This document shows, in pieces, positions 1 through 64,000 of a stretch of DNA of 64,000 nucleotides; positions within the stretch are counted from its first letter, which is position 1; every line of letters starts with the position of its first letter. The DNA is from Halorubrum hochsteinianum (GTDB lineage: Archaea; Halobacteriota; Halobacteria; Halobacteriales; Haloferacaceae), in assembly GCF_023702125.1 (NCBI RefSeq), contig NZ_CP098415.1, positions 1,178,001-1,242,000 of the forward strand, written 5' to 3'. A program made the position numbers and the translations under genes. The notes beneath the pieces are model-generated. The model searched no databases. It was not told where the DNA came from and worked only from the letters and a program-made list of their open reading frames with translations.

Positions 1-120
1 CTCGTAGTAGGCGTCGCCGTCGACGCCCACCTCCCGGAGCGCCAACGCGATCCGCTCGCCGTGTTCGACGACGTCGCCCCAGTCTCCGCGCACCTTGAAG
101 CCGGAGATGCTCTCTTCCAT
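1..120 (-). CDS. Conserved haloarchaeal protein, N-terminal 40 codons only
   Basis: A minus-strand reading frame starts with ATG at 120 and runs off the left edge of the window. The visible product begins MEESISGFKVRGDWGDVVEH and continues with an amphipathic helix (ERIALALREV), so it is acidic and soluble in appearance. It has no signal peptide or recognisable catalytic motif in the part seen. I believe it belongs to a haloarchaeal protein of unknown function, but the fragment is too short to name a family. It is divergent from nothing: the next gene to the right is also on the minus strand. Confidence 0.6.
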   Translation of the reverse strand, partial: MEESISGFKVRGDWGDVVEHGERIALALREVGVDGDAYYE

Positions 121-182
121 CGATTGAACTCGTTACGGAACGGACGCGTATAAATCTCTTTGACCCGACGCGAGCCCGGCCG

Positions 183-446
183 CTACTTCCCGTACCCGAT
201 CCGGCGGCCGATCTCGTCGACCCGCCGCTTGAGGTCGCCGAGGACGCCGGCGGGCGAGACCCGACGGAGCGACGACTCGTCCACCTCGATCCGCCCGTCG
301 GCGAACGGGTCGCGCTCGGCGCGCTCCTCCGGGGACTGGTCGTTCGCCACCGCCCCGACCACGGTCGACATCGAACAGCGGCCGCACGCCTCCGCCGTGA
401 TCTCGGCGTCGACCGGCTCCGGGGTGCGCGACTCGTCGTCTGACAT
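183..446 (-). CDS. Small acidic protein with a CxxC pair, unknown function
   Basis: This encodes 87 residues. The N-terminal half is acidic (MSDDESRTPEPVDAEI) and carries one CGRC pair near residue 22. The C-terminal half is a basic amphipathic helix (LGDLKRRVDEIGRRIGYGK). The start at 446 is preceded by GGGATGA, a Shine-Dalgarno-like sequence about 6 nt upstream, and a TTTAAG box lies about 35 nt upstream. A 107-codon Arg-rich frame beginning ten bases earlier overlaps it. I reject that frame because its composition is not halophilic. The single CxxC could bind metal as a dimer, but nothing shows this directly. Function unknown. Confidence 0.6.
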   Translation of the reverse strand: MSDDESRTPEPVDAEITAEACGRCSMSTVVGAVANDQSPEERAERDPFADGRIEVDESSLRRVSPAGVLGDLKRRVDEIGRRIGYGK

Positions 447-572
447 GGCTTCTCATCCCACGATAGGCGGTTCCCGCACTTAAATCCGCGCCCCGCCGCT
501 TCGGATCGGGATGCTCGCGCGGTGCGGCCCGGTTCCCGACGCGCTTTTACTGACTCCGCGGAATGCGTTCCC

Positions 573-953
573 ATGGGATACCGCGTCGTCGACGTCGACT
601 CGGTCGAACCGGAGTCGGACCGCCCCAGCGAGTGCCGGAAACTTGCGGAACCGGGGGGACTCGACGCCGCGGCGATCAACCGGTTCCGCGCCGAGCCCGG
701 CGAGCAGCTCCCCTTGGCGTACCACTACCACGAGACCCAACAGGAGGCGTTCTACGTCCTCGACGGGACGCTCGCGGTCGAGACGCCCGACCGGACGTAC
801 GAGGTGGCGACCGACGACCTGTTCGTGGTCGACCCCGAGAGCCCGCAGCGCGCGTACAACCCCGCGGAGGCGGACGGACCGGTGACCGTGCTGGCGGTCG
901 GCGCGCCGCCCGCGTCCGGCGACGCCGTCGCGTACGACCCGGACGATGAGTGA
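573..953 (+). CDS. Cupin-domain protein
   Basis: This encodes 126 residues forming one small beta-barrel cupin. The first conserved motif is visible as PLAYHYHETQQEAFYVLDG (two His, one Gln and Glu in the usual metal-binding order G-x5-HxH-x3,4-E-x6-G) and the second as DLFVVDPESPQRAYN, where the usual metal-binding His is replaced. Such proteins are mononuclear metal enzymes or sensors of small molecules; the substrate cannot be told. A TTTTAC box lies about 27 nt upstream of the ATG, which fits a leaderless transcript. Its last eight bases overlap the start of the next gene, so the two are probably co-transcribed and translationally coupled. Confidence 0.8.
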   Translation: MGYRVVDVDSVEPESDRPSECRKLAEPGGLDAAAINRFRAEPGEQLPLAYHYHETQQEAFYVLDGTLAVETPDRTYEVATDDLFVVDPESPQRAYNPAEADGPVTVLAVGAPPASGDAVAYDPDDE

Positions 954-1632
954 CCGCGCGGCGTCGGACGAGCGCTCCGGCCCGGGCGGGGAGCCGGGGA
1001 CGGAGGGGACCGCCGAGCCGGGCGAGGGCCCCCGCCGCGACCCCGAGGAGCTGCCGGCGGAGATCCGCGAGTCGGTGCCGGACTACGACGACGAGTACCT
1101 CGACCGGGTCTCGGACCGGCTCATGTACAGCTACGACCTCGACCGCGACGTGGCCGTCGACGGCGAGCGCTTCGAGCTGTACGCGGAGATGCGCGTCCGC
1201 AACCAGAAGCAGTTCCTCCACCCCGTCCTGAGCTATGCGGACCACGACATGCGCGAGTACGTGTTCGCCGGCCGAGTCTCGCGGCCGCGCGTCGGCGATC
1301 TCGAACGACTCGTCGAGTTCGCCCACGGCGTCGCCGACGACCGCGTCGACGGCCACGAGGAGCACTACGAGAGCGACATCACCGTCGTCCTCGTCGCCGA
1401 CGAGCTCCCGGACGACGTGGTCGACTTCGTCGAGGGGTTCCGAGACCGCACTCTCCTGAAGTTCGGCTACTACGGGCACTACGAGGTGAACTTGGTCGTC
1501 GTCGCGCCCGAGCGCGAGTCGCTCGCCGCGAGCGAGCGCGCCGACACCGCCGCCGCCTTCCGCCTGTGGGAGCCGGTCGACGAGCCGGACGAGGGGTTCT
1601 TCTCGCGGGTCGCGAAGTGGTTCTGGCGCTGA
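946..1632 (+). CDS. Conserved haloarchaeal protein, unknown function
   Basis: This encodes 228 residues. The first 45 are a low-complexity Gly/Glu/Pro tail. The rest is a compact alpha/beta domain with motifs such as ERFELYAEMRVRNQKQFLHP, a strand-rich core (DITVVLVADELPD) and a conserved-looking LLKFGYYGHYEVNLVVVAPE segment. The C-terminus is aromatic (FFSRVAKWFWR), which could contact membrane or a partner. There is no transmembrane segment and no known catalytic motif that I can identify. The ATG lies inside the end of the cupin gene (ATGAGTGA), indicating coupled translation. I do not recognise the family. Confidence 0.75.
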   Translation: MSDRAASDERSGPGGEPGTEGTAEPGEGPRRDPEELPAEIRESVPDYDDEYLDRVSDRLMYSYDLDRDVAVDGERFELYAEMRVRNQKQFLHPVLSYADHDMREYVFAGRVSRPRVGDLERLVEFAHGVADDRVDGHEEHYESDITVVLVADELPDDVVDFVEGFRDRTLLKFGYYGHYEVNLVVVAPERESLAASERADTAAAFRLWEPVDEPDEGFFSRVAKWFWR

Positions 1633-1674
1633 CCGCCCTGAGATAAAAAACGAAAACGCCGCGACTGCGAGTTT

Positions 1675-3531
1675 TCAGTCGTCGCTCGGCTCGGCGGCGG
1701 GCCGGTCCCCCCTACGGACGCTCGTGATGTTGTCGTAGCCGATGCGCACGAGCGACAGTGCGAGGTAGACCAACACGACCGCGAGCGCGATCCGGACGAC
1801 CATCGAGATCTGGTTGCCGATGCCGGTCACGCCGCCCTGGATCAGGTTGACGAACAGCCACTGATACCCTGCTAGGAACGCCAAGGCGATCACGGTGATA
1901 ACGACCATGATAGCCATCGGGACGCCCGTGGTGACGAGCTGTTTCGTCTCGTTCCAGTTGGCGAGCCAGACCGTCCCCGTGAGCAGCGCGAGCGCGGCGA
2001 GCAGCTGGTTCGCGCTGCCGAACAGCGCCCACAGGGTCGCCCACTCGCCGGAGATGACCAGCGCGTACGCGATCAGCCCCTGAATGACCGGGTTCGTGTA
2101 CCGGCCGCGGGCGAACGACCCGACGCCGCCGCCGAAGCCGGACTCGCTCGTGGTCCCCTGCGTCCCGACGATCTCTTCCATCATGTAACGGCCGAGCCGC
2201 GCGGCCGTGTCCGTAGAGGTGAGCAGGAAGCTCACGAGCACCAGCGCCATGAACGGGGCACCGTACTCGGCGGGAATTCCGAGACTCGTCAGGATGATCC
2301 CGCCGCCGCTCGCGAAGTTCGGCAGCGCCCCGCCGATGCCGCCGGCCGCGGCGTCAGAGGCGAATCCGGCGATGGCGAGCGCGGACAGCGCCGTCGCCGC
2401 GAGCAGCCCCTCGCCGAGCATGCCGCCGTAGCCAATGAGCCGGGCGTCGCTCTCCTTGTTCAGCTGCTTTGCCGTCGTCCCCGACGAGACCAGCGAGTGG
2501 AATCCGCTGATGGTCCCGCAGGCGATGGTCACGAACAGCATGGGGAAAAGCGGGTACGGCGCTCGACTGTCGACTCCCATGAACCCCTGGAACGGCTGGA
2601 TGCTGCTGTCGATCACGAGCGGTTGCGACGAGGTGCCGAAGATCGTACCGACGATGATCGCCAACAGCGCGCCCCCGACGCCCGCGTACAGGAGGAACGA
2701 CGAGAGGTAGTCACGCGGCTGTAGTAGCGTCCAGACGGGAAGTGCGCTCGCGATCACCGCGTATATTAGGATGACGGGAACCCAGGCGGCCGTGTTGCCG
2801 CCGAGCGCGCCCGCCCCGGGCACCCACGAGCCCGTGCTCCCCTCGAAGAGGACGAACGTGCCCGCGGCGTGAGAGGCGTCGCCCGCGAGCTCGAAGAACG
2901 CGAACGGGTACTGGATGCCCACCCAGACGCCCGCGAACACCCCGGCGACGAACAGGACAGTTCCCGGAACGAACGGCCCGTCGAGCTGGTAGAGGTACAC
3001 GCCGAACACGACCGCGAGCGCGATGTACACGAAACTCGCCGTCGCCGCCGACGGGTACGCGTTCAACACGATTCCCACGACCAAGGCGAACACAGCGACG
3101 ACGAGGATGATCGTGAGGAACGCGAACCACAGCAGCAGGTTCTTCCCGCGTTCGCCGACGTACTGCCCCACGATATACCCGATCGACCGCCCCTCGTGTC
3201 GGATCGAACTCGACAGCGAGATAAAGTCGTGGACCGCGCCCATCAGCGGGTTCCCGATCGCGACCCAAAGCAGCGCCGGGACCCACCCCCAGATGGCTCC
3301 GGCCGTGATCGGACCGACGATGGGCGCGCCGCCCGCGATGCTTGAGAAGTGATGCCCCAGTAACACCGGTTTCTTCGACGGGACGTACTCCTGTCCGTCT
3401 TCGTACTTGTGCGCCGGCGTCTCCCGGTCGTCGTCCAGTTCGACGAACCCCGAGAGGTACCGCGAGTACCCCATGTACCCAACGGTGAATGTGCCCAGCA
3501 CGGCAACTACGATCCAAATTACACTTGTCAT
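1675..3531 (-). CDS. cstA: CstA family peptide/pyruvate transporter
   Basis: This 618-residue protein is a polytopic membrane protein of the carbon-starvation protein A family. CstA proteins take up peptides or pyruvate when carbon is limiting. Typical CstA features are visible: an N-terminal helix, then PVLLGHHFSSIAGGAPIVGP, a glycine-rich second conserved block (AIWGWVPALLWVAIGNPLMG), SGTTAKQLNKESDARLIGYG in the middle, and about 16 hydrophobic spans. Length matches the shorter archaeal and bacterial forms. A TTTAAG box lies about 42 nt upstream of the start, implying a leader of roughly 15 nt. No partner YbdD-like small protein follows it here. Confidence 0.92.
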   Translation of the reverse strand: MTSVIWIVVAVLGTFTVGYMGYSRYLSGFVELDDDRETPAHKYEDGQEYVPSKKPVLLGHHFSSIAGGAPIVGPITAGAIWGWVPALLWVAIGNPLMGAVHDFISLSSSIRHEGRSIGYIVGQYVGERGKNLLLWFAFLTIILVVAVFALVVGIVLNAYPSAATASFVYIALAVVFGVYLYQLDGPFVPGTVLFVAGVFAGVWVGIQYPFAFFELAGDASHAAGTFVLFEGSTGSWVPGAGALGGNTAAWVPVILIYAVIASALPVWTLLQPRDYLSSFLLYAGVGGALLAIIVGTIFGTSSQPLVIDSSIQPFQGFMGVDSRAPYPLFPMLFVTIACGTISGFHSLVSSGTTAKQLNKESDARLIGYGGMLGEGLLAATALSALAIAGFASDAAAGGIGGALPNFASGGGIILTSLGIPAEYGAPFMALVLVSFLLTSTDTAARLGRYMMEEIVGTQGTTSESGFGGGVGSFARGRYTNPVIQGLIAYALVISGEWATLWALFGSANQLLAALALLTGTVWLANWNETKQLVTTGVPMAIMVVITVIALAFLAGYQWLFVNLIQGGVTGIGNQISMVVRIALAVVLVYLALSLVRIGYDNITSVRRGDRPAAEPSDD

Positions 3532-3795
3532 AGGTTCCCTGCCTCGTGGGAGTGGTTCACTATGTCAGACTTAAACGTTGCTCTCGTTCATGATATTTGA
3601 GGCGATCGGCCGGCCGAGCCGACCGAAGCACCCGGACGCCCCGGGTTTCTTACTCGGAAAAACGGATAAAATTCGCCACATCACCGGTCGAGTCCGCTCG
3701 CGCGCGCTCGGGCGGCGAGTTCCGGGTCGGCTCGAACCGCTCCTCCACTTCGGCTCGAACCGCTCCGTCCGGGGGCCCGACGCCGTCGGACCGGC

Positions 3796-4749
3796 TCAGA
3801 CGTCCACGTCGAGCGCGTCGGCGACGTCGGTGAGGACGTCGCCGCGGACCTCGCTGGTCCGGGACTCGATCTCGGCGACGAGCGGCGGCTCGAACCCCTC
3901 GCGCACCTGTTCGAGGCGGTCGCGCTCGGTCGCGACCCGCTCCCGGAGGTAGCGCGCGCCGCGGCCGGTCTCGTCGTCGTCGGGCGTCGGCGTGAGCTTG
4001 TTCGCGACGAGCCCGCGCACGGAGAGGTCCCGCTCGGTGAACCCCTCGATCGCCCGCGCCGTCTCGTTGACGGAGAGCTGGTCGGGGTTGAACACGAGGA
4101 AGAACGCGGCCTCCGTCCGCATCGTCTCGCCGGCGTACTCGAAGAACTCCTTGCGCCGCCGGAGCCGCTCGATGACCGGATCGCCCTCCAGCAGTCTCCG
4201 GGGCTCCATGTCGCCGATGGCGGCCTTCTCGAACAGGTCGATCGACTGCTTCCGCTTGTACAGCAGCCGGTCGATCCAGTCCCCGAGGAACTCGGGGAGG
4301 CCGAGCAGCCGCAGCGTCGACCCCGTGGGCGCGGTGTCGAAGACGACCCGGTCGTACGGCTCGCTCTCCTCGCGCATCACGTCGACGAACGCGTCGAACA
4401 GCGCGGACTCGTACGCGCCGGGCGTCCCGTGCGACATCTCTAGCTGGCGGTTGATCTCCGAGACCATCCCGGCCGACACCTGCTCGGAGAGCGACTCGCG
4501 GATCTCGTCGAGGTGCCGCTGCATCTCGTCTTCGGGGTCGATCTCCATCGCGTCGAGCCCGTCGACGCCCTCCACGGACCGCGGCTCGTCGTCGAACGAC
4601 TGGTCGAACACGTCCGACACCGAGTGGGCCGGATCCGTCGAGACGACGAGCGTGCGCACACCCGCCGTCGCGCAGCGGTACGCGTACGCACACGAGACCG
4701 TGGTCTTGCCGACGCCCCCCTTCCCGCCGAAGAAGACGAACGGCTCCAT
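3796..4749 (-). CDS. ArsA/Get3 family ATPase
   Basis: This 317-residue P-loop ATPase has the deviant Walker A motif GGKGGVGKTTVSCA at residues 9-22, the switch I region STDPAHSVSD, and switch II FDTAPTGSTLRLL. These are signatures of Get3/ArsA ATPases. Archaeal members are single-domain dimers thought to chaperone tail-anchored membrane proteins, while ArsA proper drives arsenite efflux. No arsenic genes are nearby, so a Get3-like role is more likely. The CxxC zinc site that joins eukaryotic Get3 dimers is not seen. It follows the small gene at 4778 on the same strand with a 28-nt gap, so the two may form an operon. Confidence 0.88.
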   Translation of the reverse strand: MEPFVFFGGKGGVGKTTVSCAYAYRCATAGVRTLVVSTDPAHSVSDVFDQSFDDEPRSVEGVDGLDAMEIDPEDEMQRHLDEIRESLSEQVSAGMVSEINRQLEMSHGTPGAYESALFDAFVDVMREESEPYDRVVFDTAPTGSTLRLLGLPEFLGDWIDRLLYKRKQSIDLFEKAAIGDMEPRRLLEGDPVIERLRRRKEFFEYAGETMRTEAAFFLVFNPDQLSVNETARAIEGFTERDLSVRGLVANKLTPTPDDDETGRGARYLRERVATERDRLEQVREGFEPPLVAEIESRTSEVRGDVLTDVADALDVDV

Positions 4750-4777
4750 CAGTCGCGGGACCCCCCTCGTCCCGTCA

Positions 4778-5074
4778 TCAGAAGTGGTACTGCTGGCCCT
4801 TCCGCTCGATGAGGCTCTCGCGGTCCCAGAGTCGGCGCTCCCACGCCTCGAACTCGTCTTCGAGGTAGGGGAGCAGCTCCGCGGTGTAGTACGACACCGG
4901 CGACGGGATCCCGAACGCGTCCGGGAAGCACGCGAGCATGAACTCGTCTTCGGCGTCCTCCGCCTCCTTCTCGATCTTCTCGTAGGCCGGATGCGTGATC
5001 ATCCCGTGGTACAGCCCGCGGAGCCACTCCGTCAGGGTGGCCCGAAACGTCTCGATCCGGTCTGCGAGTGTCAT
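4778..5074 (-). CDS. Conserved haloarchaeal protein of 98 residues
   Basis: This small soluble protein begins MTLADRIETFRATLTEWLRG and is mostly helical with a middle segment DEFMLACFPDAFGIPSPVSYYTAELLPYLEDEFE. An upstream in-frame ATG at 5089 exists, but a CTTTTAGC box is centred 28 nt before the ATG at 5074, which supports leaderless initiation at 5074. The single Cys is unlikely to bind metal alone. It precedes the ArsA/Get3 gene on the same strand. I do not know the function. Confidence 0.7.
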   Translation of the reverse strand: MTLADRIETFRATLTEWLRGLYHGMITHPAYEKIEKEAEDAEDEFMLACFPDAFGIPSPVSYYTAELLPYLEDEFEAWERRLWDRESLIERKGQQYHF

Positions 5075-5206
5075 CGTTTCCCATGACACTCCCGATCGCT
5101 AAAAGGTGTCCCGGTCGTCGGGTTCGGTCTCCGGCGCGTTCCGATGCTCGCGTTCGGTCTCCGGCGCGTTCACGGGTTCGGCGTCGGTCTCCGCGCGAGC
5201 GATCGC

Positions 5207-5422
5207 TCAGGCGGACGCGCCGTCGGTCAGTTCCTCCTGCGTCTCCTCGGTCTCGACGGATCCCTCGTCGTCCTCGTCGAGCACCGGACTGTCGGCCTTC
5301 CCGGGGCTCGGACTGTGGACGTCGCTGTCGAGCGCTCCCCAGACGAGGTACAGCATCGCGGCGATCATCAGAACCGTCATCGCGATGCTGACTAACGCCA
5401 CGGACCCGGCGGACACGACCAT
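5207..5422 (-). CDS. Single-span membrane protein with acidic tail
   Basis: This encodes 71 residues. Residues 1-30 form a transmembrane helix ([20 protein letters not shown] and on), followed by a very acidic cytoplasmic or extracellular tail of about 40 residues ([17 protein letters not shown]). The ATG at 5422 is preferred to one ten codons upstream because it begins the hydrophobic segment and a weak GATAGG box is centred about 28 nt upstream. It is divergent from the CobW gene. Function unknown; similar small anchors are common in haloarchaea. Confidence 0.65.
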
Positions 5423-5538
5423 GTCGCGAGTTCGACGACCGCAGCCTATCAACGTATCGGCTTGGTCCGACCGCCGTCCGCTCGCCGACTCGCCTCGCTC
5501 TCGCCGGGCTTGAAGGGGATTCCCGCCAATCCACCGGC

Positions 5539-6807
5539 ATGGACACCCCCGACGAGACCGACGACCGAATCCCGGTGACGGTGCTCTCCGGGAGCCTCGG
5601 AGCCGGCAAGACGACGCTTCTGAACCACCTGCTCGCGAACGCGGGCGACCGCGACGTCGCGGTCCTCGTCAACGACATGGGCGACGTCAACGTCGACGCG
5701 GACCTGATCGCGGAGGGATCCGAGGTCGACGTCGAGGGCGTCACGGAGCTGTCGAACGGCTGTATCTGCTGTGAGCTTCAGGACGACCTGGAGTCGGCGG
5801 TGGTCCGGCTCGCGAACGAGCGCTCGTTCGACAACCTCGTCGTCGAGTCGTCCGGGATCTCCGAGCCCGCCCCCGTCGCCCGCCTGTTCACGACCGAGTC
5901 GCGCGCGGCGGCCCGCTACCGCGTCGACGCGCTGGTGACCGTGATCGACACGCGGCAGTTCCTCGACGCCTTCGCGGGCGACGGGACGCCGGAGCGCCGC
6001 GTCGATCCGGACGCGGACGCCGCCGACGGCGACGCCGACCGCCCGCTCTCTGACCTCCTCGTCGAACAGATCGAGGTGTCGAACCTCGTGGTGTGTAACA
6101 AGGCGGACCTCTGTACCGACGCGGAGGTCGACGAGGCGGTCGACCTCGTCGGCGCGCTCCAGCCCGACGCGGAGACGGTCGTCACGGAGTTCTCCGCGGT
6201 CGACCCGGACCGGCTCCTCGACGTGGGCCTGTTCGACGAGCGGGCGCTCGGCGACCTCCCCGGCTGGAAGCGCGCGCTCGCAGACGACCACCGAGAGGAG
6301 ACGGAGGGCGACCACGGCGACCACCGCCACCCCGACGAGGTGTACGGCGTCACTTCGTTCACCTACCGCCGGCGGCGACCGTTCCACCCGGACCGGATCG
6401 CCGCGCTCCTCCGGGACCTCCCGGCCGACGTGGTCCGCTCGAAGGGGACGCTGTGGGTGGCCGGGACCGACCAGCGCCAGCAGGTCGGACAGGCGGCGCG
6501 GTCGGTCCGCGTCACCGCGCTCGGGCCGTGGATCGCGAGCCTCCCGTCGGTCGAGCGCGACATGCTCCGCTCGAACCGGCCCGACCTCGACTGGGACGAG
6601 GAGCGCGGCGACCGCCTGACCGAGTACGTCGTCATCGGGACCGGCGTCGACGAGGACGCGCTCGTCTCGCGGCTCGACGACGCGCTCCTCACCGACGACG
6701 AGCTCGCCGCCCTCGGCAGTCCGGGCGTCGGCGACGAGCCGGCCGACGCGGACTCCGACCCGTTCCCGACCGAGCAGGGCGACGAGGTCGCGCTCCGCGA
6801 GCCCTGA
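5539..6807 (+). CDS. CobW/COG0523 family GTP-binding metallochaperone
   Basis: This 422-residue protein is a G3E-family GTPase. Walker A is [16 protein letters not shown] near residue 15-30, the family metal-binding motif is GCICCELQ (CxCC), Walker B-like ESSGISEP follows, and the guanine motif is CNKAD. A His-rich stretch ([19 protein letters not shown]) precedes the C-terminal CobW_C domain, ending GDEVALREP. Such proteins deliver zinc, cobalt or other metals to client enzymes. An Asp-rich insertion sits before SDLLVEQIE. It stands alone; no cobalamin or zinc-uptake genes adjoin it, so the metal cannot be assigned. Confidence 0.88.
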
Positions 6808-6831
6808 CCGCCTCCCCGGCGGCGCTCGCGC

Positions 6832-7071
6832 TCAGCAGGCGCAGCCGCTCCCGGTCGCGCGCTCGAACCGCATCGGATCCCCGCAGTCCGGACACTTCGG
6901 GACGCCCTCGCCGTCGCGGTCGAGCCCCTCGGCGTCCACGTCGACGTCGCGGACGCGGACCCCGCAGTCGTCACACCAGTAGGCCCCCTCGGAGCCGTCG
7001 TCGCCGGCGACCCCGGCAGACCGCTGTGTCGACGCCGCCAGCGTTTCCGCGACAGTGCGTAACAGTCTCAT
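6832..7071 (-). CDS. Small zinc-ribbon protein
   Basis: This encodes 79 residues. After an N-terminal amphipathic helix (MRLLRTVAETLAAS), it has CDDC and CPDC knuckles separated by about 24 residues and a C-terminal GCAC tail, a likely zinc ribbon. The start chosen is the internal ATG at 7071, since the upstream extension to 7128 has non-halophilic composition and overlaps the expected promoter. It is convergent with the CobW gene. Function unknown; possibly nucleic-acid or protein binding through the ribbon. Confidence 0.65.
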   Translation of the reverse strand: MRLLRTVAETLAASTQRSAGVAGDDGSEGAYWCDDCGVRVRDVDVDAEGLDRDGEGVPKCPDCGDPMRFERATGSGCAC

Positions 7072-7150
7072 ACCGTTCGCTTCCGTCCGAACCGACCTGA
7101 CTCTCCCGCTGGTGTGTGAAGTGACCACACGACCGGTTCGCCCGGACGGC

Positions 7151-7477
7151 TCAAAGCAGCGGTATCGTAAGCCCGACGAGCAGGACGCCCAGCGCGAGCG
7201 CGGCGTACAGCAGTCGCTCGAACCGCGGCCCCGGGGGGAGCGCCCCGGCGTCGGCGGGCGGTGCCCGGTCCACGAGCCGTCGGTGCGCGACGAGGGTCGC
7301 CCCGACGAAGGCTCCCGCCGACGCGGCCAGCGCCTCGGACAGGGAGAGCCCGTACGCGAGCCCGCACATCGGCCCGAAGGAGAAGGCGAACACGAATCCG
7401 AGGCCCGTCGTCACGAAGAACGGAACCGGATCGACCGGCTCGCCGCGACGGTTGCGGAGGCTGTGCGGGTCGGTCAC
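7151..7477 (-). CDS. Small polytopic membrane protein, unknown function
   Basis: The product has 108 residues and starts with GTG (VTDPHSLRNRRGEP). Three hydrophobic segments are visible: VPFFVTTGLGFVFAFSFGP, ALAASAGAFVGATLVA and the C-terminal LLYAALALGVLLVGLTIPLL. No catalytic motif is seen. It is divergent from the membrane-protein gene at 7536, and a single GCTAAG sequence near 7505-7511 lies about 28-31 nt from both starts, so one weak box might serve both directions. Function unknown. Confidence 0.65.
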   Translation of the reverse strand: MTDPHSLRNRRGEPVDPVPFFVTTGLGFVFAFSFGPMCGLAYGLSLSEALAASAGAFVGATLVAHRRLVDRAPPADAGALPPGPRFERLLYAALALGVLLVGLTIPLL

Positions 7478-7535
7478 GGGACTCGTACGGGATCGACGGA
7501 CAAGAGCTAAGTGGGGCACTCCCGCCAGTCGGCGT

Positions 7536-7778
7536 ATGAGCGACGCGGGAGAAACCGGCGGCGGAGACGCCGACGACCGTGGGATCAAGGAGGGAGTCGA
7601 ACGCTCGTCGGGCGACCCGCGGGTGCTGTTCGCGATGAACGCGGTCCTCTCGGCGCTCCTCGCCTCGACCGTCGTCTGGGGCCTCGACTTCCTCGGCGCG
7701 GCCGCGTACTCCCTGCGCAACGTCGCGACGCTGACGCTTATCGTCTTCGCGGTGACGTACGCCGTCGTCCTCCGGTAG
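7536..7778 (+). CDS. Small two-span membrane protein
   Basis: This encodes 80 residues: an acidic glycine-rich N-terminal tail of about 30 residues, then two transmembrane helices ([20 protein letters not shown] and [18 protein letters not shown]). The start at 7536 is taken because the longer frame upstream would read back through the divergent promoter. No family or function can be assigned. Confidence 0.65.
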
Positions 7779-7849
7779 GGACCGCGGCGGGCCGGAGAGG
7801 CATTCGCCCCCGCCTTGGAGCGCCGCTCTCCACCGGGCGATTCGCAACG

Positions 7850-7855
7850 TTTTAA
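7850..7855 (+). promoter_or_regulatory. TATA-like box of upp
   Basis: TTTTAA sits 29 nt upstream of the upp ATG at 7882. This is the normal haloarchaeal distance between the TATA box and a leaderless start. Confidence 0.5.
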
Positions 7856-7881
7856 GGCCGTTCCGAGCGGAAATTCGGCCA

Positions 7882-8559
7882 ATGACGATCGAAGACCGGG
7901 ACGACGCGTACCTCATCACGCACGCGCTGGCGACGGACACCCTCTCGCGGCTGCGCGACGTCGAGACCGAGCAGGTCGCCTTCCGGAAGGGGCTGGTGAA
8001 GCTCGGCCGCATCTGCGGCTACGAGATCATCGACGGGGCGATGGAGACGGAGTACGTCCCCGTCGAGACTCCCCTGGAGGAGACGACCGGCGAGCGCGTG
8101 AAGGGGCTCGACGACGTGGTGATAATCAACGTCCTCCGCGCCGCGACGCCGTTCGTCGAGGGCCTGTTGAAGGCGTTCCCGCGCGCGAAGCAGGGCGTCA
8201 TCTCCGCCGGCCGCGACGAGGAGGCCGGGATGACGGAGGACGGCGAGTTCCCGATCACCATCGACTACGTGAAGCTCCCCGAGATCCGGCCCGAGGACAC
8301 CGTCATCGTCGCGGACCCGATGCTCGCGACGGGGTCGACGATGGCCGCCGTCCTCGACCACGTCCTCGCCGAGGCCGACGACTTCGAGGACCTGTTCGTG
8401 CTCTCGGCGGTCTCCGCGCCGGCCGGCCTCGTCCGCGTGAGCGAGGCGGTCCCGGAGGCCGACCTCCTGACGGTCGCCATCGACGACCGCCTCGACGACG
8501 ACGGGTTCATCGTCCCCGGCCTCGGCGACGCCGGCGACCGCGCGTTCCGCACGGTCTGA
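7882..8559 (+). CDS. upp: Uracil phosphoribosyltransferase
   Basis: This 225-residue enzyme converts uracil and PRPP to UMP in pyrimidine salvage. The PRPP-binding loop [12 protein letters not shown] is at about residues 143-154, preceded by the typical strand [12 protein letters not shown]. The N-terminal [20 protein letters not shown] segment and the C-terminal uracil-binding region ending [15 protein letters not shown] are also characteristic. Length fits the archaeal and bacterial family. It appears monocistronic: its own TATA-like box lies 29 nt upstream, and the next gene has another one. Confidence 0.95.
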
Positions 8560-8626
8560 GGCCGAGCGACGACCGCGCCGTCCTCGTCGACGTACTTTTA
8601 AGAGCCGCCCGCGCGACCGATCGGAC

Positions 8627-8842
8627 ATGAGCGACGCGCCGACGACCGAGCCCTGCGACGCCTGCGGCGAGCCGACGACGGACGCGCTCGCGCGCACCGT
8701 CCGGCTGAGCGTCGACCGGGCGAACATCGACACCCAGCGGCTCTGTCCCGACTGCTTCGCCGACTGGATCCGGCGGTATCAGGACCGGCTCGGCTCCGGC
8801 GGCTCCGAGGACGACGGCAGCTCCGAGATCATCGTCGACTGA
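8627..8842 (+). CDS. Small double-CxxC zinc-binding protein
   Basis: This encodes 71 residues with knuckles CDACGEP at residue 9 and CPDCF near residue 38, separated by a strand (ARTVRLSVDRANIDTQRL), and an acidic C-terminus. This is a treble-clef or zinc-ribbon arrangement commonly seen in haloarchaeal small proteins. A CTTTTAAG box lies 28 nt upstream of the ATG, supporting the start and a leaderless transcript of its own. The function is unknown. Confidence 0.75.
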   Translation: MSDAPTTEPCDACGEPTTDALARTVRLSVDRANIDTQRLCPDCFADWIRRYQDRLGSGGSEDDGSSEIIVD

Positions 8843-8950
8843 GAGCGGCGGCGACCGACCGCCGTCGTCTCGACCGAACACCTTCGCGTCGGCCGGCAAC
8901 GTCCGTTCCGACCGCCCGGCTTAAGCCCCGCCGGGACGGAGCCTCACTCA

Positions 8951-10234
8951 ATGGATCTCGCCATCGACGCCCCGGCCCCGGCGGCCCCCGACTGCGCCGA
9001 CGACGGGACGTGGCTCGCCTGTATCGAGTGCGACGAGACGTTCGCGCCCTTCGAGACGGTCCGGTACACCTGCGACGAGTGCGACGGCCTGCTCGAAGTC
9101 CGGTACGACGACCCGCCGACCTTCGACGAGTTCGGCTCCGGCGCGCCCTCAGAGGGGCCAGACCGGGGCGTCTGGCGCTACCGCGAGGCGCTCCCCTTCG
9201 ACCTCGGCGTCACGCTCCCGGAGGGCGACACGCCGCTCCACCGCGTCCCCCGCATCGAGGAGGCGGTCGGCGTCGACGCGCTCCGGATCAAACACGAGGG
9301 GATGAACCCCACCGGCTCGTTCAAGGACCGCGGGATGACGGTCGGCGTCCGCGTCGCGAAGGAGCTGGGCGTGGGTGCGCTCGCGTGCGCCTCCACCGGG
9401 AACACCTCGGCCGCCCTCGCCGCCTACGGCGGCCGCGGCGACATGCAGACGCTCGTGTTGCTCCCGCAGGGGAAGGTCGCCGCCGGGAAGGTCGCGCAGG
9501 CGAGCCTCCACGGGGCCCGCATCCTGGAGGTCGACGGCAACTTCGACGCCTGCCTCGACATCGTTCAGGAGCTGGCCGCCCGCGGCGAGGCGTACCTGCT
9601 CAACTCCCTGAACCCGTTCCGCTTGGAGGGCCAGAAGACGATCGGCTTCGAGATCCTAGAGGAGTTCTACGCGGACTACGGCGTCTTCCCGGACCGGATC
9701 GTCCTCCCCGTCGGCAACGCGGGCAACACCTCGGCGCTGTACAAGGGCTTCCGCGAGCTGGTTCAGGCCGGCGCGCTCGACCCCGACGAGGTCCCCAAGC
9801 TGACCGGCGTTCAGGCGGACGGGGCCGCGCCGATGGTCGAGGCGATAGCGGAGGGGAACGACGAGATCCGGCGCTGGGAGGAGGTCGAGACCCGCGCGAC
9901 CGCGATCCGCATCGGCAACCCCGTCAACGCGCCGAAGGCGATCCCGGGGATCCGCAACACCGGCGGCACGGCGGTCGCCGTGAGCGACCCCGAGATCACC
10001 GCCGCGCAGCGCCACCTCGCCGCGGAGGGGGTCGGCGTCGAGCCCGCCTCCGCCGCGAGCCTCGCCGGGCTGAAAAAGCTCCGGCGCTCCGGCGTCGTCG
10101 ACGACGACGAGCGCGTCGTCTGCCTGACGACCGGCCACCTCCTGAAGGACCCCGAGGCGGCCTACGAGGCGGGCGGCGAGCCGGAGCCGGTTCCGAACGA
10201 CGTCGAGGCCGTCGTCGACCATCTTAGGGGCTGA
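8951..10234 (+). CDS. thrC: Threonine synthase
   Basis: This 427-residue PLP enzyme converts O-phosphohomoserine to threonine. The PLP lysine is K125 in NPTGSFKDRGMT. Other family motifs are CASTGNTSAALAAYG and the phosphate-binding loop PVGNAGNTSALYKGF. An N-terminal zinc-ribbon-like module (CIEC and CDEC, residues 24-44) is typical of the archaeal form. The C-terminal substrate-binding portion is complete (GVEPASAASLAGLKKL). A GCTTAAG box is 28 nt upstream. No other threonine-pathway genes are adjacent. Confidence 0.94.
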   Translation: MDLAIDAPAPAAPDCADDGTWLACIECDETFAPFETVRYTCDECDGLLEVRYDDPPTFDEFGSGAPSEGPDRGVWRYREALPFDLGVTLPEGDTPLHRVPRIEEAVGVDALRIKHEGMNPTGSFKDRGMTVGVRVAKELGVGALACASTGNTSAALAAYGGRGDMQTLVLLPQGKVAAGKVAQASLHGARILEVDGNFDACLDIVQELAARGEAYLLNSLNPFRLEGQKTIGFEILEEFYADYGVFPDRIVLPVGNAGNTSALYKGFRELVQAGALDPDEVPKLTGVQADGAAPMVEAIAEGNDEIRRWEEVETRATAIRIGNPVNAPKAIPGIRNTGGTAVAVSDPEITAAQRHLAAEGVGVEPASAASLAGLKKLRRSGVVDDDERVVCLTTGHLLKDPEAAYEAGGEPEPVPNDVEAVVDHLRG

Positions 10235-10274
10235 ACGCTCTCCCCTCGGCTCCGGCCGGCTCTCGCCGCAGGTA

Positions 10275-10303
10275 TTTATACACACAAACACGTACACAAA
10301 CAC
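10275..10303 (+). promoter_or_regulatory. vapBC promoter with a direct repeat in the leader/start region
   Basis: TTTATA at 10275-10280 is centred about 28 nt upstream of the vapB ATG. Immediately downstream are two identical decamers, ACACAAACAC at 10282-10291 and 10294-10303, spaced by 12 bp (about one helical turn). VapB antitoxins usually repress their own operon, so this is a candidate operator. That is an inference from position only. Confidence 0.5.
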
Positions 10304-10305
10304 CG

Positions 10306-10686
10306 ATGGCGACAAAGACAATCGGCGTCCGCGAGGAGGTGTACGAGCGGCTCCGCGCTCGGAAGCGGGACGACGAGAGCTTCACCGACCTCATCGACCG
10401 GTTGATCGACGAGAGCGAGGGCGACTGGCGCGAGGGGTTCGGATCGCTGTCAAGCGAGGAGGCCGAGTCGCTCCGCGAAGCGGCGGCCGCGTCGCGGGGG
10501 CGGCTCAACGAGTCTGCGGTCGACCGACAGACGGCGGCGGTCGACCGGTTAGCGGCCGCGGACGACGATGGTCGGCTGGCTGACGACGCCGACGCTGATG
10601 ACGATTCCGACGCCGACCCGGGCGGCGACACCGCCGACGCGGACGATACTGACGACGCGGGCGGCGACGCCGGAGGACCGCCGTGA
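10306..10686 (+). CDS. VapB-type antitoxin
   Basis: This encodes 126 residues. The N-terminal 35 residues (MATKTIGVREEVYERLRARK, then DDESFTDLIDRLIDES) match the archaeal antitoxins of the DUF217/VapB group, which have a ribbon-helix-helix-like DNA-binding fold. The C-terminal part is long and very acidic (Asp/Ala-rich) and would wrap or neutralise the toxin. It overlaps the toxin gene by four bases (GTGA), as is usual for these pairs. The acidic tail is longer than in most family members. Confidence 0.85.
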   Translation: MATKTIGVREEVYERLRARKRDDESFTDLIDRLIDESEGDWREGFGSLSSEEAESLREAAAASRGRLNESAVDRQTAAVDRLAAADDDGRLADDADADDDSDADPGGDTADADDTDDAGGDAGGPP

Positions 10687-11084
10687 CTCGGTACCTACTC
10701 GACACGACGTTTCTGATCGACTACCTGGGCGGTACCGACGGCGTTCGTCGCTTCCTCGAAGCACACGACGGAGACGAGTTCACGACGACGGCGATGAACT
10801 ACAAGGAAGTCGCGGTCGGCCGACGCCTCGACGACTCGTTCGACCCAGAGGAACTCGCGGCGGCGTTCGCGTGGCTCGACGTGGTCCCGATCGGACGGGA
10901 ACACGCGCTCGCGGCGAGCGCGTTCGAGGCGGACCTATTCCGCTCCGACGATCACACGAGGCGGGCCGTCGACGCCGCGACCGCGGACATCCTGATCGCC
11001 GCCGTGGCCGACGTCGAGGGGATGACGGTGGTCACCCGGAACGTCGACGACTTTGAGCCGTTCGTCCCCGTCGCGAGCTACTGA
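10683..11084 (+). CDS. VapC-type PIN-domain ribonuclease toxin
   Basis: This encodes 133 residues starting with GTG. PIN-domain acidic residues are visible: D in YLLDTTFLIDYL, E in MNYKEVAVG, D in VDAATADILIAAVA, and a last acidic residue in TRNVDDFEPF. These chelate Mg2+ or Mn2+ for RNA cleavage, often of initiator tRNA or rRNA in this family. It is translationally coupled to the antitoxin gene. Its stop codon abuts the stop of serA on the opposite strand with no gap, so the module is packed tightly against housekeeping sequence. Confidence 0.88.
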   Translation: MTRYLLDTTFLIDYLGGTDGVRRFLEAHDGDEFTTTAMNYKEVAVGRRLDDSFDPEELAAAFAWLDVVPIGREHALAASAFEADLFRSDDHTRRAVDAATADILIAAVADVEGMTVVTRNVDDFEPFVPVASY

Positions 11085-12689
11085 CTACTCGTCGGCGCGC
11101 GCCTCGGCGGCGTCCAGCGTGATCTCGGTGATCTCGACGATCCGGTCGTCGGCGAGGAGTTCCTCGATGGCGGCGTCGGGGACGGCGGCGTCGAGGTTGT
11201 AGACGGTGAGCGCCTCCCCGCCCTGCGTCTCGCGGCCGTTGAACATCCCGGCAATGTTCACGTCGTGGTCGCCGAGCACGGTCCCGATGAGCCCGATGAC
11301 GCCGGGCTCGTCGGTGTTGCGCGCGACGAGCATGTGCCCGTACGGGACCGCGTCGACGCGGAAGCCGTCGATGCGGACGATGCGGGCGTCCTCGCCGGCG
11401 AACAGGGTCCCCTCGACCGCTATCTCGCCGTCGCCGTTGCGGACGGTGACGCGGACGAGGCTCTGGAAGTCGTCGGTCTGCCGCGTCTTCGACTCGGTAA
11501 CCTCGATGCCGCGCTCCTCGGCGAGCCGCGGCGCGTTCACGGCGTTCACCTGCCACTCCAGCGGCTCGAAGACGCCCTTCAGCGCGCTCGCGGTGACGAG
11601 GTCGACGTCCTCCGCGGCGATGTCACCCTCGTAGGTCGCCTCGACCTCGGTGATCCGGCCGTCGAGCAACTGTGCGGCCACCTTCCCCGCGGTCTCGGCC
11701 ACGTCGATGTACGGCTCGATCCGCGGGAACGCCGTCTCGTCGACCGAGGGGGCGTTGAGCGCGGTGAGCACGGGTTCGTCGTCGAACGCGGCGAGCACGG
11801 CCTCGGCGGTGTCGACCGCGACGTTCTCCTGGGCTGCCTCCGTCGACGCGCCGAGGTGCGGCGTCACGACGACCTCCTCGACGTCTAAGAGCGGCGAGTC
11901 GTCCGGGAGCGGCTCCTCGGCGAAGGAGTCGAGCGCAGCGCCCGCGAGGACGCCGTCATCGACCGCCTCCGCGAGCGCGGCCTCGTCGACGATGCCGCCG
12001 CGGGCGCAGTTGATCAGGTAGCCGCCCTCCAGTTGGGCCAGCTCGTCCTCGCCGATCATCCCCTCGGTCTCGGGGAGCAGTGGCGTGTGGATCGTCGCGA
12101 AGTCGCCCCGCCCGAGCGCCTCGTGGAGGTCCTCGACGAGCTCGGCACCGAGCCGCTCTGCGCGCTCCTCGGAGATGTACGGGTCGTAGACCACCAGATC
12201 CATCCTGAGCGAGTCGAGCCGCTTCGCGACCTCCTGCCCGACGCGGCCGAGGCCGACGATGGTGAGCGTCTTGTTGTTCACCTCGGTGCCGAGGAACTCG
12301 CCTTTCGCCCACTCGCCGTCGACGAGGCGGCCGTGCGCCTGCGGGATCGAGCGCGCGACGGCGAACGTCATCGCCACCGTGTGTTCGGCGGCGGCGCGGA
12401 CGTTCCCCTCGGGGGCGTTCGCGACGATGACGCCGTGGTCGGTGGCGGCGTCGATGTCGATGTTGTCCACGCCGATGCCGGCGCGGCCGACGATGACGAG
12501 GTCGGGGGCGGCCTCGAAGACGGCCTCCGTGACCTCGGTTCCGGACCGCACGATCAGCGCGTTGGCGTCGGCGACGGCGTCGAGCAACGCCTCCCCCTCG
12601 CTCTCGTAGTCGGTGACGACCTCGTGGCCGGCGTCTTGGAGTCGGTCCAACCCCGCGTCCGCGATGGGGTCGGTCACGAGTACCTTCAT
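11085..12689 (-). CDS. serA: D-3-phosphoglycerate dehydrogenase
   Basis: This 534-residue enzyme catalyses the first step of serine synthesis from 3-phosphoglycerate. The start MKVLVTDPIADAGLDRLQDA at 12689 is chosen over a much longer open frame because a GTTAACC box is centred 27 nt upstream. The Rossmann motif VGLGRVGQ is at about residues 145-152. Catalytic Arg (NCARGGIVDE), Glu and His (TPHLGAST) are present. The C-terminal third holds the intervening substrate-binding domain and an ACT domain (NTDEPGVIGLIGTVLGDHDV), the usual site of serine control. A serB-like gene ends at the far right of the window. Confidence 0.95.
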   Translation of the reverse strand: MKVLVTDPIADAGLDRLQDAGHEVVTDYESEGEALLDAVADANALIVRSGTEVTEAVFEAAPDLVIVGRAGIGVDNIDIDAATDHGVIVANAPEGNVRAAAEHTVAMTFAVARSIPQAHGRLVDGEWAKGEFLGTEVNNKTLTIVGLGRVGQEVAKRLDSLRMDLVVYDPYISEERAERLGAELVEDLHEALGRGDFATIHTPLLPETEGMIGEDELAQLEGGYLINCARGGIVDEAALAEAVDDGVLAGAALDSFAEEPLPDDSPLLDVEEVVVTPHLGASTEAAQENVAVDTAEAVLAAFDDEPVLTALNAPSVDETAFPRIEPYIDVAETAGKVAAQLLDGRITEVEATYEGDIAAEDVDLVTASALKGVFEPLEWQVNAVNAPRLAEERGIEVTESKTRQTDDFQSLVRVTVRNGDGEIAVEGTLFAGEDARIVRIDGFRVDAVPYGHMLVARNTDEPGVIGLIGTVLGDHDVNIAGMFNGRETQGGEALTVYNLDAAVPDAAIEELLADDRIVEITEITLDAAEARADE

Positions 12690-12860
12690 GCCGAAACGCA
12701 CCCGCGGCGCGGGGTTAACGCTTTCCTCATCGCGCCGTTTTGCCGCCCGAACGGATCCGCGATCGCGTTCATCTACCCCTCCGTTTCCGGTGGAGAGTGC
12801 GCGTTCGTGTACACTTCTCGCGCCGGTACTGCCTTTTATACGGGGCCGCATGGTCGGGAC

Positions 12861-14162
12861 ATGGACTTCACGATCGCGTTCGTCGGCGTCGGGGCCATCC
12901 TCGTGCTCACCGCCGTCAGCGCATTCTTCTCCAGTTCGGAGCTCGCGGTGTTCTCCGTGCCGACACACCGGATCGACTCGCTCGTCGCGACCGACGTGCC
13001 GGGCGCGAAGGCGCTGTCGGCGCTGCGCGACGACTCGCACCGCTTCCTCGTCACCGCCCTCGTGAGCAACAACGTCGCCAACATCGCCGCCGCGTCGGTC
13101 GCGACCGCGGTGTTCGTGCGGTTCGGGTTCTCCGGCGGCGAGGCGGCCACGGGGTCGACGCTCGTCACCTCGGTGTTCGTCATCGTCTTCGGCGAGATCG
13201 CGCCGAAGTCGTACGCGGTCGCCAACGCGGAGAAGCACGCGCTTCGCGTCTCCCGGATCGTCGTCGCGATCCAGCGCGTCCTCCGCCCGATCCTGTTCGT
13301 GTTCGAGGCGCTCTCGGGGGTCGTCAACCGCTTCACCGGCGGCGAGTCCGCCATCGAGTCGTACCTCACCCGCGAGGAGATCGCGACGTTCGTCCGGTCG
13401 GGCGAGGCCGCGGGCGCGCTCGACCCCGAGGAGGGCGCGATGATCCGCGGCGTCCTCGATTTAGAGACCACGACCGTCGCCGCGGTGATGGTCCCCCGCA
13501 CCGACGTGGTCGCGCTCCCCGACACGGCCAGCCCCGCGGACGCGCTCTCCCGGGCCGCGAGCGAGGGCGTCACCCGGATGCCGGTCTACGGCGAGAACCG
13601 CGACGACGTGGTCGGGATCGTCGACGTGCGCGACGCGATCCGCGCGAACGACGCCGGCGACGACCTCGCGAGCGCGCTCAGCGAACCGACGTTCGTCCCT
13701 GAGACGAAGCCGCTCGACGAGCTGTTCGCCGAGATGCGGGCCGGCGAGGCGCGGATGGTCGTCGTCGTCGACGAGCACGGCGCGGTCGTCGGGATCGCGA
13801 CCCTGGAGGACCTCTTCGAGGAGGTCGTCGGGGAGCTGGTCGGGCGGTGGGAGACGGACGCCGTCGACCTCGTCGCCCCCGACGCGGCCGTCGTCCGCGG
13901 CTGGACGACGGTGTCGCATCTCAACGAGACGCTCGGCCTCTCGCTCCCCGCGGACGCGGGAGCCGAGACCGTGGCGGGGCTGGTCACCCGACAGCTCGGC
14001 CGGCTCCCCACCGAGGGCGACCGCGTCGCGGTCGGAAACGTGACGCTCGCCGTCACGGGCGCGACCGCGACCCGAGTCACGCGGGTCCGGGTCGAGCACG
14101 CCGACGAGAGCGGGTTCGGCGTCGTCGACGGAGCCGCCGACGGACCGGTCGACGCCGCGTGA
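12861..14162 (+). CDS. CNNM/CorC-type membrane protein with CBS domains
   Basis: This 433-residue protein has an N-terminal DUF21 (CNNM) membrane domain with about four spans (LVLTAVSAFFSSSELAVFSV is typical), then a CBS pair (MVPRTDVVALPDTASPADAL and EARMVVVVDEHGAVVGIATL followed by EDLFEEVVGEL), then a C-terminal CorC_HlyC/transporter-associated domain (LGLSLPADAGAETVAGLV). Members take part in Mg2+ or Co2+ efflux or homeostasis; the name hemolysin C is historical. A TTTTATA box is about 24 nt upstream of the ATG at 12861. It is divergent from serA. Confidence 0.9.
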   Translation: MDFTIAFVGVGAILVLTAVSAFFSSSELAVFSVPTHRIDSLVATDVPGAKALSALRDDSHRFLVTALVSNNVANIAAASVATAVFVRFGFSGGEAATGSTLVTSVFVIVFGEIAPKSYAVANAEKHALRVSRIVVAIQRVLRPILFVFEALSGVVNRFTGGESAIESYLTREEIATFVRSGEAAGALDPEEGAMIRGVLDLETTTVAAVMVPRTDVVALPDTASPADALSRAASEGVTRMPVYGENRDDVVGIVDVRDAIRANDAGDDLASALSEPTFVPETKPLDELFAEMRAGEARMVVVVDEHGAVVGIATLEDLFEEVVGELVGRWETDAVDLVAPDAAVVRGWTTVSHLNETLGLSLPADAGAETVAGLVTRQLGRLPTEGDRVAVGNVTLAVTGATATRVTRVRVEHADESGFGVVDGAADGPVDAA

Positions 14163-14286
14163 CCGCCTCCCGTCCACCCACCGTCTGTCCGACCGCCGCC
14201 GCGGTCCCCGCCGGTCGCGGAGAGATGCCACACGTAACACAACATACATGAGTCTCCGAGGGGTCCCGGGAGACACGTTCTCGATC

Positions 14287-15117
14287 ATGGTGAGCCGCTG
14301 GGCGTGCGACCGGTGCGGGTTCGTCGCGTGGACGCGGGACCGGTCCGACATCTCGGAGGTGACGGGGTCACACCTGCTCGCGCACCACTCCGACGCGCTC
14401 TCGAAGTCCGACTTCCGCGTGAGCTGGGACTGCCCGTACTGCGCCACCGCCAAGACCGCCTACGACACCGACGGCGCGGTCGCCGAGTTCAAGACGCACC
14501 TCCACGGCCACGCGACCGACCGGATCGACGACGGCGTCCACGTGGCCGACCGGGTGGGCTGGGACGGCGTCGTCCGGGTCGACGCCTCCCCGACCGGCGG
14601 CGAGGCCGACGCGCTCCGGGCGCACTTCCACGGCGCTGCGGGGCTCGTCGTCGCCGTGACGCCCGCGCCGGAGCGACTGGTCCGCGCGCTCGACGAGCGC
14701 CTCTCCTCGTGGCCGCGCCGGACGGTGATCGTCAGCACCGGCGAGTACGACTTCGAGGCGACGCCGGACGTCGACTTCGAGGGGCTCGACGTCGAACTCG
14801 TCGAACTCGACCCGCGCCTCTCCCCCGACGAGGTCGGCGAGACCGTCTCGCGGATCCTCGACGCGAACCACGAGCCCGGCGAGCGCGTCTCGCTGGAGGT
14901 GAGCGTCTTCCATCAGATCGTCGCCGCCTTCGACGTCGAGCGCGCGGTCGCGTTCGTCCGCATGCTCGCCGCGCGCCTCGCCGACGCCGGCGGCGTGTTA
15001 CAGCTGTACGTCGACGCCGACGCGGACCGCAACGTCGCCACCGTCCTGAACTTCCTCGACGAGACGATCGACCTCACCGTCGCGGTCGACGGCGACCGGT
15101 TCGTCCGCCGACCGTAG
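14287..15117 (+). CDS. Haloarchaeal zinc-finger protein with alpha/beta C-terminal domain
   Basis: This encodes 276 residues from the ATG at 14287; an in-frame ATG at 14248 would add 13. The N-terminal 80 residues hold two zinc-finger-like units: CDRC followed about 20 residues later by HLLAHH, and CPYC followed by HLHGH. The remainder is an alpha/beta domain with strands such as GLVVAVTPAPERLV and RTVIVSTGEYDFE and a C-terminal GGVLQLYVDADADRNVATVL. It resembles P-loop-fold haloarchaeal regulators in outline, but I see no Walker motif, so it is not an obvious ATPase. Function unknown; the double finger suggests nucleic-acid or protein binding. Confidence 0.7.
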   Translation: MVSRWACDRCGFVAWTRDRSDISEVTGSHLLAHHSDALSKSDFRVSWDCPYCATAKTAYDTDGAVAEFKTHLHGHATDRIDDGVHVADRVGWDGVVRVDASPTGGEADALRAHFHGAAGLVVAVTPAPERLVRALDERLSSWPRRTVIVSTGEYDFEATPDVDFEGLDVELVELDPRLSPDEVGETVSRILDANHEPGERVSLEVSVFHQIVAAFDVERAVAFVRMLAARLADAGGVLQLYVDADADRNVATVLNFLDETIDLTVAVDGDRFVRRP

Positions 15118-15181
15118 GCGCGGCCGCCGGTCTCTTCCTGCCAGCCTCTTCCTGCCAGTCCCTTCTCCCGGTCGGCCCCGC

Positions 15182-16675
15182 CTACCCGTCGTAACTCTCG
15201 GTGTAGTCCGCGGGCCAGCGGACGTAGACGTACTCGACGTGTCTGTCCGCGGCCGCCTCGACGACGGCGCGCTTGAACCGCCGCAGCACGGCTCTCGCGC
15301 GCTCTCGGGCGGCCTCGGAGGCGGTCCCGTCGCTCGCGAGCGCCCGGAGTTCCCGTTCGACGTCGACGCCCAACGGGGGCTCGGCCGGCTCGTCCGGTGG
15401 ATCCGCCGCGTCCGAGATTCCCTCGGTCGCGTCCTCGGAGACCCCCTCGGTCGCGTCCTCGGAGATCCCACCGGTTTCGCCCTCCGAGACGATCCGGGGC
15501 AGGTACGCGGCGGCGAGGTCCGCCACCAGCCGGTCGCGGTGGTCGAGCGCGTCGATCAGCCACTCGACCGCCGCCGACCGGTCGGCCGCGCCGGGGTCCG
15601 CTGCCTCGAGGAGTTCGCAGTACAGCCACGCCGCGTACCGCCGCACGTCGGTGTCGCGCGCGCCCGTGCCGGAAGACGGGCTCCGCCTCCCTCCCGTCCG
15701 ATCGGCCGCGGTCCGCTCCCCGGCGACCGCGCGGAACGCCGCGAGCAGCCCGTCGGCCTCGAACGGACGCTCGGTCAGGAGTCGGTCGCGAACGTCGCCC
15801 GCGGGGACGGCGTCCGCCTCGGCGACGACCGCGGCGACGGACGCCGCGGCGGCCCGACGCACCGCTTCCGAGGGGTCTCCGAGCGAGCCGAGCAGCGCGC
15901 CGGTCGCGTCCCGCCGGTCGAGGTCCCCGAGCCGCTCGACGACGGTGAGCCGGAGCCGCTCGTTTCCCCGGCGCGCCGCGAGCGCGAGCAGCTCGACCGC
16001 CTCGTCGGTGTCCATCTCGACGAGCGCGTCGACCGCGGCGCTGCGAACGAGGTCGTTCGGCGCGTTCACCAGCGGTCGGACCGCCTCGACGTTCTCCCCG
16101 CCGACGCGGGCGTAGCCCCTGACTGCCCGGGCGCGGACCCGGTCGTCGCCGTCGTCGAACGCCTCGCGGAGCCGGGGCGCGGCGTCCTCGCCTCCGACGA
16201 ACCCCAACCCGGTCGCGCCGACCATCCGATACGCGGCCCGGTCGCGGTCCAGCCACCGCGCGAACGTCCCGGCGGCGCTCTCCTCCGGCTCTCCGGCCCC
16301 CTCCGCGCCCTCGCCGCGCCGTCGCTCGGCGATCCGCCTCGCCAGCCGGTCGACGTGGGCGTCGCCGTGGAAGTACAGCGACTCGATCGCCGCCGCGCGG
16401 ACGGCCTCGTCGGGGTCGTCGAGCGCGGTCCCGAACAGCGCCTCGACGATCCGGTCCCGCTCGGCGCTCATCGAACTGGAGGGATTGCCGAGCGCCTCGG
16501 CCGCCTCGCGGCGCGTCGAGGCGTCGAACCGCCGGTCGAGCCGCGCCATCGCGGGCGGCCGACCGCCGTCAGTGCGCCCGGCGTCGGCGTGGGCCGAGCG
16601 GTCTCCGCGGTGACGGCCGGCGTCGCCGCTCTCCGTCGGCTCCGGGGCTTCGTCGGTCCGCGGCCCGTCGTCCAT
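15182..16675 (-). CDS. HEAT-repeat protein
   Basis: The 497-residue product is built of repeated helical pairs with the HEAT/PBS-lyase pattern: DPDEAVRAAAIESLYF, DRVRARAVRGYARVG, DLVRSAAVDALVEMD, NERLRLTVVERLGDLD and EAVRRAAAASVAAVV. Such solenoids scaffold protein complexes; no enzymatic domain is present. The N-terminal 50 residues are polar and disordered. Near the C-terminus a short in-frame duplication (SEDATEG twice, from a 27-bp repeat near 15417-15475) marks a disordered linker. A GTTTAAC box lies about 30 nt upstream. The family is frequent in haloarchaea and its clients are unknown. Confidence 0.85.
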   Translation of the reverse strand: MDDGPRTDEAPEPTESGDAGRHRGDRSAHADAGRTDGGRPPAMARLDRRFDASTRREAAEALGNPSSSMSAERDRIVEALFGTALDDPDEAVRAAAIESLYFHGDAHVDRLARRIAERRRGEGAEGAGEPEESAAGTFARWLDRDRAAYRMVGATGLGFVGGEDAAPRLREAFDDGDDRVRARAVRGYARVGGENVEAVRPLVNAPNDLVRSAAVDALVEMDTDEAVELLALAARRGNERLRLTVVERLGDLDRRDATGALLGSLGDPSEAVRRAAAASVAAVVAEADAVPAGDVRDRLLTERPFEADGLLAAFRAVAGERTAADRTGGRRSPSSGTGARDTDVRRYAAWLYCELLEAADPGAADRSAAVEWLIDALDHRDRLVADLAAAYLPRIVSEGETGGISEDATEGVSEDATEGISDAADPPDEPAEPPLGVDVERELRALASDGTASEAARERARAVLRRFKRAVVEAAADRHVEYVYVRWPADYTESYDG

Positions 16676-16764
16676 CTACGAAAACCTCACCGATCCGGTA
16701 CGTTAAACGCACGGCCGCGATTATCCGAACTGAGAATCTCTCGGGGGCTCCGAGTCCGTCCGCG

Positions 16765-17349
16765 TCAGTCGAGCCCGAACACCCGGACCGCGTCGTACTC
16801 CGGCCCGGAAGGCGTCAGCGTCGACTCGATCAGCCGGATCTCGCCGACCGAGAACGTCCCGACCGCCGGGTCCTCGGCGTCGAGCGCGTCTCGGACCGCG
16901 TCGGCGCCGGTCGCGTTCTCGACGCGGCCCAGCGTGACGTGCGGCGTGAACCCGTGGTCGGCCGGGTCGACGCCGAGCGCGGTCGTCTCGGCTTCGAGCG
17001 CCTCGTGGAGCGCGGCGAGGTCGTCGCCGCCCCGGCCGACGCCGGCCCAGACGACGGAGACGTACTCGCGGTTCGGGAAGACGCCGAGGCCGCCGACCGC
17101 GGCCTCGAACGGGGCGACGCCCGCGCGGTCGACCGCGCGCTCGCCGGCTTCGATCACGTCGTCGACGGCGGGCGTGTCTCGGGGGGAGTCCCCGTCGCTC
17201 TCGGCGACGTCGCCGCAGAACTTCAGCGTCACGTGCGCCTGCTCGGGGTCGACCGGGTTGACGCCCGGCGCGTCCGCGAAGGGGGCCTGCGCGTCCGCGA
17301 CTGCCGGGGCGAGGTCGTCCGGAAGGTCGACGGCGAAGAACGCGCGCAT
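16765..17349 (-). CDS. thpR: RNA 2',3'-cyclic phosphodiesterase (2H family)
   Basis: This encodes 194 residues. The two HxTx motifs of the 2H phosphoesterase superfamily are visible as HVTLKFCG near residue 43 and HVTLGRVEN in the C-terminal half. ThpR (formerly 2'-5' RNA ligase LigT) opens 2',3'-cyclic phosphates on RNA ends. The start at 17349 (MRAFFAVDLPDDLAPAV) matches the family N-terminus; the upstream extension is not homologous. A GTTTATC box lies about 33 nt upstream. A second, more divergent 2H protein is encoded at 23782-24330. Confidence 0.88.
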   Translation of the reverse strand: MRAFFAVDLPDDLAPAVADAQAPFADAPGVNPVDPEQAHVTLKFCGDVAESDGDSPRDTPAVDDVIEAGERAVDRAGVAPFEAAVGGLGVFPNREYVSVVWAGVGRGGDDLAALHEALEAETTALGVDPADHGFTPHVTLGRVENATGADAVRDALDAEDPAVGTFSVGEIRLIESTLTPSGPEYDAVRVFGLD

Positions 17350-17469
17350 CGTCGGGCGCGACGCTTCGCCGCGACGGTTGATAAACCCCGGCCGATGCGG
17401 CGGCGTCCGCCTCGCGTCGGCCGCCCCGCCAAATCCCAATTTCTCACCGCTTGGGCCGCCTCGCACCGC

Positions 17470-18117
17470 TCATTTCTCGACTATCACGCACGGGTTCGTC
17501 TGCCCGATCGACCGCCAGTCGTCTTCCCCGACCGCCTTCCAGAAGCTCCGCGGCCTCGTCCCGAGCGCGTCCCGGATCTCGTCGTACGTCAGGAGGTTCT
17601 CGCCGTCGAGCAGGAGTTCGAAGCGCTCGGGGTCCGTCTCCGGGTCGCTCCGGTACGCGGCGCGCGTGTGCCGGTTCGGATAGTTGAAGATCAGCCGTCC
17701 GCCCGGTTCGACGCGCGCGTACAGCGCCTCGATCGCCGGGACGATCGCCTCGACGTAGTGGAGCGTCGCGATACACGTGACGCACTCGAATCGCCGGTCG
17801 ACGTCGAACTCGGGAAGCCTCGCGGTCTCGAAGGTCAGGTTCTCCGCCCCTTCGGCGTCGGCGAGCGAACGGTTCCCCCGCAGGACCGACTCGGCCGCGT
17901 CGTACCCGAAGAGGGACGCCTCGGGGTGCCGGCGACTCAGGGCGAACAGGGCGAACCCGGGCCCGCAGCCGACGTCGGCCACGGACTCCGGGAACGGTTC
18001 GAACAGCCGGTCGAGCCGGTCGGCCATGCGCTCGCCGGCGGCCCGCATCCCGTCCAGCGACGCCCGGTCGGTCGTCCGCCAGTGTTCCTCCCAGTCGATC
18101 GTCGAGGGGAACGCCAT
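17470..18117 (-). CDS. Class I SAM-dependent methyltransferase
   Basis: This 215-residue enzyme has the glycine-rich SAM motif VADVGCGPGFALFAL at about residues 46-60, an acidic second-strand residue (FGYDAAESVL), and post-motif FECVTCIATLHYVE, giving a complete Rossmann core. The C-terminal region (GRLIFNYPNRHTRAAYRS) completes the sheet. The substrate is not evident. It lies in a same-strand run with uvrC and thpR, but gaps of 80-120 nt suggest separate transcripts. Confidence 0.82.
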   Translation of the reverse strand: MAFPSTIDWEEHWRTTDRASLDGMRAAGERMADRLDRLFEPFPESVADVGCGPGFALFALSRRHPEASLFGYDAAESVLRGNRSLADAEGAENLTFETARLPEFDVDRRFECVTCIATLHYVEAIVPAIEALYARVEPGGRLIFNYPNRHTRAAYRSDPETDPERFELLLDGENLLTYDEIRDALGTRPRSFWKAVGEDDWRSIGQTNPCVIVEK

Positions 18118-18199
18118 GGCTCCGTCGGGAGATGGGGCGGGCCGGCCGAGAGTCCGTCGATCGGCGTCGTTCCGGGTCGCGGTGCGCGTCGCCCGACGG

Positions 18200-19963
18200 T
18201 CACAGCCGCTCCCGGATCGTGTCGGCGGTCGCGTCGCCGACGCCGTCGACGTCGGTGAGGTCGTCGCGGGAGGCCTCCCGCACGTTCTCGACCGACCCGA
18301 ACCGACGCAGGAGCCGGCGGCGCGTCTCGGGGCCGACGCCCGGCACGTCGTCGAGGACCGTCTCGACCCCGTCGCGGACGGTCTGGTGGTAGGAGACGGC
18401 GAAGCGGTGCGCCTCGTCGCGCACGCGCTGGAGCAGGTGGAGCTCGGGGGCGTCGTCGTCCCACCGCCGAGTCCCGGTCGGGGTGACGACCAGCTCCTCC
18501 GCCTTCGCCAGCGCGACGACGGGCACGTCCCAGCCGGTCTCCGCGAGCGCGTCGCGGGCGGCCCCCAGCTGTCCCTCCCCCCCGTCGATCAGGAGGAGGT
18601 CGGGGTCGGGGCGGTCGTCGCGGCCCTCCGTCGCGCGCTCGGCGCGCCAGCGGATCAGCTCGCGCATGTTCGCGTAGTCGTCGTTGCGCTCGGTGAGCTT
18701 CTTTCGCCGGTAGTCGGCCGTCTCCGCGCTCCCGTCGACGAAGCACACGTCGGAGCCGACCACCGCGGTCCCCTGCGCGTGGCTCACGTCGAACCCCTCG
18801 ATCCGCTCGGGGCGGGCGATCCCGAGGCGGTCGCCGAGCGCGCCGACGGGGTCGTCGCGGCCGCCGCGCTTGCGGGCGTTCTTCAGCGCGAGTTCGACGA
18901 GTTTCGCCTCCCGGCCGGCCCCCGGTACCCGCACCGCGACCCCCTCGGCCTCCAGCCAGTCGACCACGTCAGAGTCCGACGGGCGCTCCGCGAGGAGGAC
19001 CGCGTCCGGGAACTCCCGCTCGGCGTAGTACTGCGCGAGGAACGCCGAGAGGACCGCCGCGGGGGTGTTGGCGTCCGTCTCGTCGCCGGTCTGCCCCTCC
19101 TCGACCGCCGCCGCGTCCAGGCGGTGCCGGCTCCGGTCGACGAGCTGTCCGCGCTCGCTGTGGAGCCGGGCCACGCGGGCGTCCTCGCCCTCGACCGCGG
19201 CCGCCAGCACGTCGACGACCCGGTCGTCGGTGCGGTCGCTGACGGCCTCGCCCCCCTCGCCGTGGAACGCCTCGACGGCCTCCAGCCGGTCCCGGAGGTT
19301 CGCGGCGCGCTCGAACTCGTTGGCCTCGGCGGCCGCCTCCATCCGTCGCCGGAGGGGGTCGGCGAGGATGCCGGTCTCGCCCTCGAAGAAGCGGCGGGCC
19401 GCCGCCACGTCCTCGGCGTAGCTCTCGGCGTTGATCTCACCGGTACACGGCGCGGAGCAGATCCCCATCTCGTAGTCGAGGCAGGGCCGGTCGCGCCCCT
19501 CGTACTTGTGGTCCGAACAGCCCCGCAAGCGGTACTCGTCGCGGATCGCCTTCACGACGGTCTCGACGCGCCCCACGTCGGTGAACGGCCCGTAGGCGAC
19601 CGCGCCGGCCTCGGGGTCGCGGGTGACCTCGATCCGCGGCACCTCGTGGTCGGTGAAGGCGACGAGGGGGTACGACTTGTCGTCCTTCAGCCGGACGTTG
19701 TACCGCGGTCGCAGCCGCTTGATGAGGTTCGCCTCCAGGAGGAGCGCCTGCGTCTCCGTGTCGGTGACCGCGAACTCGATCCGGTCCGCGCGCTCGACCA
19801 TCCCCCGGATCCGGCCGGAGCGCGGGTCCGCGTACGACCGCACCCGGTCGCGGAGGTCGAGCGCCTTCCCGACGTACAGGGTCGTCTCGCCCGCCCGGAA
19901 CTGGTAAACCCCGGGCTCCGTCGGGAGGGATCCGGCCCGCTTGCGCACCGCGTCGGCGTCCAT
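18200..19963 (-). CDS. uvrC: UvrABC excinuclease subunit C
   Basis: This 587-residue protein makes the dual incisions of nucleotide excision repair with UvrA and UvrB. Domain order: GIY-YIG nuclease ([20 protein letters not shown], residues about 18-90), a cysteine cluster ([25 protein letters not shown]), the UVR domain for UvrB contact, the RNase H-like second nuclease ([16 protein letters not shown] and [19 protein letters not shown]), and a C-terminal tandem helix-hairpin-helix ([15 protein letters not shown] and [13 protein letters not shown]). The ATG at 19963 is chosen because it matches the family start. No uvrA or uvrB is nearby. Confidence 0.95.
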
Positions 19964-20088
19964 CGGTCTCGGATCGCCGTAGCCGTCGAACGCGTTTGAA
20001 CGCTGCGGGTGGGCGGGAACTCTGATTATCAAACTCGAACACCGGGACGTGCGGTTTATGCCGGCGGTTGGGAAATACTCACGCAGAT

Positions 20089-21702
20089 ATGACGGGACTT
20101 CGAGGGCTGCTGCGGCGCGTGCTCGGCCGGGGCGGGGACTCGCGGTCGGTCCCGGACGGCGGTGTCGTCGTCGACGGATCGTCCGACGACGGGGGACCGG
20201 GCGAGCCCGGGACCGACGAGAGTGACGCCGAGACGTACGAGATAACTCAAGAGCGGGGCGTCGACCGCGCCGAGACGCTCGCGGGCGCGGGCTTCCAGCA
20301 GGTGTTCGACGCGACGAGCGTCCCGACGTTCATCCTCGACGCCGACGGCAACGTCGCCGAGTGGAACGAGTCCATCGTCTCGCTCACCGGGGCCGAGCGC
20401 GAGGACGCCGTCGGCCACCCCCACGTCTCAGAGCTGTTCTACCCCGACGGCCGGCGGGCCGACACGCTCGCCGACAAGGTGCTCGACGCGCCGGAGACCG
20501 CCGACGAGGAGTACGGCGTCGAGCGCTGCGACTCCGAGGCGACGCGCTACCGCGACACGAGCACGATGGTCGACCGGCACGGCGACGAGAAGCACATCGA
20601 GTTCACCGCGACCCCGATGTACGACGACGGCGAACTCGTCGGCGTCACGGAGGTCGTCGTCGACCGCACGGAGAACGTCAACGAGCGCGACGCCACGGCC
20701 CGGCTCGTCTCCGAGATCCGCGAGACCGCCGAGGAGATCGGCGAGGGGAACCTCGACGCCCGCGCGGTCTGCCACGACGAGTGCGAGGAGGTTCTCGACG
20801 ATGATCTGCTCCGCGTCGTCGGCGTCGTCAACCAGATGGCGGAGAACCTCGATCAGCTCTCCTCGGGCGTCCACGAGAAGGCGCGCGACCTCGACGCGAC
20901 CGTCGGCGAGGCGAGCGCCGCCGCCGCCGACATCGCCGAGAACGTCGACGAGCAGAACGAACTGCTCGAGGAGAGCGTCTCGGAGATGCAGTCCTTCTCG
21001 GCGGGCATGGAGGAGGTCGCCGCGACGGCCGACGAGGTCGACACCGCCGCGGTCGCCGCCGCCGACGCCGCCGACGAGGGGCTCGACGCGAGCGAGGACG
21101 CCCGCGAGGCGACCGAGGACGTCGTCGAGATCGGCGACGAGTTGGTCGAGAGCGTCGGCGCGCTCTCCGAGCGCATGGACGACATCGAGGAGGTCATCGA
21201 GGTGATCTCCGACGTGGCCGAGCAGACGAACCTGCTCGCGCTCAACGCCAACATCGAGGCCGCCCGCGCCGGCGAGGGCGGCGACGGCTTCGCGGTCGTC
21301 GCCGAGGAGGTGAAGAAGCTCGCCGACGAGACCCGCGGCTACACCGAGGAGATCACGGAGAGCCTCGACAAGCTCCAGGCGCAGTCCGCGGAGACCACGA
21401 CCGCGGTCGAGCGCTCTCACGACCGCATCGAGGACGCGGGCACCGAGATCGAGACGGTCCTCGACTCGCTCGAAGAGATCGCCGACGCCGTCGACGAGGC
21501 GGCCGCGGGCGTCGCGGAGGTCGCGCGCACCACCGACGACCAGGCCGCGACCGTCGAGGAGCTCACGTCGTCGCTGGAGGCGGTCCGCGAGCGCTCCGAC
21601 CGCACCGAGGCGGCGACCCAGCGCATCGTCGACGCCACCGACGACCAGGAGGCGGCCGTCGACGAGCTGATCGCCCGCGTCGAACAGCTCGACGCGCGGT
21701 AG
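20089..21702 (+). CDS. Soluble methyl-accepting chemotaxis transducer with PAS domain
   Basis: This encodes 537 residues with no transmembrane span. After a short basic and acidic N-terminus come a PAS domain ([20 protein letters not shown]), its C-terminal PAC strand ([17 protein letters not shown]), a HAMP-like or linker region, and a full MCP signalling domain whose hairpin tip reads [20 protein letters not shown] followed by [16 protein letters not shown]. It would signal to CheA from the cytoplasm in response to a small molecule, redox state or light bound by PAS. No cofactor-binding residue can be recognised. It belongs to the haloarchaeal Htr group. A TTTATG box lies about 32 nt upstream. 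No che genes are nearby. Confidence 0.9.
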
Positions 21703-21740
21703 TCACCGCCGATGCCCGGTAATCACCGCTTCCCTCCCCC

Positions 21741-21806
21741 GCTCCTCCCGTTCGCTTTCCCCGTTCCTCCCGTTCGCTTTCCCCATTCCTCCCGTTCGCT
21801 TTCCCG
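21741..21806. repeat. 22-bp pyrimidine-rich tandem repeat, three copies
   Basis: The unit (G/A)(C/T)TCCTCCCGTTCGCTTTCCC(C/G) is repeated three times with changes only at the first, second and last positions. It fills most of the gap between the transducer and the P450 gene. It has no open-frame explanation and lies just upstream of the P450 TATA-like box. Confidence 0.85.
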
Positions 21807-21817
21807 CTCCGCCGAAC

Positions 21818-21823
21818 GTTTAA
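21818..21823 (+). promoter_or_regulatory. TATA-like box of the P450 gene
   Basis: GTTTAA is centred 27 nt upstream of the P450 ATG at 21848, consistent with a leaderless transcript. Confidence 0.5.
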
Positions 21824-21847
21824 CCCCGCTCAACCCCCACAAACAGT

Positions 21848-23242
21848 ATGTCCGTCACGCCGCCCGGACCCCTCGGCGACCCCGTGTTCGGGAACGGTCG
21901 CCAGTTCGCCGACGACCCGTTCGGATTCCTCCGCGCCTGCGCCGACAGCTACGGCGACGTGGTGCGGCTCGACCTCGGTCCCCGCGAGACGTACCTGCTG
22001 ACGAACCCCGCCGACGTGGAGCGCGTGCTCGTCGCCGACGCCGAGCGCTATCGCAAACCGCAGTTCGGCGACGACGCGATGGACGCCTTACTCGGCGACG
22101 GCCTCCTCATGAGCGACGGCGACACGTGGCAGCGCCAGCGCAAGCTCGCGAACCCCTCGTTCCACAACCGCCGGATCGGCGCGCTCGACGGGACGATGGT
22201 CGATCACACCCGGTCGCAGCTCGCGGACTGGGAGGACGGGGACGTGGTCGACGTCCAGCTCGAAGTCGCCCGGCTCACGGTGAAGATCATCGTCTCGGCG
22301 ATGTTCGGGGCCGACATCACAGACGAGGAGGTGAAGACGGTGCAAGAGAACCTCGAACCGCTCGGCGCGCGCTTCGAGCCGGACCCACGCCGGTACCTGA
22401 TCCCGAACTGGGTGCCGACCCGCGAGAACCGCGAGTTCGACGCGGCGATCGACACCCTCGAGTCCGTCATCGACGGCATCGTCGACCGCCGCCGCGGCAC
22501 GGAGCGCGACCCGAGCGTCGACCCCGCCGGCTCCGAGGGCGTCGCGGTGCCCGGTCCCGCGGGCGACGGCGACGGCGACCTGCCCATGGACCTGCTCTCC
22601 GTCCTGCTCCGCGCCCGCGACCGCGGCGAGCAGACCGACGAGAACCTCCGCGACGAGCTCGTCACCATGCTGCTCGCCGGCCACGACACCACCGCGCTCG
22701 CGCTCACCTACACCTTCTACCTCCTCTCGAACCACCCGGAGGCCCGCGAGCGCGTCGAGCGCGAGGCCGAGGCGGCGACGAGTGAGTCCCCTCCGACCGC
22801 GGCCGACGTGCGCGAGATGGCGTACACCGAGCGCGTCCTCAACGAGTCGATGCGCCTCTACCCGCCTGTCTACACGCTGTTCCGCGAGCCGAAGCTCGAC
22901 GTGAAACTGGGGGGGTACCGGATCCCGGAGGGGTCCGCGCTGATGGTCTCGCAGTGGGCCGTCCACCGGTCCGACCGGTGGTACGACGACCCCGAGGCGT
23001 TCGACCCGGACCGGTGGCTCCCCGAGCGCCGGAGCGAGCGCCCCCGGTTCGCCTTCTTCCCGTTCGGCGGCGGGCCGCGCCACTGTATCGGGAAGTCCTT
23101 CTCGCTGCTCGAAGCGAAGCTCATCCTCGCGGAGGTCTGCTCGCGGTTCGAACTCGACTACGAGGGGCCGGACCTCTCCTTGCGCGGCTCGCTGACGATG
23201 CACCCGAACCACCCGGTGCCGATGCGGCTCCGCGAGCGCTGA
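21848..23242 (+). CDS. Cytochrome P450
   Basis: This 464-residue haem-thiolate monooxygenase has the I-helix oxygen-binding motif LAGHDTTALALTY, the ExxR motif (NESMRLYPP), the aromatic PERF-type region (DPDRWLPERRSERPRFAFFP) and the haem-ligand loop FPFGGGPRHCIGKSFSL with the cysteine. It has no membrane anchor, so it is probably cytosolic, as for other archaeal P450s. Its similarity to the CYP102/CYP4-like group is suggested by the sequence around the haem loop. The substrate is unknown, and no ferredoxin or reductase gene adjoins it. The tiny CxxC gene 3 nt downstream may be co-transcribed. Confidence 0.93.
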   Translation: MSVTPPGPLGDPVFGNGRQFADDPFGFLRACADSYGDVVRLDLGPRETYLLTNPADVERVLVADAERYRKPQFGDDAMDALLGDGLLMSDGDTWQRQRKLANPSFHNRRIGALDGTMVDHTRSQLADWEDGDVVDVQLEVARLTVKIIVSAMFGADITDEEVKTVQENLEPLGARFEPDPRRYLIPNWVPTRENREFDAAIDTLESVIDGIVDRRRGTERDPSVDPAGSEGVAVPGPAGDGDGDLPMDLLSVLLRARDRGEQTDENLRDELVTMLLAGHDTTALALTYTFYLLSNHPEARERVEREAEAATSESPPTAADVREMAYTERVLNESMRLYPPVYTLFREPKLDVKLGGYRIPEGSALMVSQWAVHRSDRWYDDPEAFDPDRWLPERRSERPRFAFFPFGGGPRHCIGKSFSLLEAKLILAEVCSRFELDYEGPDLSLRGSLTMHPNHPVPMRLRER

Positions 23243-23245
23243 GCG

Positions 23246-23437
23246 ATGGCGGACGCGGACGAGGGATCGGAATCCTACTGCGCCCGCTGCGGCGACCCCC
23301 TCTCTCGCGGTCTCGTCGCCGGAAAACAACGCGCCTGCTGTCTCAACGCGACGCCCATCGCAGGCGTCTGTCCGACCCACGGGCCGGTGGGACCGCACCA
23401 CGCGGTCGACGACCCAGACGCGGCCGATAGCAGGTGA
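23246..23437 (+). CDS. Very small cysteine-rich protein
   Basis: This encodes 63 residues with CARC near residue 12, ACC near residue 31 and a CPTHG motif near residue 42, then HH. The arrangement suggests a zinc-bound knuckle. The gene starts 3 nt after the P450 stop and so is probably translationally coupled to it, which is the only hint of a link. Beyond it lies the first copy of the dispersed hairpin element. Function unknown. Confidence 0.6.
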   Translation: MADADEGSESYCARCGDPLSRGLVAGKQRACCLNATPIAGVCPTHGPVGPHHAVDDPDAADSR

Positions 23438-23480
23438 GCGGCTCCGGCGAACCGGTTCGTCACCACTACGACGCCATTCG

Positions 23481-23722
23481 GCGGTGGCGCGTGCCTGCGA
23501 GCGTGCCGCCGAAGGCGGCCGCGAGGAGCACGCGCGAGGGAGTCGGCGGCGACCAGCGGGAGCCGCCGACGAGGCTGGGGAGGCGTGAGGCGGGGCGGGA
23601 ATCGAAGGGGCAGCCGCGAGAACGAACCTCGGTGACGCAAGCACCGCAGGAGCGAACGGAGTGAGCGACGAGGAGCACAGCGAGCCGCGGGAGTTCTCGC
23701 GGCTGGGGCTTCGGCGGTGTTC
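23481..23722 (-). repeat. Dispersed three-hairpin element, copy 1
   Basis: Read on the minus strand from the head CCGAAGCCCCAG (starting at 23714), the copy has stem A with arms CAGCCGCGAGAAC and GTTCTCGCGGCTG (13 bp, perfect), the conserved linker GCCCCTTCGATTCCCGCC, the block CCTCACGCCTCCCCAGCCTC, stem B with arms GTCGGCGGC and GCCGCCGAC, and stem C (GCGCGTGC with GCACGCGC, inner GCCGCC-TTCG-GGCGGC). It lacks the TATA-like box 29 nt upstream of the head seen in copies 3-5. It fills the gap between the small Cys-rich gene and the 2H phosphoesterase gene. Confidence 0.85.
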
Positions 23723-23781
23723 GCGTTGAGCAGTGACGTACGGATCTCGTTTCCTCGACCGACTACGTCCCCGACGACGAC

Positions 23782-24330
23782 CTACAACTCAATCGTCGCC
23801 GCGACCTCGCGGAACTCGGGGTCCCACACGTCGAGCGCGTGGACGCGCCACCGGATCGGCTCGAACGCGGCGTCCACCAGCGCCGCGACCGCCCCCGGCT
23901 CGGGGTTCCCGCCCCGCGCCAGCGTGACGTGCGGGACGTAGTCGTCGCCCTCGATCCCCTCGACGGCTCCGAACGCGGCGCAGAGACGCCGGTGGAGGCG
24001 TACGAGCCCGCCGCTCTCGACCGCGAGATACACGACCGGGCGCGACCCGGAGGCGGGCGCGTCGAACACGTCGACGCCGGTCACGGCGACCTCGAACGGG
24101 TCGGTCCTCGCCAGCGGCCGGCTCAGCCGTCCGCGTAGTCGGTCGAGGGCGTCCTCCCTCGCCGGCGTCTCGCCGGCGTCGCCCTCCGCGTCGCGCACGT
24201 CGCCGACGCCGAACCGCTTACAAACGAGGGTGTGCCGCTCGCGCACCCGATCGAACCCCTCCAGTTTCGGGTGGAGATCGCCCGCGAGACGGTCGACCGC
24301 GGGCGAGAGCGGGACGTTGAGGCTGAACAC
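23782..24330 (-). CDS. 2H phosphoesterase superfamily protein (2'-5' RNA ligase-like)
   Basis: The 182-residue product has two HxT motifs: HTLVCKRFG near residue 33 and HVTLARGGN near residue 133. These carry the catalytic His/Thr pairs of the 2H superfamily. It is more divergent than the ThpR at 16765-17349, so the substrate may differ; RNA or nucleotide cyclic phosphates are the family default. The gene starts 13 nt after the small membrane-protein gene at 24344-24532 on the same strand, which suggests an operon. Confidence 0.78.
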   Translation of the reverse strand: MFSLNVPLSPAVDRLAGDLHPKLEGFDRVRERHTLVCKRFGVGDVRDAEGDAGETPAREDALDRLRGRLSRPLARTDPFEVAVTGVDVFDAPASGSRPVVYLAVESGGLVRLHRRLCAAFGAVEGIEGDDYVPHVTLARGGNPEPGAVAALVDAAFEPIRWRVHALDVWDPEFREVAATIEL

Positions 24331-24343
24331 GTCGCGGGCCGGC

Positions 24344-24532
24344 TCAGATCCGATCGGCGAGGCGTAAGGCGATCACGACGACGAGCGCGACCCCGATCAG
24401 CGTCGGGATCGCGTCGAACAGCCAGAACGCGACGTCGAGGACGGTCTCGACGATCTCCACGAGAAGCCATACCACGACGAGGAGCAGAACGAGTTTCAGC
24501 AGGTCGTCGGTGTCGATCTCGGCGCGGTCCAT
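24344..24532 (-). CDS. Small two-span membrane protein
   Basis: This encodes 62 residues from the ATG at 24532 (MDRAEIDTDDLLKLVLLLVV); a start nine codons upstream is possible. Two long hydrophobic segments are separated by a short turn (WLFDAIPTLIG). It is the first gene of a likely two-gene unit with the 2H phosphoesterase. Function unknown. Confidence 0.65.
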   Translation of the reverse strand: MDRAEIDTDDLLKLVLLLVVVWLLVEIVETVLDVAFWLFDAIPTLIGVALVVVIALRLADRI

Positions 24533-24587
24533 GCCGTACTCGGGGCGGGGCAGCGACAAAAATCCGAGGGTGACGCGAGCGCGTCCG

Positions 24588-25502
24588 CTACGTGATCTTC
24601 TCGTACTGCTCGGAGAGCTTCTCTGCGGCCTCGTCGAGCAGCTCCGACTCGTAGTCGTCGAGGTCCCACTCGACGACCTCCTCGACCCCCTCGGACCCGA
24701 GCTTCGCGGGCACGCCGAGGGCGGTGTCGTCGTAGCCGAACTCGCCGTCGAGGACGACCGAGCAGGGCAGCACCTCGCCGGTGTCGTTGACGATGGCCTC
24801 GACCGTGTGCGCGACCCCGGTGGCGGGCCCCCACTGCGTCGCGCCCTTCCGGCTGATCACGTCCATCGCGGACTCCTGGAGGTCTTCGAGGATCGCCTCC
24901 TTCTCGTCGGCGTCGAACGACGGGTCGTGACCGTTCACGCGCACCTTCGAGAAGACGGGGGCCTGCGCGTCGCCGTGCTCGCCGAGGATCGTCGCCTCGA
25001 CGTTCTTGACGGGCGCGTCGAACCGCTGCGAGAGGACGTAGCGGAAGCGCGCGGAGTCGAGCCGCCCGCCGAAGCCGACCACCTTGTGGCGGTCGCGGTC
25101 GCCCGCCTCGTACAGGTGGCGGTTGAGGAGGTCGACCGGGTTGGAGGTGGTGACGGTGACGAAGTCGTCGTTGTGCTCGGCGATGGAGGAGCCGATGTCC
25201 TCCATGATCGGCGCGTTGTCGCCGGCCAGGTCGATCCGCGTCTGGCCCTCCTTGCGCGGGATGCCGGCCGTGATCACGACCACGTCCGAGCCAGCGGTGT
25301 CCGCGTAGTCGCCCTGCCGGACGGTCGTGTTCGAGTCGTAGGCGACGCCGTGGTTCGCGTCGGCGGCCTGTCCGATCGTCGTCTCGCGCTGGTCCGGGAT
25401 GTCGACGAAGACGAGCTCGTCGACCACGTCGCGTAACGCGAGGTTGTAGCCCGCCGCGGCTCCGACGGTCCCCGCCGCACCGATAACGCTTACCTTTGTC
25501 AT
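24588..25502 (-). CDS. mdh: Malate dehydrogenase (LDH-like type)
   Basis: The 304-residue enzyme interconverts malate and oxaloacetate with NAD(H) in the citric acid cycle. The nucleotide motif [16 protein letters not shown] is at the N-terminus and the acidic residue choosing NAD follows (FVDIPD). The active-site loop [15 protein letters not shown] has Arg rather than the Gln of lactate dehydrogenases. The catalytic His is in [14 protein letters not shown]. This is very like the halophilic malate dehydrogenases of Haloarcula. A GTTTAC box is about 31 nt upstream. Confidence 0.95.
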
Positions 25503-25633
25503 ACCGTCTGAAATCGGGTCCGGCCGGCGAGTAAACGTTTCGGAACGCCGTGATCGACCGTGCGGATCCCGGCCGTCGCCCGCGGCGGACCGTCGCGAAA
25601 CGCCTAACTCCGGCGGCGACGCAGGGGGTCGTA

Positions 25634-26227
25634 GTGCCGACGTTCCGCTACCCGTGTCCCGGCTGTCGGACGACGAACAGCCTCCACGACGCCGACTGCG
25701 AGTTCGAGGGCGTGAGCTGGCCGACCGTCGAGAAGGCGTACACGGACCTGCTTTCGGTGCTGTCCGCCGAGCCGGACGGCCTCTCGGAGGCGGCGCTGCG
25801 GGACGCGATTCCGGCCGACTGGGGCGGCCTCCACAAGGCCGCGCTCGGGGCGCTCCGGCGCGACCAGCGCGTCGTCGAGGACGGCGACCGGCTCCGGCTG
25901 CTCACCGCCGCGGAGTTCAAGGAGCTGGTCTCGGAGCCGACCCGCGAGCCGATGCGGACGGTGTACGAGCACGGCTCCGTCCCGGGCTGTCACGACAACG
26001 CCGTCTTCGCGATGGTGGCGTGGTACGAGATGGTCGGCCTCTCGTGGCCGGAGACCCGCGAGAACGTGATCGAGTGGCTCCGCGAGTCGGGCGCGTGGGA
26101 CCGCGGCGGCTTCGAGGAGTCGACGCCCGAGGAGCTCGTCGACGCCAAGCGCCACGTGTACGACGAGGGATACGGCTGGAAGGAGAAGGGGCAGTCGGCG
26201 AAGCGCGTGATCGAACGGCACATCTGA
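25634..26227 (+). CDS. Conserved haloarchaeal protein with N-terminal zinc knuckle
   Basis: The product has 197 residues from a GTG start ([20 protein letters not shown]). The N-terminus has CPGC, then H and C a few residues later (a CCHC-like site); the middle looks like a winged-helix unit ([20 protein letters not shown], then [19 protein letters not shown]), and the C-terminal third is a conserved, aromatic segment ([20 protein letters not shown]). A DNA-binding or regulatory role is plausible but unproven. The chosen GTG follows the expected family-like start; upstream codons in the frame are Arg/Pro-rich and unlike a haloarchaeal protein. Confidence 0.7.
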
Positions 26228-26275
26228 GCGCCCTCGCGACCGCCCGCTTAAGTTTCCGCGTAACCTCCCGCCACC

Positions 26276-27697
26276 GTGACACACCCGGAAGCCGGCGCGG
26301 CGTCCGGCAAGGGCGGTCTCGACGAGGTCGCCGAAGTCGACCCCTCCGCTGCCGACTCCTCCGACGCCGCGGGCGACGACACCCCTCGATCCCCGGCGGT
26401 CGAAAACCCCCGACGCGCGCTCGCGGTCGTGATCGGCGTCGTGTTCATCGATCTGGTCGGCTTCGGGATCGTGATCCCGATCCTCCCTTTCTACGTGCGG
26501 TCGTTCGAAGTCAGCGACGCCTTCATCGGGCTGCTCGCGGCGTCGTACTCGCTCGCGCAGTTCCTCGCGGCCCCCACGCTCGGCCGGCTCTCCGATCGGA
26601 TCGGTCGCCGCCCCGTCCTGCTCGCGTCGCTCGCCGCCGCGGGCGTCGCGTGGGTGACGTTCGGCTACGCCGGGGCCGCGGGGGCGCGGTTCGGCCCCGT
26701 CGCGGCGCTGGCGACGCTGTTCGCCTCCCGGACGCTCGCGGGCGCGATGGGCGGCAACATCGCCGCCGCGCAGGCGTACGTCGCCGACATCACGCCCCGA
26801 GACCGCCGGGCGGGCGCGCTCGGCCTCATCGGTGCCGCGTTCGGCCTCGGCTTCGTCTTCGGCCCGGCGATCGGCGGACTCCTCGCCGCCGACCCGGTCG
26901 TCGCCCGCGCCGACGCGCTCCTCCCGGCGTTCGTCCCGGCGACGGCGTACTCGCTCCCGAGCTTCGCGGCGGCCGGCATGAGCTTCCTCGCCGTCGCCGT
27001 CGGGTTCGCGTTCCTCGACGAGCCGACGCGGACGCGACCCGCCGGAGCGGTCGGCGGTCGGTCGACGACGGTCGTCGGCCAGTTCCGCGACGCCCTCGCC
27101 TCCGCGACGCTCCGGCCGCTGACGGCCGCGTACTTCGTCGTCGCCGTCGCGTTCGCCGGCGTCCAGGTGATGTTCATCCCGTACGTCGCGGACGCGTTCG
27201 GCTACGACGCGACCGCGGCGGCGTTCCTGCTCACGTACGTCGGCGTCCTCGGCGCGATAAACCAGGGGATCCTCGTCGGGCGGCTCTCGCGGGTCGTCTC
27301 CTCGCGGACGCTCGTCGCCGTCGGCTCGGTCGTCCTCGCCGTCGCGCTCGCCGCGATCCCCGCGAGCGGGTTCGTCGACCGCGCGACCGGCGGCCTCGCC
27401 GTCGGCGGCCCGGCGTGGCTCACGCTCCCGCTGCTCGCGCTGCTCGCCGCGCTCGCGGCGCTCTCGCTCGGCAACGCCCTCGTCAACGTCTCGCTGGCGA
27501 CGCTCGTCTCGGCGTCGGCGGACGACGCGGCGCAGGGCGCGGCGTTCGGCGTGACGCAGGGCGCGTCGAGCCTCGGGCGGACGGTCGGGCCGCCGCTGAT
27601 GGCCGTCCTCTACACGGTCGCCGTCGCGTCGCCGTTCCTCGTCGGCGCGCTCCTCCTCGTGCCCGTGGCCGCGGCGTTCGGCCGCCGGCTCGGGTGA
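26276..27697 (+). CDS. MFS transporter
   Basis: This 473-residue protein starts at GTG 26276, supported by a CTTAAG box centred 27 nt upstream. After a disordered acidic N-terminus of about 50 residues it has about 12 transmembrane helices. The major-facilitator signature between helices 2 and 3 is visible as GRLSDRIGRRPVLL, and helix 5 contains GAAFGLGFVFGPAIGG, the antiporter motif C of drug/H+ antiporters. It is therefore probably a multidrug- or metabolite-proton antiporter similar to TetA-type efflux proteins. No regulator gene adjoins it. Confidence 0.9.
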   Translation: MTHPEAGAASGKGGLDEVAEVDPSAADSSDAAGDDTPRSPAVENPRRALAVVIGVVFIDLVGFGIVIPILPFYVRSFEVSDAFIGLLAASYSLAQFLAAPTLGRLSDRIGRRPVLLASLAAAGVAWVTFGYAGAAGARFGPVAALATLFASRTLAGAMGGNIAAAQAYVADITPRDRRAGALGLIGAAFGLGFVFGPAIGGLLAADPVVARADALLPAFVPATAYSLPSFAAAGMSFLAVAVGFAFLDEPTRTRPAGAVGGRSTTVVGQFRDALASATLRPLTAAYFVVAVAFAGVQVMFIPYVADAFGYDATAAAFLLTYVGVLGAINQGILVGRLSRVVSSRTLVAVGSVVLAVALAAIPASGFVDRATGGLAVGGPAWLTLPLLALLAALAALSLGNALVNVSLATLVSASADDAAQGAAFGVTQGASSLGRTVGPPLMAVLYTVAVASPFLVGALLLVPVAAAFGRRLG

Positions 27698-27779
27698 CGG
27701 ATCGGCCGACCGGACTGGGAACGGGCGACCCGCCGCCGCACGACAGTTTTACGCCCGCGCTCTCCGTCGTACGCCACAC

Positions 27780-29630
27780 ATGGCCCTCGACCTCCTCCCC
27801 GCGTGGCCGGCGGTCGGCTCGCTCGCGGGCGGGGCGGGGGCGCTCGCGCTCGCGTGGGCGATCCGCGAACACCGCGGTCGCCCGGGCGTCGACTGGTTCC
27901 TCGGCGTGTTCGCCGCGCAGACGACGTGGTGTTGCTCCTACGGGGTCGGACTGCTCGTCGCCGACCCGACGCTCCGCGCCGCGCTGGAGGCGACGATGTG
28001 GCTCGGCGTGATCTGGACCGGGATCGCGTTCCTCGGCTTCGCCCTGGAGTACACCGGCCGAAGCGACGTCGTCCGCAGCCGCCTGTTCGCGGGGATCGTC
28101 GGGTTCGGACTCCTCTCCTCGGCGCTCGTCGCCACGAACTCCCTCCACGGTGCCCTCTGGACCCGATTCGCCCGAGACCCGGCCTTCGGCGTCGAGACCG
28201 TCTCGTACGCCTTCGGGCCGTGGGCGTACCTCACGGTCGCCGTCGAGACCGTCCTCGTCGCCAGCGCGGTCTTCCTCCTCGTCGACACGCTGCTCAGCTA
28301 CGGCCCGCTGTACCGCCGGGAGAGCGCCGCGGTCGCGCTGAGCTCGCTCCCGCCCGGGTTCGCCCTCGTCGCGTGGACGCTGCAGCTCGGCCCCGTCCCG
28401 CAGCTCCAGCTCGCGCCGCTGATGTTCGTCCCACACATGGTCCTCGACGCGTACGCGTTCAACCGCGCGGAGATGTTCGACCGGAACCCGACGACCAGCC
28501 GCGCCGCCGAGCGCACGGCGATAGACGACCTCCGGGACCCGATCGTCGCGCTCGCGCTCGACCGCCGCGTCGTCCGGCTCAACCCCGCCGCCGAGGCGGT
28601 CTTGGATGTCGACGCCGAGACCGCGCGCGACCGCCCGCTCGCCGACTTCCTGGAGCTGCCGGTGTCGATCGGCGACGAGGACCCGATCGAGTCGGACGGC
28701 GACGAGTCCGGCGTCGACGAGGACGCGGGCGGCGGCTCCCGCGAGACGGTGCGGATCGACGCCGCTTCCGGCACCGGGACGCGCACCTACGCCGTGTCGG
28801 TCTCCCGGCTGACCGATCCCAACGGGACGCACGTCGGGTACACGGTCGTCCTCTCGGACGTCACCGAGCGCGAGCGCCGCCGCCAGCAGCTTGAGGTGCT
28901 CAACCGCATTCTCCGGCATAACCTCCGGAACGACGCCGGGGTCGTCCACGGGTACGGCGAGATCCTCCGCGACCGCCTCGAGGACCCGGAGCTGCTGCGG
29001 ATGGCCGACGCCATCGAGCGGCGCGCGGGCGCGCTGGCCGCGCTCGGCGAGAAGGCCGGCACGGTCGAGCGCCTCCTCGCCGACAGCGACCCCGAGCGGA
29101 CGGACGTCCGCGACCTCCTGCGGTCGATCGTCGCGGACGCCCGCGAGCGCGACGGCGACGCGACCGTCGAACTCGACGTCGACGGCGGCGGCCTCGACGC
29201 CGCCAAACTTGACGACGTCGACCTCGACGCCGACGGCGACTGGACCACGCGCGTCAGGCCCGATGCGCTCCGCGCGGTCGTGGAGAACACGGTGGAGAAC
29301 GCCGTCGACCACCACGACGGCGAGGGGGTCGAGCGCGACGACGGCGGGACGTGGGTCCGCGCCTCGCTCCGCCGCGAGGGAGATCCGGACGACCCGGACG
29401 GCGACGCCCGGTTCGTCCTCGCCGTCGAGGACGACGGTCCCGGCATCCCGGACCACGAGGTCGAGGCGGTCGAGTCCGGACGGGAGACCGCCCTCGAACA
29501 CGGCTCGGGGCTGGGGCTATGGGTCGTCGCGTGGGGTGCCGCCGCCGTCGGGGCCGACGTGGAGTACGCCGACCGGGAGCCGCGGGGGACGCGGGTGACG
29601 GTGTCGATTCCGGTGGTCGAAGCCGAGTGA
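27780..29630 (+). CDS. Membrane sensor histidine kinase (7TM N-terminus, PAS, kinase)
   Basis: The product has 616 residues. Residues 1-230 form about seven transmembrane helices of the 7TM-type histidine-kinase sensor region. A PAS-like domain follows (ERTAIDDLRDPIVALALDRR), with an Asp-rich insertion in it. The dimerisation/phosphoacceptor helix carries the haloarchaeal H-box RILRHNLRNDAGVVHGYGEI. The ATPase domain shows the N-box VENTVENAVDHHDGEG, then DDGPGIP and the G2 box SGLGLWVVAWG. It would sense a membrane or extracellular cue. No response regulator is adjacent, as is common for haloarchaeal orphan kinases. A GTTTTAC box is about 31 nt upstream. Confidence 0.9.
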   Translation: MALDLLPAWPAVGSLAGGAGALALAWAIREHRGRPGVDWFLGVFAAQTTWCCSYGVGLLVADPTLRAALEATMWLGVIWTGIAFLGFALEYTGRSDVVRSRLFAGIVGFGLLSSALVATNSLHGALWTRFARDPAFGVETVSYAFGPWAYLTVAVETVLVASAVFLLVDTLLSYGPLYRRESAAVALSSLPPGFALVAWTLQLGPVPQLQLAPLMFVPHMVLDAYAFNRAEMFDRNPTTSRAAERTAIDDLRDPIVALALDRRVVRLNPAAEAVLDVDAETARDRPLADFLELPVSIGDEDPIESDGDESGVDEDAGGGSRETVRIDAASGTGTRTYAVSVSRLTDPNGTHVGYTVVLSDVTERERRRQQLEVLNRILRHNLRNDAGVVHGYGEILRDRLEDPELLRMADAIERRAGALAALGEKAGTVERLLADSDPERTDVRDLLRSIVADARERDGDATVELDVDGGGLDAAKLDDVDLDADGDWTTRVRPDALRAVVENTVENAVDHHDGEGVERDDGGTWVRASLRREGDPDDPDGDARFVLAVEDDGPGIPDHEVEAVESGRETALEHGSGLGLWVVAWGAAAVGADVEYADREPRGTRVTVSIPVVEAE

Positions 29631-29674
29631 ATCGGGCGGAAACCGAGACCGAAAAACCCTCGAAAACTGCCGGT

Positions 29675-30418
29675 TCAGTCGCTCTGAATGCGGGGAGCGA
29701 GCATGAATGTCACGTTCCCCAGCCCCTCGGCGAACCCGTAGTGGAGTTTGACGGGGAACTCCTCGCCGAGTTCGACGGTGACCTCGGCGTCCGAGGGGAT
29801 CGCCTTGTTCATGTCCTTGAGGTAATCGAGGCTGAAGAGGGAGTCGGCGGCCCCGGCGGTGAGCGCGATGAGGTCCTCGCGGTCGAGCTTGAGGTTCACG
29901 TCGTCGGTGTCGCCCTCGGCCTCGATGAAGAACGCCTCGTCGGCCTCGTCGACGCGGAGGCGGATGTGGTCCGAGACCATGTCGGCGGCCTTGATACCGC
30001 GGTCGAGCTGTGCGCCCTCGACGACGATCTCGGAGGCGAGATCGAGGTCCGGGATGTCCGGCTCCTGTCGGATCGAGTCGGGGTCGATGAGCGCGAGGGT
30101 GTAGCTCAGGCCGTCGATCTCGATGTGGAGCTTGCGGGTCTCCTCGTCGAGTTCGAGGTGGATCAGGTCGCCCGAGTTGGCCATCCCGGCGATGTCCTCC
30201 AACCGGGCGAGGTTGACGCCGATGACGCCGCCGTCGGCGTCGTAGGACTCGAACGCGGCCGCTTCGAGGGTGAGGTCGACCATGCCGACGTTGGCGGGGT
30301 CGACGGCGCGGATGGAGAGCTCCTCCTCGTTTAAGCGGATCTTACACTCGTCGACCAACACGCTCACCGAATCGAGCGCGTCCTGAAACGTCGACGCGCC
30401 CACGATGGCCTTGAACAT
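29675..30418 (-). CDS. pcn: DNA polymerase sliding clamp PCNA
   Basis: This 247-residue protein is the homotrimeric clamp that tethers replicative polymerases, FEN1 and ligase to DNA. It starts [20 protein letters not shown] and has the two clamp subdomains joined by the interdomain linker (about residues 118-133). The motif [17 protein letters not shown] in domain 1 and the C-terminal [12 protein letters not shown], where PIP-box partners bind, are recognisable. The length equals the archaeal norm. A TTTTTAG box is about 31 nt upstream. Confidence 0.95.
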
Positions 30419-30479
30419 ATACGTTCAGCTTGGGCGGTATCCCCTAAAAAGACACCCGATCGGGTCGGCACGGAAACGC

Positions 30480-30851
30480 TCAAAGCGAACGGATGAGGCG
30501 GCCGACGACGACCGCGAGCGTCGCGACGGTTCGCCACAGCCGGAGCCGTTCGAGCCGGTATTCGAGCGGCTCCGACTCCTCCGCGTCGTCGTCGCTCTCC
30601 CGCTCGGACTCGCGGTCGCCGACCTCGTCGCCCTCGCGCGAGTCGGGCGGCGGATCGGTGGTTCGATCCGGGCCGGCCTCCGATTCGCGGCCCGGCGGTT
30701 TTCCATCCGGTCGCCGGACGTTCGGGTCTCGCTCCGCCGGATCTCCGTCGCTCGATTTTCGGCCGCTCGGATCGTCCTCGCTCAACCCTCCGTCGGTCGG
30801 TTCCGGTTCGGCGTCATTGCCACTCGGCGTCGGCAGCGGGTCGTCGATCAT
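30480..30851 (-). CDS. Low-complexity acidic protein, hypothetical
   Basis: This encodes 123 residues. The first 90 are disordered and rich in Asp, Glu, Pro, Arg and Gly. The last 30 (YRLERLRLWRTVATLAVVVG, RLIRSL) form an amphipathic then hydrophobic helix that could be a membrane tail anchor. Overlapping plus-strand frames exist, but only this frame has haloarchaeal acidic composition. The interval is otherwise empty, and I rate this a plausible but unproven gene. Confidence 0.45.
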   Translation of the reverse strand: MIDDPLPTPSGNDAEPEPTDGGLSEDDPSGRKSSDGDPAERDPNVRRPDGKPPGRESEAGPDRTTDPPPDSREGDEVGDRESERESDDDAEESEPLEYRLERLRLWRTVATLAVVVGRLIRSL

Positions 30852-30996
30852 GGGTCGCTCCCGGCCGGGACTCCGGCCGCACGCGACGGTACGGGATTAA
30901 TTCATAAATAAACGAGCCGAACCCAAGGCGGAACTGAAACTCTCGGCGGTCGAGTCGTCGGTCCGCCGACGCGCCCGCTCGGCCGTCGCTCCGGCG

Positions 30997-32421
30997 TCAG
31001 ATCAGCGGTTCGACGAGGTCGCGTCCCGCGTCGAGCAGGTCGTCGACGGCCGCCTCGGAGTCCGCCTCCGCGTACACCCGCAGCTTCGGCTCGGTGCCGG
31101 AGGGGCGGACGAGCAGCCACGAGCCGCTCTCTAAGAGGAGTTTGAACCCGTCGAGCGTGACGACCTTCGCGACGGGCGACCCGCGGACCGACTCCGGGAT
31201 GTGGTCTTCGAGTTCGTCGAGGACGCCTTCCTTCCGGTCGTCGGGGCATTCGAGCGACACCTTCCCCGCCGCGATGCGGCCGTGCTCGCCGAGCAGGCGG
31301 TCGACGCGGGCGTCGAACGGCTCCGCGGCGTGGGTCGCGGCCGCGAGCAGCGCCATCAACACGCCGTCCTTCTCGCGGACGTGCCCGCGGACGGTGAACC
31401 CGCCCGACTCCTCGCCGCCGAACAGCGCGTCGCGCTCGCCCATCGCCCGCGCGACCCACTTGAAGCCGACCGGCGTCTCGTACACTTCCTCGCCGTGCGC
31501 CTCCGCGATGCGGTCGACGAGGAACGTCGTCGAGACCGTCCTGACGGCGGGGCCGGCGTCGGTCTCCAGCAGCCGGTCGTAGCAGGCGGAATAGAAGAGG
31601 TTCGCGTCGAGGACGCCGCGTTCGGGCGTGACGACCGCGATCCGGTCCGCGTCGCCGTCGTTGGCGACGCCGAGGTCCACGTCGCTTTCGGGATCGGTGA
31701 CGCGCTCGGCGAGCGCCTCGAGGTGTTCGGCCGAGGGCTCGGGCGAGTCGCCGCCGAAGGTCACGTCGCGGTCGCAGCGCAGGCGGACGACCTCCGCGCC
31801 GGCCGACTCAAGGAGGGCGTCCGTGACCCCCCGCCCGCTGCCGTGCATCGCGTCGTACGCCACGGTGAGCCCGGAGAGGTCGACGGCGCTCGCCGCGTCG
31901 CCGTCGCCCTCGTCGCCCCCGAGGGCCGTCCCAACCACCTCGCGGGCGGCGTCGGCGTGGTCGCTCACGAGGTCGACCCGTTCGACCGCGCCGCGCTCGG
32001 CCTCGGGCAGCAGGTCCGGTTCGGCGAGGCGGGCCTCGATGTCCTCGGTGACCTCGGGCAGCGCCGGCGCGCCGTCGTCGGGGATGAACTTCACGCCGTT
32101 GTACTCGGGCGGGTTGTGCGAGGCGGTGATCATGCACGCGCCGGCCAGCCCGCGGGCGACGATGGCGTGCGCGATGACGGGCGTCGGCGCGTCGCGCTCG
32201 GGGACGATCACGTCGAAGCCGTTCCCGGCGAGCACCTCGGCGAGGCTCTCCGCGAACCCCTCCGAGGTCTCGCGGGCGTCGTAGCCGACCGCCACGGGGG
32301 CGTCGCGGCCCGCCGCTTCGAGGTGGTCCGCGACCGCCTGTCCGACGATGCGGACGCGCTCGTCGGTGAACGTGTCGAGCGTGGCCCGCCAGCCGTCCGT
32401 GCCGAAACTGATCTGGTCCAT
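30997..32421 (-). CDS. glmM: Phosphohexomutase (phosphoglucosamine/phosphomannomutase family)
   Basis: The 474-residue enzyme belongs to the alpha-D-phosphohexomutases. It begins MDQISFGTDGWRATLDTF; an in-frame ATG nine codons upstream is an alternative. The phosphoserine loop is TASHNPPEYNGVKF, the Mg2+ loop is DGDADRIAVV, the sugar-binding loop is FGGEESGGF and the phosphate-binding loop is RPSGTEPKLRVYAE. All four conserved loops are present, so it should be active. Whether it acts on glucosamine, mannose or glucose phosphates cannot be told from sequence alone. In haloarchaea it would feed surface glycan or compatible-solute synthesis. Confidence 0.88.
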   Translation of the reverse strand: MDQISFGTDGWRATLDTFTDERVRIVGQAVADHLEAAGRDAPVAVGYDARETSEGFAESLAEVLAGNGFDVIVPERDAPTPVIAHAIVARGLAGACMITASHNPPEYNGVKFIPDDGAPALPEVTEDIEARLAEPDLLPEAERGAVERVDLVSDHADAAREVVGTALGGDEGDGDAASAVDLSGLTVAYDAMHGSGRGVTDALLESAGAEVVRLRCDRDVTFGGDSPEPSAEHLEALAERVTDPESDVDLGVANDGDADRIAVVTPERGVLDANLFYSACYDRLLETDAGPAVRTVSTTFLVDRIAEAHGEEVYETPVGFKWVARAMGERDALFGGEESGGFTVRGHVREKDGVLMALLAAATHAAEPFDARVDRLLGEHGRIAAGKVSLECPDDRKEGVLDELEDHIPESVRGSPVAKVVTLDGFKLLLESGSWLLVRPSGTEPKLRVYAEADSEAAVDDLLDAGRDLVEPLI

Positions 32422-32521
32422 GTCGGTGTCGTTGACGGCGAGGCTCATAATGCCCGGTGGCGCGAGACGACTGATCCGATCCGGTCGCTCGATACGACGC
32501 AGTTGCCGGTCGGCGAGACAC

Positions 32522-32766
32522 CCCCGAATCCCCAGTCGCTCGGCTGTACGTAACTACTGACGACCAGCCGATCGACACCGGGACCGCCTCGCGGCTGCCC
32601 CTTCGAGTCCCGTTCCCGCACCGCACAGCCCCCACCTCACGCCTCCCCAGCCTCGCCGCTCGTTCGCGGGCTCCCTCCGGTCGCCCGCAGCACTCGCGGC
32701 GTCCCTCGCGCGTGCCGTCTCGCGGTCGCCGGGGGCGACCGCTCGCGGGCACGCGCCACCGCACCG
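32522..32766 (+). repeat. Dispersed three-hairpin element, copy 2 (lacks the 5' arm of stem A)
   Basis: A degenerate head (GAATCCCCAG at 32526) and one 63-bp head/promoter unit are followed by ACCGCC joined directly to TCGCGGCTGCCCCTTCGAG. The 5' arm and loop of stem A are therefore deleted. Downstream parts are intact: CCTCACGCCTCCCCAGCCTC, stem B (GCCGC with GCGGC and GCGGGC with GCCCGC) and stem C (GCGCGTGCC with GGCACGCGC, inner CGCGGTCGCC with GGCGACCGC). No TATA-like box is at the 29-nt position. It occupies most of the 405-bp gap between glmM and the FMN reductase gene. Confidence 0.8.
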
Positions 32767-32826
32767 CGTCGAATATCAGGCGTCCGAACCGGTCCCGTTT
32801 TTGTCGCCTCGCTCCGAACCCGGCGT

Positions 32827-33393
32827 ATGACACGGATCGCCGCCATCTCCGGCAGCCGGCGGGCGGAGAGCACGACGCGGGCCGCGCTGTCGGTCGCGCT
32901 CGACGCCGCGGCCGACGCGGGCGCGGAGACGGACCTGATCGACCTCGGAGCGGTCGACCTCCCGCTGTACCACCCGAACGAGGACGCGCAGGGCGACAGC
33001 GAGGCGCTGAAGCGCCGCGTCCGCGAGGCGGACGGCGTGCTCGCGGGGACCCCCGTCTACCGCGGCTCCTACTCGTCGACGTTCAAGAACTTCCACGACT
33101 TCTGCGGCTCCGACGAGTACGCGAACACCGCGGTGGGGCTGCTCGCGACCGCGGGCGGCGGCTCCTACGGCGGCACGCTCGAACACCTCCGGTCGACGTT
33201 CCGCAACGTCCACGCGTGGACCGTCCCCCACGAGGTCGGAATCCAGGGGGCCTCCTCGGTCGTCGAGACCGGCGGGGCCGGGAGCGGGAGCGACCCGGCG
33301 GATGAGCCGCGGATTACGGACGACGATCTCCGCCGCCGCACCGAGCGGCTGGGCCGCGTCGTCGTCGAACACGCGGAGCGGCTCCGGGAGTGA
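32827..33393 (+). CDS. NADPH-dependent FMN reductase family protein
   Basis: This 188-residue flavodoxin-fold protein has the FMN phosphate loop ISGSRRAESTTRAAL near the N-terminus, the YHPNEDAQGDSEALKRRVRE segment typical of the family, and GTPVYRGSYSSTFKNF for the flavin ring. Such enzymes reduce FMN, quinones or azo compounds with NAD(P)H and may protect against oxidative stress. The start MTRIAAISGS is the family start. It stands alone between a repeat element and hjc. Confidence 0.87.
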   Translation: MTRIAAISGSRRAESTTRAALSVALDAAADAGAETDLIDLGAVDLPLYHPNEDAQGDSEALKRRVREADGVLAGTPVYRGSYSSTFKNFHDFCGSDEYANTAVGLLATAGGGSYGGTLEHLRSTFRNVHAWTVPHEVGIQGASSVVETGGAGSGSDPADEPRITDDDLRRRTERLGRVVVEHAERLRE

Positions 33394-33470
33394 GCGCCCG
33401 CTCCGCGATCCGTTCTCGCCTTCGCCCCGCGACCCGCCGGGCTTTTGCCCGGCTCGCGTCTACGACGCCC

Positions 33471-33506
33471 ATGACCGAACCGGGTGACGACGACCGTGTC
33501 CGCTAA
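33471..33506 (+). other. Mini-ORF overlapping the hjc start
   Basis: An ATG at 33471 lies about 26 nt downstream of a GCTTTTG box (33441-33447), the expected leaderless start position. It encodes only [11 protein letters not shown] before TAA and is out of frame with hjc, whose GTG start (33496) is inside it. It may be a translated leader or just coincide with the transcription start. The alternative explanation is an indel in an ATG-started hjc. Confidence 0.35.
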
Positions 33507-34035
33507 CCGGAAGGGGGACCGCCGGGAGCGCGAGCTGGTGAACGCCCTGGACGAGGCGGGGTTCGCCGTGATGCGCGCGCCGGCCAGCGGCTCCGCGACC
33601 GAGCGGGAGCTGCCGGACGTGCTCGCGGGCGACGGCGAGACGTTCTACGCCATCGAGGCGAAGTCGAGCGCGGGCGACCCCATCTACCTCACCGGCGAGG
33701 AGGTGGAGGCGCTGCTGTTCTTCGCGCGCAACTTCGGCGCGAAGGCGCGGATCGCGGTGCGGTTCGACCGCGAGGACTGGTACTTCTTCCACCCCGGCGA
33801 CCTGTACACCACCGACGCCGGCTCGTATCGGGTGAAGAAGGAGACGGCGCTGGCCGACGGCACCGACTTCCCCGAGTTCGTCGGGGAGACGGAGAAGGTG
33901 ACGCTCGGCGAGGTCGGGGGCGGCGACGCGGGCGACGCGGACGCGACCGACCCGGAGGCCGAGGAGCGCCGGACGGTACTGGAGGCGGTCCGCGACGGTC
34001 ACATGCCCGTCGAGGACGCGCTCGACGTGCTGTGA
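33496..34035 (+). CDS. hjc: Holliday junction resolvase Hjc
   Basis: This encodes 179 residues. The N-terminal 130 are the archaeal Hjc endonuclease: [20 protein letters not shown] contains the first catalytic Glu, then [16 protein letters not shown] has the Asp, and FYAIEAKSS the E-x-K pair. Hjc resolves four-way junctions in recombination. The C-terminal 50 residues are an acidic extension ([19 protein letters not shown]). No ATG is available in frame; GTG 33496 is favoured because GGTGA (33482-33486) precedes it at Shine-Dalgarno distance, and GTG 33484 is possible. rio1 follows after 40 nt on the same strand. Confidence 0.9.
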
Positions 34036-34075
34036 CCCCCTCGCTTATCCCTCGCGGCGTCGAACTCGGTGACGA

Positions 34076-35065
34076 ATGAGCGAGGACTTCGGCCTGCTCG
34101 AACCCGCGGACCAGCCCGGCGACGAGTGGGAGCAGCTCGACGTCTCCGACACCGAGGCCGACCGGATCGCCCGGCGGCAGGACCGCGAGTTCGACGAGTT
34201 CCGCAAGCGGATCAAAGACACCGAGCAGTTCAAGCTGCAGGAGTCGGTGTTCGACGACGCCACGCTGGCGGCGGTGTACAAGCTGGTCCAGGACGGCTAC
34301 GTCGACGCCTTCGGCGGGCCGGTGTCGACGGGCAAGGAGGCGAGCGTCTTCGAGGCGCTCGGCGGGCAGGCGGGCGAGCGCCCGGAGCCGGGCTCGGAGG
34401 CGGCCGGCGGCGGTCCGGAGGGCGTCACGCCGGAGCGCGAGGTCGCGGTGAAGGTGTACCGGATCAACTCCTCGAACTTCCGGCAGATGCGCGAGTATCT
34501 CGAAGGGGACCCGCGGTTCGAGGGGATCGCGAGCGACAAGAAGGCGGTCGTGCTGGCGTGGACCCGCAAGGAGTTCGCGAACCTCGAACGCGCCCGGAAG
34601 GCGGGCGTCCGCGTCCCCGAGCCGATCGCGGTCCAGCGCAACGTCCTCGTGATGGAGCTGGTCGGCCACGCCGAGGAGCGCGCCCGGCGGCTGAGCGAGG
34701 TCGACGTGGAGAACCCCGAGACCGCCTACGAGGTCGTCCGCGAGTACATGCGCCGGCTCTACGGCGCGGGGCTGATCCACGGCGACCTCTCCGAGTACAA
34801 CATGATCATCCACGAGGGGGAGCTGGTGATAATCGATCTGGGGCAGGCCGTGACGGTCCATCACCCGAACGCCGGCGAGTTCCTCGCGCGCGACTGCGAG
34901 AACGTGGCGACGTTCTTCACCCGACAGGGAATCGACGTGGACCCCGACGACCTCCGCGCGTACGTGACGGAGCCGGATCCGGACCCGAGCGGCGAGCCCG
35001 AGGTGGAATCGGAGGACAACCCGACGGGGGACCCGGAGGGGGAACCGGACCGGGACGACGCTTAG
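34076..35065 (+). CDS. rio1: RIO1-type serine protein kinase/ATPase
   Basis: This 329-residue protein has the RIO1 fold: the N-terminal helix region (FDEFRKRIKDTEQFKLQESV), nucleotide loop GGPVSTGKEASVFEA, catalytic lysine in VAVKVYRINSSNF, hinge MELVG, catalytic loop LIHGDLSEYNMI and metal Asp in VIIDLGQAV. RIO kinases release factors during late small-subunit ribosome maturation. A disordered insertion of about 25 residues (Gly/Glu/Pro) lies between the nucleotide loop and the lysine, and the acidic C-tail is long. A KH-domain protein of the Pno1/Dim2 type is encoded nearby, consistent with a ribosome-biogenesis locus. Confidence 0.93.
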   Translation: MSEDFGLLEPADQPGDEWEQLDVSDTEADRIARRQDREFDEFRKRIKDTEQFKLQESVFDDATLAAVYKLVQDGYVDAFGGPVSTGKEASVFEALGGQAGERPEPGSEAAGGGPEGVTPEREVAVKVYRINSSNFRQMREYLEGDPRFEGIASDKKAVVLAWTRKEFANLERARKAGVRVPEPIAVQRNVLVMELVGHAEERARRLSEVDVENPETAYEVVREYMRRLYGAGLIHGDLSEYNMIIHEGELVIIDLGQAVTVHHPNAGEFLARDCENVATFFTRQGIDVDPDDLRAYVTEPDPDPSGEPEVESEDNPTGDPEGEPDRDDA

Positions 35066-35580
35066 ACCCGCTTGGTCCACACGTCGAGCGCGCGCGGTTC
35101 GCCGGCGACCTCGCGTTCGACCGCGTCGGTCCGCTCGAACCCCCGCGCCTCGTAGAACCGGGCACCGACCTCGTTGTCGGCGAGCGCCTCAAGCCGCACC
35201 GTCTCGATCCGGTCGGGGAGCGCGTCGAGTTCGCGGTCGAGCAGCGCCGAGCCGACCCCCTCTCCCCACCGGTCGGGATGGACGTAGATCGCCTTTATTC
35301 CGGCCTCGCGCTCGCCGACGAACGACTTCGTGTTCTCCGCGCCCCAGCGCACGTCGACGAACCCGCGGACCGTCTCGTCGACGAGGGCGATGAAGACGGC
35401 GGCGTCGTCGCCGTCGAGTCCGTCCGCCCACTCCTCGACGTCCTCGGGAGTCGGTTCGACCGTCATCGCGTCGAGCACCGAATCGGGGAGGATCCCGTCG
35501 TACGCCTCGCGCCACGACAGCCCGTGCGCCCGGATCAGCTCCCGGATCTCCGCGTCGCTCTCGGAGCGGCGAACCTCCAT
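35062..35580 (-). CDS. GNAT family N-acetyltransferase
   Basis: The 172-residue product shows the GNAT core: N-terminal strand-helix, AVFIALVDETVRGFVDVRWG, then the acetyl-CoA loop in IYVHPDRWGEGVGSALLDRE (R/Q-x-x-G-x-G/A pattern), and VGARFYEARGFERTD at the end. Substrate unknown; family members acetylate protein N-termini, amino acids or drugs. Its stop codon overlaps the rio1 stop on the opposite strand by four bases, and it is divergent from the KH-domain gene. Confidence 0.88.
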   Translation of the reverse strand: MEVRRSESDAEIRELIRAHGLSWREAYDGILPDSVLDAMTVEPTPEDVEEWADGLDGDDAAVFIALVDETVRGFVDVRWGAENTKSFVGEREAGIKAIYVHPDRWGEGVGSALLDRELDALPDRIETVRLEALADNEVGARFYEARGFERTDAVEREVAGEPRALDVWTKRV

Positions 35581-35738
35581 GTCCGCGGATCGGTGGGCGA
35601 TGTGAAAAAGCGTCCGCCGGTGTGACAGCGAGTCGCTCTCCTTGGAACGGCCCCAAATCGCTGGAGAGACCCGTTATACCGGCACACACTCGCGTCCGGC
35701 GGAACACGCTTAAAAGGCTCCGCCGGGTACTCCGTGAC

Positions 35739-36281
35739 ATGCAACACGTGACGGTTCCGCAGGACCGGATCGGCGTCGTCATCGGTGCCGGTGGCGAGAC
35801 GATGCGGGAGATCGAAGAGCGGGCGAACGTGCGGCTCGACATCGACTCGGAGTCGGGGAGCGTCTCCATCGAGGAGCGCGACGACCCGGTGGCCGCGATG
35901 GTGGCCCCGGACGTGATCAAGGCGATCGGCCGCGGCTTCAAGCCGGAGACTGCGCTGTCGATCCTCGACCACGACCTCCGGACGCTCGACCTGATCGACC
36001 TCTCCGAACACACCCGCAACGACAACGACCTTCAGCGCAAGAAGGGCCGGATCATCGGCGAGAACGGCCGGACGCGCGAGCTGATGGAGGAGCTGTCGGG
36101 CGCGAACGTCGTCGTCTACGGGTCGACGGTCGGAGCCGTGGGCCAGCCCGAGGAGCTTGAGGTCGTCCGGCGGGCGGTTGGAATGTTACTGGACGGCGCT
36201 CCCCACGGTGCGGTGTACTCCTACTTGGAGCGCATGTCGAACGAGCTCGACGACGACGTGAGCTTCAACGCGCCGCAATAG
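35739..36281 (+). CDS. KH-domain RNA-binding protein (archaeal Pno1/Dim2-like)
   Basis: This encodes 180 residues with two KH domains. The GxxG loops are VVIGAGGETMREIEE near residue 13 and RIIGENGRTRELMEE near residue 103. The pairing and spacing match the archaeal homologue of eukaryotic Pno1/Dim2, a 40S ribosome assembly factor. The start at 35739 is supported by a CTTAAAAG box centred 26 nt upstream, and the upstream in-frame extension is basic and unlike the family. Its position next to rio1 fits cooperation in small-subunit maturation. Confidence 0.9.
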   Translation: MQHVTVPQDRIGVVIGAGGETMREIEERANVRLDIDSESGSVSIEERDDPVAAMVAPDVIKAIGRGFKPETALSILDHDLRTLDLIDLSEHTRNDNDLQRKKGRIIGENGRTRELMEELSGANVVVYGSTVGAVGQPEELEVVRRAVGMLLDGAPHGAVYSYLERMSNELDDDVSFNAPQ

Positions 36282-36384
36282 GGGAGATTCGATATCGGTC
36301 ACTACGCCGTCGATATCCCCCTTCTATTGGTTTTCGCGTGATCCGTAACTGAGGATTTCACCGGACCGTACTAACAGTCGGAGC

Positions 36385-36573
36385 TCACGAATAGGTATTA
36401 AATAGAATTGCCCCAGCGAGGACGAGCGAGACTCCGAACGCGACCTGCGGCGCAATCGCAAAGAGAAACGACAGGCCGGCGATCATGAGTCCGATACCGA
36501 GAATAACGGGGACCGTTCGCCCTTCGAATACTCTCGCGGAGTCGCTTGGCTTCGGGGACCCGTCCGTCGCCAT
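36385..36573 (-). CDS. Small two-span membrane protein in an AT-rich island
   Basis: This encodes 62 residues: a polar N-terminus (MATDGSPKPSDSARVFEG), then two transmembrane helices (VPVILGIGLMIAGLSFLFAI and VAFGVSLVLAGAILF). The ATG at 36573 is 27 nt from the centre of a TTATTATAA box at about 36596-36605, strongly suggesting a leaderless transcript. DNA from about 36290 to 36720 is visibly richer in A+T than the rest of the window, and the codons follow this. Function unknown; it may be acquired. Confidence 0.65.
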   Translation of the reverse strand: MATDGSPKPSDSARVFEGRTVPVILGIGLMIAGLSFLFAIAPQVAFGVSLVLAGAILFNTYS

Positions 36574-36711
36574 ACGGGGTACGTCGACAGGACTGTTATA
36601 ATAAGTACGGGTGGCTTGAATTGAGATTAAATCAGCCACACCGCTACTCTCTCTATTCAACATGCGGTCGTAACCTCGCAAAACTAGTGAATTCCGACAC
36701 AGCCGTTTCTG

Positions 36712-36717
36712 TTTATA
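36712..36717 (+). promoter_or_regulatory. TATA-like box of element copy 3
   Basis: TTTATA begins 29 nt upstream of the CCGAAG head. The same spacing is found in copies 4 and 5, which points to transcription starting at or just before the head. Confidence 0.5.
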
Positions 36718-36736
36718 CTCGGTGAGTAGTACGGGC

Positions 36737-36987
36737 ACTACCGAAGCCCCAGTCGGGAGGCGGGCGCACGCTCGCTGCGGTCCTCAGTCGCTCACTCCGT
36801 TCGCCCCCTGCGGTCCTTATTTCGCCTGCGCCCGCCTCCCGACTGCCCCTTCGAGCCCCGCCCCGCACGGCACAGCACCTCTCGCCTCCCCAACCTCGTC
36901 AGCCGACCTCCGCTTCGCTCCGGCCGGCTGACTCCCTCGCGCGTGCGACTCGCAGCCTGACGGCTGCTCGTCGGCACGCGCCAACGC
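36737..36987 (+). repeat. Dispersed three-hairpin element, copy 3
   Basis: The head CCGAAGCCCCAG starts at 36741, exactly 29 nt after the start of a TTTATA box at 36712. Stem A arms are CAGTCGGGAGGCGGGCGCA and TGCGCCCGCCTCCCGACTG (19 bp, perfect). The loop carries CTGCGGTCCT twice. The linker is GCCCCTTCGAGCCCCGCCC; stem B has GTCAGCCG with CGGCTGAC; stem C has GCGCGTGCGAC with GTCGGCACGCGC and inner GCAGCC-TGAC-GGCTGC. It lies upstream of the thermosome gene in the same orientation. The open frames inside it are not real genes. Confidence 0.9.
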
Positions 36988-37001
36988 TCGATCTGGACTT
37001 C

Positions 37002-37092
37002 TATATAAAGAGCCGTGTGAACGTGACGCATGGCGGCCGATACTCCCCCACCGTGCCGCGGTTTCGCACGCACCGAGCGAAGGGCTTATATA
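37002..37092 (+). promoter_or_regulatory. Thermosome promoter region with two TATA boxes
   Basis: Two strong boxes occur: TATATAAA at 37002-37009 and TTATATA at 37086-37092. The second is centred 29 nt before the ATG at 37118, giving leaderless initiation there. The first would start a transcript near 37030 with an 85-90-nt leader. Dual promoters would suit a heat- and stress-induced chaperonin gene, but that is inference. Confidence 0.5.
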
Positions 37093-37117
37093 GAATCACA
37101 AACAATCAATGGCTGTA

Positions 37118-38803
<1,686 letters not shown>

Positions 38804-39096
38804 AGTTCGGTTAACGCCTTCACTCCCCACCCACACCGACCGTAGCCGTTTCACCGAACCGCCTCTCGACCGACCGTCGCGCGCCCCCCTCGGGCCTCGA
38901 CGACACGCGATTTTTATCGACGAACGCGACCGGAGAGCGACGCGCTCGTCAAGCGTCCGCGATCATCGGTATCGGCTCGCACATTCGTCGGCGACGACAC
39001 GAGGGTAACACCCGCGTAACCACCGGACAGCGGTGTCCGCGAGCGGTTAAGTGACTCCCGCCCCTCCGATCTACCGACGAGGTTCTCACGTTCACA

Positions 39097-39753
39097 ATGT
39101 CACAGCAGAAGGCTGACTACGCAGACGACGCGGAGATCGACGCGGAACTGGACGACCTCCCCGACGCGGAGACGGTCGAGGAGACGGTCGCCAGCTTAGA
39201 GGAGCGCGGCTTCGACGTGGTCGTCGTCGAGGACGCCGACGAGGTGCTGGAGGCGGTGAAGTCCCAGATTCCCGACGGTGTCTCCGTGATGAACGGGCAC
39301 TCGACGACCCTCGAGGAGATCGGGTTCGACGAGTTCCTGAGCGAGGGCGACCACGAGTGGGAGAGCCTCCCGGACCAGATCTGGGCCATCGACGACGACG
39401 CCGAGCGACAGACCGCGCGCCGCGAGTCGCAGACGGCCGACTACTTCCTCGGCGGGATCAACGCGATCGCCGAGACGGGCGAGCTCGTCGCCGCCGACCT
39501 CTCCGGCAGCCGGATCGGCGCGTACCCGTTCGCCGCGGGCAACGTCGTCATCGTCAGCGGGATCAACAAGATCGTTCCCACGCTCTCGGACGCCTTCGAC
39601 CGCCTCGAATCGGTCGCGTACCCGCTTGAGAACGAGCGCGCACAGGAGGCGTACGGCGTCGAGTCCGCCATCGCCAAACAGCTCGTCTACCGCCGCGAGA
39701 CCGAGGAAGGCCGGACGACGCTCGTCCTCGTGCGCGAGCAGCTCGGGTACTGA
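39097..39753 (+). CDS. LUD-domain protein (LutC-like)
   Basis: The 218-residue product has a LUD domain: VVVVEDADEVLEAVKSQIPD, then GVSVMNGHSTTLEEIGFDEF, and later FLGGINAIAETGELVAADLS with GSRIGAYPFAAGNVVIVSG. LutC and its relatives belong to lactate-utilisation enzyme systems with iron-sulphur partners; orphan LUD proteins have unknown substrates. No lutA or lutB is adjacent. The 293-bp gap to the thermosome gene contains only scattered T-rich stretches (for example near 38912-38920), and I recognise no further feature there. Confidence 0.88.
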   Translation: MSQQKADYADDAEIDAELDDLPDAETVEETVASLEERGFDVVVVEDADEVLEAVKSQIPDGVSVMNGHSTTLEEIGFDEFLSEGDHEWESLPDQIWAIDDDAERQTARRESQTADYFLGGINAIAETGELVAADLSGSRIGAYPFAAGNVVIVSGINKIVPTLSDAFDRLESVAYPLENERAQEAYGVESAIAKQLVYRRETEEGRTTLVLVREQLGY

Positions 39754-39820
39754 ACGCCCGCGCCGCGCCGACGGCGACACACGCTTTCTCCCCCCGGTTT
39801 CGACGCTCGCGAGCGCTGCC

Positions 39821-39903
39821 GCCGCCGCGACGCCGAGAACACAGCCGCCGCGACGCCGAGAACACAGCCGCCGCGACGCCGAGAACACAGCCGCCGCGAC
39901 GCC
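39821..39903. repeat. 23-bp tandem repeat, about 3.6 copies
   Basis: The unit GCCGCCGCGACGCCGAGAACACA is repeated three times and then breaks off after GCCGCCGCGACGCC. It is perfect between units, so recent expansion is likely. It lies in the gap between the LUD-protein and hydrolase genes and is read as protein only in spurious frames. Confidence 0.9.
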
Positions 39904-39984
39904 CGACCACGGTCGTTGCGACGCCGGATCGCGATACCGCAACCCGTTTTCGGCCCCTCCGAGAACCACCGCGTAGGTCCCGCC

Positions 39985-40806
39985 ATGACGCCCCAATCGA
40001 CGACCCTTCGGACGGACGCGTGTACCCTCCCCGACGGACGCACCCTCTCGTACGCGACCGGCGGCGACCCCGACGGCTTCCCCGTCGTCGTTCACCACGG
40101 CACGCCGGGGTCGCGGCTGTTCGGGGCGCTGCTGTCGGCACCCGCGACCGAGGCCGGCGTTCGGATCCTCGCCCCCGACCGCCCGGGATACGGTCGCTCC
40201 TCGCCGCCCCCGAGCGAGTGGTCGCCGTCGGACTGGGCGGGTGACGCCGCCGGGCTCCTCGACGCCGAGTCGGTCGACCGGGCCGGCGCGCTCGGCTTCT
40301 CCGGCGGCGGTCCGTTCGCGCTCGCCGCCGGGACCGACGACCGGGTGACCCGCGTCGGCCTGATAAGCAGCGTCGTCCCCCCGGCGGACAACGCTCTCGC
40401 GACGCTCGCGTCGGTCCCGTTCGCGCTGCGCGCGACGTTCCGTCTCTCGAAGGCGTTCGCGTCGGTCTCGGGGCCGGACGCCGTCGTCTCGCAGTACACG
40501 GACCGGTCGGTCCCCGACGCCGTCGCCGACGCGGTCGCGGCCGACTTCCACGAGGCCCTCGCCCCCGGCGCGCGCGCCGTCGAACGCGAGAACCGATCGT
40601 TCGCGGACGCGGCGTTCGATCCGGCTCCGTCCGACGCGGCCGTCCGCGCTTGGCACGGGACGAACGACGAGAACACGCCGCTTCCGCCGGTCCGATCGCT
40701 CGTCCGGGAGCGCGGCGGCACGCTGGAGACCGCCGCGACCGACCACCTCGGTACGCTGCTCGACCAGCGGTCGGCGGCGCTGGCGTGGCTCGCCGAGACG
40801 GCGTGA
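39985..40806 (+). CDS. Alpha/beta-fold hydrolase
   Basis: This encodes 273 residues. The oxyanion region is VVHHGTPGSRLFGALL, the nucleophile elbow is GFSGGGPFALAAG with Ser, the acidic residue is likely in HGTNDENTP, and the catalytic His is in TDHLGTLL. This gives a full catalytic triad. Close relatives act on esters or epoxides; the substrate cannot be told. A helical cap domain lies between the elbow and the acid. The start at 39985 is taken because the upstream frame reads through the tandem repeat. Confidence 0.85.
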   Translation: MTPQSTTLRTDACTLPDGRTLSYATGGDPDGFPVVVHHGTPGSRLFGALLSAPATEAGVRILAPDRPGYGRSSPPPSEWSPSDWAGDAAGLLDAESVDRAGALGFSGGGPFALAAGTDDRVTRVGLISSVVPPADNALATLASVPFALRATFRLSKAFASVSGPDAVVSQYTDRSVPDAVADAVAADFHEALAPGARAVERENRSFADAAFDPAPSDAAVRAWHGTNDENTPLPPVRSLVRERGGTLETAATDHLGTLLDQRSAALAWLAETA

Positions 40807-40846
40807 CAGCGTCGCGGTCCGCGGTTCGAACCCTCCCTCGGCACAG

Positions 40847-40878
40847 CACCGCCGCTCGCGGTTTTGCTCGCGGCGGTG
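40847..40878. terminator. Inverted repeat between the hydrolase gene and tRNA-Lys
   Basis: CACCGCCGC at 40847-40855 pairs perfectly with GCGGCGGTG at 40870-40878 across a loop containing GGTTTTG. It sits between the convergent hydrolase and tRNA-Lys genes, where a transcription-stopping or processing hairpin would serve both. Confidence 0.3.
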
Positions 40879-40882
40879 ACAG

Positions 40883-40956
40883 CGGGCCGGGAGGGATTCG
40901 AACCCCCGACCGTCCGGTTAAAAGCCGGACGCTCTCCCTAACTGAGCTACCGGCCC
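40883..40956 (-). tRNA. tRNA-Lys (anticodon UUU)
   Basis: Read on the minus strand, the gene begins GGGCCGGTAGCTCAGTTAGG and ends with CCGGCCC plus discriminator G. The acceptor stem pairs all seven bases. The anticodon stem TCCGG/CCGGA encloses loop CTTTTAA, giving anticodon TTT. The T-arm is GGGGGTTCGAATCCC. No intron is present. A TTTATC box about 29 nt upstream (near 40983-40988) is the likely promoter. Confidence 0.97.
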
Positions 40957-41061
40957 AGACGAATTGAGGTAGGGTCAGGCGACGGATAAACGTTTAGAAC
41001 CGCGGCAGGGGTCGCCCCCGCGACCCGAAACGGTTTCCGGGCCCCCGCCGTCGCCGGGGAC

Positions 41062-42432
41062 GTGACGACCGACTTCGACATGCGCGCGTTCGCCGCCGAC
41101 CTCTGTCGGTTCCGGTCGACCGCCGGCGAGGAGGCGGCCGCGGCCGACTTCGTCGAGCGCACGCTCGACGACCTCGGGTTCGAGACGTACGGTTGGGACG
41201 CGGACCCCGCCGTCCTCGCCGACCACCCCTCCTTTCCCGACGACCTCGACGCGGCGGCAGTCGAGGGACGCCGGAGCGTCGCGGGCGTCCTGGAACTGGG
41301 CGGTGCCGGCGGCGAGGACCCGGACGCCGCTCATGAGGGCGGCGAGGACGCCGACGCCTCGACGCCCACGCTGGCGCTGAACGGCCACCTCGACGTCGTC
41401 CCCGCGGAGCCGACCGAGTGGTCGAGCGACCCCTTCGAACCGGTCTGGCGCGACGGCGACGAGGGCGGCGTCGGCGGCGTTGACGGCGACGAGGGCGGCG
41501 CGACGCTCACCGCCCGCGGCGCGGCCGACATGAAGTCTGGGCTGGCGGCCTGCGTCGGTGCCGCCGCGGACCTCCGCGCCGCGGTCGCGGACGGCTCCGT
41601 CTCGCTCCCACAGTCGGGGCTCCGGCTGGCGGTCGAGGCCGTCGCGGGCGAGGAGGACGGCGGCTACGGCGCGGCGACCGCCGCGCTCGCGAGCCCGTAC
41701 CCCTTCGAGCGCGACGCGGCCATCGTCGCGGAGCCGACGGAACTGCGCCCCGTGGTCGCCGCCGAGGGGTCGCTCATGGCGCGACTGGAGATCGACGGGC
41801 GGAGCGCCCACGCGGCCACGCGGTGGCGCGGCGAGGACGTTCTCCCCCGGTTTGAGGCCGTGCGAGAGGCGTTCGCAGACCTGGAGCGGGAGCGCTGCGA
41901 GTCCGTCACCCACCCGCTGTACGGCGAGTTCGCGGTGCCGTGGCCGGTCGTCTGCGGGCGCGTCGAGGCGGGGTCATGGGCGTCGACGGTCCCCGCGACG
42001 CTCACCGCCGAGTTCCGGATCGGCGTCGCCCCCGGCGAGACCGTGGCCGGGGTCGAGTCGGCGTTCCGCGAGCGACTGGCGTCGGTGGTCGCGGACGACC
42101 CGTGGCTCTGCGACCACCCGCCGCGGTTCGAGCGGTTCTCCGTCCAGTTCGAGCCCGCGGAGATCGCGGTGGACGAACCGATCGTCGAGGCGGTCCGCGC
42201 CGGCCTCGTCGCGGCGGGACTCCCCGACGCCGAGCCGCGGGGCGCGACGTACGGGGCCGACTCGCGGCACTTCGTCGCGGCGGGCGTCCCGGCGGTGCTG
42301 TTCGGGCCGGGCACCATCGACGAGGCGCACTACCCCGACGAGACGATAGCGTGGGACGAGGTCGAGCGAGCGAGGGAGGCGATCGCCGCCGCCGCGGTGC
42401 GGTTCGCGACCGACCGCGCCGCCGGATCATAA
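41062..42432 (+). CDS. M20 family metallopeptidase/deacylase (ArgE/DapE-like)
   Basis: This 456-residue protein starts at GTG. Metal and catalytic motifs of the M20 family are present: [11 protein letters not shown] with His and Asp, [13 protein letters not shown] with the bridging Asp, the catalytic Glu pair in [18 protein letters not shown], and a late metal-binding His in [15 protein letters not shown] dimerisation or lid domain ([14 protein letters not shown]) lies in the middle. Members deacylate N-acyl amino acids or cleave peptides. The exact substrate (acetylornithine, succinyl-diaminopimelate or other) is not decided by sequence. Two Gly/Asp-rich insertions are present near the N-terminus. 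Confidence 0.88.
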
Positions 42433-42442
42433 CCCGACTTCG

Positions 42443-43099
42443 CTACTCGTCGAGGTACGCGTCGACCGCGTCGGCGACGATCTCCCCCGGCTCGACGTTC
42501 TCCATGGAGGCGCGCCGACGGAGTTCGACGTAGGTGTCCGCCGGGAGCCGGACCTGAAGCCGCCCGAGTTCGACGCCCGCGTCGCGGACCGCGCCCTCGA
42601 TGTCCGTCCCGTCGTTGACCGCGGAGGCGGCCGCGCGCACCTCCCGGACCGTCAGGTCGCCGTCGATCGCCGCCCACGCGAGCAGGTACCGGTCCCGGCC
42701 GCCGAGGCGCGCGACGTGTTTCGCTGCGCTCGGCGCGATCCGCCCGTTGGCGACCTGTCGGCGGATCGCCTGCGGGAGGTCGTGGACCCGGGCCCACTTG
42801 CGGATGAACGCGACGGAGACGTCGCCGCCCGCCCGCTCGGCCGCCTCCTTGTACGAGCCGACGCCGCGGACGAGCGCCGCGCAGGCCGCGGCACCCCGCA
42901 ACATTAGGACGTTGTCGTCGTCGCCCACGTCGCCGGCCGCGAACCGGGCCACCGTCTCCGCGGCCTCGGCGACGCTGTCGGGGTCGTTCGGGTCGAACCC
43001 CACCGCCTCGGCGGCCCGGTCGCCGGTCACCGCCGGGTCCGACCGGACCACCGGCTCGCCGACGGGGGACCGTCGGTCCGCGCGTGACTCCTCGGTCAT
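42443..43099 (-). CDS. Haloarchaeal protein with ParB-like helix-turn-helix character
   Basis: This encodes 218 residues from the ATG at 43099, which is about 27 nt from a TTTATG box at 43123-43128 and thus preferred to the ATG at 43138. The central segment GVGSYKEAAERAGGDVSVAF, IRKWARVHDLPQAIRRQVAN, GRIAPSAAKHVARLGGRDRY resembles ParB/KorB-type helix-turn-helix domains. The C-terminal part (LGRLQVRLPADTYVELRRRA) resembles a ribbon-helix-helix strand. A DNA-binding role is plausible. It is convergent with the M20 peptidase gene. Function otherwise unknown. Confidence 0.7.
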   Translation of the reverse strand: MTEESRADRRSPVGEPVVRSDPAVTGDRAAEAVGFDPNDPDSVAEAAETVARFAAGDVGDDDNVLMLRGAAACAALVRGVGSYKEAAERAGGDVSVAFIRKWARVHDLPQAIRRQVANGRIAPSAAKHVARLGGRDRYLLAWAAIDGDLTVREVRAAASAVNDGTDIEGAVRDAGVELGRLQVRLPADTYVELRRRASMENVEPGEIVADAVDAYLDE

Positions 43100-43186
43100 A
43101 CACGTCCCTTCGCGGCCGCGGACATAAACGCCCGGCACCGGGGCGGAACTCGCCGTCGCCTCCGTCCTCCGACGCCCGCCGCGCTC

Positions 43187-43888
43187 CTACTTCGCGGTTC
43201 GGGTCGCGGCTTCGGGGTCGCCGTCGCTCCCGCCGTCCTCGCGGCGCGCGTACAGGACGTACGAGTACGCCGCGGTGACGGCGGCCGTCGCCAGCGCCGG
43301 GCCGACGAGGAAGTAGACGGCGTACTCGCCGACGAAGAGGCCGGCGACCGCGATCACGGCCGAGAGCTTGAACAGCCGGCCGCCGAGCGCGTGGGTCCGG
43401 TCCCACACCTCGTCGTCGCTGAGCGTCCACGGCGTCCGGATCCCGACGAACCAGTTCGGCTCGACGTGCGGTAAGAGCGTTCCGAGGTAGTAGAACAGCG
43501 CGGCCCCGCCGGCCACCGCGATCGTCGTCACGTCGACCGCGTAGCCGAGGTTGACGGCGAGCACGGCGAGGTGGAGCCCGACGAGGAACGCGGTGAACAC
43601 GACGACGAACCGGTCGTAGTGGACCCGGAACGCGGCGATGTTCCCGCCGAGCGGGTCGATCCGGGGGAGCAGCGCGAACAGGCCGAGCAGCCCGGCCGCG
43701 AGCCCCGGAACGAACCACATCCCGGCCGCCTTCGAGAGCGTGCCGACCGGCTCGCCGGCGGCGTTCCACCGCGTCACCATCTGCTCGGGGAGGTCCGGCG
43801 CGACCGCGAGGCTGGCCGCGGCACCGGCGGCGACGAGGAGGGCCGCCGCGCCGAACCGGAGCCGCGTGGAGAGTCGGGGACGTGTCAT
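43187..43888 (-). CDS. SdpI/YhfL family membrane protein
   Basis: The 233-residue product has about six transmembrane helices. The N-terminal portion resembles DUF1648 (DLPEQMVTRWNAAGEPVGTL), and a later block NWFVGIRTPWTLSDDEVWDR, THALGGRLFKLSA is the well-conserved SdpI motif. SdpI is the immunity and signalling protein for the SDP toxin in Bacillus; in archaea its role is unknown. No toxin-like gene neighbours it. Confidence 0.85.
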   Translation of the reverse strand: MTRPRLSTRLRFGAAALLVAAGAAASLAVAPDLPEQMVTRWNAAGEPVGTLSKAAGMWFVPGLAAGLLGLFALLPRIDPLGGNIAAFRVHYDRFVVVFTAFLVGLHLAVLAVNLGYAVDVTTIAVAGGAALFYYLGTLLPHVEPNWFVGIRTPWTLSDDEVWDRTHALGGRLFKLSAVIAVAGLFVGEYAVYFLVGPALATAAVTAAYSYVLYARREDGGSDGDPEAATRTAK

Positions 43889-44141
43889 CGTCCCGATATC
43901 CGCGCGCCGAGCTAATAAAACCACGCCGCGATCACCCGTTTCGAGCGCTGTACTCCCGACGAAGCTCGGATCATCCCGTGATCGTCTCGACCGCACCCGT
44001 CCCCCGGCCGGCCGCGACAGGGGGGAAGCGTTCGACCGCGTTCGCCGGAACGACCGCGCTCCCGGCCGTTTCCCGTGGGAACAGCCCCCGATGGACCCGC
44101 GCGACGCAACCCTTACGCGTCGTGACCGCCAACCTCGGGGC

Positions 44142-45068
44142 ATGACCGACGAACGCGACGACGACGGCCACGAGTTCTCCTCGGGGCAGGGCGTCGACGC
44201 CGACTACGACGCGTTCACGCTGGACCCGCCGGAGCTCGGCGAGGACCCGAGCCGCGTCGACCCGGTCGACTCCCGGGCGCTGACCGACGAGTTGGACCGC
44301 CGGAACATCGGCAGCGAGGACGTCGACGTCGAACAGCTGATCGACGTCGGCCTCTCGTACATGGGGATCAACCGGTTCGAGGAGGCGACCGAGACGTTCG
44401 AGCGCGCCGCCCGCTTCGCCGAGGAGGACTCGCTGGAGGCGCAGGAGGCGTGGGTGAACAAGGGCGCGGCCCACGCCCAGTTGGAGGAGTTCGACCAGGC
44501 CGTCGGCGCGTATCAGGAGGCGCTGCGCATCGACGAGGAGTCAGAGCACGCCGCGACCGCCGAGACCAACCTCGCGTACGCGCTCTGGGAGTCCGGCCGC
44601 AGCGAGCAGGCGCTCGAACACGCCGAGCGCGCCGTCGAGGCCGACCCCCGGTTCGCCGAAGCGTGGTACAACCGCGGCTTCCTGCTGGTCGAGCGCGGCC
44701 TCGCGGAGGACGCCGTCAAGTGCTTCGACAACGCGATCCGGCTCGGCTACCGCGACGCGGGCGTCCTCGAAGAGAAGGCCCGGGCGCTCGAAGAGGCCGG
44801 CGAACACGAGCAGGCCGAGGAGGTCGCCGACCGCGCCGAGGAGCTCCGCCGCGAGACGGAGGAACAGCTGATCGAGGAACAGACCGGTCAGGCACCGGGT
44901 CCGGGCGGGCAGGCCGGCCCCGGCGGCCAGCCCGGCGGTCGCGGCGGGCAGCCCGGCGAACCCGGAGCCGGCGGCCGCGGCGGACGGAGCGGCGGCCGAA
45001 GCGGGCAGGACGGCGAGGCCGAGGGGCCGGAGCGCGAGCTTCAGGGCGAGGGTCCCGAGGGCTTCTGA
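44142..45068 (+). CDS. TPR-repeat protein with glycine-rich tail
   Basis: This encodes 308 residues. Residues about 60-225 contain TPR units such as GLSYMGINRFEEATETFERA, AWVNKGAAHAQLEEFDQAVG, TNLAYALWESGRSEQALEHA, and AWYNRGFLLVERGLAEDAVK. A long charged helix follows, then a Gly/Gln/Pro-rich tail of about 60 residues (GPGGQAGPGGQPGGRGGQPG). TPRs mediate protein contacts; the tail is disordered and could promote assembly. The next gene (DUF424) begins immediately at the following base, so the two are co-transcribed. The family is widespread in haloarchaea. Confidence 0.85.
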   Translation: MTDERDDDGHEFSSGQGVDADYDAFTLDPPELGEDPSRVDPVDSRALTDELDRRNIGSEDVDVEQLIDVGLSYMGINRFEEATETFERAARFAEEDSLEAQEAWVNKGAAHAQLEEFDQAVGAYQEALRIDEESEHAATAETNLAYALWESGRSEQALEHAERAVEADPRFAEAWYNRGFLLVERGLAEDAVKCFDNAIRLGYRDAGVLEEKARALEEAGEHEQAEEVADRAEELRRETEEQLIEEQTGQAPGPGGQAGPGGQPGGRGGQPGEPGAGGRGGRSGGRSGQDGEAEGPERELQGEGPEGF

Positions 45069-45368
45069 ATGCTCCTCCGCGAGCGCGAGACCGCCGAGGG
45101 ACGGCTCGTCTCCGTCTGCGACCCTGACTGCCTCGGCGAGACGTACGAGGACGGTCCCGTCACGCTCACCGTGAGCGAGGAGTTCTACGGCGGCGACGAC
45201 GCGGTCGAGGCGACCGCCGAGGAGGTCGTCGCGGGGCTCCAGCGCGCGCAGGTCGCGAACATCGTCGGCACGGAGGCGGTCGGCGTCGCCGTCGAGGCCG
45301 GCCTCGTCGACGAGGAGACCGTCTTGGAGTTCGAGGAGACGCGGCACGCGCAACTCCTCTGGCTGTAA
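45069..45368 (+). CDS. DUF424 family protein
   Basis: This 99-residue protein matches the archaeal DUF424 family: MLLRERETAEGRLVSVCDPD at the N-terminus, FYGGDDAVEATAEEVVAGLQ in the middle, then ANIVGTEAVGVAVEAGLVDE and a C-terminal RHAQLLWL. The function is unknown, but the family is nearly universal in archaea and has been found near translation genes. It starts at the base after the TPR gene stop. Confidence 0.85.
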   Translation: MLLRERETAEGRLVSVCDPDCLGETYEDGPVTLTVSEEFYGGDDAVEATAEEVVAGLQRAQVANIVGTEAVGVAVEAGLVDEETVLEFEETRHAQLLWL

Positions 45369-45437
45369 CGACTTTTCTGACCCGTCGGTCGGCGGGGATC
45401 CGAACCGGATAAGGGCTCACGCGACGAGGCAGATCCG

Positions 45438-45755
45438 ATGAGACGACTCACGCGGAGCGAACTGGCGTCGCGGGTGGGACCGCGGCCGCCCTCGGACGCC
45501 TTCTGGCGGCGCGCGATCGACCGCGGGGAGGCCGCGCTCGGCGTCGGCGCGGACGCCGTCGACGCGGTCGACACGGACAGCGGGAGCGAACCGGACGCGG
45601 ACGCGGAGGATCCGGACGAACGGGCGGGGCCGCTCGACACGGGCGACATCGTCGATGTCGGCGACCACGCCTTCGTCGTCGCGGGGGTCGACCGGACCGA
45701 GGGAGGCGGCCGGATCTACCGGATCGAACGGGTCGCGGACCGCGACGAGGACTGA
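45438..45755 (+). CDS. Small haloarchaeal protein, unknown function
   Basis: This encodes 105 residues with a helical N-terminus ([20 protein letters not shown]), an Asp-rich centre and a C-terminal beta-like segment ([20 protein letters not shown]). No cysteine or catalytic motif stands out. It is convergent with the aminotransferase gene. I cannot assign a function. Confidence 0.6.
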
Positions 45756-45772
45756 GTTCAGGGTTTAGCGGA

Positions 45773-46891
45773 CTACAGGTCCGCCACGTCCTCGATGGCG
45801 TCGGTGAGTTCCTTCACGCTCTCGACGGTGTGTTCGCCCATGTGCCCGATCCGGAACGTCTCCTCGCCGATGTCGCCGTACCCGTTCGAGAAGGCCATGT
45901 CGTACTCCTCGCTCACCTCCTCGATGGTCGCGGCCACGTCGATCCCCCGCGTGTTCTCGATGCAGGCGACGGTCTGGGACTCGTACCCCTCCTCGGGGAA
46001 CATCGCGAAGTGCTCGTCGGCCCAGTCGTGGACGTACTCCATCATCTCGCGGTGGCGCTCGTCGCGGGCGCGGTGGCCCTCGTCGAGCATGCGTTTCATC
46101 TGCTTGCGGTACGCCAACATGATCGGGATCGCGGGCGTCGAGTGGGTCTGGCCCTTCCGGTCGTAGTAGTCGATCGTGCGGCGGAAACCGCCGTACCACG
46201 AGGAGTCGCCCTTCTCGACCTCGCGGTCGTAGGCGTCGTCGCTGACGACGCAGACCGCCAGTCCGGGGGGCATCGCGAACGCCTTCTGGGTCGACGCGAA
46301 GATGGCGTCGATGCCGTGCTCGTCGATGTCGACGTAGTCGCCGCCGAGCGAGGAGACGGCGTCGACGGCGAAGTAGGTGTCCGGGTACTCGGAGAGCACG
46401 TCGCCGATCTCCTCGATCGGGTTCCGGACGCCGGTCGAAGACTCGTTCATCACGCCGGCGACCATGTCGTAGTGCACGTCGGCGGACTCGATCGCCTCCC
46501 GGACGTCCTCGGGTTTGACGGCCTCGCCCCACTCGTACTCCAGCCGGTGGACCGTCTTGCCGAGGCGCTCGGCGACGTTGGCGTAGCGCTCGCTGAACGC
46601 GCCGCAGGTCGGGACGAGGACGTGCTCGTCGACGAGGTTCAGCGTCGTCGCCTCCCAGAACTCCGTGCCGGAGCCGGTGAGGATCACGACCTCGTTGTCG
46701 GTGCCGAGGAACTCCTTCGTGTCCTCGACGATGGTGGTGTAGAGGTCGGTCATCCGGTCCATCCGGTGGCCGAACGTCGACTCCGTCATCGCCTCGATCA
46801 CGTCGTCGCGGACCTCGGTCGGCCCGGGGATGTACAGCGTCTTGTCGTCGTAGTCGTCGCGGTATTCGCGTTTCTTCGTCAAGGGATCCAC
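45773..46891 (-). CDS. Class V aminotransferase (alanine-glyoxylate/serine-pyruvate type)
   Basis: The 372-residue PLP enzyme starts at GTG. N-terminal motif [16 protein letters not shown] and [11 protein letters not shown] belong to the class V family. The substrate- and PLP-binding residues appear in [17 protein letters not shown], the Asp in [14 protein letters not shown], and the Schiff-base lysine in [16 protein letters not shown]. The closest assigned functions are alanine:glyoxylate and serine:pyruvate transamination; phosphoserine or purine-catabolic roles are possible. It may take part in serine-glycine metabolism alongside serA, but it is not linked to it in an operon. Confidence 0.85.
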
Positions 46892-47025
46892 CTGTTGGAT
46901 CGTACCGGGACGCGTGAGGGTATGGACCTTGTGTTCCGGTCAAAAGGCGCGATCCGACTCGGCTCGTTCCTCTCGAAGGCGGCTTCGCCCCTGCGAAGAC
47001 GGCGCAGTCGACCGGATCAACCGGC

Positions 47026-47031
47026 TTTATA
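47026..47031 (+). promoter_or_regulatory. TATA box upstream of the permease gene
   Basis: TTTATA is centred 26-27 nt upstream of the ATG of the mini-ORF at 47055, so the transcript probably begins at that ATG, 44 nt before the permease GTG. Confidence 0.5.
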
Positions 47032-47054
47032 CGAACGGGGGAGCGAAAACAGGT

Positions 47055-47102
47055 ATGATACACGCCCGAAGAGTCACAACCGCCCGAGGTGGTCCGCCGT
47101 GA
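47055..47102 (+). other. Possible 15-codon leader ORF coupled to the permease gene
   Basis: ATG at the predicted transcription start opens a frame encoding [15 protein letters not shown]. Its TGA overlaps the GTG start of the permease gene (GTGA). Such an arrangement could couple or regulate permease translation. It may equally be fortuitous, because the GTG also has an AGGTGG Shine-Dalgarno at 47087-47092. Confidence 0.35.
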
Positions 47103-49489
47103 GCGGCGACGAGGAACTCGCGAAGGACCTCGGTCCGCTCGCGGCGCTCACGATCGGGATCGGGACGATGATCGGCGCGGGGATCTTCGTCCTCCCCGGC
47201 ACCGCGGTCGCCCGCGCCGGCCCCCTCGCCGCGTTCACGTTCGTCCTCGGCGGCGTGATCGCCCTGTTTACCGCCCTCTCCGCCTCCGAACTCGGGACGG
47301 CGATGCCGAAGTCGGGCGGCGCGTACTTCTACGTCAACCGCGCGCTCGGACCCATGTTCGGCTCGATCGCCGGCTGGGCGAACTGGCTCGGACTCGCGTT
47401 CGCCTCCGCGTTCTACATGTACGGCTTCGGCGAGTACGTCAACGCGCTCGTCGGGATCGGCCCGGTGGGGATCGGCTTCGTCACGCTGGAGGCCGCGCAG
47501 GTAATCGGGCTGGCCGGCGCGCTCCTCTTTATCGCGGTCAACTACTTCGGCGCGAAGGAGACCGGCGGCCTCCAGATCGTCATCGTGATGTCGCTGCTCG
47601 GAATTCTGGCCGTCTTCACCGTCGTCGGCCTGCTGAACGCCGACATGGAGTCGCTGCGTCCCCTCGCGCCACCGGGCACGACGAGCGAAATCCTCCCGGT
47701 GACCGGGATAATATTCGTCTCCTATCTGGGGTTCGTCCAGATCACCTCGGTCGCGGAGGAGATCAAGAACCCGGGGCGGAACCTCCCGCTCGCCGTCCTC
47801 GGCTCGGTCGTCATCGTCACGGTCGTGTACGCGCTGTTCCTGCTGGTGTTGCTCGCGGCGGTCCCGAACGAACTCGTCGCGAACAACGAGACCGCGGTCG
47901 TCGACGCTGCCGAACTCCTCTTCGGTAACTACGAGGTGTTCGGCTACTCGCTCGGCGCGGTCGGTGCCGCCATGCTCCTGATCGGCGGGCTGCTCGCGAC
48001 CGCCTCGTCGGCGAACGCCTCCATCCTCTCGTCGTCGCGGATCAACTTCGCGATGGGCCGCGAGAAGATCGTCACCCCGAAGCTCAACGAGATTCACGAG
48101 CGGTTCGGCACGCCGTACAAGTCGATCGCGCTCACCGGCGCGCTCATCCTCGTGTTCCTCGTCGCCGGGAGCGTCGAGTCGCTGTCGACGATGGGCTCGG
48201 TCCTCCACCTCGTCGTCTATGGCCTGCTCAACCTCGCGCTGATCGTGATGCGCGAGTCGGAGGTCGAGGGGTACGACCCCGACTTCGAGGTCCCCTTCTA
48301 CCCCGCCGTGCCGATAATCGGGACGCTGTCGTCGTTCGCGCTGATCGTCTACATCGAGCCGACGATCATTCTCCTCTCCGCAGGCCTCGTCGCCTTCGCC
48401 GTGCTCTGGTACCTGCTGTACGCCCGCGGCAAGGTGGAGTCGCGCGGCGTCCTCGGGACGTGGATCCTCGACCGGTCCGACGAACTGCCCGATCAGGCCG
48501 TCTCCGCGGCCACCTCGGTCCAACCGAGCGGCGGCGACTACCGCGTGATGGTGCCGCTCGCGAACCCCAAGACCGAGGAACACCTGATCACGCTCGCGTC
48601 CGCCATCGCCAAGCAGCGGAACGGGACGGTCGTCGCGGTCAACATCGCGAACGTGCCCGACCAGACCTCGCTTGAGGCCGCCCGCGACCGCGGGGCGCAC
48701 GAGGCGGCCCACGGCCTGTTGGACCAGGCCCGCGCGGACGCCGAGACGTTCGGCGTCGACGTGGAGACCCACGTCGTCCTGTCGCACCGCGTGTTCGAGG
48801 AGGTGTTCGACGCCGCGCGCACCTACGGTGCCGACATGACCGTGATGGGCTGGGGCGAGGACTCCCACGGGGCCCCGGGGCGCGCCGAGTCCGCCATCGA
48901 CGAACTGGCGTACTCGCTGCCCTCCGACTTCCTCGTGTTCCGCGACCGCGGGTTCGACCCCTCGCGCATCCTCGTGCCGACGGCCGGCGGTCCGGCCTCG
49001 GACCTCTCCGGCGCGGTGGCGAAGATGCTCCAGGCCGAGTTCGACGGCGAGGTCACGCTGCTCCACGTTACCGAGCCGGGTGAGGAGGAGGCGGGCCGCG
49101 CGTTCCTCTCCGAGTGGGCCGACGCGCACGACCTCTCGGACGCGGCGCTGCGGATCGAGAGCGGCGACGTCGAGACCAGCATCGAGCGGGCCGCCCGCGA
49201 CGCCACGATGCTGATCGTCGGCGCGACCCAGAAGGGGCTGCTCTCGCGGCTGGTCCGCGGGTCGCTCGTGCTGGACGTGCTCAACGAGGTGAACTGCTCC
49301 GTGCTGCTCGCCGAACCGCGGAGCGAGCGCGGGCTCCGCGCCCGCCTGTTCGGCAGCGGCTCGCAGTCGAACGACGTGACGGACGCGACCGCGACGCCGG
49401 CGGACACCGGCGTCGAGACGGAGCCGTCGACGCCGGAGATCGACGAGGAGTCGGGCGAGAAGTCGGGAGAAGAGTCGAGCGCGGACTGA
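47099..49489 (+). CDS. APC-superfamily amino acid permease fused to two Usp domains
   Basis: This encodes 796 residues starting with GTG. Residues 1-440 form about 12 transmembrane helices of an amino acid-polyamine-organocation permease; the signature [20 protein letters not shown] is in helix 1 and SEMP-like [15 protein letters not shown] in helix 3. The C-terminal 350 residues contain two universal-stress-protein domains, seen in [20 protein letters not shown] and [20 protein letters not shown] and in [19 protein letters not shown]. The Usp nucleotide-binding loop GxxxxG is only approximated. Such fusions occur in haloarchaea and may regulate transport through nucleotide binding. The last 45 residues are acidic and disordered. 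Confidence 0.9.
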
Positions 49490-49544
49490 CGCCGCGGGCT
49501 TCTTTTCTGACGGCTGCGGGAACGACTCGGAGGACTGCTTCGCG

Positions 49545-49802
49545 TCAGCGCCAGTGCCAGAAGTGGTTGCCGTCCTCCTCGACCGGCTCGGTGCGCTCGC
49601 GGAGGTCGGCCACGTCCTCGGCGGTCGGCTCGTGGTCGTCGGGCAGTCTCTCCATACAGTCGAAACAGAGGAAGAACTCCGAGCCGTCGGTGAGTTCGAG
49701 GGTCAGTCCCTGCGTCGACTCGAACGCGAAGTTCCACAGGTCGCCGATCCCGCCGGCGATCCGCACGGACCGCTCGCAGACGTCGCACGACTCGGAGGCC
49801 AT
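49545..49802 (-). CDS. Small zinc-finger protein, haloarchaeal
   Basis: This encodes 85 residues with CDVCERSVRI at residue 6, a strand region (LTLELTDGSEFFLC) and CFDCMERLPDD near residue 46, forming a likely CxxC-CxxC zinc site. The C-terminus ends in an aromatic motif (NHFWHWR). It is convergent with the permease gene. No function can be assigned. The following interval to 50358 holds only element copy 4. Confidence 0.72.
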   Translation of the reverse strand: MASESCDVCERSVRIAGGIGDLWNFAFESTQGLTLELTDGSEFFLCFDCMERLPDDHEPTAEDVADLRERTEPVEEDGNHFWHWR

Positions 49803-49899
49803 ACGTTTCGTTCGGACTGCTGGGGGTAAGGGGTGTCGCCTGCGACGGCGACGGTGGGGTGGTGACCGGGTGTGTCGTTGATGGATCGCTAACCGACGC

Positions 49900-50352
49900 G
49901 GAGACCGTCGAAGCCCCAGTCGCTCGGCGATACGCAGTTGCTTCCGTTACGACCGAGACCGCCGAAGCCCCAGCCGCTCGGCGATACGTAGCCGATTATA
50001 AATGAGAGATCGACACGGAGACCGCCGAAGCCCCAGTCGCTCGGCGATACGTAGCCGATTATAAATGAGAGATCGACACGGAGACCGCCGAAGCCCCAGT
50101 CGGGGGCGCGCCGGACGCTCGCTGCGGTCCTCGTCACTCGCTACGCTCGTTCCTGTGGTCCTTACGTCGCCTCCGGCGCGCCCCCGACTGCCCCTTCGAG
50201 TCCCACCCCGAACCGCCTCCGCACAGCACCTCACGCCTCCCCAGCCTCGTCGGCCGCGTCTGTCGGGCTCCCTTCGGTCGCCCTCGTCACGGCCGACTCC
50301 CTCGCGCGTGCGACTCGCGCCCTCTCGGGCGCTCGTCGGCACGCGCCACCGC
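49900..50352 (+). repeat. Dispersed three-hairpin element, copy 4, with four tandem heads
   Basis: GAAGCCCCAG heads occur at 49910, 49964, 50027 and 50090 (spacings 54, 63 and 63 bp). Two units carry TTATAA 29 nt upstream of the next CCGAAG (for example 49996 to 50025). The last head opens the full element: stem A arms CAGTCGGGGGCGCGCCGGA and TCCGGCGCGCCCCCGACTG (19 bp, perfect), linker GCCCCTTCGAGTCCCACCC, stem B GTCGGCCG with CGGCCGAC, and stem C GCGCGTGCGAC with GTCGGCACGCGC (inner GCGCCC-TCTC-GGGCGC). Since 63 bp is 21 codons, a false repetitive frame runs through it. Confidence 0.92.
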
Positions 50353-50358
50353 AACTGG

Positions 50359-51513
50359 TTACTGTGGTTCCACGTCGATCACGTGCGCGTCGTCGGGGTC
50401 GAACGCGACGGTGACCGCGCCGTCGAGGGGGTCGACCGTCCGAACGAGCAGTTCGCGGTCCCCCCAGTCGAGGGTGACTCTGGTCGTCTCCCCGAGGAAC
50501 TCCGCGCTGGCGACGGTCGCGCGCAGCGCGTTTTCGGTGCGGTTGCCCCTCCTCACCGCGTCGCCGTCGCCCGCGACCCGGAGGTGTTCCGGCCGGACGC
50601 AGAAGGCGACGCGGTCGCCGGCCTCGGGGATGGCGTCGGGGCCGTTTGCGACCCCGACGCGGAGGGTCTCGTCCGCGTCGTCGACGGCGACCGCGACCTC
50701 GCCGTCGGCGGGGGCGTCGCGGACTCGTCCCGAGAAGACGTTGTTGTCGCCGACGAACTCGGCGACGAACCGGGTGGCGGGCCGGCGGTAGACGGTCCGC
50801 GGCGGGGCCACCTGTTCGTGCGCCCCGTCGTTCATCACGGCGACGCGGTCGGAGACGGCCAGCGCCTCCTCCTGATCGTGGGTGACGTATATCGTCGTAA
50901 TCGACAGCTCCGACTGGATCCGTTTCACCTGCGCGCGGAGTCGCTCGCGCAGGCGGGCGTCGAGCGCGCTCATCGGCTCGTCCAGGAGGAGCACGTCGGG
51001 GCCGGGCGCGAGCGCCCGCGCCATCGCGACCCGCTGCTGTTGGCCGCCCGAGAGGCTCTCCGGGTCGCGGTCGGCGGCGTCGGGCAGGTCGACGAGTTCG
51101 AGCAGGTCGGCGACGCGCTCGTCGCGCGTGACGCCTTCGGGCGGCTCGGCGAAGTTGAGCCCGTACGCGACGTTCTCGCCGACGGTCATGTGCGGGAACA
51201 GCGCGTAGCTCTGGAAGACGACGCCCACGTCGCGGCGCTCCGGCGGGACACCCGCGACCGACTCGCCGGCGAAGCGGACCGCCCCCACCGTCGGCTCCTC
51301 GAACCCCGCGATCAGGCGGAGCGTCGTCGTCTTCCCGCAGCCCGAGGGGCCGACGAGCGTGAAGAACTCCCCCTCGCGCACCCGCAGGCTCACGTCGTCG
51401 ACGGCGGTCGCGTCGCCGTAGCGTTTGCTCACGCCGTCGAGTTCGACGGCGACGGGGGCGTCCGGGTGGGGAGCGTCGGGCGAGTCGCTCCGGTCAGAGC
51501 CCACGGTGGTCAC
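50359..51513 (-). CDS. ABC transporter ATP-binding protein (thiamine/iron/spermidine type)
   Basis: This 384-residue ATPase starts at GTG 51513. Walker A is GPSGCGKTTTLRL, the Q-loop is VVFQSYALFPHMTV, the signature is LSGGQQQRVAMARAL, Walker B is VLLLDEPMSALD and the switch His is in YVTHDQEEALAV. A TOBE domain (C-terminal 110 residues, EHLRVAGDGDAVRRGN) binds the substrate or regulates. Together with the fused permease and lipoprotein it forms an importer. The start overlaps the end of the permease gene by 20 bases, so the three genes form a single operon. Confidence 0.9.
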   Translation of the reverse strand: MTTVGSDRSDSPDAPHPDAPVAVELDGVSKRYGDATAVDDVSLRVREGEFFTLVGPSGCGKTTTLRLIAGFEEPTVGAVRFAGESVAGVPPERRDVGVVFQSYALFPHMTVGENVAYGLNFAEPPEGVTRDERVADLLELVDLPDAADRDPESLSGGQQQRVAMARALAPGPDVLLLDEPMSALDARLRERLRAQVKRIQSELSITTIYVTHDQEEALAVSDRVAVMNDGAHEQVAPPRTVYRRPATRFVAEFVGDNNVFSGRVRDAPADGEVAVAVDDADETLRVGVANGPDAIPEAGDRVAFCVRPEHLRVAGDGDAVRRGNRTENALRATVASAEFLGETTRVTLDWGDRELLVRTVDPLDGAVTVAFDPDDAHVIDVEPQ

Positions 51514-53320
51514 CCCCGAGCCGCTCGATGACGACGAAGCTGAGTCCGGTGACGACCAGCAGGACGACGCCCATGGCGGTCGCCGGTCCGAGCCGCCGCC
51601 CGATGAACCGTTCGATCGCGACGGGCATCGTGTACGCGTCGGCCCCGGTCGCCAGCACCACGGTCGAGGTGAACTCACCGATCGAGATGGCGAACGCGAA
51701 CGCCGCGCCCGCGACGACCGCGGGCCAGACGAGGGGGAGTTCCACGTCGCGGATCACCCGCGCCCGCGACGCGCCGAGCGCCCGCGCCGACTCGACGAGC
51801 GAGCGGTCCAGCCCCGAGAGCCCGGGCGAGACGGTGCGCACGACGAACGGGTAGCCCGCGACCGCGTGCGCGACGACGATGGCGACCGCGCCGCCGGCCG
51901 CGATCCGCCAGCCCGCGATCTCGACCCCGAAGACCAACCCCCGGAGCAGCCCGAGGCCGACGATTATCCCGGACACCGCGAGGGGGGCCATCGCGGCCGC
52001 GTCGACGAGCGTCCGCCCCCGATACCGCCGCGTGGTCAACACCGCGACGACGACGCCCATCGGGAGCGCGAGCAGGGTCGCCGCCCCCGCGAACGCCAGC
52101 GAGTTCCGGATCGCGGGCCACGGCCGCACCTGAAACGCCGCCCCCGTCTGCTGCCGCTCGACCAGGAATCGGTAGTGGTCGAGCGTGAGCGCGCCGTCGC
52201 CGCCCGTGACGGAGGCGAGGATCATCGACGCGATCGGCGCGAGGAAGACGACCCCGGCCACGACAGCGTAGGCGGCCAGCCCCGCCCGCGGCAGCAGGTC
52301 TCGGGCGGAGCGCGACGGCGGGACGAGCGACCGGCGCGGCAGCGGCCGCGCCCCGCGCGTGCTGGTCGCGTTCCGGGCCTCGTAGCGGAGGTACGCGAGC
52401 AGGACCGCGAGCGAGACGGCGAGTTCGACGATCGCCAGCGCGGCGGCCTCGGCGTAGTTCAGGTCGCGCACCAGCCGGTAGACGAACACCTCCACCGTCG
52501 CCAGTTCGAACCCGCCGAGCGCCAAGACGATTGGGAACGTCCCGAACGTGAACACGAACGTGAGCGCCGCGCCCGTCAACACGGCCGGGTACACCTGCGG
52601 CGCAACCACGTCGACGAACGCCCGCACCGGACCGGCACCGAGGCTCCGCGCGGTCTCGACCGCGCTCGCGTCGACCGACTCCCACGCCGCGGTCGTCACG
52701 CGCGCGACGAGCGGCGCGTTGTAGAACGCGTGGGCGATCACCACGGCTTCGAGGGTGAACATGAGGTCGACCGGCGGCAGCCCGAGCGCGCTCAGCGCGG
52801 CGTTCAGGGTGCCGTTCTGCCCGAACGTGGCCACGAACCCCACCCCGACCATTATCGACGGCAGGACGAACGGGACGATGGTCAGCGAGCGCAGCGTCTT
52901 CCGGCCCGGGAACTCGAAGCGCGCGAGCAGGTAGGCGGCGGGGAGCCCGAGGGCGACGCTCGCGACCGTCGAGAGCACCGCCTGATACGCGGTGAACCCG
53001 ACGATCCCCAGCCGGCGGTCCGGCGAGAGCAGCGCCCGCGCGACGACTCCCGGCGGCTCGCCGGACAGCAGGCGCGCGAGTTCGCCGAAGTAGAAGGGGT
53101 CGGTGAGCACGTCGGCGAAGACGCCGAGGGTGAACGCGCCGTCGACGACGACGGCCTCGACGAGGACGGTCGCGGTCGGGTAGTAGAAGGCGACGACGAG
53201 CGTGAGGCTGGTGAGGACCGCGAGCGCGGTCAGCGCGCGCGCCTCGGTCCAGGCGCGGAGCCGCGCCACGCGGCCGCCGTGGTCGTCGGCGTCCCGGGCG
53301 TCGTCGCCGTGGTCGCTCAC
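51494..53320 (-). CDS. ABC transporter permease with two fused permease domains (ThiP/FbpB-like)
   Basis: The 608-residue protein contains about 12 transmembrane helices made of two binding-protein-dependent permease domains. Each has an EAA-like loop: the first around VDASAVETARSLGAGPVRAF and the second around VESARALGASRARVIRDVEL. Fused two-domain permeases are known for ThiP (thiamine) and FbpB/SfuB (iron). The neighbouring binding protein resembles the thiamine-binding TbpA type. The gene lies between the lipoprotein and the ATPase genes. Confidence 0.9.
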   Translation of the reverse strand: MSDHGDDARDADDHGGRVARLRAWTEARALTALAVLTSLTLVVAFYYPTATVLVEAVVVDGAFTLGVFADVLTDPFYFGELARLLSGEPPGVVARALLSPDRRLGIVGFTAYQAVLSTVASVALGLPAAYLLARFEFPGRKTLRSLTIVPFVLPSIMVGVGFVATFGQNGTLNAALSALGLPPVDLMFTLEAVVIAHAFYNAPLVARVTTAAWESVDASAVETARSLGAGPVRAFVDVVAPQVYPAVLTGAALTFVFTFGTFPIVLALGGFELATVEVFVYRLVRDLNYAEAAALAIVELAVSLAVLLAYLRYEARNATSTRGARPLPRRSLVPPSRSARDLLPRAGLAAYAVVAGVVFLAPIASMILASVTGGDGALTLDHYRFLVERQQTGAAFQVRPWPAIRNSLAFAGAATLLALPMGVVVAVLTTRRYRGRTLVDAAAMAPLAVSGIIVGLGLLRGLVFGVEIAGWRIAAGGAVAIVVAHAVAGYPFVVRTVSPGLSGLDRSLVESARALGASRARVIRDVELPLVWPAVVAGAAFAFAISIGEFTSTVVLATGADAYTMPVAIERFIGRRLGPATAMGVVLLVVTGLSFVVIERLGGDHRGL

Positions 53321-53347
53321 GCGCTCGGGCCCTCGTCGCCCACGCGT

Positions 53348-54571
53348 TTAGTTACCGGCGAACTGCCGCTCCCAGGCCTCGACCCACGCGTCGACCGAGC
53401 CCTGAAGCTCGTCGTAGGAGAACGTCACCGGGTCGGCCGGCTCCTGTGCCAGCTCCGCGTAGTCGCTCGGCAGCTCGGCGGTTCCGGTCGCCGGGAACGC
53501 GACGTTGCGCTGGGCGATCTCGCCTTGAACGTCGGGCTCCAGCACGAACGACATGAACTCCCGCGCCAGCTCCGGCTCGTCGGCGTCGGCGAAGACGGCC
53601 ATCCCCTCCGGGTTCGCGTACGCCTGATCGTTCAGGAACCGGATCTGGTGTTCTTCGAGGTTCTCGCCCTCCATGTCGGCGAACACCTGATCGGTGGAGT
53701 AGGAGACGACGATCGGCGCTTCCCCCTCGCTCCAGGCCGTGTACGCGTCGTCCCAGCTCCCCAGCACGCGCACGTCGTTCGCCTGGAGGTCCGCCCAGTA
53801 GTCGAGGTAGTCGTAGTCGGCGTCGCCGTCCTCGCCCGAAACGGCCTCCCCGTCGCCGTCGCTCGCGACCCCGCCGTCGCCGAACCGGTTGATCGTGTGG
53901 AGGAGGAACGCGCGACCGGTCGCGGAGCCGCCGGGGTTCTGCGCGATGAGCGCGCCCGCGTGCTCCTCGTCGAGCAGCCCGTCGAACGTCTCCGGGGCCT
54001 CCGTCGCCGTCCCGTCGTACACGAGGCTCACGTAGCCGGTGTCGAACGGGACCGCCCGGTCGAACGGGTCGAACAGCAGCCCCTCCCGCACGTCGTCGAA
54101 CCCGTCGACCGAGCCCCGCTCCGCGAAGAGGTCCCCGTCGAGCTCCTCGTCGACGCGCACGAGGTCCTCCGTGGTGAGGCCGACGTAGAGGTCGGCGTCG
54201 ACGCCGGCTCCCGAGGCCGCGCGCTCGACGTAGTAGTTCACCTCGTTGTCGGGCGTCGCCCACTCCAGCTCGGCGTCGAAGCGGCTCTCGAACTCCTCTT
54301 TGAGCCACTCGCCGGGACTCACCGAGGGCGCGTCGATGAAGTTGGCGTAGGTGGCGACGGTCAGCGTCGGCGTCTCGCCGTCTCCCTCCCCGTCGGAGCC
54401 GTCCGAGCCGTCGCCGCCGCTCTCGTCGCCGCCCTCGTCCCCGTCGCCGGTGCGCTCGGCGCTACAGCCGGCGAGGGCGACGGCCCCCGCCGCCCCGGCC
54501 GCCGTCAGGAACCGTCGTCGGGTGTGTGGCCGGACGGGTCGCCGCCGCGTCTCGCTCTCGTCGGTGGTCAT
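53348..54571 (-). CDS. Lipoprotein substrate-binding protein, thiamine/iron ABC importer
   Basis: This encodes 407 residues. The N-terminus has a twin-arginine signal (RRRFLTAAGAAGAVALAGC) that ends in a lipobox, followed by an acidic Gly/Ser linker of about 40 residues. The mature domain resembles family 1 solute-binding proteins of the TbpA/ThiB group: LTVATYANFIDAPSVSPGEW at the start, VNYYVERAASGAGVDADLYV, DTGYVSLVYD and AYTAWSEGEAPIVVSYSTDQ. In haloarchaea it would be Tat-exported and lipid-anchored on the outer face. The ligand is probably thiamine or a related compound, but it is not proven. Confidence 0.87.
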   Translation of the reverse strand: MTTDESETRRRPVRPHTRRRFLTAAGAAGAVALAGCSAERTGDGDEGGDESGGDGSDGSDGEGDGETPTLTVATYANFIDAPSVSPGEWLKEEFESRFDAELEWATPDNEVNYYVERAASGAGVDADLYVGLTTEDLVRVDEELDGDLFAERGSVDGFDDVREGLLFDPFDRAVPFDTGYVSLVYDGTATEAPETFDGLLDEEHAGALIAQNPGGSATGRAFLLHTINRFGDGGVASDGDGEAVSGEDGDADYDYLDYWADLQANDVRVLGSWDDAYTAWSEGEAPIVVSYSTDQVFADMEGENLEEHQIRFLNDQAYANPEGMAVFADADEPELAREFMSFVLEPDVQGEIAQRNVAFPATGTAELPSDYAELAQEPADPVTFSYDELQGSVDAWVEAWERQFAGN

Positions 54572-54660
54572 CACTCGGTTGTTGTACTCGGTGGTTACAA
54601 AAGGGATCCGTGTCGGTCGCGGCGTCGTCCGCCGGCGACCCGCGGATTCCGACGCGACCG

Positions 54661-54712
54661 CCCCTCCCCGCGCCTCCCCGCGCTTCCCCGCGCTTCCCCG
54701 CGCCTCCCCGCG
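54661..54712. repeat. 10-bp tandem repeat
   Basis: The unit CGC(C/T)TCCCCG is repeated about five times with a single C/T alternation. It lies in the promoter-side gap between two divergent lipoprotein genes and has a 10-bp (helical) period. Confidence 0.85.
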
Positions 54713-54756
54713 CCGCCCGGCGACATGCATTTACCCCCGGGTGACCTGTTCGACCC

Positions 54757-55575
54757 ATGGAACCACGCCCCGCGGATCGGTCGACGACGACAACGCGGCG
54801 ACGGCTGCTGGCCGGTGCCGGGAGCCTCGGGCTGCTCGGACTGGCGGGCTGTCTCGGCGCGCGGGAGGGGCCGGTGCCGGAGCCGACGGTGACCAGCGAC
54901 AGAATCGAGGACTGGCGGCAGATCGACAAGTCGCGGAGCACGGTGTTCGAGCAGTCGTACGGGCCGGTGACGGTTCAGGCGCGCGAGCGGACGCTGATAT
55001 ACGAGTACGTCGACGTCGCCGAGGCGCTCGCGGCGACGTTCGACGCGTCGGGGTCGCCCGTCGTCTTCTTCGCCACCCGGATCGACCTCCGGCCGGCAAT
55101 CGACCAGTTGCCCGCGGGCGTCGGCCGCGACCGGCTGATGGAAGAGGTGGAGGGCGCGGCGGTCGACGCGTTCCGCGCGCAGCTCCGCGACAGCGGGATC
55201 GAGAACGTCGAGGTCGCAGACGAGGGGACGACGACGGTCCGGAGCGGGCACACCGCGACGGCGTGGCGGCTCGCGGGCGAGTTCGCGCTCGACGGGGAGT
55301 TCCCGCTGCCGGACGGTTCGACCGAGTCGGTCAGCGAGACCGTCGAGATGGAGTCGCGGCTCGGCGTCTGGCACGACGGGACCGACGTGATCGTCGCGGG
55401 CGGCGCGTACCCGACCGACCCGCTCATCGAGGTGATCGGCGAGGCGCTCCCGAACCTCGTGGACGCCGAGACGGTCGTGACGGAACTCGCCGACGCGGAG
55501 ACAGCCGAGGCGCTCGCGACCGACCCCGCGGCTTTCGACGAGGACGTCTCGCAACTGCTCATCTCCGTGGAGTGA
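54757..55575 (+). CDS. Tat-exported lipoprotein, probably DUF6517 family
   Basis: This encodes 272 residues. The N-terminus has a twin arginine (TTRRRLLAGAGSLGLLGLAG) followed by the lipobox cysteine (LAGC). The mature domain is a beta-rich module with the segments YGPVTVQARERTLIYEYVDV, SPVVFFATRIDLRP and RSGHTATAWRLAGEFALDGE. It resembles the haloarchaeal DUF6517 lipoproteins; the function is unknown. The ATG is about 26 nt downstream of a TTTAC box. The gene is divergent from the ABC binding-protein gene, and surface localisation is likely for both. Confidence 0.78.
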   Translation: MEPRPADRSTTTTRRRLLAGAGSLGLLGLAGCLGAREGPVPEPTVTSDRIEDWRQIDKSRSTVFEQSYGPVTVQARERTLIYEYVDVAEALAATFDASGSPVVFFATRIDLRPAIDQLPAGVGRDRLMEEVEGAAVDAFRAQLRDSGIENVEVADEGTTTVRSGHTATAWRLAGEFALDGEFPLPDGSTESVSETVEMESRLGVWHDGTDVIVAGGAYPTDPLIEVIGEALPNLVDAETVVTELADAETAEALATDPAAFDEDVSQLLISVE

Positions 55576-55631
55576 GTGGGTCGAGACCCGGAATATCCGA
55601 CTCCATTGAAACGCGATTGTTTATAAATAGG

Positions 55632-56022
55632 TGCGGTGGCGCGTGCCGACGAGCGGCCGATAGGCCGCGAGTCGCACGCGCGAGGGAGTCGCTGGCGGTC
55701 GAGCGAAGCGAAGACCGCCAGCGACGAGGCTGGGGAGGCGTGAGGTGCTGTGCGGAGCGGTGCGGGGGCGGGATTCGAAGGGGCAGTCGCGAGGGCGAAG
55801 CACGACGAAGTAAGCACCGCAGGGAGCGAACAAAGTGAGCGACTGAGGAGCGCAGCGAGTCGCGCGAGTCCTCGCGACTGGGGCTTCGGCGGTATCCGTG
55901 TCGATCGGTTAGTTATAACCGACTACGTACAGCCGAGCGACTGGGGCTTCGGCGGTATCCGTGTCGATCGGTTAGTTATAACCGACTACGCACAGCCGAG
56001 CGACCGGGGCTTCGGCGGCGTT
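55632..56022 (-). repeat. Dispersed three-hairpin element, copy 5, with three tandem heads
   Basis: On the minus strand the head CCGAAG starts at 55889, 55952 and 56015 (63-bp period), and TTATAA lies 29 nt upstream of the first two (for example 55913-55918). Stem A has arms CAGTCGCGAGG and CCTCGCGACTG. Stem B is GTCGCTGGCGGTC with GACCGCCAGCGAC, 13 bp, and stem C is GCGCGTGCGAC with GTCGGCACGCGC (inner GCGGCC-TATC-GGCCGC). A degenerate fourth head lies near 56055-56080. It fills the gap before hisA, and any frames inside are artefacts. Confidence 0.92.
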
Positions 56023-56198
56023 CGCGGCGGCAGCAACGACGTAGTGCCGAGCAACCGGGAATGTAGAGGCGTTCGCCGGCGATCCAGCCGCAGCCATTCA
56101 TAAGCAAACGACTGCGTCCCCGGAGGAGTTCACCGCCGAACTCGCTCGTTTCGCCCCGAACCGACCGGTTTAATCGCCGTCGTCGGCTCCTATCGCGT

Positions 56199-56954
56199 AT
56201 GAGCGACTTCCCCGAGTTCGAGGTGATTCCCGCCGTCGACGTGCAGGACGGCGAGGTCGTCCAGCTGGTCGGCGGCGAGCGCGGGACGGGCAAACGCTAC
56301 GGCGACCCGGTCGACGCCGCCGAGCGCTGGATCGACGCGGGCGCGAGCACCCTCCACCTCGTCGACCTCGACGGCGCGTTCGAGGGCGAGCGGGTCAACG
56401 CCGCGGCGATCGAGGCGGTCGTCGAGGCGGTCGGCGGCGCGGACGGCGACGACGCGATCGGCCTCCAACTCGGCGGCGGCATCCGCACCGCCGGCGGCGC
56501 GCGCGACCTCCTCGATCTGGGACTCGACCGCGTGATACTCGGGACTGCGGCGGTCGAGACGCCCGAGATCGTCGCGGAGATCGACGAGACGCACCCGGGA
56601 AGCGTCGTCGTCAGCCTCGACGCGAAGGACGGCGAGGTCGTGGTGTCGGGGTGGACGGAGGGAACCGGGCTCGACCCCGCCGAGGCGGCCGCGCGCTACG
56701 AGGAGCTGGGTGCGGGCGCGATCCTCTTCACGAACGTCGACGTGGAGGGCCAGTTGGAGGGGATCGACCGCGAGGCGGTGGAGTCGGTGGTCGAGGCGGT
56801 CGACATCCCGGTCATCGCGTCCGGCGGCGTGGCGTCGGTCGGCGACGTGGTCGCGCTGAAGGAGGCAGGGGCGGCCGCGGTCGTGGTCGGGACCGCGCTG
56901 TACGAGGGCGAATTCACGCTGCGGGAGGCGCAACAGGCGGCCGACGAGGTCTGA
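56199..56954 (+). CDS. hisA: Phosphoribosylformimino-AICAR ribotide isomerase
   Basis: This 251-residue TIM-barrel enzyme catalyses the fourth step of histidine synthesis (ProFAR to PRFAR). The catalytic Asp near the N-terminus is in VIPAVDVQDGEVVQLVGG. Second-half phosphate-binding features are GGGIRTAGGARDLLDLG, with the second Asp at LFTNVDVEGQLEGID and IASGGVASVGDVVALKEAG. A GTTTAAT box is centred 27 nt upstream. It is bracketed by element copies 5 and 6, and hisB lies 385 nt downstream. The two his genes are not fused as an operon here, and each has its own TATA-like box. Confidence 0.94.
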   Translation: MSDFPEFEVIPAVDVQDGEVVQLVGGERGTGKRYGDPVDAAERWIDAGASTLHLVDLDGAFEGERVNAAAIEAVVEAVGGADGDDAIGLQLGGGIRTAGGARDLLDLGLDRVILGTAAVETPEIVAEIDETHPGSVVVSLDAKDGEVVVSGWTEGTGLDPAEAAARYEELGAGAILFTNVDVEGQLEGIDREAVESVVEAVDIPVIASGGVASVGDVVALKEAGAAAVVVGTALYEGEFTLREAQQAADEV

Positions 56955-57015
56955 GACGAGGCGTTCGGATGTGGAGTCGTGGATGACTCGGTCGGACACA
57001 AGCGCGTCCCCATGA

Positions 57016-57271
57016 CCGAGACCGCCGAAGCCCCAGCCGCGAGGTTGACGCACGCTCGCTGCGGTCCTCTCTCAGTCGCTGTCGCTCCTTCGCTGCGGTC
57101 CTTGCGTCGCCTGCGTCAACCTCGCGGCTGCCCCTTCGAGTCCCGCCCTACCGCACCTCACACCTCCCCAGCCTCGTCGCTGGCGGCCTTCGCTCACGCT
57201 TCGGCCGACAGCGACTCCCTCGCGCGACGCTCCTCGGCCGCAAGGCGGCCTCGGAGGCGCGCGCCACCGCA
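57016..57271 (+). repeat. Dispersed three-hairpin element, copy 6
   Basis: The head CCGAAG starts at 57025. Stem A arms are CAGCCGCGAGGTTGACGCA and TGCGTCAACCTCGCGGCTG (19 bp, perfect). The linker is GCCCCTTCGAGTCCCGCCC. Stem B is GTCGCTGGCGGCC with GGCCGACAGCGAC (one mismatch). Stem C is a variant: GCGCG with CGCGC and inner GGCCGC-AAG-GCGGCC. No TATA-like box is at the 29-nt position. It lies between hisA and hisB and ends about 70 nt before hisB. Confidence 0.9.
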
Positions 57272-57339
57272 GTTGAACTTATAACTGATGACACCCCGTT
57301 CCCCGCAATTCCCTTAAGAGCCGCCCGCGACGGACACGT

Positions 57340-57936
57340 ATGAGCGAGCACGAGCGGACCGCGGCGGTCACCCGCGAGACCGCGGAGACGACGATCGAGT
57401 TGACGCTCGCGGTCGACGGCGACGGCGACAGCGAGGTCGACACGGGGATCGGCTTCTACGACCACATGCTGGCGTCGTTCGCCAAACACGGCCTCTTCGA
57501 CCTCACCGTGCGCTGTGACGGCGATCTGGAGATCGACGACCACCACACCGTCGAGGACGTGGCGATCTGCCTCGGCGAGGCGTTCGACGAGGCGCTCGGC
57601 GACAAGCGCGCGATCCGCCGGTACGCCGACCGGCGCGTCCCCCTCGACGAGGCGGTCGCGAGCGTCGTCGTCGACGTGGCGGGCCGCCCCTACTACGAGT
57701 TCGCCGGCGAGTTCTCACAGGAGTCCGTCGGCGAGTTCACGAGCGTCATGGCCGACCACTTCGCGCTGTCGCTGGCCCACAACGCCGGGCTGACGCTCCA
57801 CGCCGCGGTCGAGAAGGGCGACAACGCCCACCACGAGGTCGAGGCCCTGTTCAAGGCGCTGGCGCGCGCCCTCGACGACGCCACCCGCCTCGACGAGCGC
57901 CGCAGCGACACGCCGAGCACCAAGGGCGAACTGTAA
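57340..57936 (+). CDS. hisB: Imidazoleglycerol-phosphate dehydratase
   Basis: The 198-residue enzyme removes water from imidazoleglycerol phosphate in histidine synthesis. Manganese-binding His clusters are visible: [32 protein letters not shown], and the C-terminal [17 protein letters not shown]. The N-terminal strand ([20 protein letters not shown]) is the family start. It is a stand-alone dehydratase with no phosphatase domain. A CTTAAG box is centred about 25 nt upstream of the ATG. Confidence 0.95.
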
Positions 57937-58034
57937 GCCGGCGGCGCTCCCCGAGACCCTCCTCGCCGATCGACCACCTCTCCGAGGCCTCCCCGCCGAT
58001 CCCTTATCCCCGCGCGAACCGTTCGCACGTTCGT

Positions 58035-58922
58035 ATGGAACTCCGCTGTGAGGGGTGCGCCGGCTGCTGCGTCGACTGGCGACCGCTCGACCCGGCGGCC
58101 GCGGGCTCCGACCGCACCGGGCCGCGCCCCCCGCTCGACGACGTCTACGACCTCGCGCCGCTCACCCGCGACGAGGTGGCCCGGTTCGTCGACGACGGCC
58201 TCGCCGCCGCGCTCACGCCCCGGCTGTTCGAGCCAGCCGAGGGCGACGACAGCGTCGGGATCGACGGCGTCGACCTCGCCGCCGCGAACGGTCGCCCCGT
58301 CTTCGTCGTCGGCCTCCGGAAACCCCCAAAACCGGTCGCCCCGGTCGGGACCGACGAGCCGCGCTGGCTCGACGCCTGCGTCTTCCTCGACCCGACGACG
58401 CTCCAGTGCCGGATCCACGGCGACGAGCGCTACCCGCGCACCTGCGCGACCTACCCCGGCCACAACCTCGAACTCGGCGCGGAGACGGAGTGCGAGCGCG
58501 TCGAGGCCGCCGGCGGCGGCGACCGCCTCCTCGACGACGACCCGCCGAACGACCTCCCGGCACCCGCGTTCGGCCCGCAGGCGCTCGGCGCGACCGTGTT
58601 CGCCTACCCCGACCCCGACGCGCTCGACGGCGTCGTCGCCCGACTCCGGGACGGCGAGGCGACCCCCGACGACCGCGCCCGCTTCGCCGGTGCCGCCGTC
58701 GGCTCTCGCCCCGGATCGCTGTCGGTCGACCGCGACCGCATGGCCGAGGCCCGGGACAGCGCCCGCGAGACCGACTCCTGGGTCGGGACGGCGATCCGCG
58801 AGTGGACCGAACGGGCCGCCCCCGACGGCGACCCCGTCGCGCTCGACGCCGACGCGCTCGGTCGACTGGTGCGCGACGTGGAAGACGACGCGGGCGCGCC
58901 CGACACGCCCGGGTGGGACTGA
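58035..58922 (+). CDS. YkgJ-family cysteine-cluster protein
   Basis: This encodes 295 residues. The N-terminal MELRCEGCAGCCVDWRPLD contains the CxxCxxCC cluster characteristic of the YkgJ family, and CVFLDPTTLQCRIHGDERYP with RTCATYPGHN completes the cysteine set. A metal or iron-sulphur cluster is likely, though the function is unknown. The C-terminal half is polar and halophile-typical. A CCTTATCC box is about 30 nt upstream. Confidence 0.82.
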   Translation: MELRCEGCAGCCVDWRPLDPAAAGSDRTGPRPPLDDVYDLAPLTRDEVARFVDDGLAAALTPRLFEPAEGDDSVGIDGVDLAAANGRPVFVVGLRKPPKPVAPVGTDEPRWLDACVFLDPTTLQCRIHGDERYPRTCATYPGHNLELGAETECERVEAAGGGDRLLDDDPPNDLPAPAFGPQALGATVFAYPDPDALDGVVARLRDGEATPDDRARFAGAAVGSRPGSLSVDRDRMAEARDSARETDSWVGTAIREWTERAAPDGDPVALDADALGRLVRDVEDDAGAPDTPGWD

Positions 58923-58951
58923 AGCGGCGGCCGCGCGGGCTCGATCTGGCG

Positions 58952-58982
58952 CTCACGCGCGCACACGCGCGTGAGGCTTACC
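58952..58982 (+). promoter_or_regulatory. Perfect palindrome abutting the TATA box of the flavoprotein gene
   Basis: CTCACGCGCG at 58952-58961 and CGCGCGTGAG at 58966-58975 form a perfect 10-bp inverted repeat with a CACA spacer. A GCTTACCC box follows directly at 58976-58982, about 27 nt before the ATG at 59007. A regulator bound here would block or recruit transcription factor B, so it is a candidate operator. Confidence 0.5.
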
Positions 58983-59006
58983 CGTGTGCGGCTCTTCCAT
59001 TCTGTC

Positions 59007-60788
59007 ATGACCGAACGAGACACCGACGAGCCGGTCGAGTACGCGCGCGAGGACGTTTCCGTCCTCGTCGTCGGCGCTGGCGCGGCGGGCGCACGCGCGG
59101 CCATCGAACTGGCCGAGCGCGGCGTCGACGACCTGCTCGTGCTCGGCAAGCGCGGGCACGGCGACGCGCACACGACGTGGGCGCGCGGGGGGATCAACGG
59201 CGCGCTCGGCACGCGCGACCCCGAGGACTCGCCGGCGATCCACGCCGCCGACACGCTCAACGAGGGCCACCACGTCAACGATCCGGCCAAGGTCGAGACG
59301 GTGACGGAACAGATGCCGGCGCGCCTCCGCGAACTCGACGAGTGGGGCATGGAGTACTCCCGGACCGACGACGGCGAGATCGACCAGCGCTACTTCGGAG
59401 CCCAGTCGTTCCGCCGGACCGCCTTCGCCGGCGACCACACCGGCGAGTCGATGCTGAACACCCTCGTTGACCGCGCACAGTCCCTGTCCGTCCCCTACCG
59501 GGAGAACGTGATGATAACGAAACTGGTCTCCGACGGCGGCGCGGTCCACGGTGCCGTCGGCTTCGACATGGACGACGGCGAGTTCGTGCTGTTCAACGCC
59601 GGCACCGTCGTCCTCGCCGCCGGCGGCCACGCCGCCATCTACAACCGGCACACCTCCCGCGACGACGAGAACAACGGCGACGGGGCGGCGCTGGCGTACG
59701 ACGCCGGCGCGTCCCTGATGGACATGGAGTTCATGCAGTTCCACCCGACCGGGATGGCCGTCGACGAGAGCGATCCCGAGTGGGAGCCGTGGAGCGGCCG
59801 CCTCGTGACCGAGGCGGTCCGCGGCGAGGGGGGCCGACTGTTCAACGCGGAGGGCGAGCGGTTCATGGAGCGCTACTCGCCGGACCAGATGGAGCTCGAC
59901 GCGCGCGACGTGGTCGCCCGGGCGATCGCGCGCGAGGTCGCCGAGGGGCGCGGCACCGAGAACGGTGGCGTCTACCTCGACATCTCCCACCGCGACGCCG
60001 ACTTCGTCCGGGAGCGGCTCCCGCGGATGTACGAGCGCTTCCAAGAGCTCGGCGTGGACATGGCCGAGGAGGCGGTCGAGGTGGCCCCGACCTCCCACTA
60101 CGGGATGGGCGGGGTCGCGGTCGACGACCACGGGGAGACCGACGTGGACGGGCTCTTCGCCATCGGCGAGACGATGGCGGGCGTCCACGGCGCGAACCGA
60201 CTCGGCGGGAACTCGCTGGCCGAGACCGTCGCGTACGGCGTCGTCGCCGGCGAGCGGATCGCCGACCGCGCGGACGGACCGGGGACCGTCCCGGACGACC
60301 TCCGCGAGTCGGTCGTCGAACCGCACCTCCGAGACCTGCGCGCGATGGCGAACCGCGACGGCGAGCACGACGTGGACGCGGTGCTCGCCGAACTGCGGGA
60401 GCTGATGTGGGACCACGCCGGCATCCTCCGCGACGAGGCGTCGCTCCGGGCGGGGCTCGACCGCCTCGCCGACGTGCGCGAGCGCGCCGCCGACCTGCGC
60501 GTCGGCCCAGTCACGAGCGAGTCGTTCGAGTTCGCGGTCGACCTCGGCTTCATGATCGTCGCCGCCGAGGCGGTGCTCCGCGGCGCGCTCGAACGCGAGG
60601 AGTCCCGCGGCGCTCACTACCGCACCGACTTCCCCGACACCGACGCCGACTGGCGGCGCAACGTCTACTTCGACGCCGCCGACGTGGGCGGCATGCGGCT
60701 CCGGACCGAGCCGGTCGACGAGCCGAGCGAGGCGGTCAAGGCCGCGCTCGACGAGGGGCACGAACTGGACTACCACCAACTGGAGTGA
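59007..60788 (+). CDS. FAD-dependent flavoprotein of the fumarate reductase/L-aspartate oxidase family
   Basis: The 593-residue protein has the dinucleotide motif VLVVGAGAAGARAAIELAER at the N-terminus, the FAD contact TTWARGGINGALGTRD, the active-site MQFHPTGMAVDESDPE with His, VTEAVRGEGGRLFN with Arg, and HGANRLGGNSLAETVAYG in the second FAD segment. The C-terminal helical domain (RELMWDHAGILRDEASLRAG) is also present, so it is complete. L-aspartate oxidase and succinate/fumarate flavoprotein subunits are equally possible. No iron-sulphur, cytochrome or NAD-pathway subunits adjoin it, so it may act alone. The ATG at 59007 is supported by a box centred 27 nt upstream. Confidence 0.88.
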   Translation: MTERDTDEPVEYAREDVSVLVVGAGAAGARAAIELAERGVDDLLVLGKRGHGDAHTTWARGGINGALGTRDPEDSPAIHAADTLNEGHHVNDPAKVETVTEQMPARLRELDEWGMEYSRTDDGEIDQRYFGAQSFRRTAFAGDHTGESMLNTLVDRAQSLSVPYRENVMITKLVSDGGAVHGAVGFDMDDGEFVLFNAGTVVLAAGGHAAIYNRHTSRDDENNGDGAALAYDAGASLMDMEFMQFHPTGMAVDESDPEWEPWSGRLVTEAVRGEGGRLFNAEGERFMERYSPDQMELDARDVVARAIAREVAEGRGTENGGVYLDISHRDADFVRERLPRMYERFQELGVDMAEEAVEVAPTSHYGMGGVAVDDHGETDVDGLFAIGETMAGVHGANRLGGNSLAETVAYGVVAGERIADRADGPGTVPDDLRESVVEPHLRDLRAMANRDGEHDVDAVLAELRELMWDHAGILRDEASLRAGLDRLADVRERAADLRVGPVTSESFEFAVDLGFMIVAAEAVLRGALEREESRGAHYRTDFPDTDADWRRNVYFDAADVGGMRLRTEPVDEPSEAVKAALDEGHELDYHQLE

Positions 60789-60806
60789 CCGTGGGTCAGC
60801 CTCCGC

Positions 60807-61097
60807 TCACCCGCCCCGCTTCCGGTACCAGACCTGCTCGCCCGCCGGCGACTCGCCGTCCTCGATCGGGAGCCGGCCCACGAACAGGTCCCTGACGGCG
60901 AACGTTATCAGCAGGTCGACGGGGTCGCCGACCCCGTCCCCGGGTCCGGCCTCGGCGTCTTCCGACCCCGCCGGTTCGACCGGCCGAACCGTCACGACGC
61001 AGTGGCCGTCGCGCTCGCGGATCGACTCGATCACGCCGACCGACCACCGGTCGACGTGATGCGACGGCTCCCTCGCGTGGACGCGGTCGTGGTTCAC
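60807..61097 (-). CDS. Small conserved haloarchaeal protein, unknown function
   Basis: This encodes 96 residues with beta-strand character (SVGVIESIRERDGHCVVTVR) and a middle insertion of Gly/Ala/Asp (EPAGSEDAEAGPGDGVGDPV). The last part (LLITFAVRDLFVGRLPIEDG) is conserved-looking. No catalytic residue is evident. It is convergent with the flavoprotein gene and follows the GNAT gene on the same strand after 28 nt. Confidence 0.65.
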   Translation of the reverse strand: MNHDRVHAREPSHHVDRWSVGVIESIRERDGHCVVTVRPVEPAGSEDAEAGPGDGVGDPVDLLITFAVRDLFVGRLPIEDGESPAGEQVWYRKRGG

Positions 61098-61125
61098 CGC
61101 CGACTCCCGGTCCGGCGTCGCGCGA

Positions 61126-61725
61126 TCACGAGCCGCTCGCCTCCGGCCCGCCCCCGTCGCCCCCGACTCGCCGCACCGCGAGCGCGCCCTCGCAGACGCA
61201 CTCGCCCTCGCATTTCGGGCACTCCGACGCCGGTCGGTCGATCGGGTCGCGGTGGACCGTCTCGTACCCGTGTCCGTCGAACAGCTTCTCCGGCGAGTCG
61301 TCGCCCCCGTGGTACCACGAGTCCGCGACGAACAGGTCGACGCCGCGCTCGGCCCCGACCGCGTGGAGCCGTTCGAGCAACCGGCTCCCGATCCCGCGGC
61401 CGGTCGCGTCCCCCCTGACGTACCCCATTTCGAGGTGGCCGTACAGCTCCGCGGCCGGCAGGAGGCCGGGGTCGTCGAAGAAGTACATCTCGTCGGCGAC
61501 GGCGGCGGGATCGGCGAACTCCCGGAGCGCCATGACGCCGAGGATCGAACCCTCTGAGTCGGTGTCGTCGCCTCCGGCCTCGACCGCGACCAGCACGCGG
61601 TACGTCGGGTCGTCGAGCCCGAGGTCGACGCCGTAGGAGCTCCCCTCGCTGAAGTGCGACGTGATGAGCGCCTCCAGCGGCTCGGCGTCGCCGGGGCGGG
61701 GCCCTCGGATCGCGATCTCGTCCAT
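61126..61725 (-). CDS. GNAT family acetyltransferase with C-terminal cysteine motif
   Basis: This encodes 199 residues. The core has VRGDATGRGIGSRLLERLHA, the acetyl-CoA loop (Q/R-x-x-G-x-G), and preceding strands LGVMALREFADPAAVADEMY. Near the C-terminus the sequence ECPKCEGECVCEGALAV has four cysteines that could bind zinc, an addition beyond the standard domain. Substrate unknown. It is transcribed with the small gene downstream. Confidence 0.85.
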   Translation of the reverse strand: MDEIAIRGPRPGDAEPLEALITSHFSEGSSYGVDLGLDDPTYRVLVAVEAGGDDTDSEGSILGVMALREFADPAAVADEMYFFDDPGLLPAAELYGHLEMGYVRGDATGRGIGSRLLERLHAVGAERGVDLFVADSWYHGGDDSPEKLFDGHGYETVHRDPIDRPASECPKCEGECVCEGALAVRRVGGDGGGPEASGS

Positions 61726-61794
61726 CTACCGGAGCGAGGGGTTCCCGGAGCAAGAGCGGTGCGGTGTCGGAACCGCGACGGGTTCGACCCCTCG

Positions 61795-62937
61795 TCAGGC
61801 TCCGACGCCGGGACGCCAGACGCCCTGCCGCCGGTCGAGCCACGCGACGACGACGACGTGGGGTAAGGTCATCGCGGCGATGGCGACCAGCGACACGGCC
61901 AGCAGGTCGCCGGGCGCGGCCACGCCCGCCGGCACGCTCGCGCCCACCGCGCCGACCACGAGGAACCCGCCGAGCGTGAGCGGTGCCGCGTCGCGGCCGA
62001 AGCGGGCGAGCGCGCCGACGGCGTCGCCGGCCGACGCGGCGCTCGCGGCCTCGGGGTCGACGAGGACGAGCCGCCCGACGTGCCGGAGCGCGTGCCACAG
62101 CGCGAAGTACACCCCGATCGCGAACACCGGTGCCGCGAGCAGGAACCACGCCCACAGCACCGCCAGTTCGCCGACGTCGCGCCGCCACCCGGCGGGGTCG
62201 CGTCTCGCCCCGCCGTCGTTACTGCCGTCGCCGCCACCCCGGACTCGGCGGTAGCCCAGTCCGACCGACGCCAGCGTCGCGGCCGCCATCCCCGCGCCGA
62301 CCGCGGCGCGGACCGCGGGCGTGAAGAGGGGGTCGACCGCGGTCGCGGCCGCGCCCGCGTCGACGAGGAACAGCCCGACGGTCCACTCGGCCACCAGTCG
62401 GTACTCCTCCGGATGCGCGAGCAGCGGAACGCCCATCGGGAGGCCGCCGCGGACGACGAGCGCCAGCCACCGCTCCGCCGACGTGGGCAGGTGGTCGACG
62501 CTCGCGATAGCGAGCGTCGCCACGTCGCCCTGCCCCCAGTGGAGCCACGTGAGCGCGACGAAGCCGACGAACGCCGCGACCGGCGCGAGGAAGAACGCGG
62601 CGACCACCGCGCCGCCGAGGACCGCGTAGACGACGGAGACGACCGCGATCGACCGTCGCAGCGACACGCCCGGGGCGGCCCGGAGCGGGACGAGGTGGTC
62701 GACCGCGCCGTGAGCCATCCCGACGACGAGCGTCCCGAGCGCGAACGTCGCGACGCCGACTTCGACCGGAAACAGGGGGGTCACGGCACCGATCGGGAGG
62801 AGCGCGGCCAGCGCCAGCGCCGGGCGTCGCGCGAACCACCGGTCGACCCGTTCCTCGGCCGACTCCGCGGTCGACCCGCGCCGCCCCGCGTCGGCTGGGC
62901 GCGATTCGGTCGACTCCGTCGCCGCGGCCTCAGTCAT
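61795..62937 (-). CDS. blh: Brp/Blh family beta-carotene 15,15'-dioxygenase
   Basis: This 380-residue integral membrane protein cleaves beta-carotene to two retinal molecules, the chromophore of rhodopsins. About nine transmembrane helices are visible, and conserved His residues that bind iron appear in GMAHGAVDHLVPLRAA, ALTWLHWGQGDVATL and ALWHALRHVGRLVLVD. The N-terminal tail is Asp/Ser/Glu-rich and disordered. It overlaps crtY by eight bases, so the two enzymes are translated as a unit. No opsin gene is present in the window. Confidence 0.9.
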   Translation of the reverse strand: MTEAAATESTESRPADAGRRGSTAESAEERVDRWFARRPALALAALLPIGAVTPLFPVEVGVATFALGTLVVGMAHGAVDHLVPLRAAPGVSLRRSIAVVSVVYAVLGGAVVAAFFLAPVAAFVGFVALTWLHWGQGDVATLAIASVDHLPTSAERWLALVVRGGLPMGVPLLAHPEEYRLVAEWTVGLFLVDAGAAATAVDPLFTPAVRAAVGAGMAAATLASVGLGYRRVRGGGDGSNDGGARRDPAGWRRDVGELAVLWAWFLLAAPVFAIGVYFALWHALRHVGRLVLVDPEAASAASAGDAVGALARFGRDAAPLTLGGFLVVGAVGASVPAGVAAPGDLLAVSLVAIAAMTLPHVVVVAWLDRRQGVWRPGVGA

Positions 62938-63760
62938 CGACCACGTCGGGGTCCGGGTCGGCGGGCGGTTCCGGGCCGGGCACGTCGGGCTCGGCCGCTC
63001 CCGACGGGACCGACTCCGCGACGCTCCCGCGGCGGTCGTTCCAGTCGAGCACCCACTCGAACAGCACCAGCCCGTTGACGGTCATCACCCCGGCGGCGGC
63101 GAAGAAAAGCATCTCCTCGATCGGGAGGCCCAACACGGCGACGCCGGTCGTGTACTCGGCGGAGAGCTGCCACGTCCCCATCGCGATCGCGATCCGGTCG
63201 GCGACCCAGAAGTAGGCGGCCGGGATCAGCGTCGCGGCGAGCCACATCCGCGGCGTGCGGACGAGGTACCCCCCGCCGACCGCCCACTGGAGCGCGACCA
63301 CCGGACCGACCCACGCGATCAGGCCGCCGAGGTAGAGGTACGAGGGGTCGAGCGTCGTCAGCCAGAGCCCGCCGACGACCATCGCGACCCCGGCGATGAC
63401 GCCGGCGACCCTCGGTTTCCGGTCGAAGTCGCCCTCGCGGAACGTCGGGTCGAACCCGATCAGGTGGAGCGCGAACGCGGTGACGACGGTCTGGATGGTG
63501 AAGAACAGGTACTCGCCGAGGGGGATCGACAGCGCCCGGACGAGCACCGCTCCGTCGGCGTACCACCACGCGCCCTGCCGGATCATGTAGCTGATCCACG
63601 GCGTCGTGTAGAAGTACGCGATGGCCACGAGGATCGCGATCCCGACCGTCGCCCGCCGCTGGCGGACGGCCTCGTACCGCGGCGCGAGGTACCACAGCAG
63701 CGCCAGCACGGGGACGCTGAAAACGAGGTGGAACTGAAGGTACGTCAGCGTCGGTAGCAT
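62930..63760 (-). CDS. crtY: Lycopene beta-cyclase (CrtYcd-fused type)
   Basis: The 276-residue membrane protein makes beta-carotene from lycopene. The paired repeats of the fused CrtYc-CrtYd family are visible as LSIPLGEYLFFTIQTVVTAF in the first half and LGLPIEEMLFFAAAGVMTVN in the second; the P-x-E(E) residues are the proposed active site. About seven transmembrane helices are present. The product supplies Brp/Blh, encoded next in the same operon, so the pair makes retinal. A strong Shine-Dalgarno GGTGATC lies just upstream of the start. Confidence 0.92.
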   Translation of the reverse strand: MLPTLTYLQFHLVFSVPVLALLWYLAPRYEAVRQRRATVGIAILVAIAYFYTTPWISYMIRQGAWWYADGAVLVRALSIPLGEYLFFTIQTVVTAFALHLIGFDPTFREGDFDRKPRVAGVIAGVAMVVGGLWLTTLDPSYLYLGGLIAWVGPVVALQWAVGGGYLVRTPRMWLAATLIPAAYFWVADRIAIAMGTWQLSAEYTTGVAVLGLPIEEMLFFAAAGVMTVNGLVLFEWVLDWNDRRGSVAESVPSGAAEPDVPGPEPPADPDPDVVDD

Positions 63761-63817
63761 CGGATCACCCCGGCGAGGACGCTCATGCGATCACGTTCGG
63801 CTCGTCGTTGATTAAGG
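63745..63817 (-). promoter_or_regulatory. crtY promoter with a 13-codon out-of-frame leader ORF
   Basis: On the minus strand a CCTTAAT box at about 63811-63817 is centred 28 nt before an ATG at 63786. That ATG opens a frame encoding MSVLAGVIRCYRR that ends at 63745 and overlaps the crtY ATG at 63760 out of frame. The crtY start also has GGGGTGATC right before it. The transcript therefore probably starts at or near 63786 and has about 26 nt of leader. Confidence 0.4.
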
Positions 63818-63855
63818 CTTGATCCAAACATGGTCAGGTGTCGACCGGTGTCAGT

Positions 63856-64000
63856 TCACTCCGCCGCGAGCACGCCGTGCGCCTCCAGCACCTTCCCGAG
63901 CCGGTACATTGAGGCGACGACGGCGTCGCAGACGGGCCGCACCGCGGACTTTGGGACGAAGCCGACGGCGAGGCCCGCGACCTCCAGCATCGGCAGGTCG
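63856..64000 (-). CDS. C-terminal end of a phosphoserine phosphatase-like HAD protein
   Basis: The frame enters from the right edge and ends with TGA at 63856. The visible 47 residues include DLPMLEVAGLAVGFVPKSAV then RPVCDAVVASMYRLGKVLEA, which match the end of haloarchaeal SerB-type HAD phosphatases (motif IV Asp, then the AGLAVGF-PK segment). It precedes crtY on the same strand after about 95 nt. The gene start and its nucleophile Asp motif lie outside the window. Confidence 0.6.
   Translation of the reverse strand, partial: DLPMLEVAGLAVGFVPKSAVRPVCDAVVASMYRLGKVLEAHGVLAAE

Follow-up and report, generated by a model that had tools for sequence, protein, structure and literature searches.

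The window analyzed here (G000:C1:1178001-1242000; 64,000 nucleotides) is part of a 2.96-Mb Halorubrum chromosome and carries copies of an interspersed element whose 5' module contains a head sequence, CCGAAGCCCCAGYCG. Searching the window for the 20-base head gave 11 occurrences, compared with 0.04 expected from shuffles. Two copies, referred to as copy 4 (forward strand) and copy 5 (reverse strand), have several heads in tandem. The array frame is the sense frame starting at GAA of the head. The features of the window are:

23480..23719, reverse strand: element copy, single head
32519..32763, forward strand: element copy, one recognisable head
36736..36988, forward strand: element copy, single head
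49545..49802, reverse strand: divergent gene, 5' end toward the copy 4 array
49908..49961, forward strand: copy 4 array unit 1, 54 bp, head and TATA-less spacer
49962..50024, forward strand: copy 4 array unit 2, 63 bp; TTATAA at 49996-50001; TGA in the array frame
50025..50087, forward strand: copy 4 array unit 3, 63 bp; head one base different from that of unit 2; TTATAA at 50059-50064
50088..50102, forward strand: copy 4 last head, forming the left arm of the element stem P1
50088..50353, forward strand: copy 4 core, with head, variable P2 hairpin and further parts up to the terminal hairpins
50185-50198, forward strand: right arm of P1 in the copy 4 core
50224-50246, forward strand: conserved C-rich tail in the copy 4 core, which also contains the terminal hairpins
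50359..51513, reverse strand: ABC-transporter ATPase-like gene, 3' end toward the copy 4 tail; anchor of the orthologue comparison
55632..55889, reverse strand: copy 5 last head and core
55890..55952, reverse strand: copy 5 array unit 2, 63 bp; TTATAA at 55913-55918
55953..56015, reverse strand: copy 5 array unit 1, 63 bp; TTATAA at 55976-55981; TAA in the array frame
56199..56954, forward strand: hisA, divergent from copy 5; anchor of the orthologue comparison
57020..57271, forward strand: element copy, single head

The heads of copy 4 lie at 49908, 49962, 50025 and 50088 (spacing 54, 63 and 63 bp) and those of copy 5 at 56001, 55938 and 55875 (63 and 63 bp); the spacings are those given in the initial annotation. 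Tandem Repeats Finder gave the same picture, with a period of 63 at 49955-50102 (98 % matches) for copy 4 and at 55874-56018 (97 % matches) for copy 5. Of the motifs described there as kept, the 54-bp first unit of copy 4 has no TTATAA, TACGTAG or GATCGACAC, and the first unit of copy 5 has TGCGTAG in place of TACGTAG.

The element and the variation of its arrays

When the whole genome was searched for heads with at most one mismatch, 166 were found at 112 places, compared with 17 matches to a reversed control pattern. A conserved tail follows the head at 102 of the 112 places. The element is present in about 100 copies, which are mostly intergenic and structured. Pairing of the last head with CGRCTGCCCCTTCG leaves an internal loop of CCC/CCC, and the stem so formed encloses a variable hairpin with 54 different left arms. 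The arms of this hairpin covary (10.8 of 12 pairs formed within a copy vs 8.5 between copies). On its 3' side come a conserved C-rich stretch and then more hairpins. Among the stem pairs 93 are G-T and 41 are A-C, and this excess suggests the head-first strand as the RNA. In some copies, such as elements 2504248- and 634381-, the hairpin loops contain perfect small palindromes (e.g. CATCAGAACGCGAAGCGTTCTGATTGG and GCGAGAATCGAAGATTCTCTGGCAG), as though additional palindromes had used the element as a landing site.

Each of the 22 sampled Halorubrum genomes contains the tail, with 13-194 matches per genome; elsewhere it is sporadic, with one other genus reaching 49 matches. Of 78 related genomes, 22 have heads in array, and these are all Halorubrum. 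In the one genome inspected from that other genus, which belongs to another haloarchaeal family (G217, loci L381-L400), the same tail is joined to a different 5' module, which has no heads and ends in GCTAGCTACTGCCGACGCC or GCTAGCTTCAGGCTTGAGCC. The element seems to have exchangeable 5' and 3' parts, and since the 5' module in G217 has no heads, this genome could not replicate the frame test described below. A search of the window against Rfam at the gathering score returned only tRNA, and the element matched no family. No paper on the element was found in the literature on the head sequence and on Halorubrum repeats. A viral source was rejected, as one unit on one IMG/VR contig, with no tails, was all that was found; this single array-type head lies at L376:6526-6545 on the 41.6-kb viral contig IMGVR_UViG_3300032180_000020.

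At least two heads are present at 37 of the 112 places, with a maximum of seven. The units of these 37 arrays fall into seven length classes from 51 to 69 bp, of which 63 bp is the commonest. The common period of copies 4 and 5, which had been put forward as a sign of a shared mechanism, is therefore only the commonest class in a range of periods. Within a locus the units are identical or nearly so, and between loci their middle parts diverge widely.

Orthologous sites were compared between genomes, as the initial annotation had proposed. About 23 of 30 Halorubrum genomes have the tail at the copy 4 site (upstream of the ABC gene), but in this comparison the 54/63/63 array is confined to the genome studied here. 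The nearest relative (G020) has one head at this site, G081 has two that are 44 bp apart, and the other genomes mostly have none. At the copy 5 site (upstream of hisA) a head was found in none of 29 relatives. In G020 the copy 5 element is shortened (L227), with no head or hairpin between the tail and a remnant of the 5' unit. The species also differ at six further loci, in copy number as well as in unit length. Because the element is often kept at orthologous sites while the array differs, the amplification is recent and locus-specific. The copy-number variation anticipated by the initial annotation is thus present, and the identical arrays in all relatives that it would have taken for ancient inheritance were not seen at copies 4 and 5, which points to recent expansion. 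As array length differs between species, it is usable as a strain marker.

Unit length, array frame and phase with upstream genes

The multiple-of-three rule and the phase with upstream genes are additions to the initial annotation, which contained neither. Head-to-head spacing is a multiple of three in 158 of 160 cases (53/54 in this genome and 105/106 in other Halorubrum genomes). The rule is kept in 40 of 46 decayed units located 5' of exact heads, and in 32 of the 34 with at most six mismatches. Stops are rare in the array frame of type II units, where 15 of 125 units have one, compared with 60 and 89 in the other two sense frames. Type I units (57 bp, n = 21), with TTATAA directly behind the head, all contain an in-frame TAA. 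Translation of the array frame is acidic and protein-like: its ratio of D+E to K+R is 1.4-1.6, whereas the other frames give 0.1-0.4 and genes 2.06.

Substitutions are spread evenly over the codon positions, both between units (192:199:186) and between orthologues (43:38:42), and thus give no sign of a conserved peptide. When the array-frame peptide was compared with Pfam and with phage and plasmid proteins, no family exceeded the cut-off and no tblastn match was obtained. Two properties of coding tandem repeats are therefore present, namely unit length in multiples of three and, in type II units, an open frame, while location inside a gene and third-position bias are lacking. Stops are also depleted in the whole plus-strand core (81 vs 151 expected); as homology among the copies makes this test non-independent, we did not use its result.

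Genes for the phase analysis were called with our own simple codon-usage gene finder and not taken from the annotation. Of the intergenic copies, 65 have their head side toward a co-oriented gene's 3' end and 36 toward a divergent gene's 5' end. When the array frame was compared with the stop of the co-oriented upstream gene at 60 separate loci of this genome, the three phases were occupied 36/13/11, so that 36 of 60 loci are in phase (p 6e-5). Two controls gave uniform phases: heads measured relative to the starts of divergent genes (7/10/12), and the tail motif measured relative to the stops of upstream genes and to downstream genes. The in-phase loci comprise 18 of the 23 true arrays and 18 of the 37 single heads. 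In other Halorubrum genomes 38 of 58 loci are in phase, in a set whose orthologous loci are not fully independent.

The stretch between the gene stop and the first head is also affected at in-phase loci. It contains 10 stops in the gene frame vs 39 and 38 in the other frames, compared with 51/50/53 by frame in element-free control 3' regions, and 31 of 38 in-phase loci have no in-frame stop before the first head. When the stop-to-head distance was compared with G020 and G081, its changes were multiples of three in 20 of 23 in-phase pairs, but in only 7 of 15 at other loci. The open-frame bias around the array is lost at divergent loci, which include both copies in the window. As both window arrays lie behind divergent genes and have in-frame stops in 63-bp units, the frame constraint is not visible there.

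The stop codons preceding in-phase arrays are TAA (13), TAG (13) and TGA (12), and since all three are used, no specific recoding signal is evident. TGA is rarer at these loci (12/38) than in control genes with free 3' ends (89/146; p 0.002), which could reflect tighter stops or replacement of the stop at insertion. Orthologues that have the element and those that lack it agree in gene C-terminus and stop position, so these stops are natural. In terms of a readthrough extension, an in-phase, stop-poor frame past a natural stop is thus present, and a specific stop codon or context is not. On the tail side, the neighbor is a convergent gene at 22 of 36 in-phase loci and a co-oriented gene at 19 of 24 out-of-phase loci.

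Three other ways of reading the array frame were considered. Fusion of the gene to the array after stop loss was represented by one in-frame candidate in 279 clusters; fused genes being practically absent, any translation of the array frame crosses a stop codon. Translation from an own start codon behind the stop was rejected, as ATG, GTG and TTG are all absent between stop and head in several in-phase regions. Antisense coding was rejected as well, with antisense stops at in-phase loci unbiased by frame (21/26/24).

Explanations for the array frame

The features observed directly are the arrays, their variation, the multiple-of-three rule, the open frame and the phase. To account for them, we propose that the arrays arose by recent, locus-specific tandem duplication of the 5' module (the head and a spacer of 36-54 bp) of a high-copy Halorubrum interspersed element, and that they would grow and shrink by unequal recombination or slippage between heads. 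The 5' module is coding-like and under constraint, and its frame continues that of the upstream gene past its natural stop at most co-oriented loci. As the most probable cause, ribosomes would occasionally pass the stop and run through the module, which would lead to selection against frameshifts and stops there. The amino acid sequence would then be hardly conserved and only frame and openness kept. Occasional translation past the stop is proposed as the selecting force because frame and openness are preserved without conservation of the amino acids, and because fusions are practically absent. The TTATAA box, which a subset of units carries at a fixed distance from the head, may additionally function as a promoter. 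We prefer unequal duplication of a coding-like tail, its frame kept by occasional reading past the stop, as a tentative explanation with slightly less than an even chance of being correct.

In a further-reaching form, which we regard as doubtful, the element plants an expandable, frame-locked tail behind host stops, natural readthrough products gain a variable acidic C-terminal extension, and the evolving tail is common to dozens of unrelated genes. If the phase lock is due to translation, a selected region past the stop is shared by dozens of unrelated haloarchaeal genes. Leaky termination in archaea would then be testable at many loci, and a repeat element would have become adapted to the reading frame of the preceding gene. 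Even without translation, phase relative to a stop codon is a constraint on intergenic repeats, of which we know of no earlier description. For archaea, the part of a recoding review available to us (PMC8211752) describes readthrough via selenocysteine and pyrrolysine, and ordinary readthrough in haloarchaea is not described in that part.

The main rival, which we consider possible but rather unlikely, is that the element enters directly behind stops, its left end always in the same codon phase and its units derived from a coding ancestor, so that the frame signals are inherited and fading and there is no present translation. The unchanged C-termini and stop positions of genes with and without the element agree with this. 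At several sites the sequence from the stop onward is unrelated to that of element-free orthologues and the stop codon itself differs; for example, the gene upstream of 700557+ (G000:C1:700557) ends in TAG here and in TGA in G020 and G081. The informative element-free sites agree as to position, and phase 0 is commoner in the young-looking arrays than in single heads. However, heavily diverged in-phase orthologous regions still change length in steps of three (the 20 of 23 pairs above) and are nearly stop-free, as seen at 1000048-, which is diverged in five genomes and shows both properties. The frame is also kept in decayed units, and at 452434+ native 3' sequence has been kept between stop and array. 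At 700557+, similarity to G020 and G081 resumes only about 330-360 bases into the 3' region of the orthologue, as if insertion had been accompanied by deletion or replacement.

The initial annotation had suggested that each repeat adds a complete promoter. In this explanation the tandem units multiply a TATA-box promoter of the element RNA, and more units give higher expression. The distance from TTATAA to the next head is constant in TATA-bearing units of 63, 66 and 69 bp despite their varying length, and another constant distance is kept in 57-bp units. In archaeal promoters the box lies about 25-30 nt from the start, which is consistent with such a role, as is the excess of G-T stem pairs if the head-first strand is the RNA. 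However, a TATA box at a fixed distance is not found in every unit, and whole unit classes are without one: TTATAA is missing from 51-bp, 54-bp and several 66-bp units, including the first unit of copy 4, and from the region upstream of the last head at 48 of 60 co-oriented loci. Neither the multiples of three nor the phase with upstream stops is accounted for. We concluded that a promoter role is possible for the TTATAA-bearing subset and is not a common feature of the units; as an explanation of the arrays as a whole it is unlikely.

A neutral minisatellite, in which the few ancestral lengths were multiples of three and recombination of units only shuffles them, is very improbable: seven length classes do cover nearly all units and whole-unit changes do keep the total a multiple of three, but lengths also change in small steps of 3, 6 and 9 bp, with hardly any of 1 or 2 bp, and stop depletion in one frame, acidic composition and phase with the upstream gene against uniform controls are not predicted.

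Comparison with known systems

Interspersed palindromic repeats of the REP, BIME and RPE class and MITEs are the known comparison class for the element. It resembles them in its roughly 100 copies in a genome, most of them between genes, in its covarying hairpins and in the lack of a protein gene. We know of no member of this class with a front-end VNTR that obeys a multiple-of-three rule and keeps phase with a stop codon. Mouse L1 elements have 5'-UTR monomers, which form a tandem, promoter-bearing 5' module of variable number in a dispersed element. The Halorubrum arrays are likewise a tandem, number-variable 5' module of a dispersed element, but the TATA box is found in a subset of units only, there are no retrotransposon proteins, and the frame constraint is absent from L1.

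Palindromic amphipathic repeat coding sequences (PARCELs; PMC2996958) are similar in being dispersed, tandem, frame-keeping units at many loci. As described in the part of that report available to us, PARCELs are intragenic and encode conserved repeats of expressed proteins, whereas the Halorubrum arrays are not fused to genes and gave no Pfam family above the cut-off. In a survey of prokaryotic coding satellites, most families with repeats longer than 30 nt have units that are multiples of three, and only three satellites with repeats of this length were recorded for H. lacusprofundi (PMC6749651). The Halorubrum units share the tandem arrangement, the length above 30 nt and the multiple of three with these satellites, but they are located after a stop codon and not within an annotated gene, form part of an interspersed element and lack codon-position bias in their substitutions.
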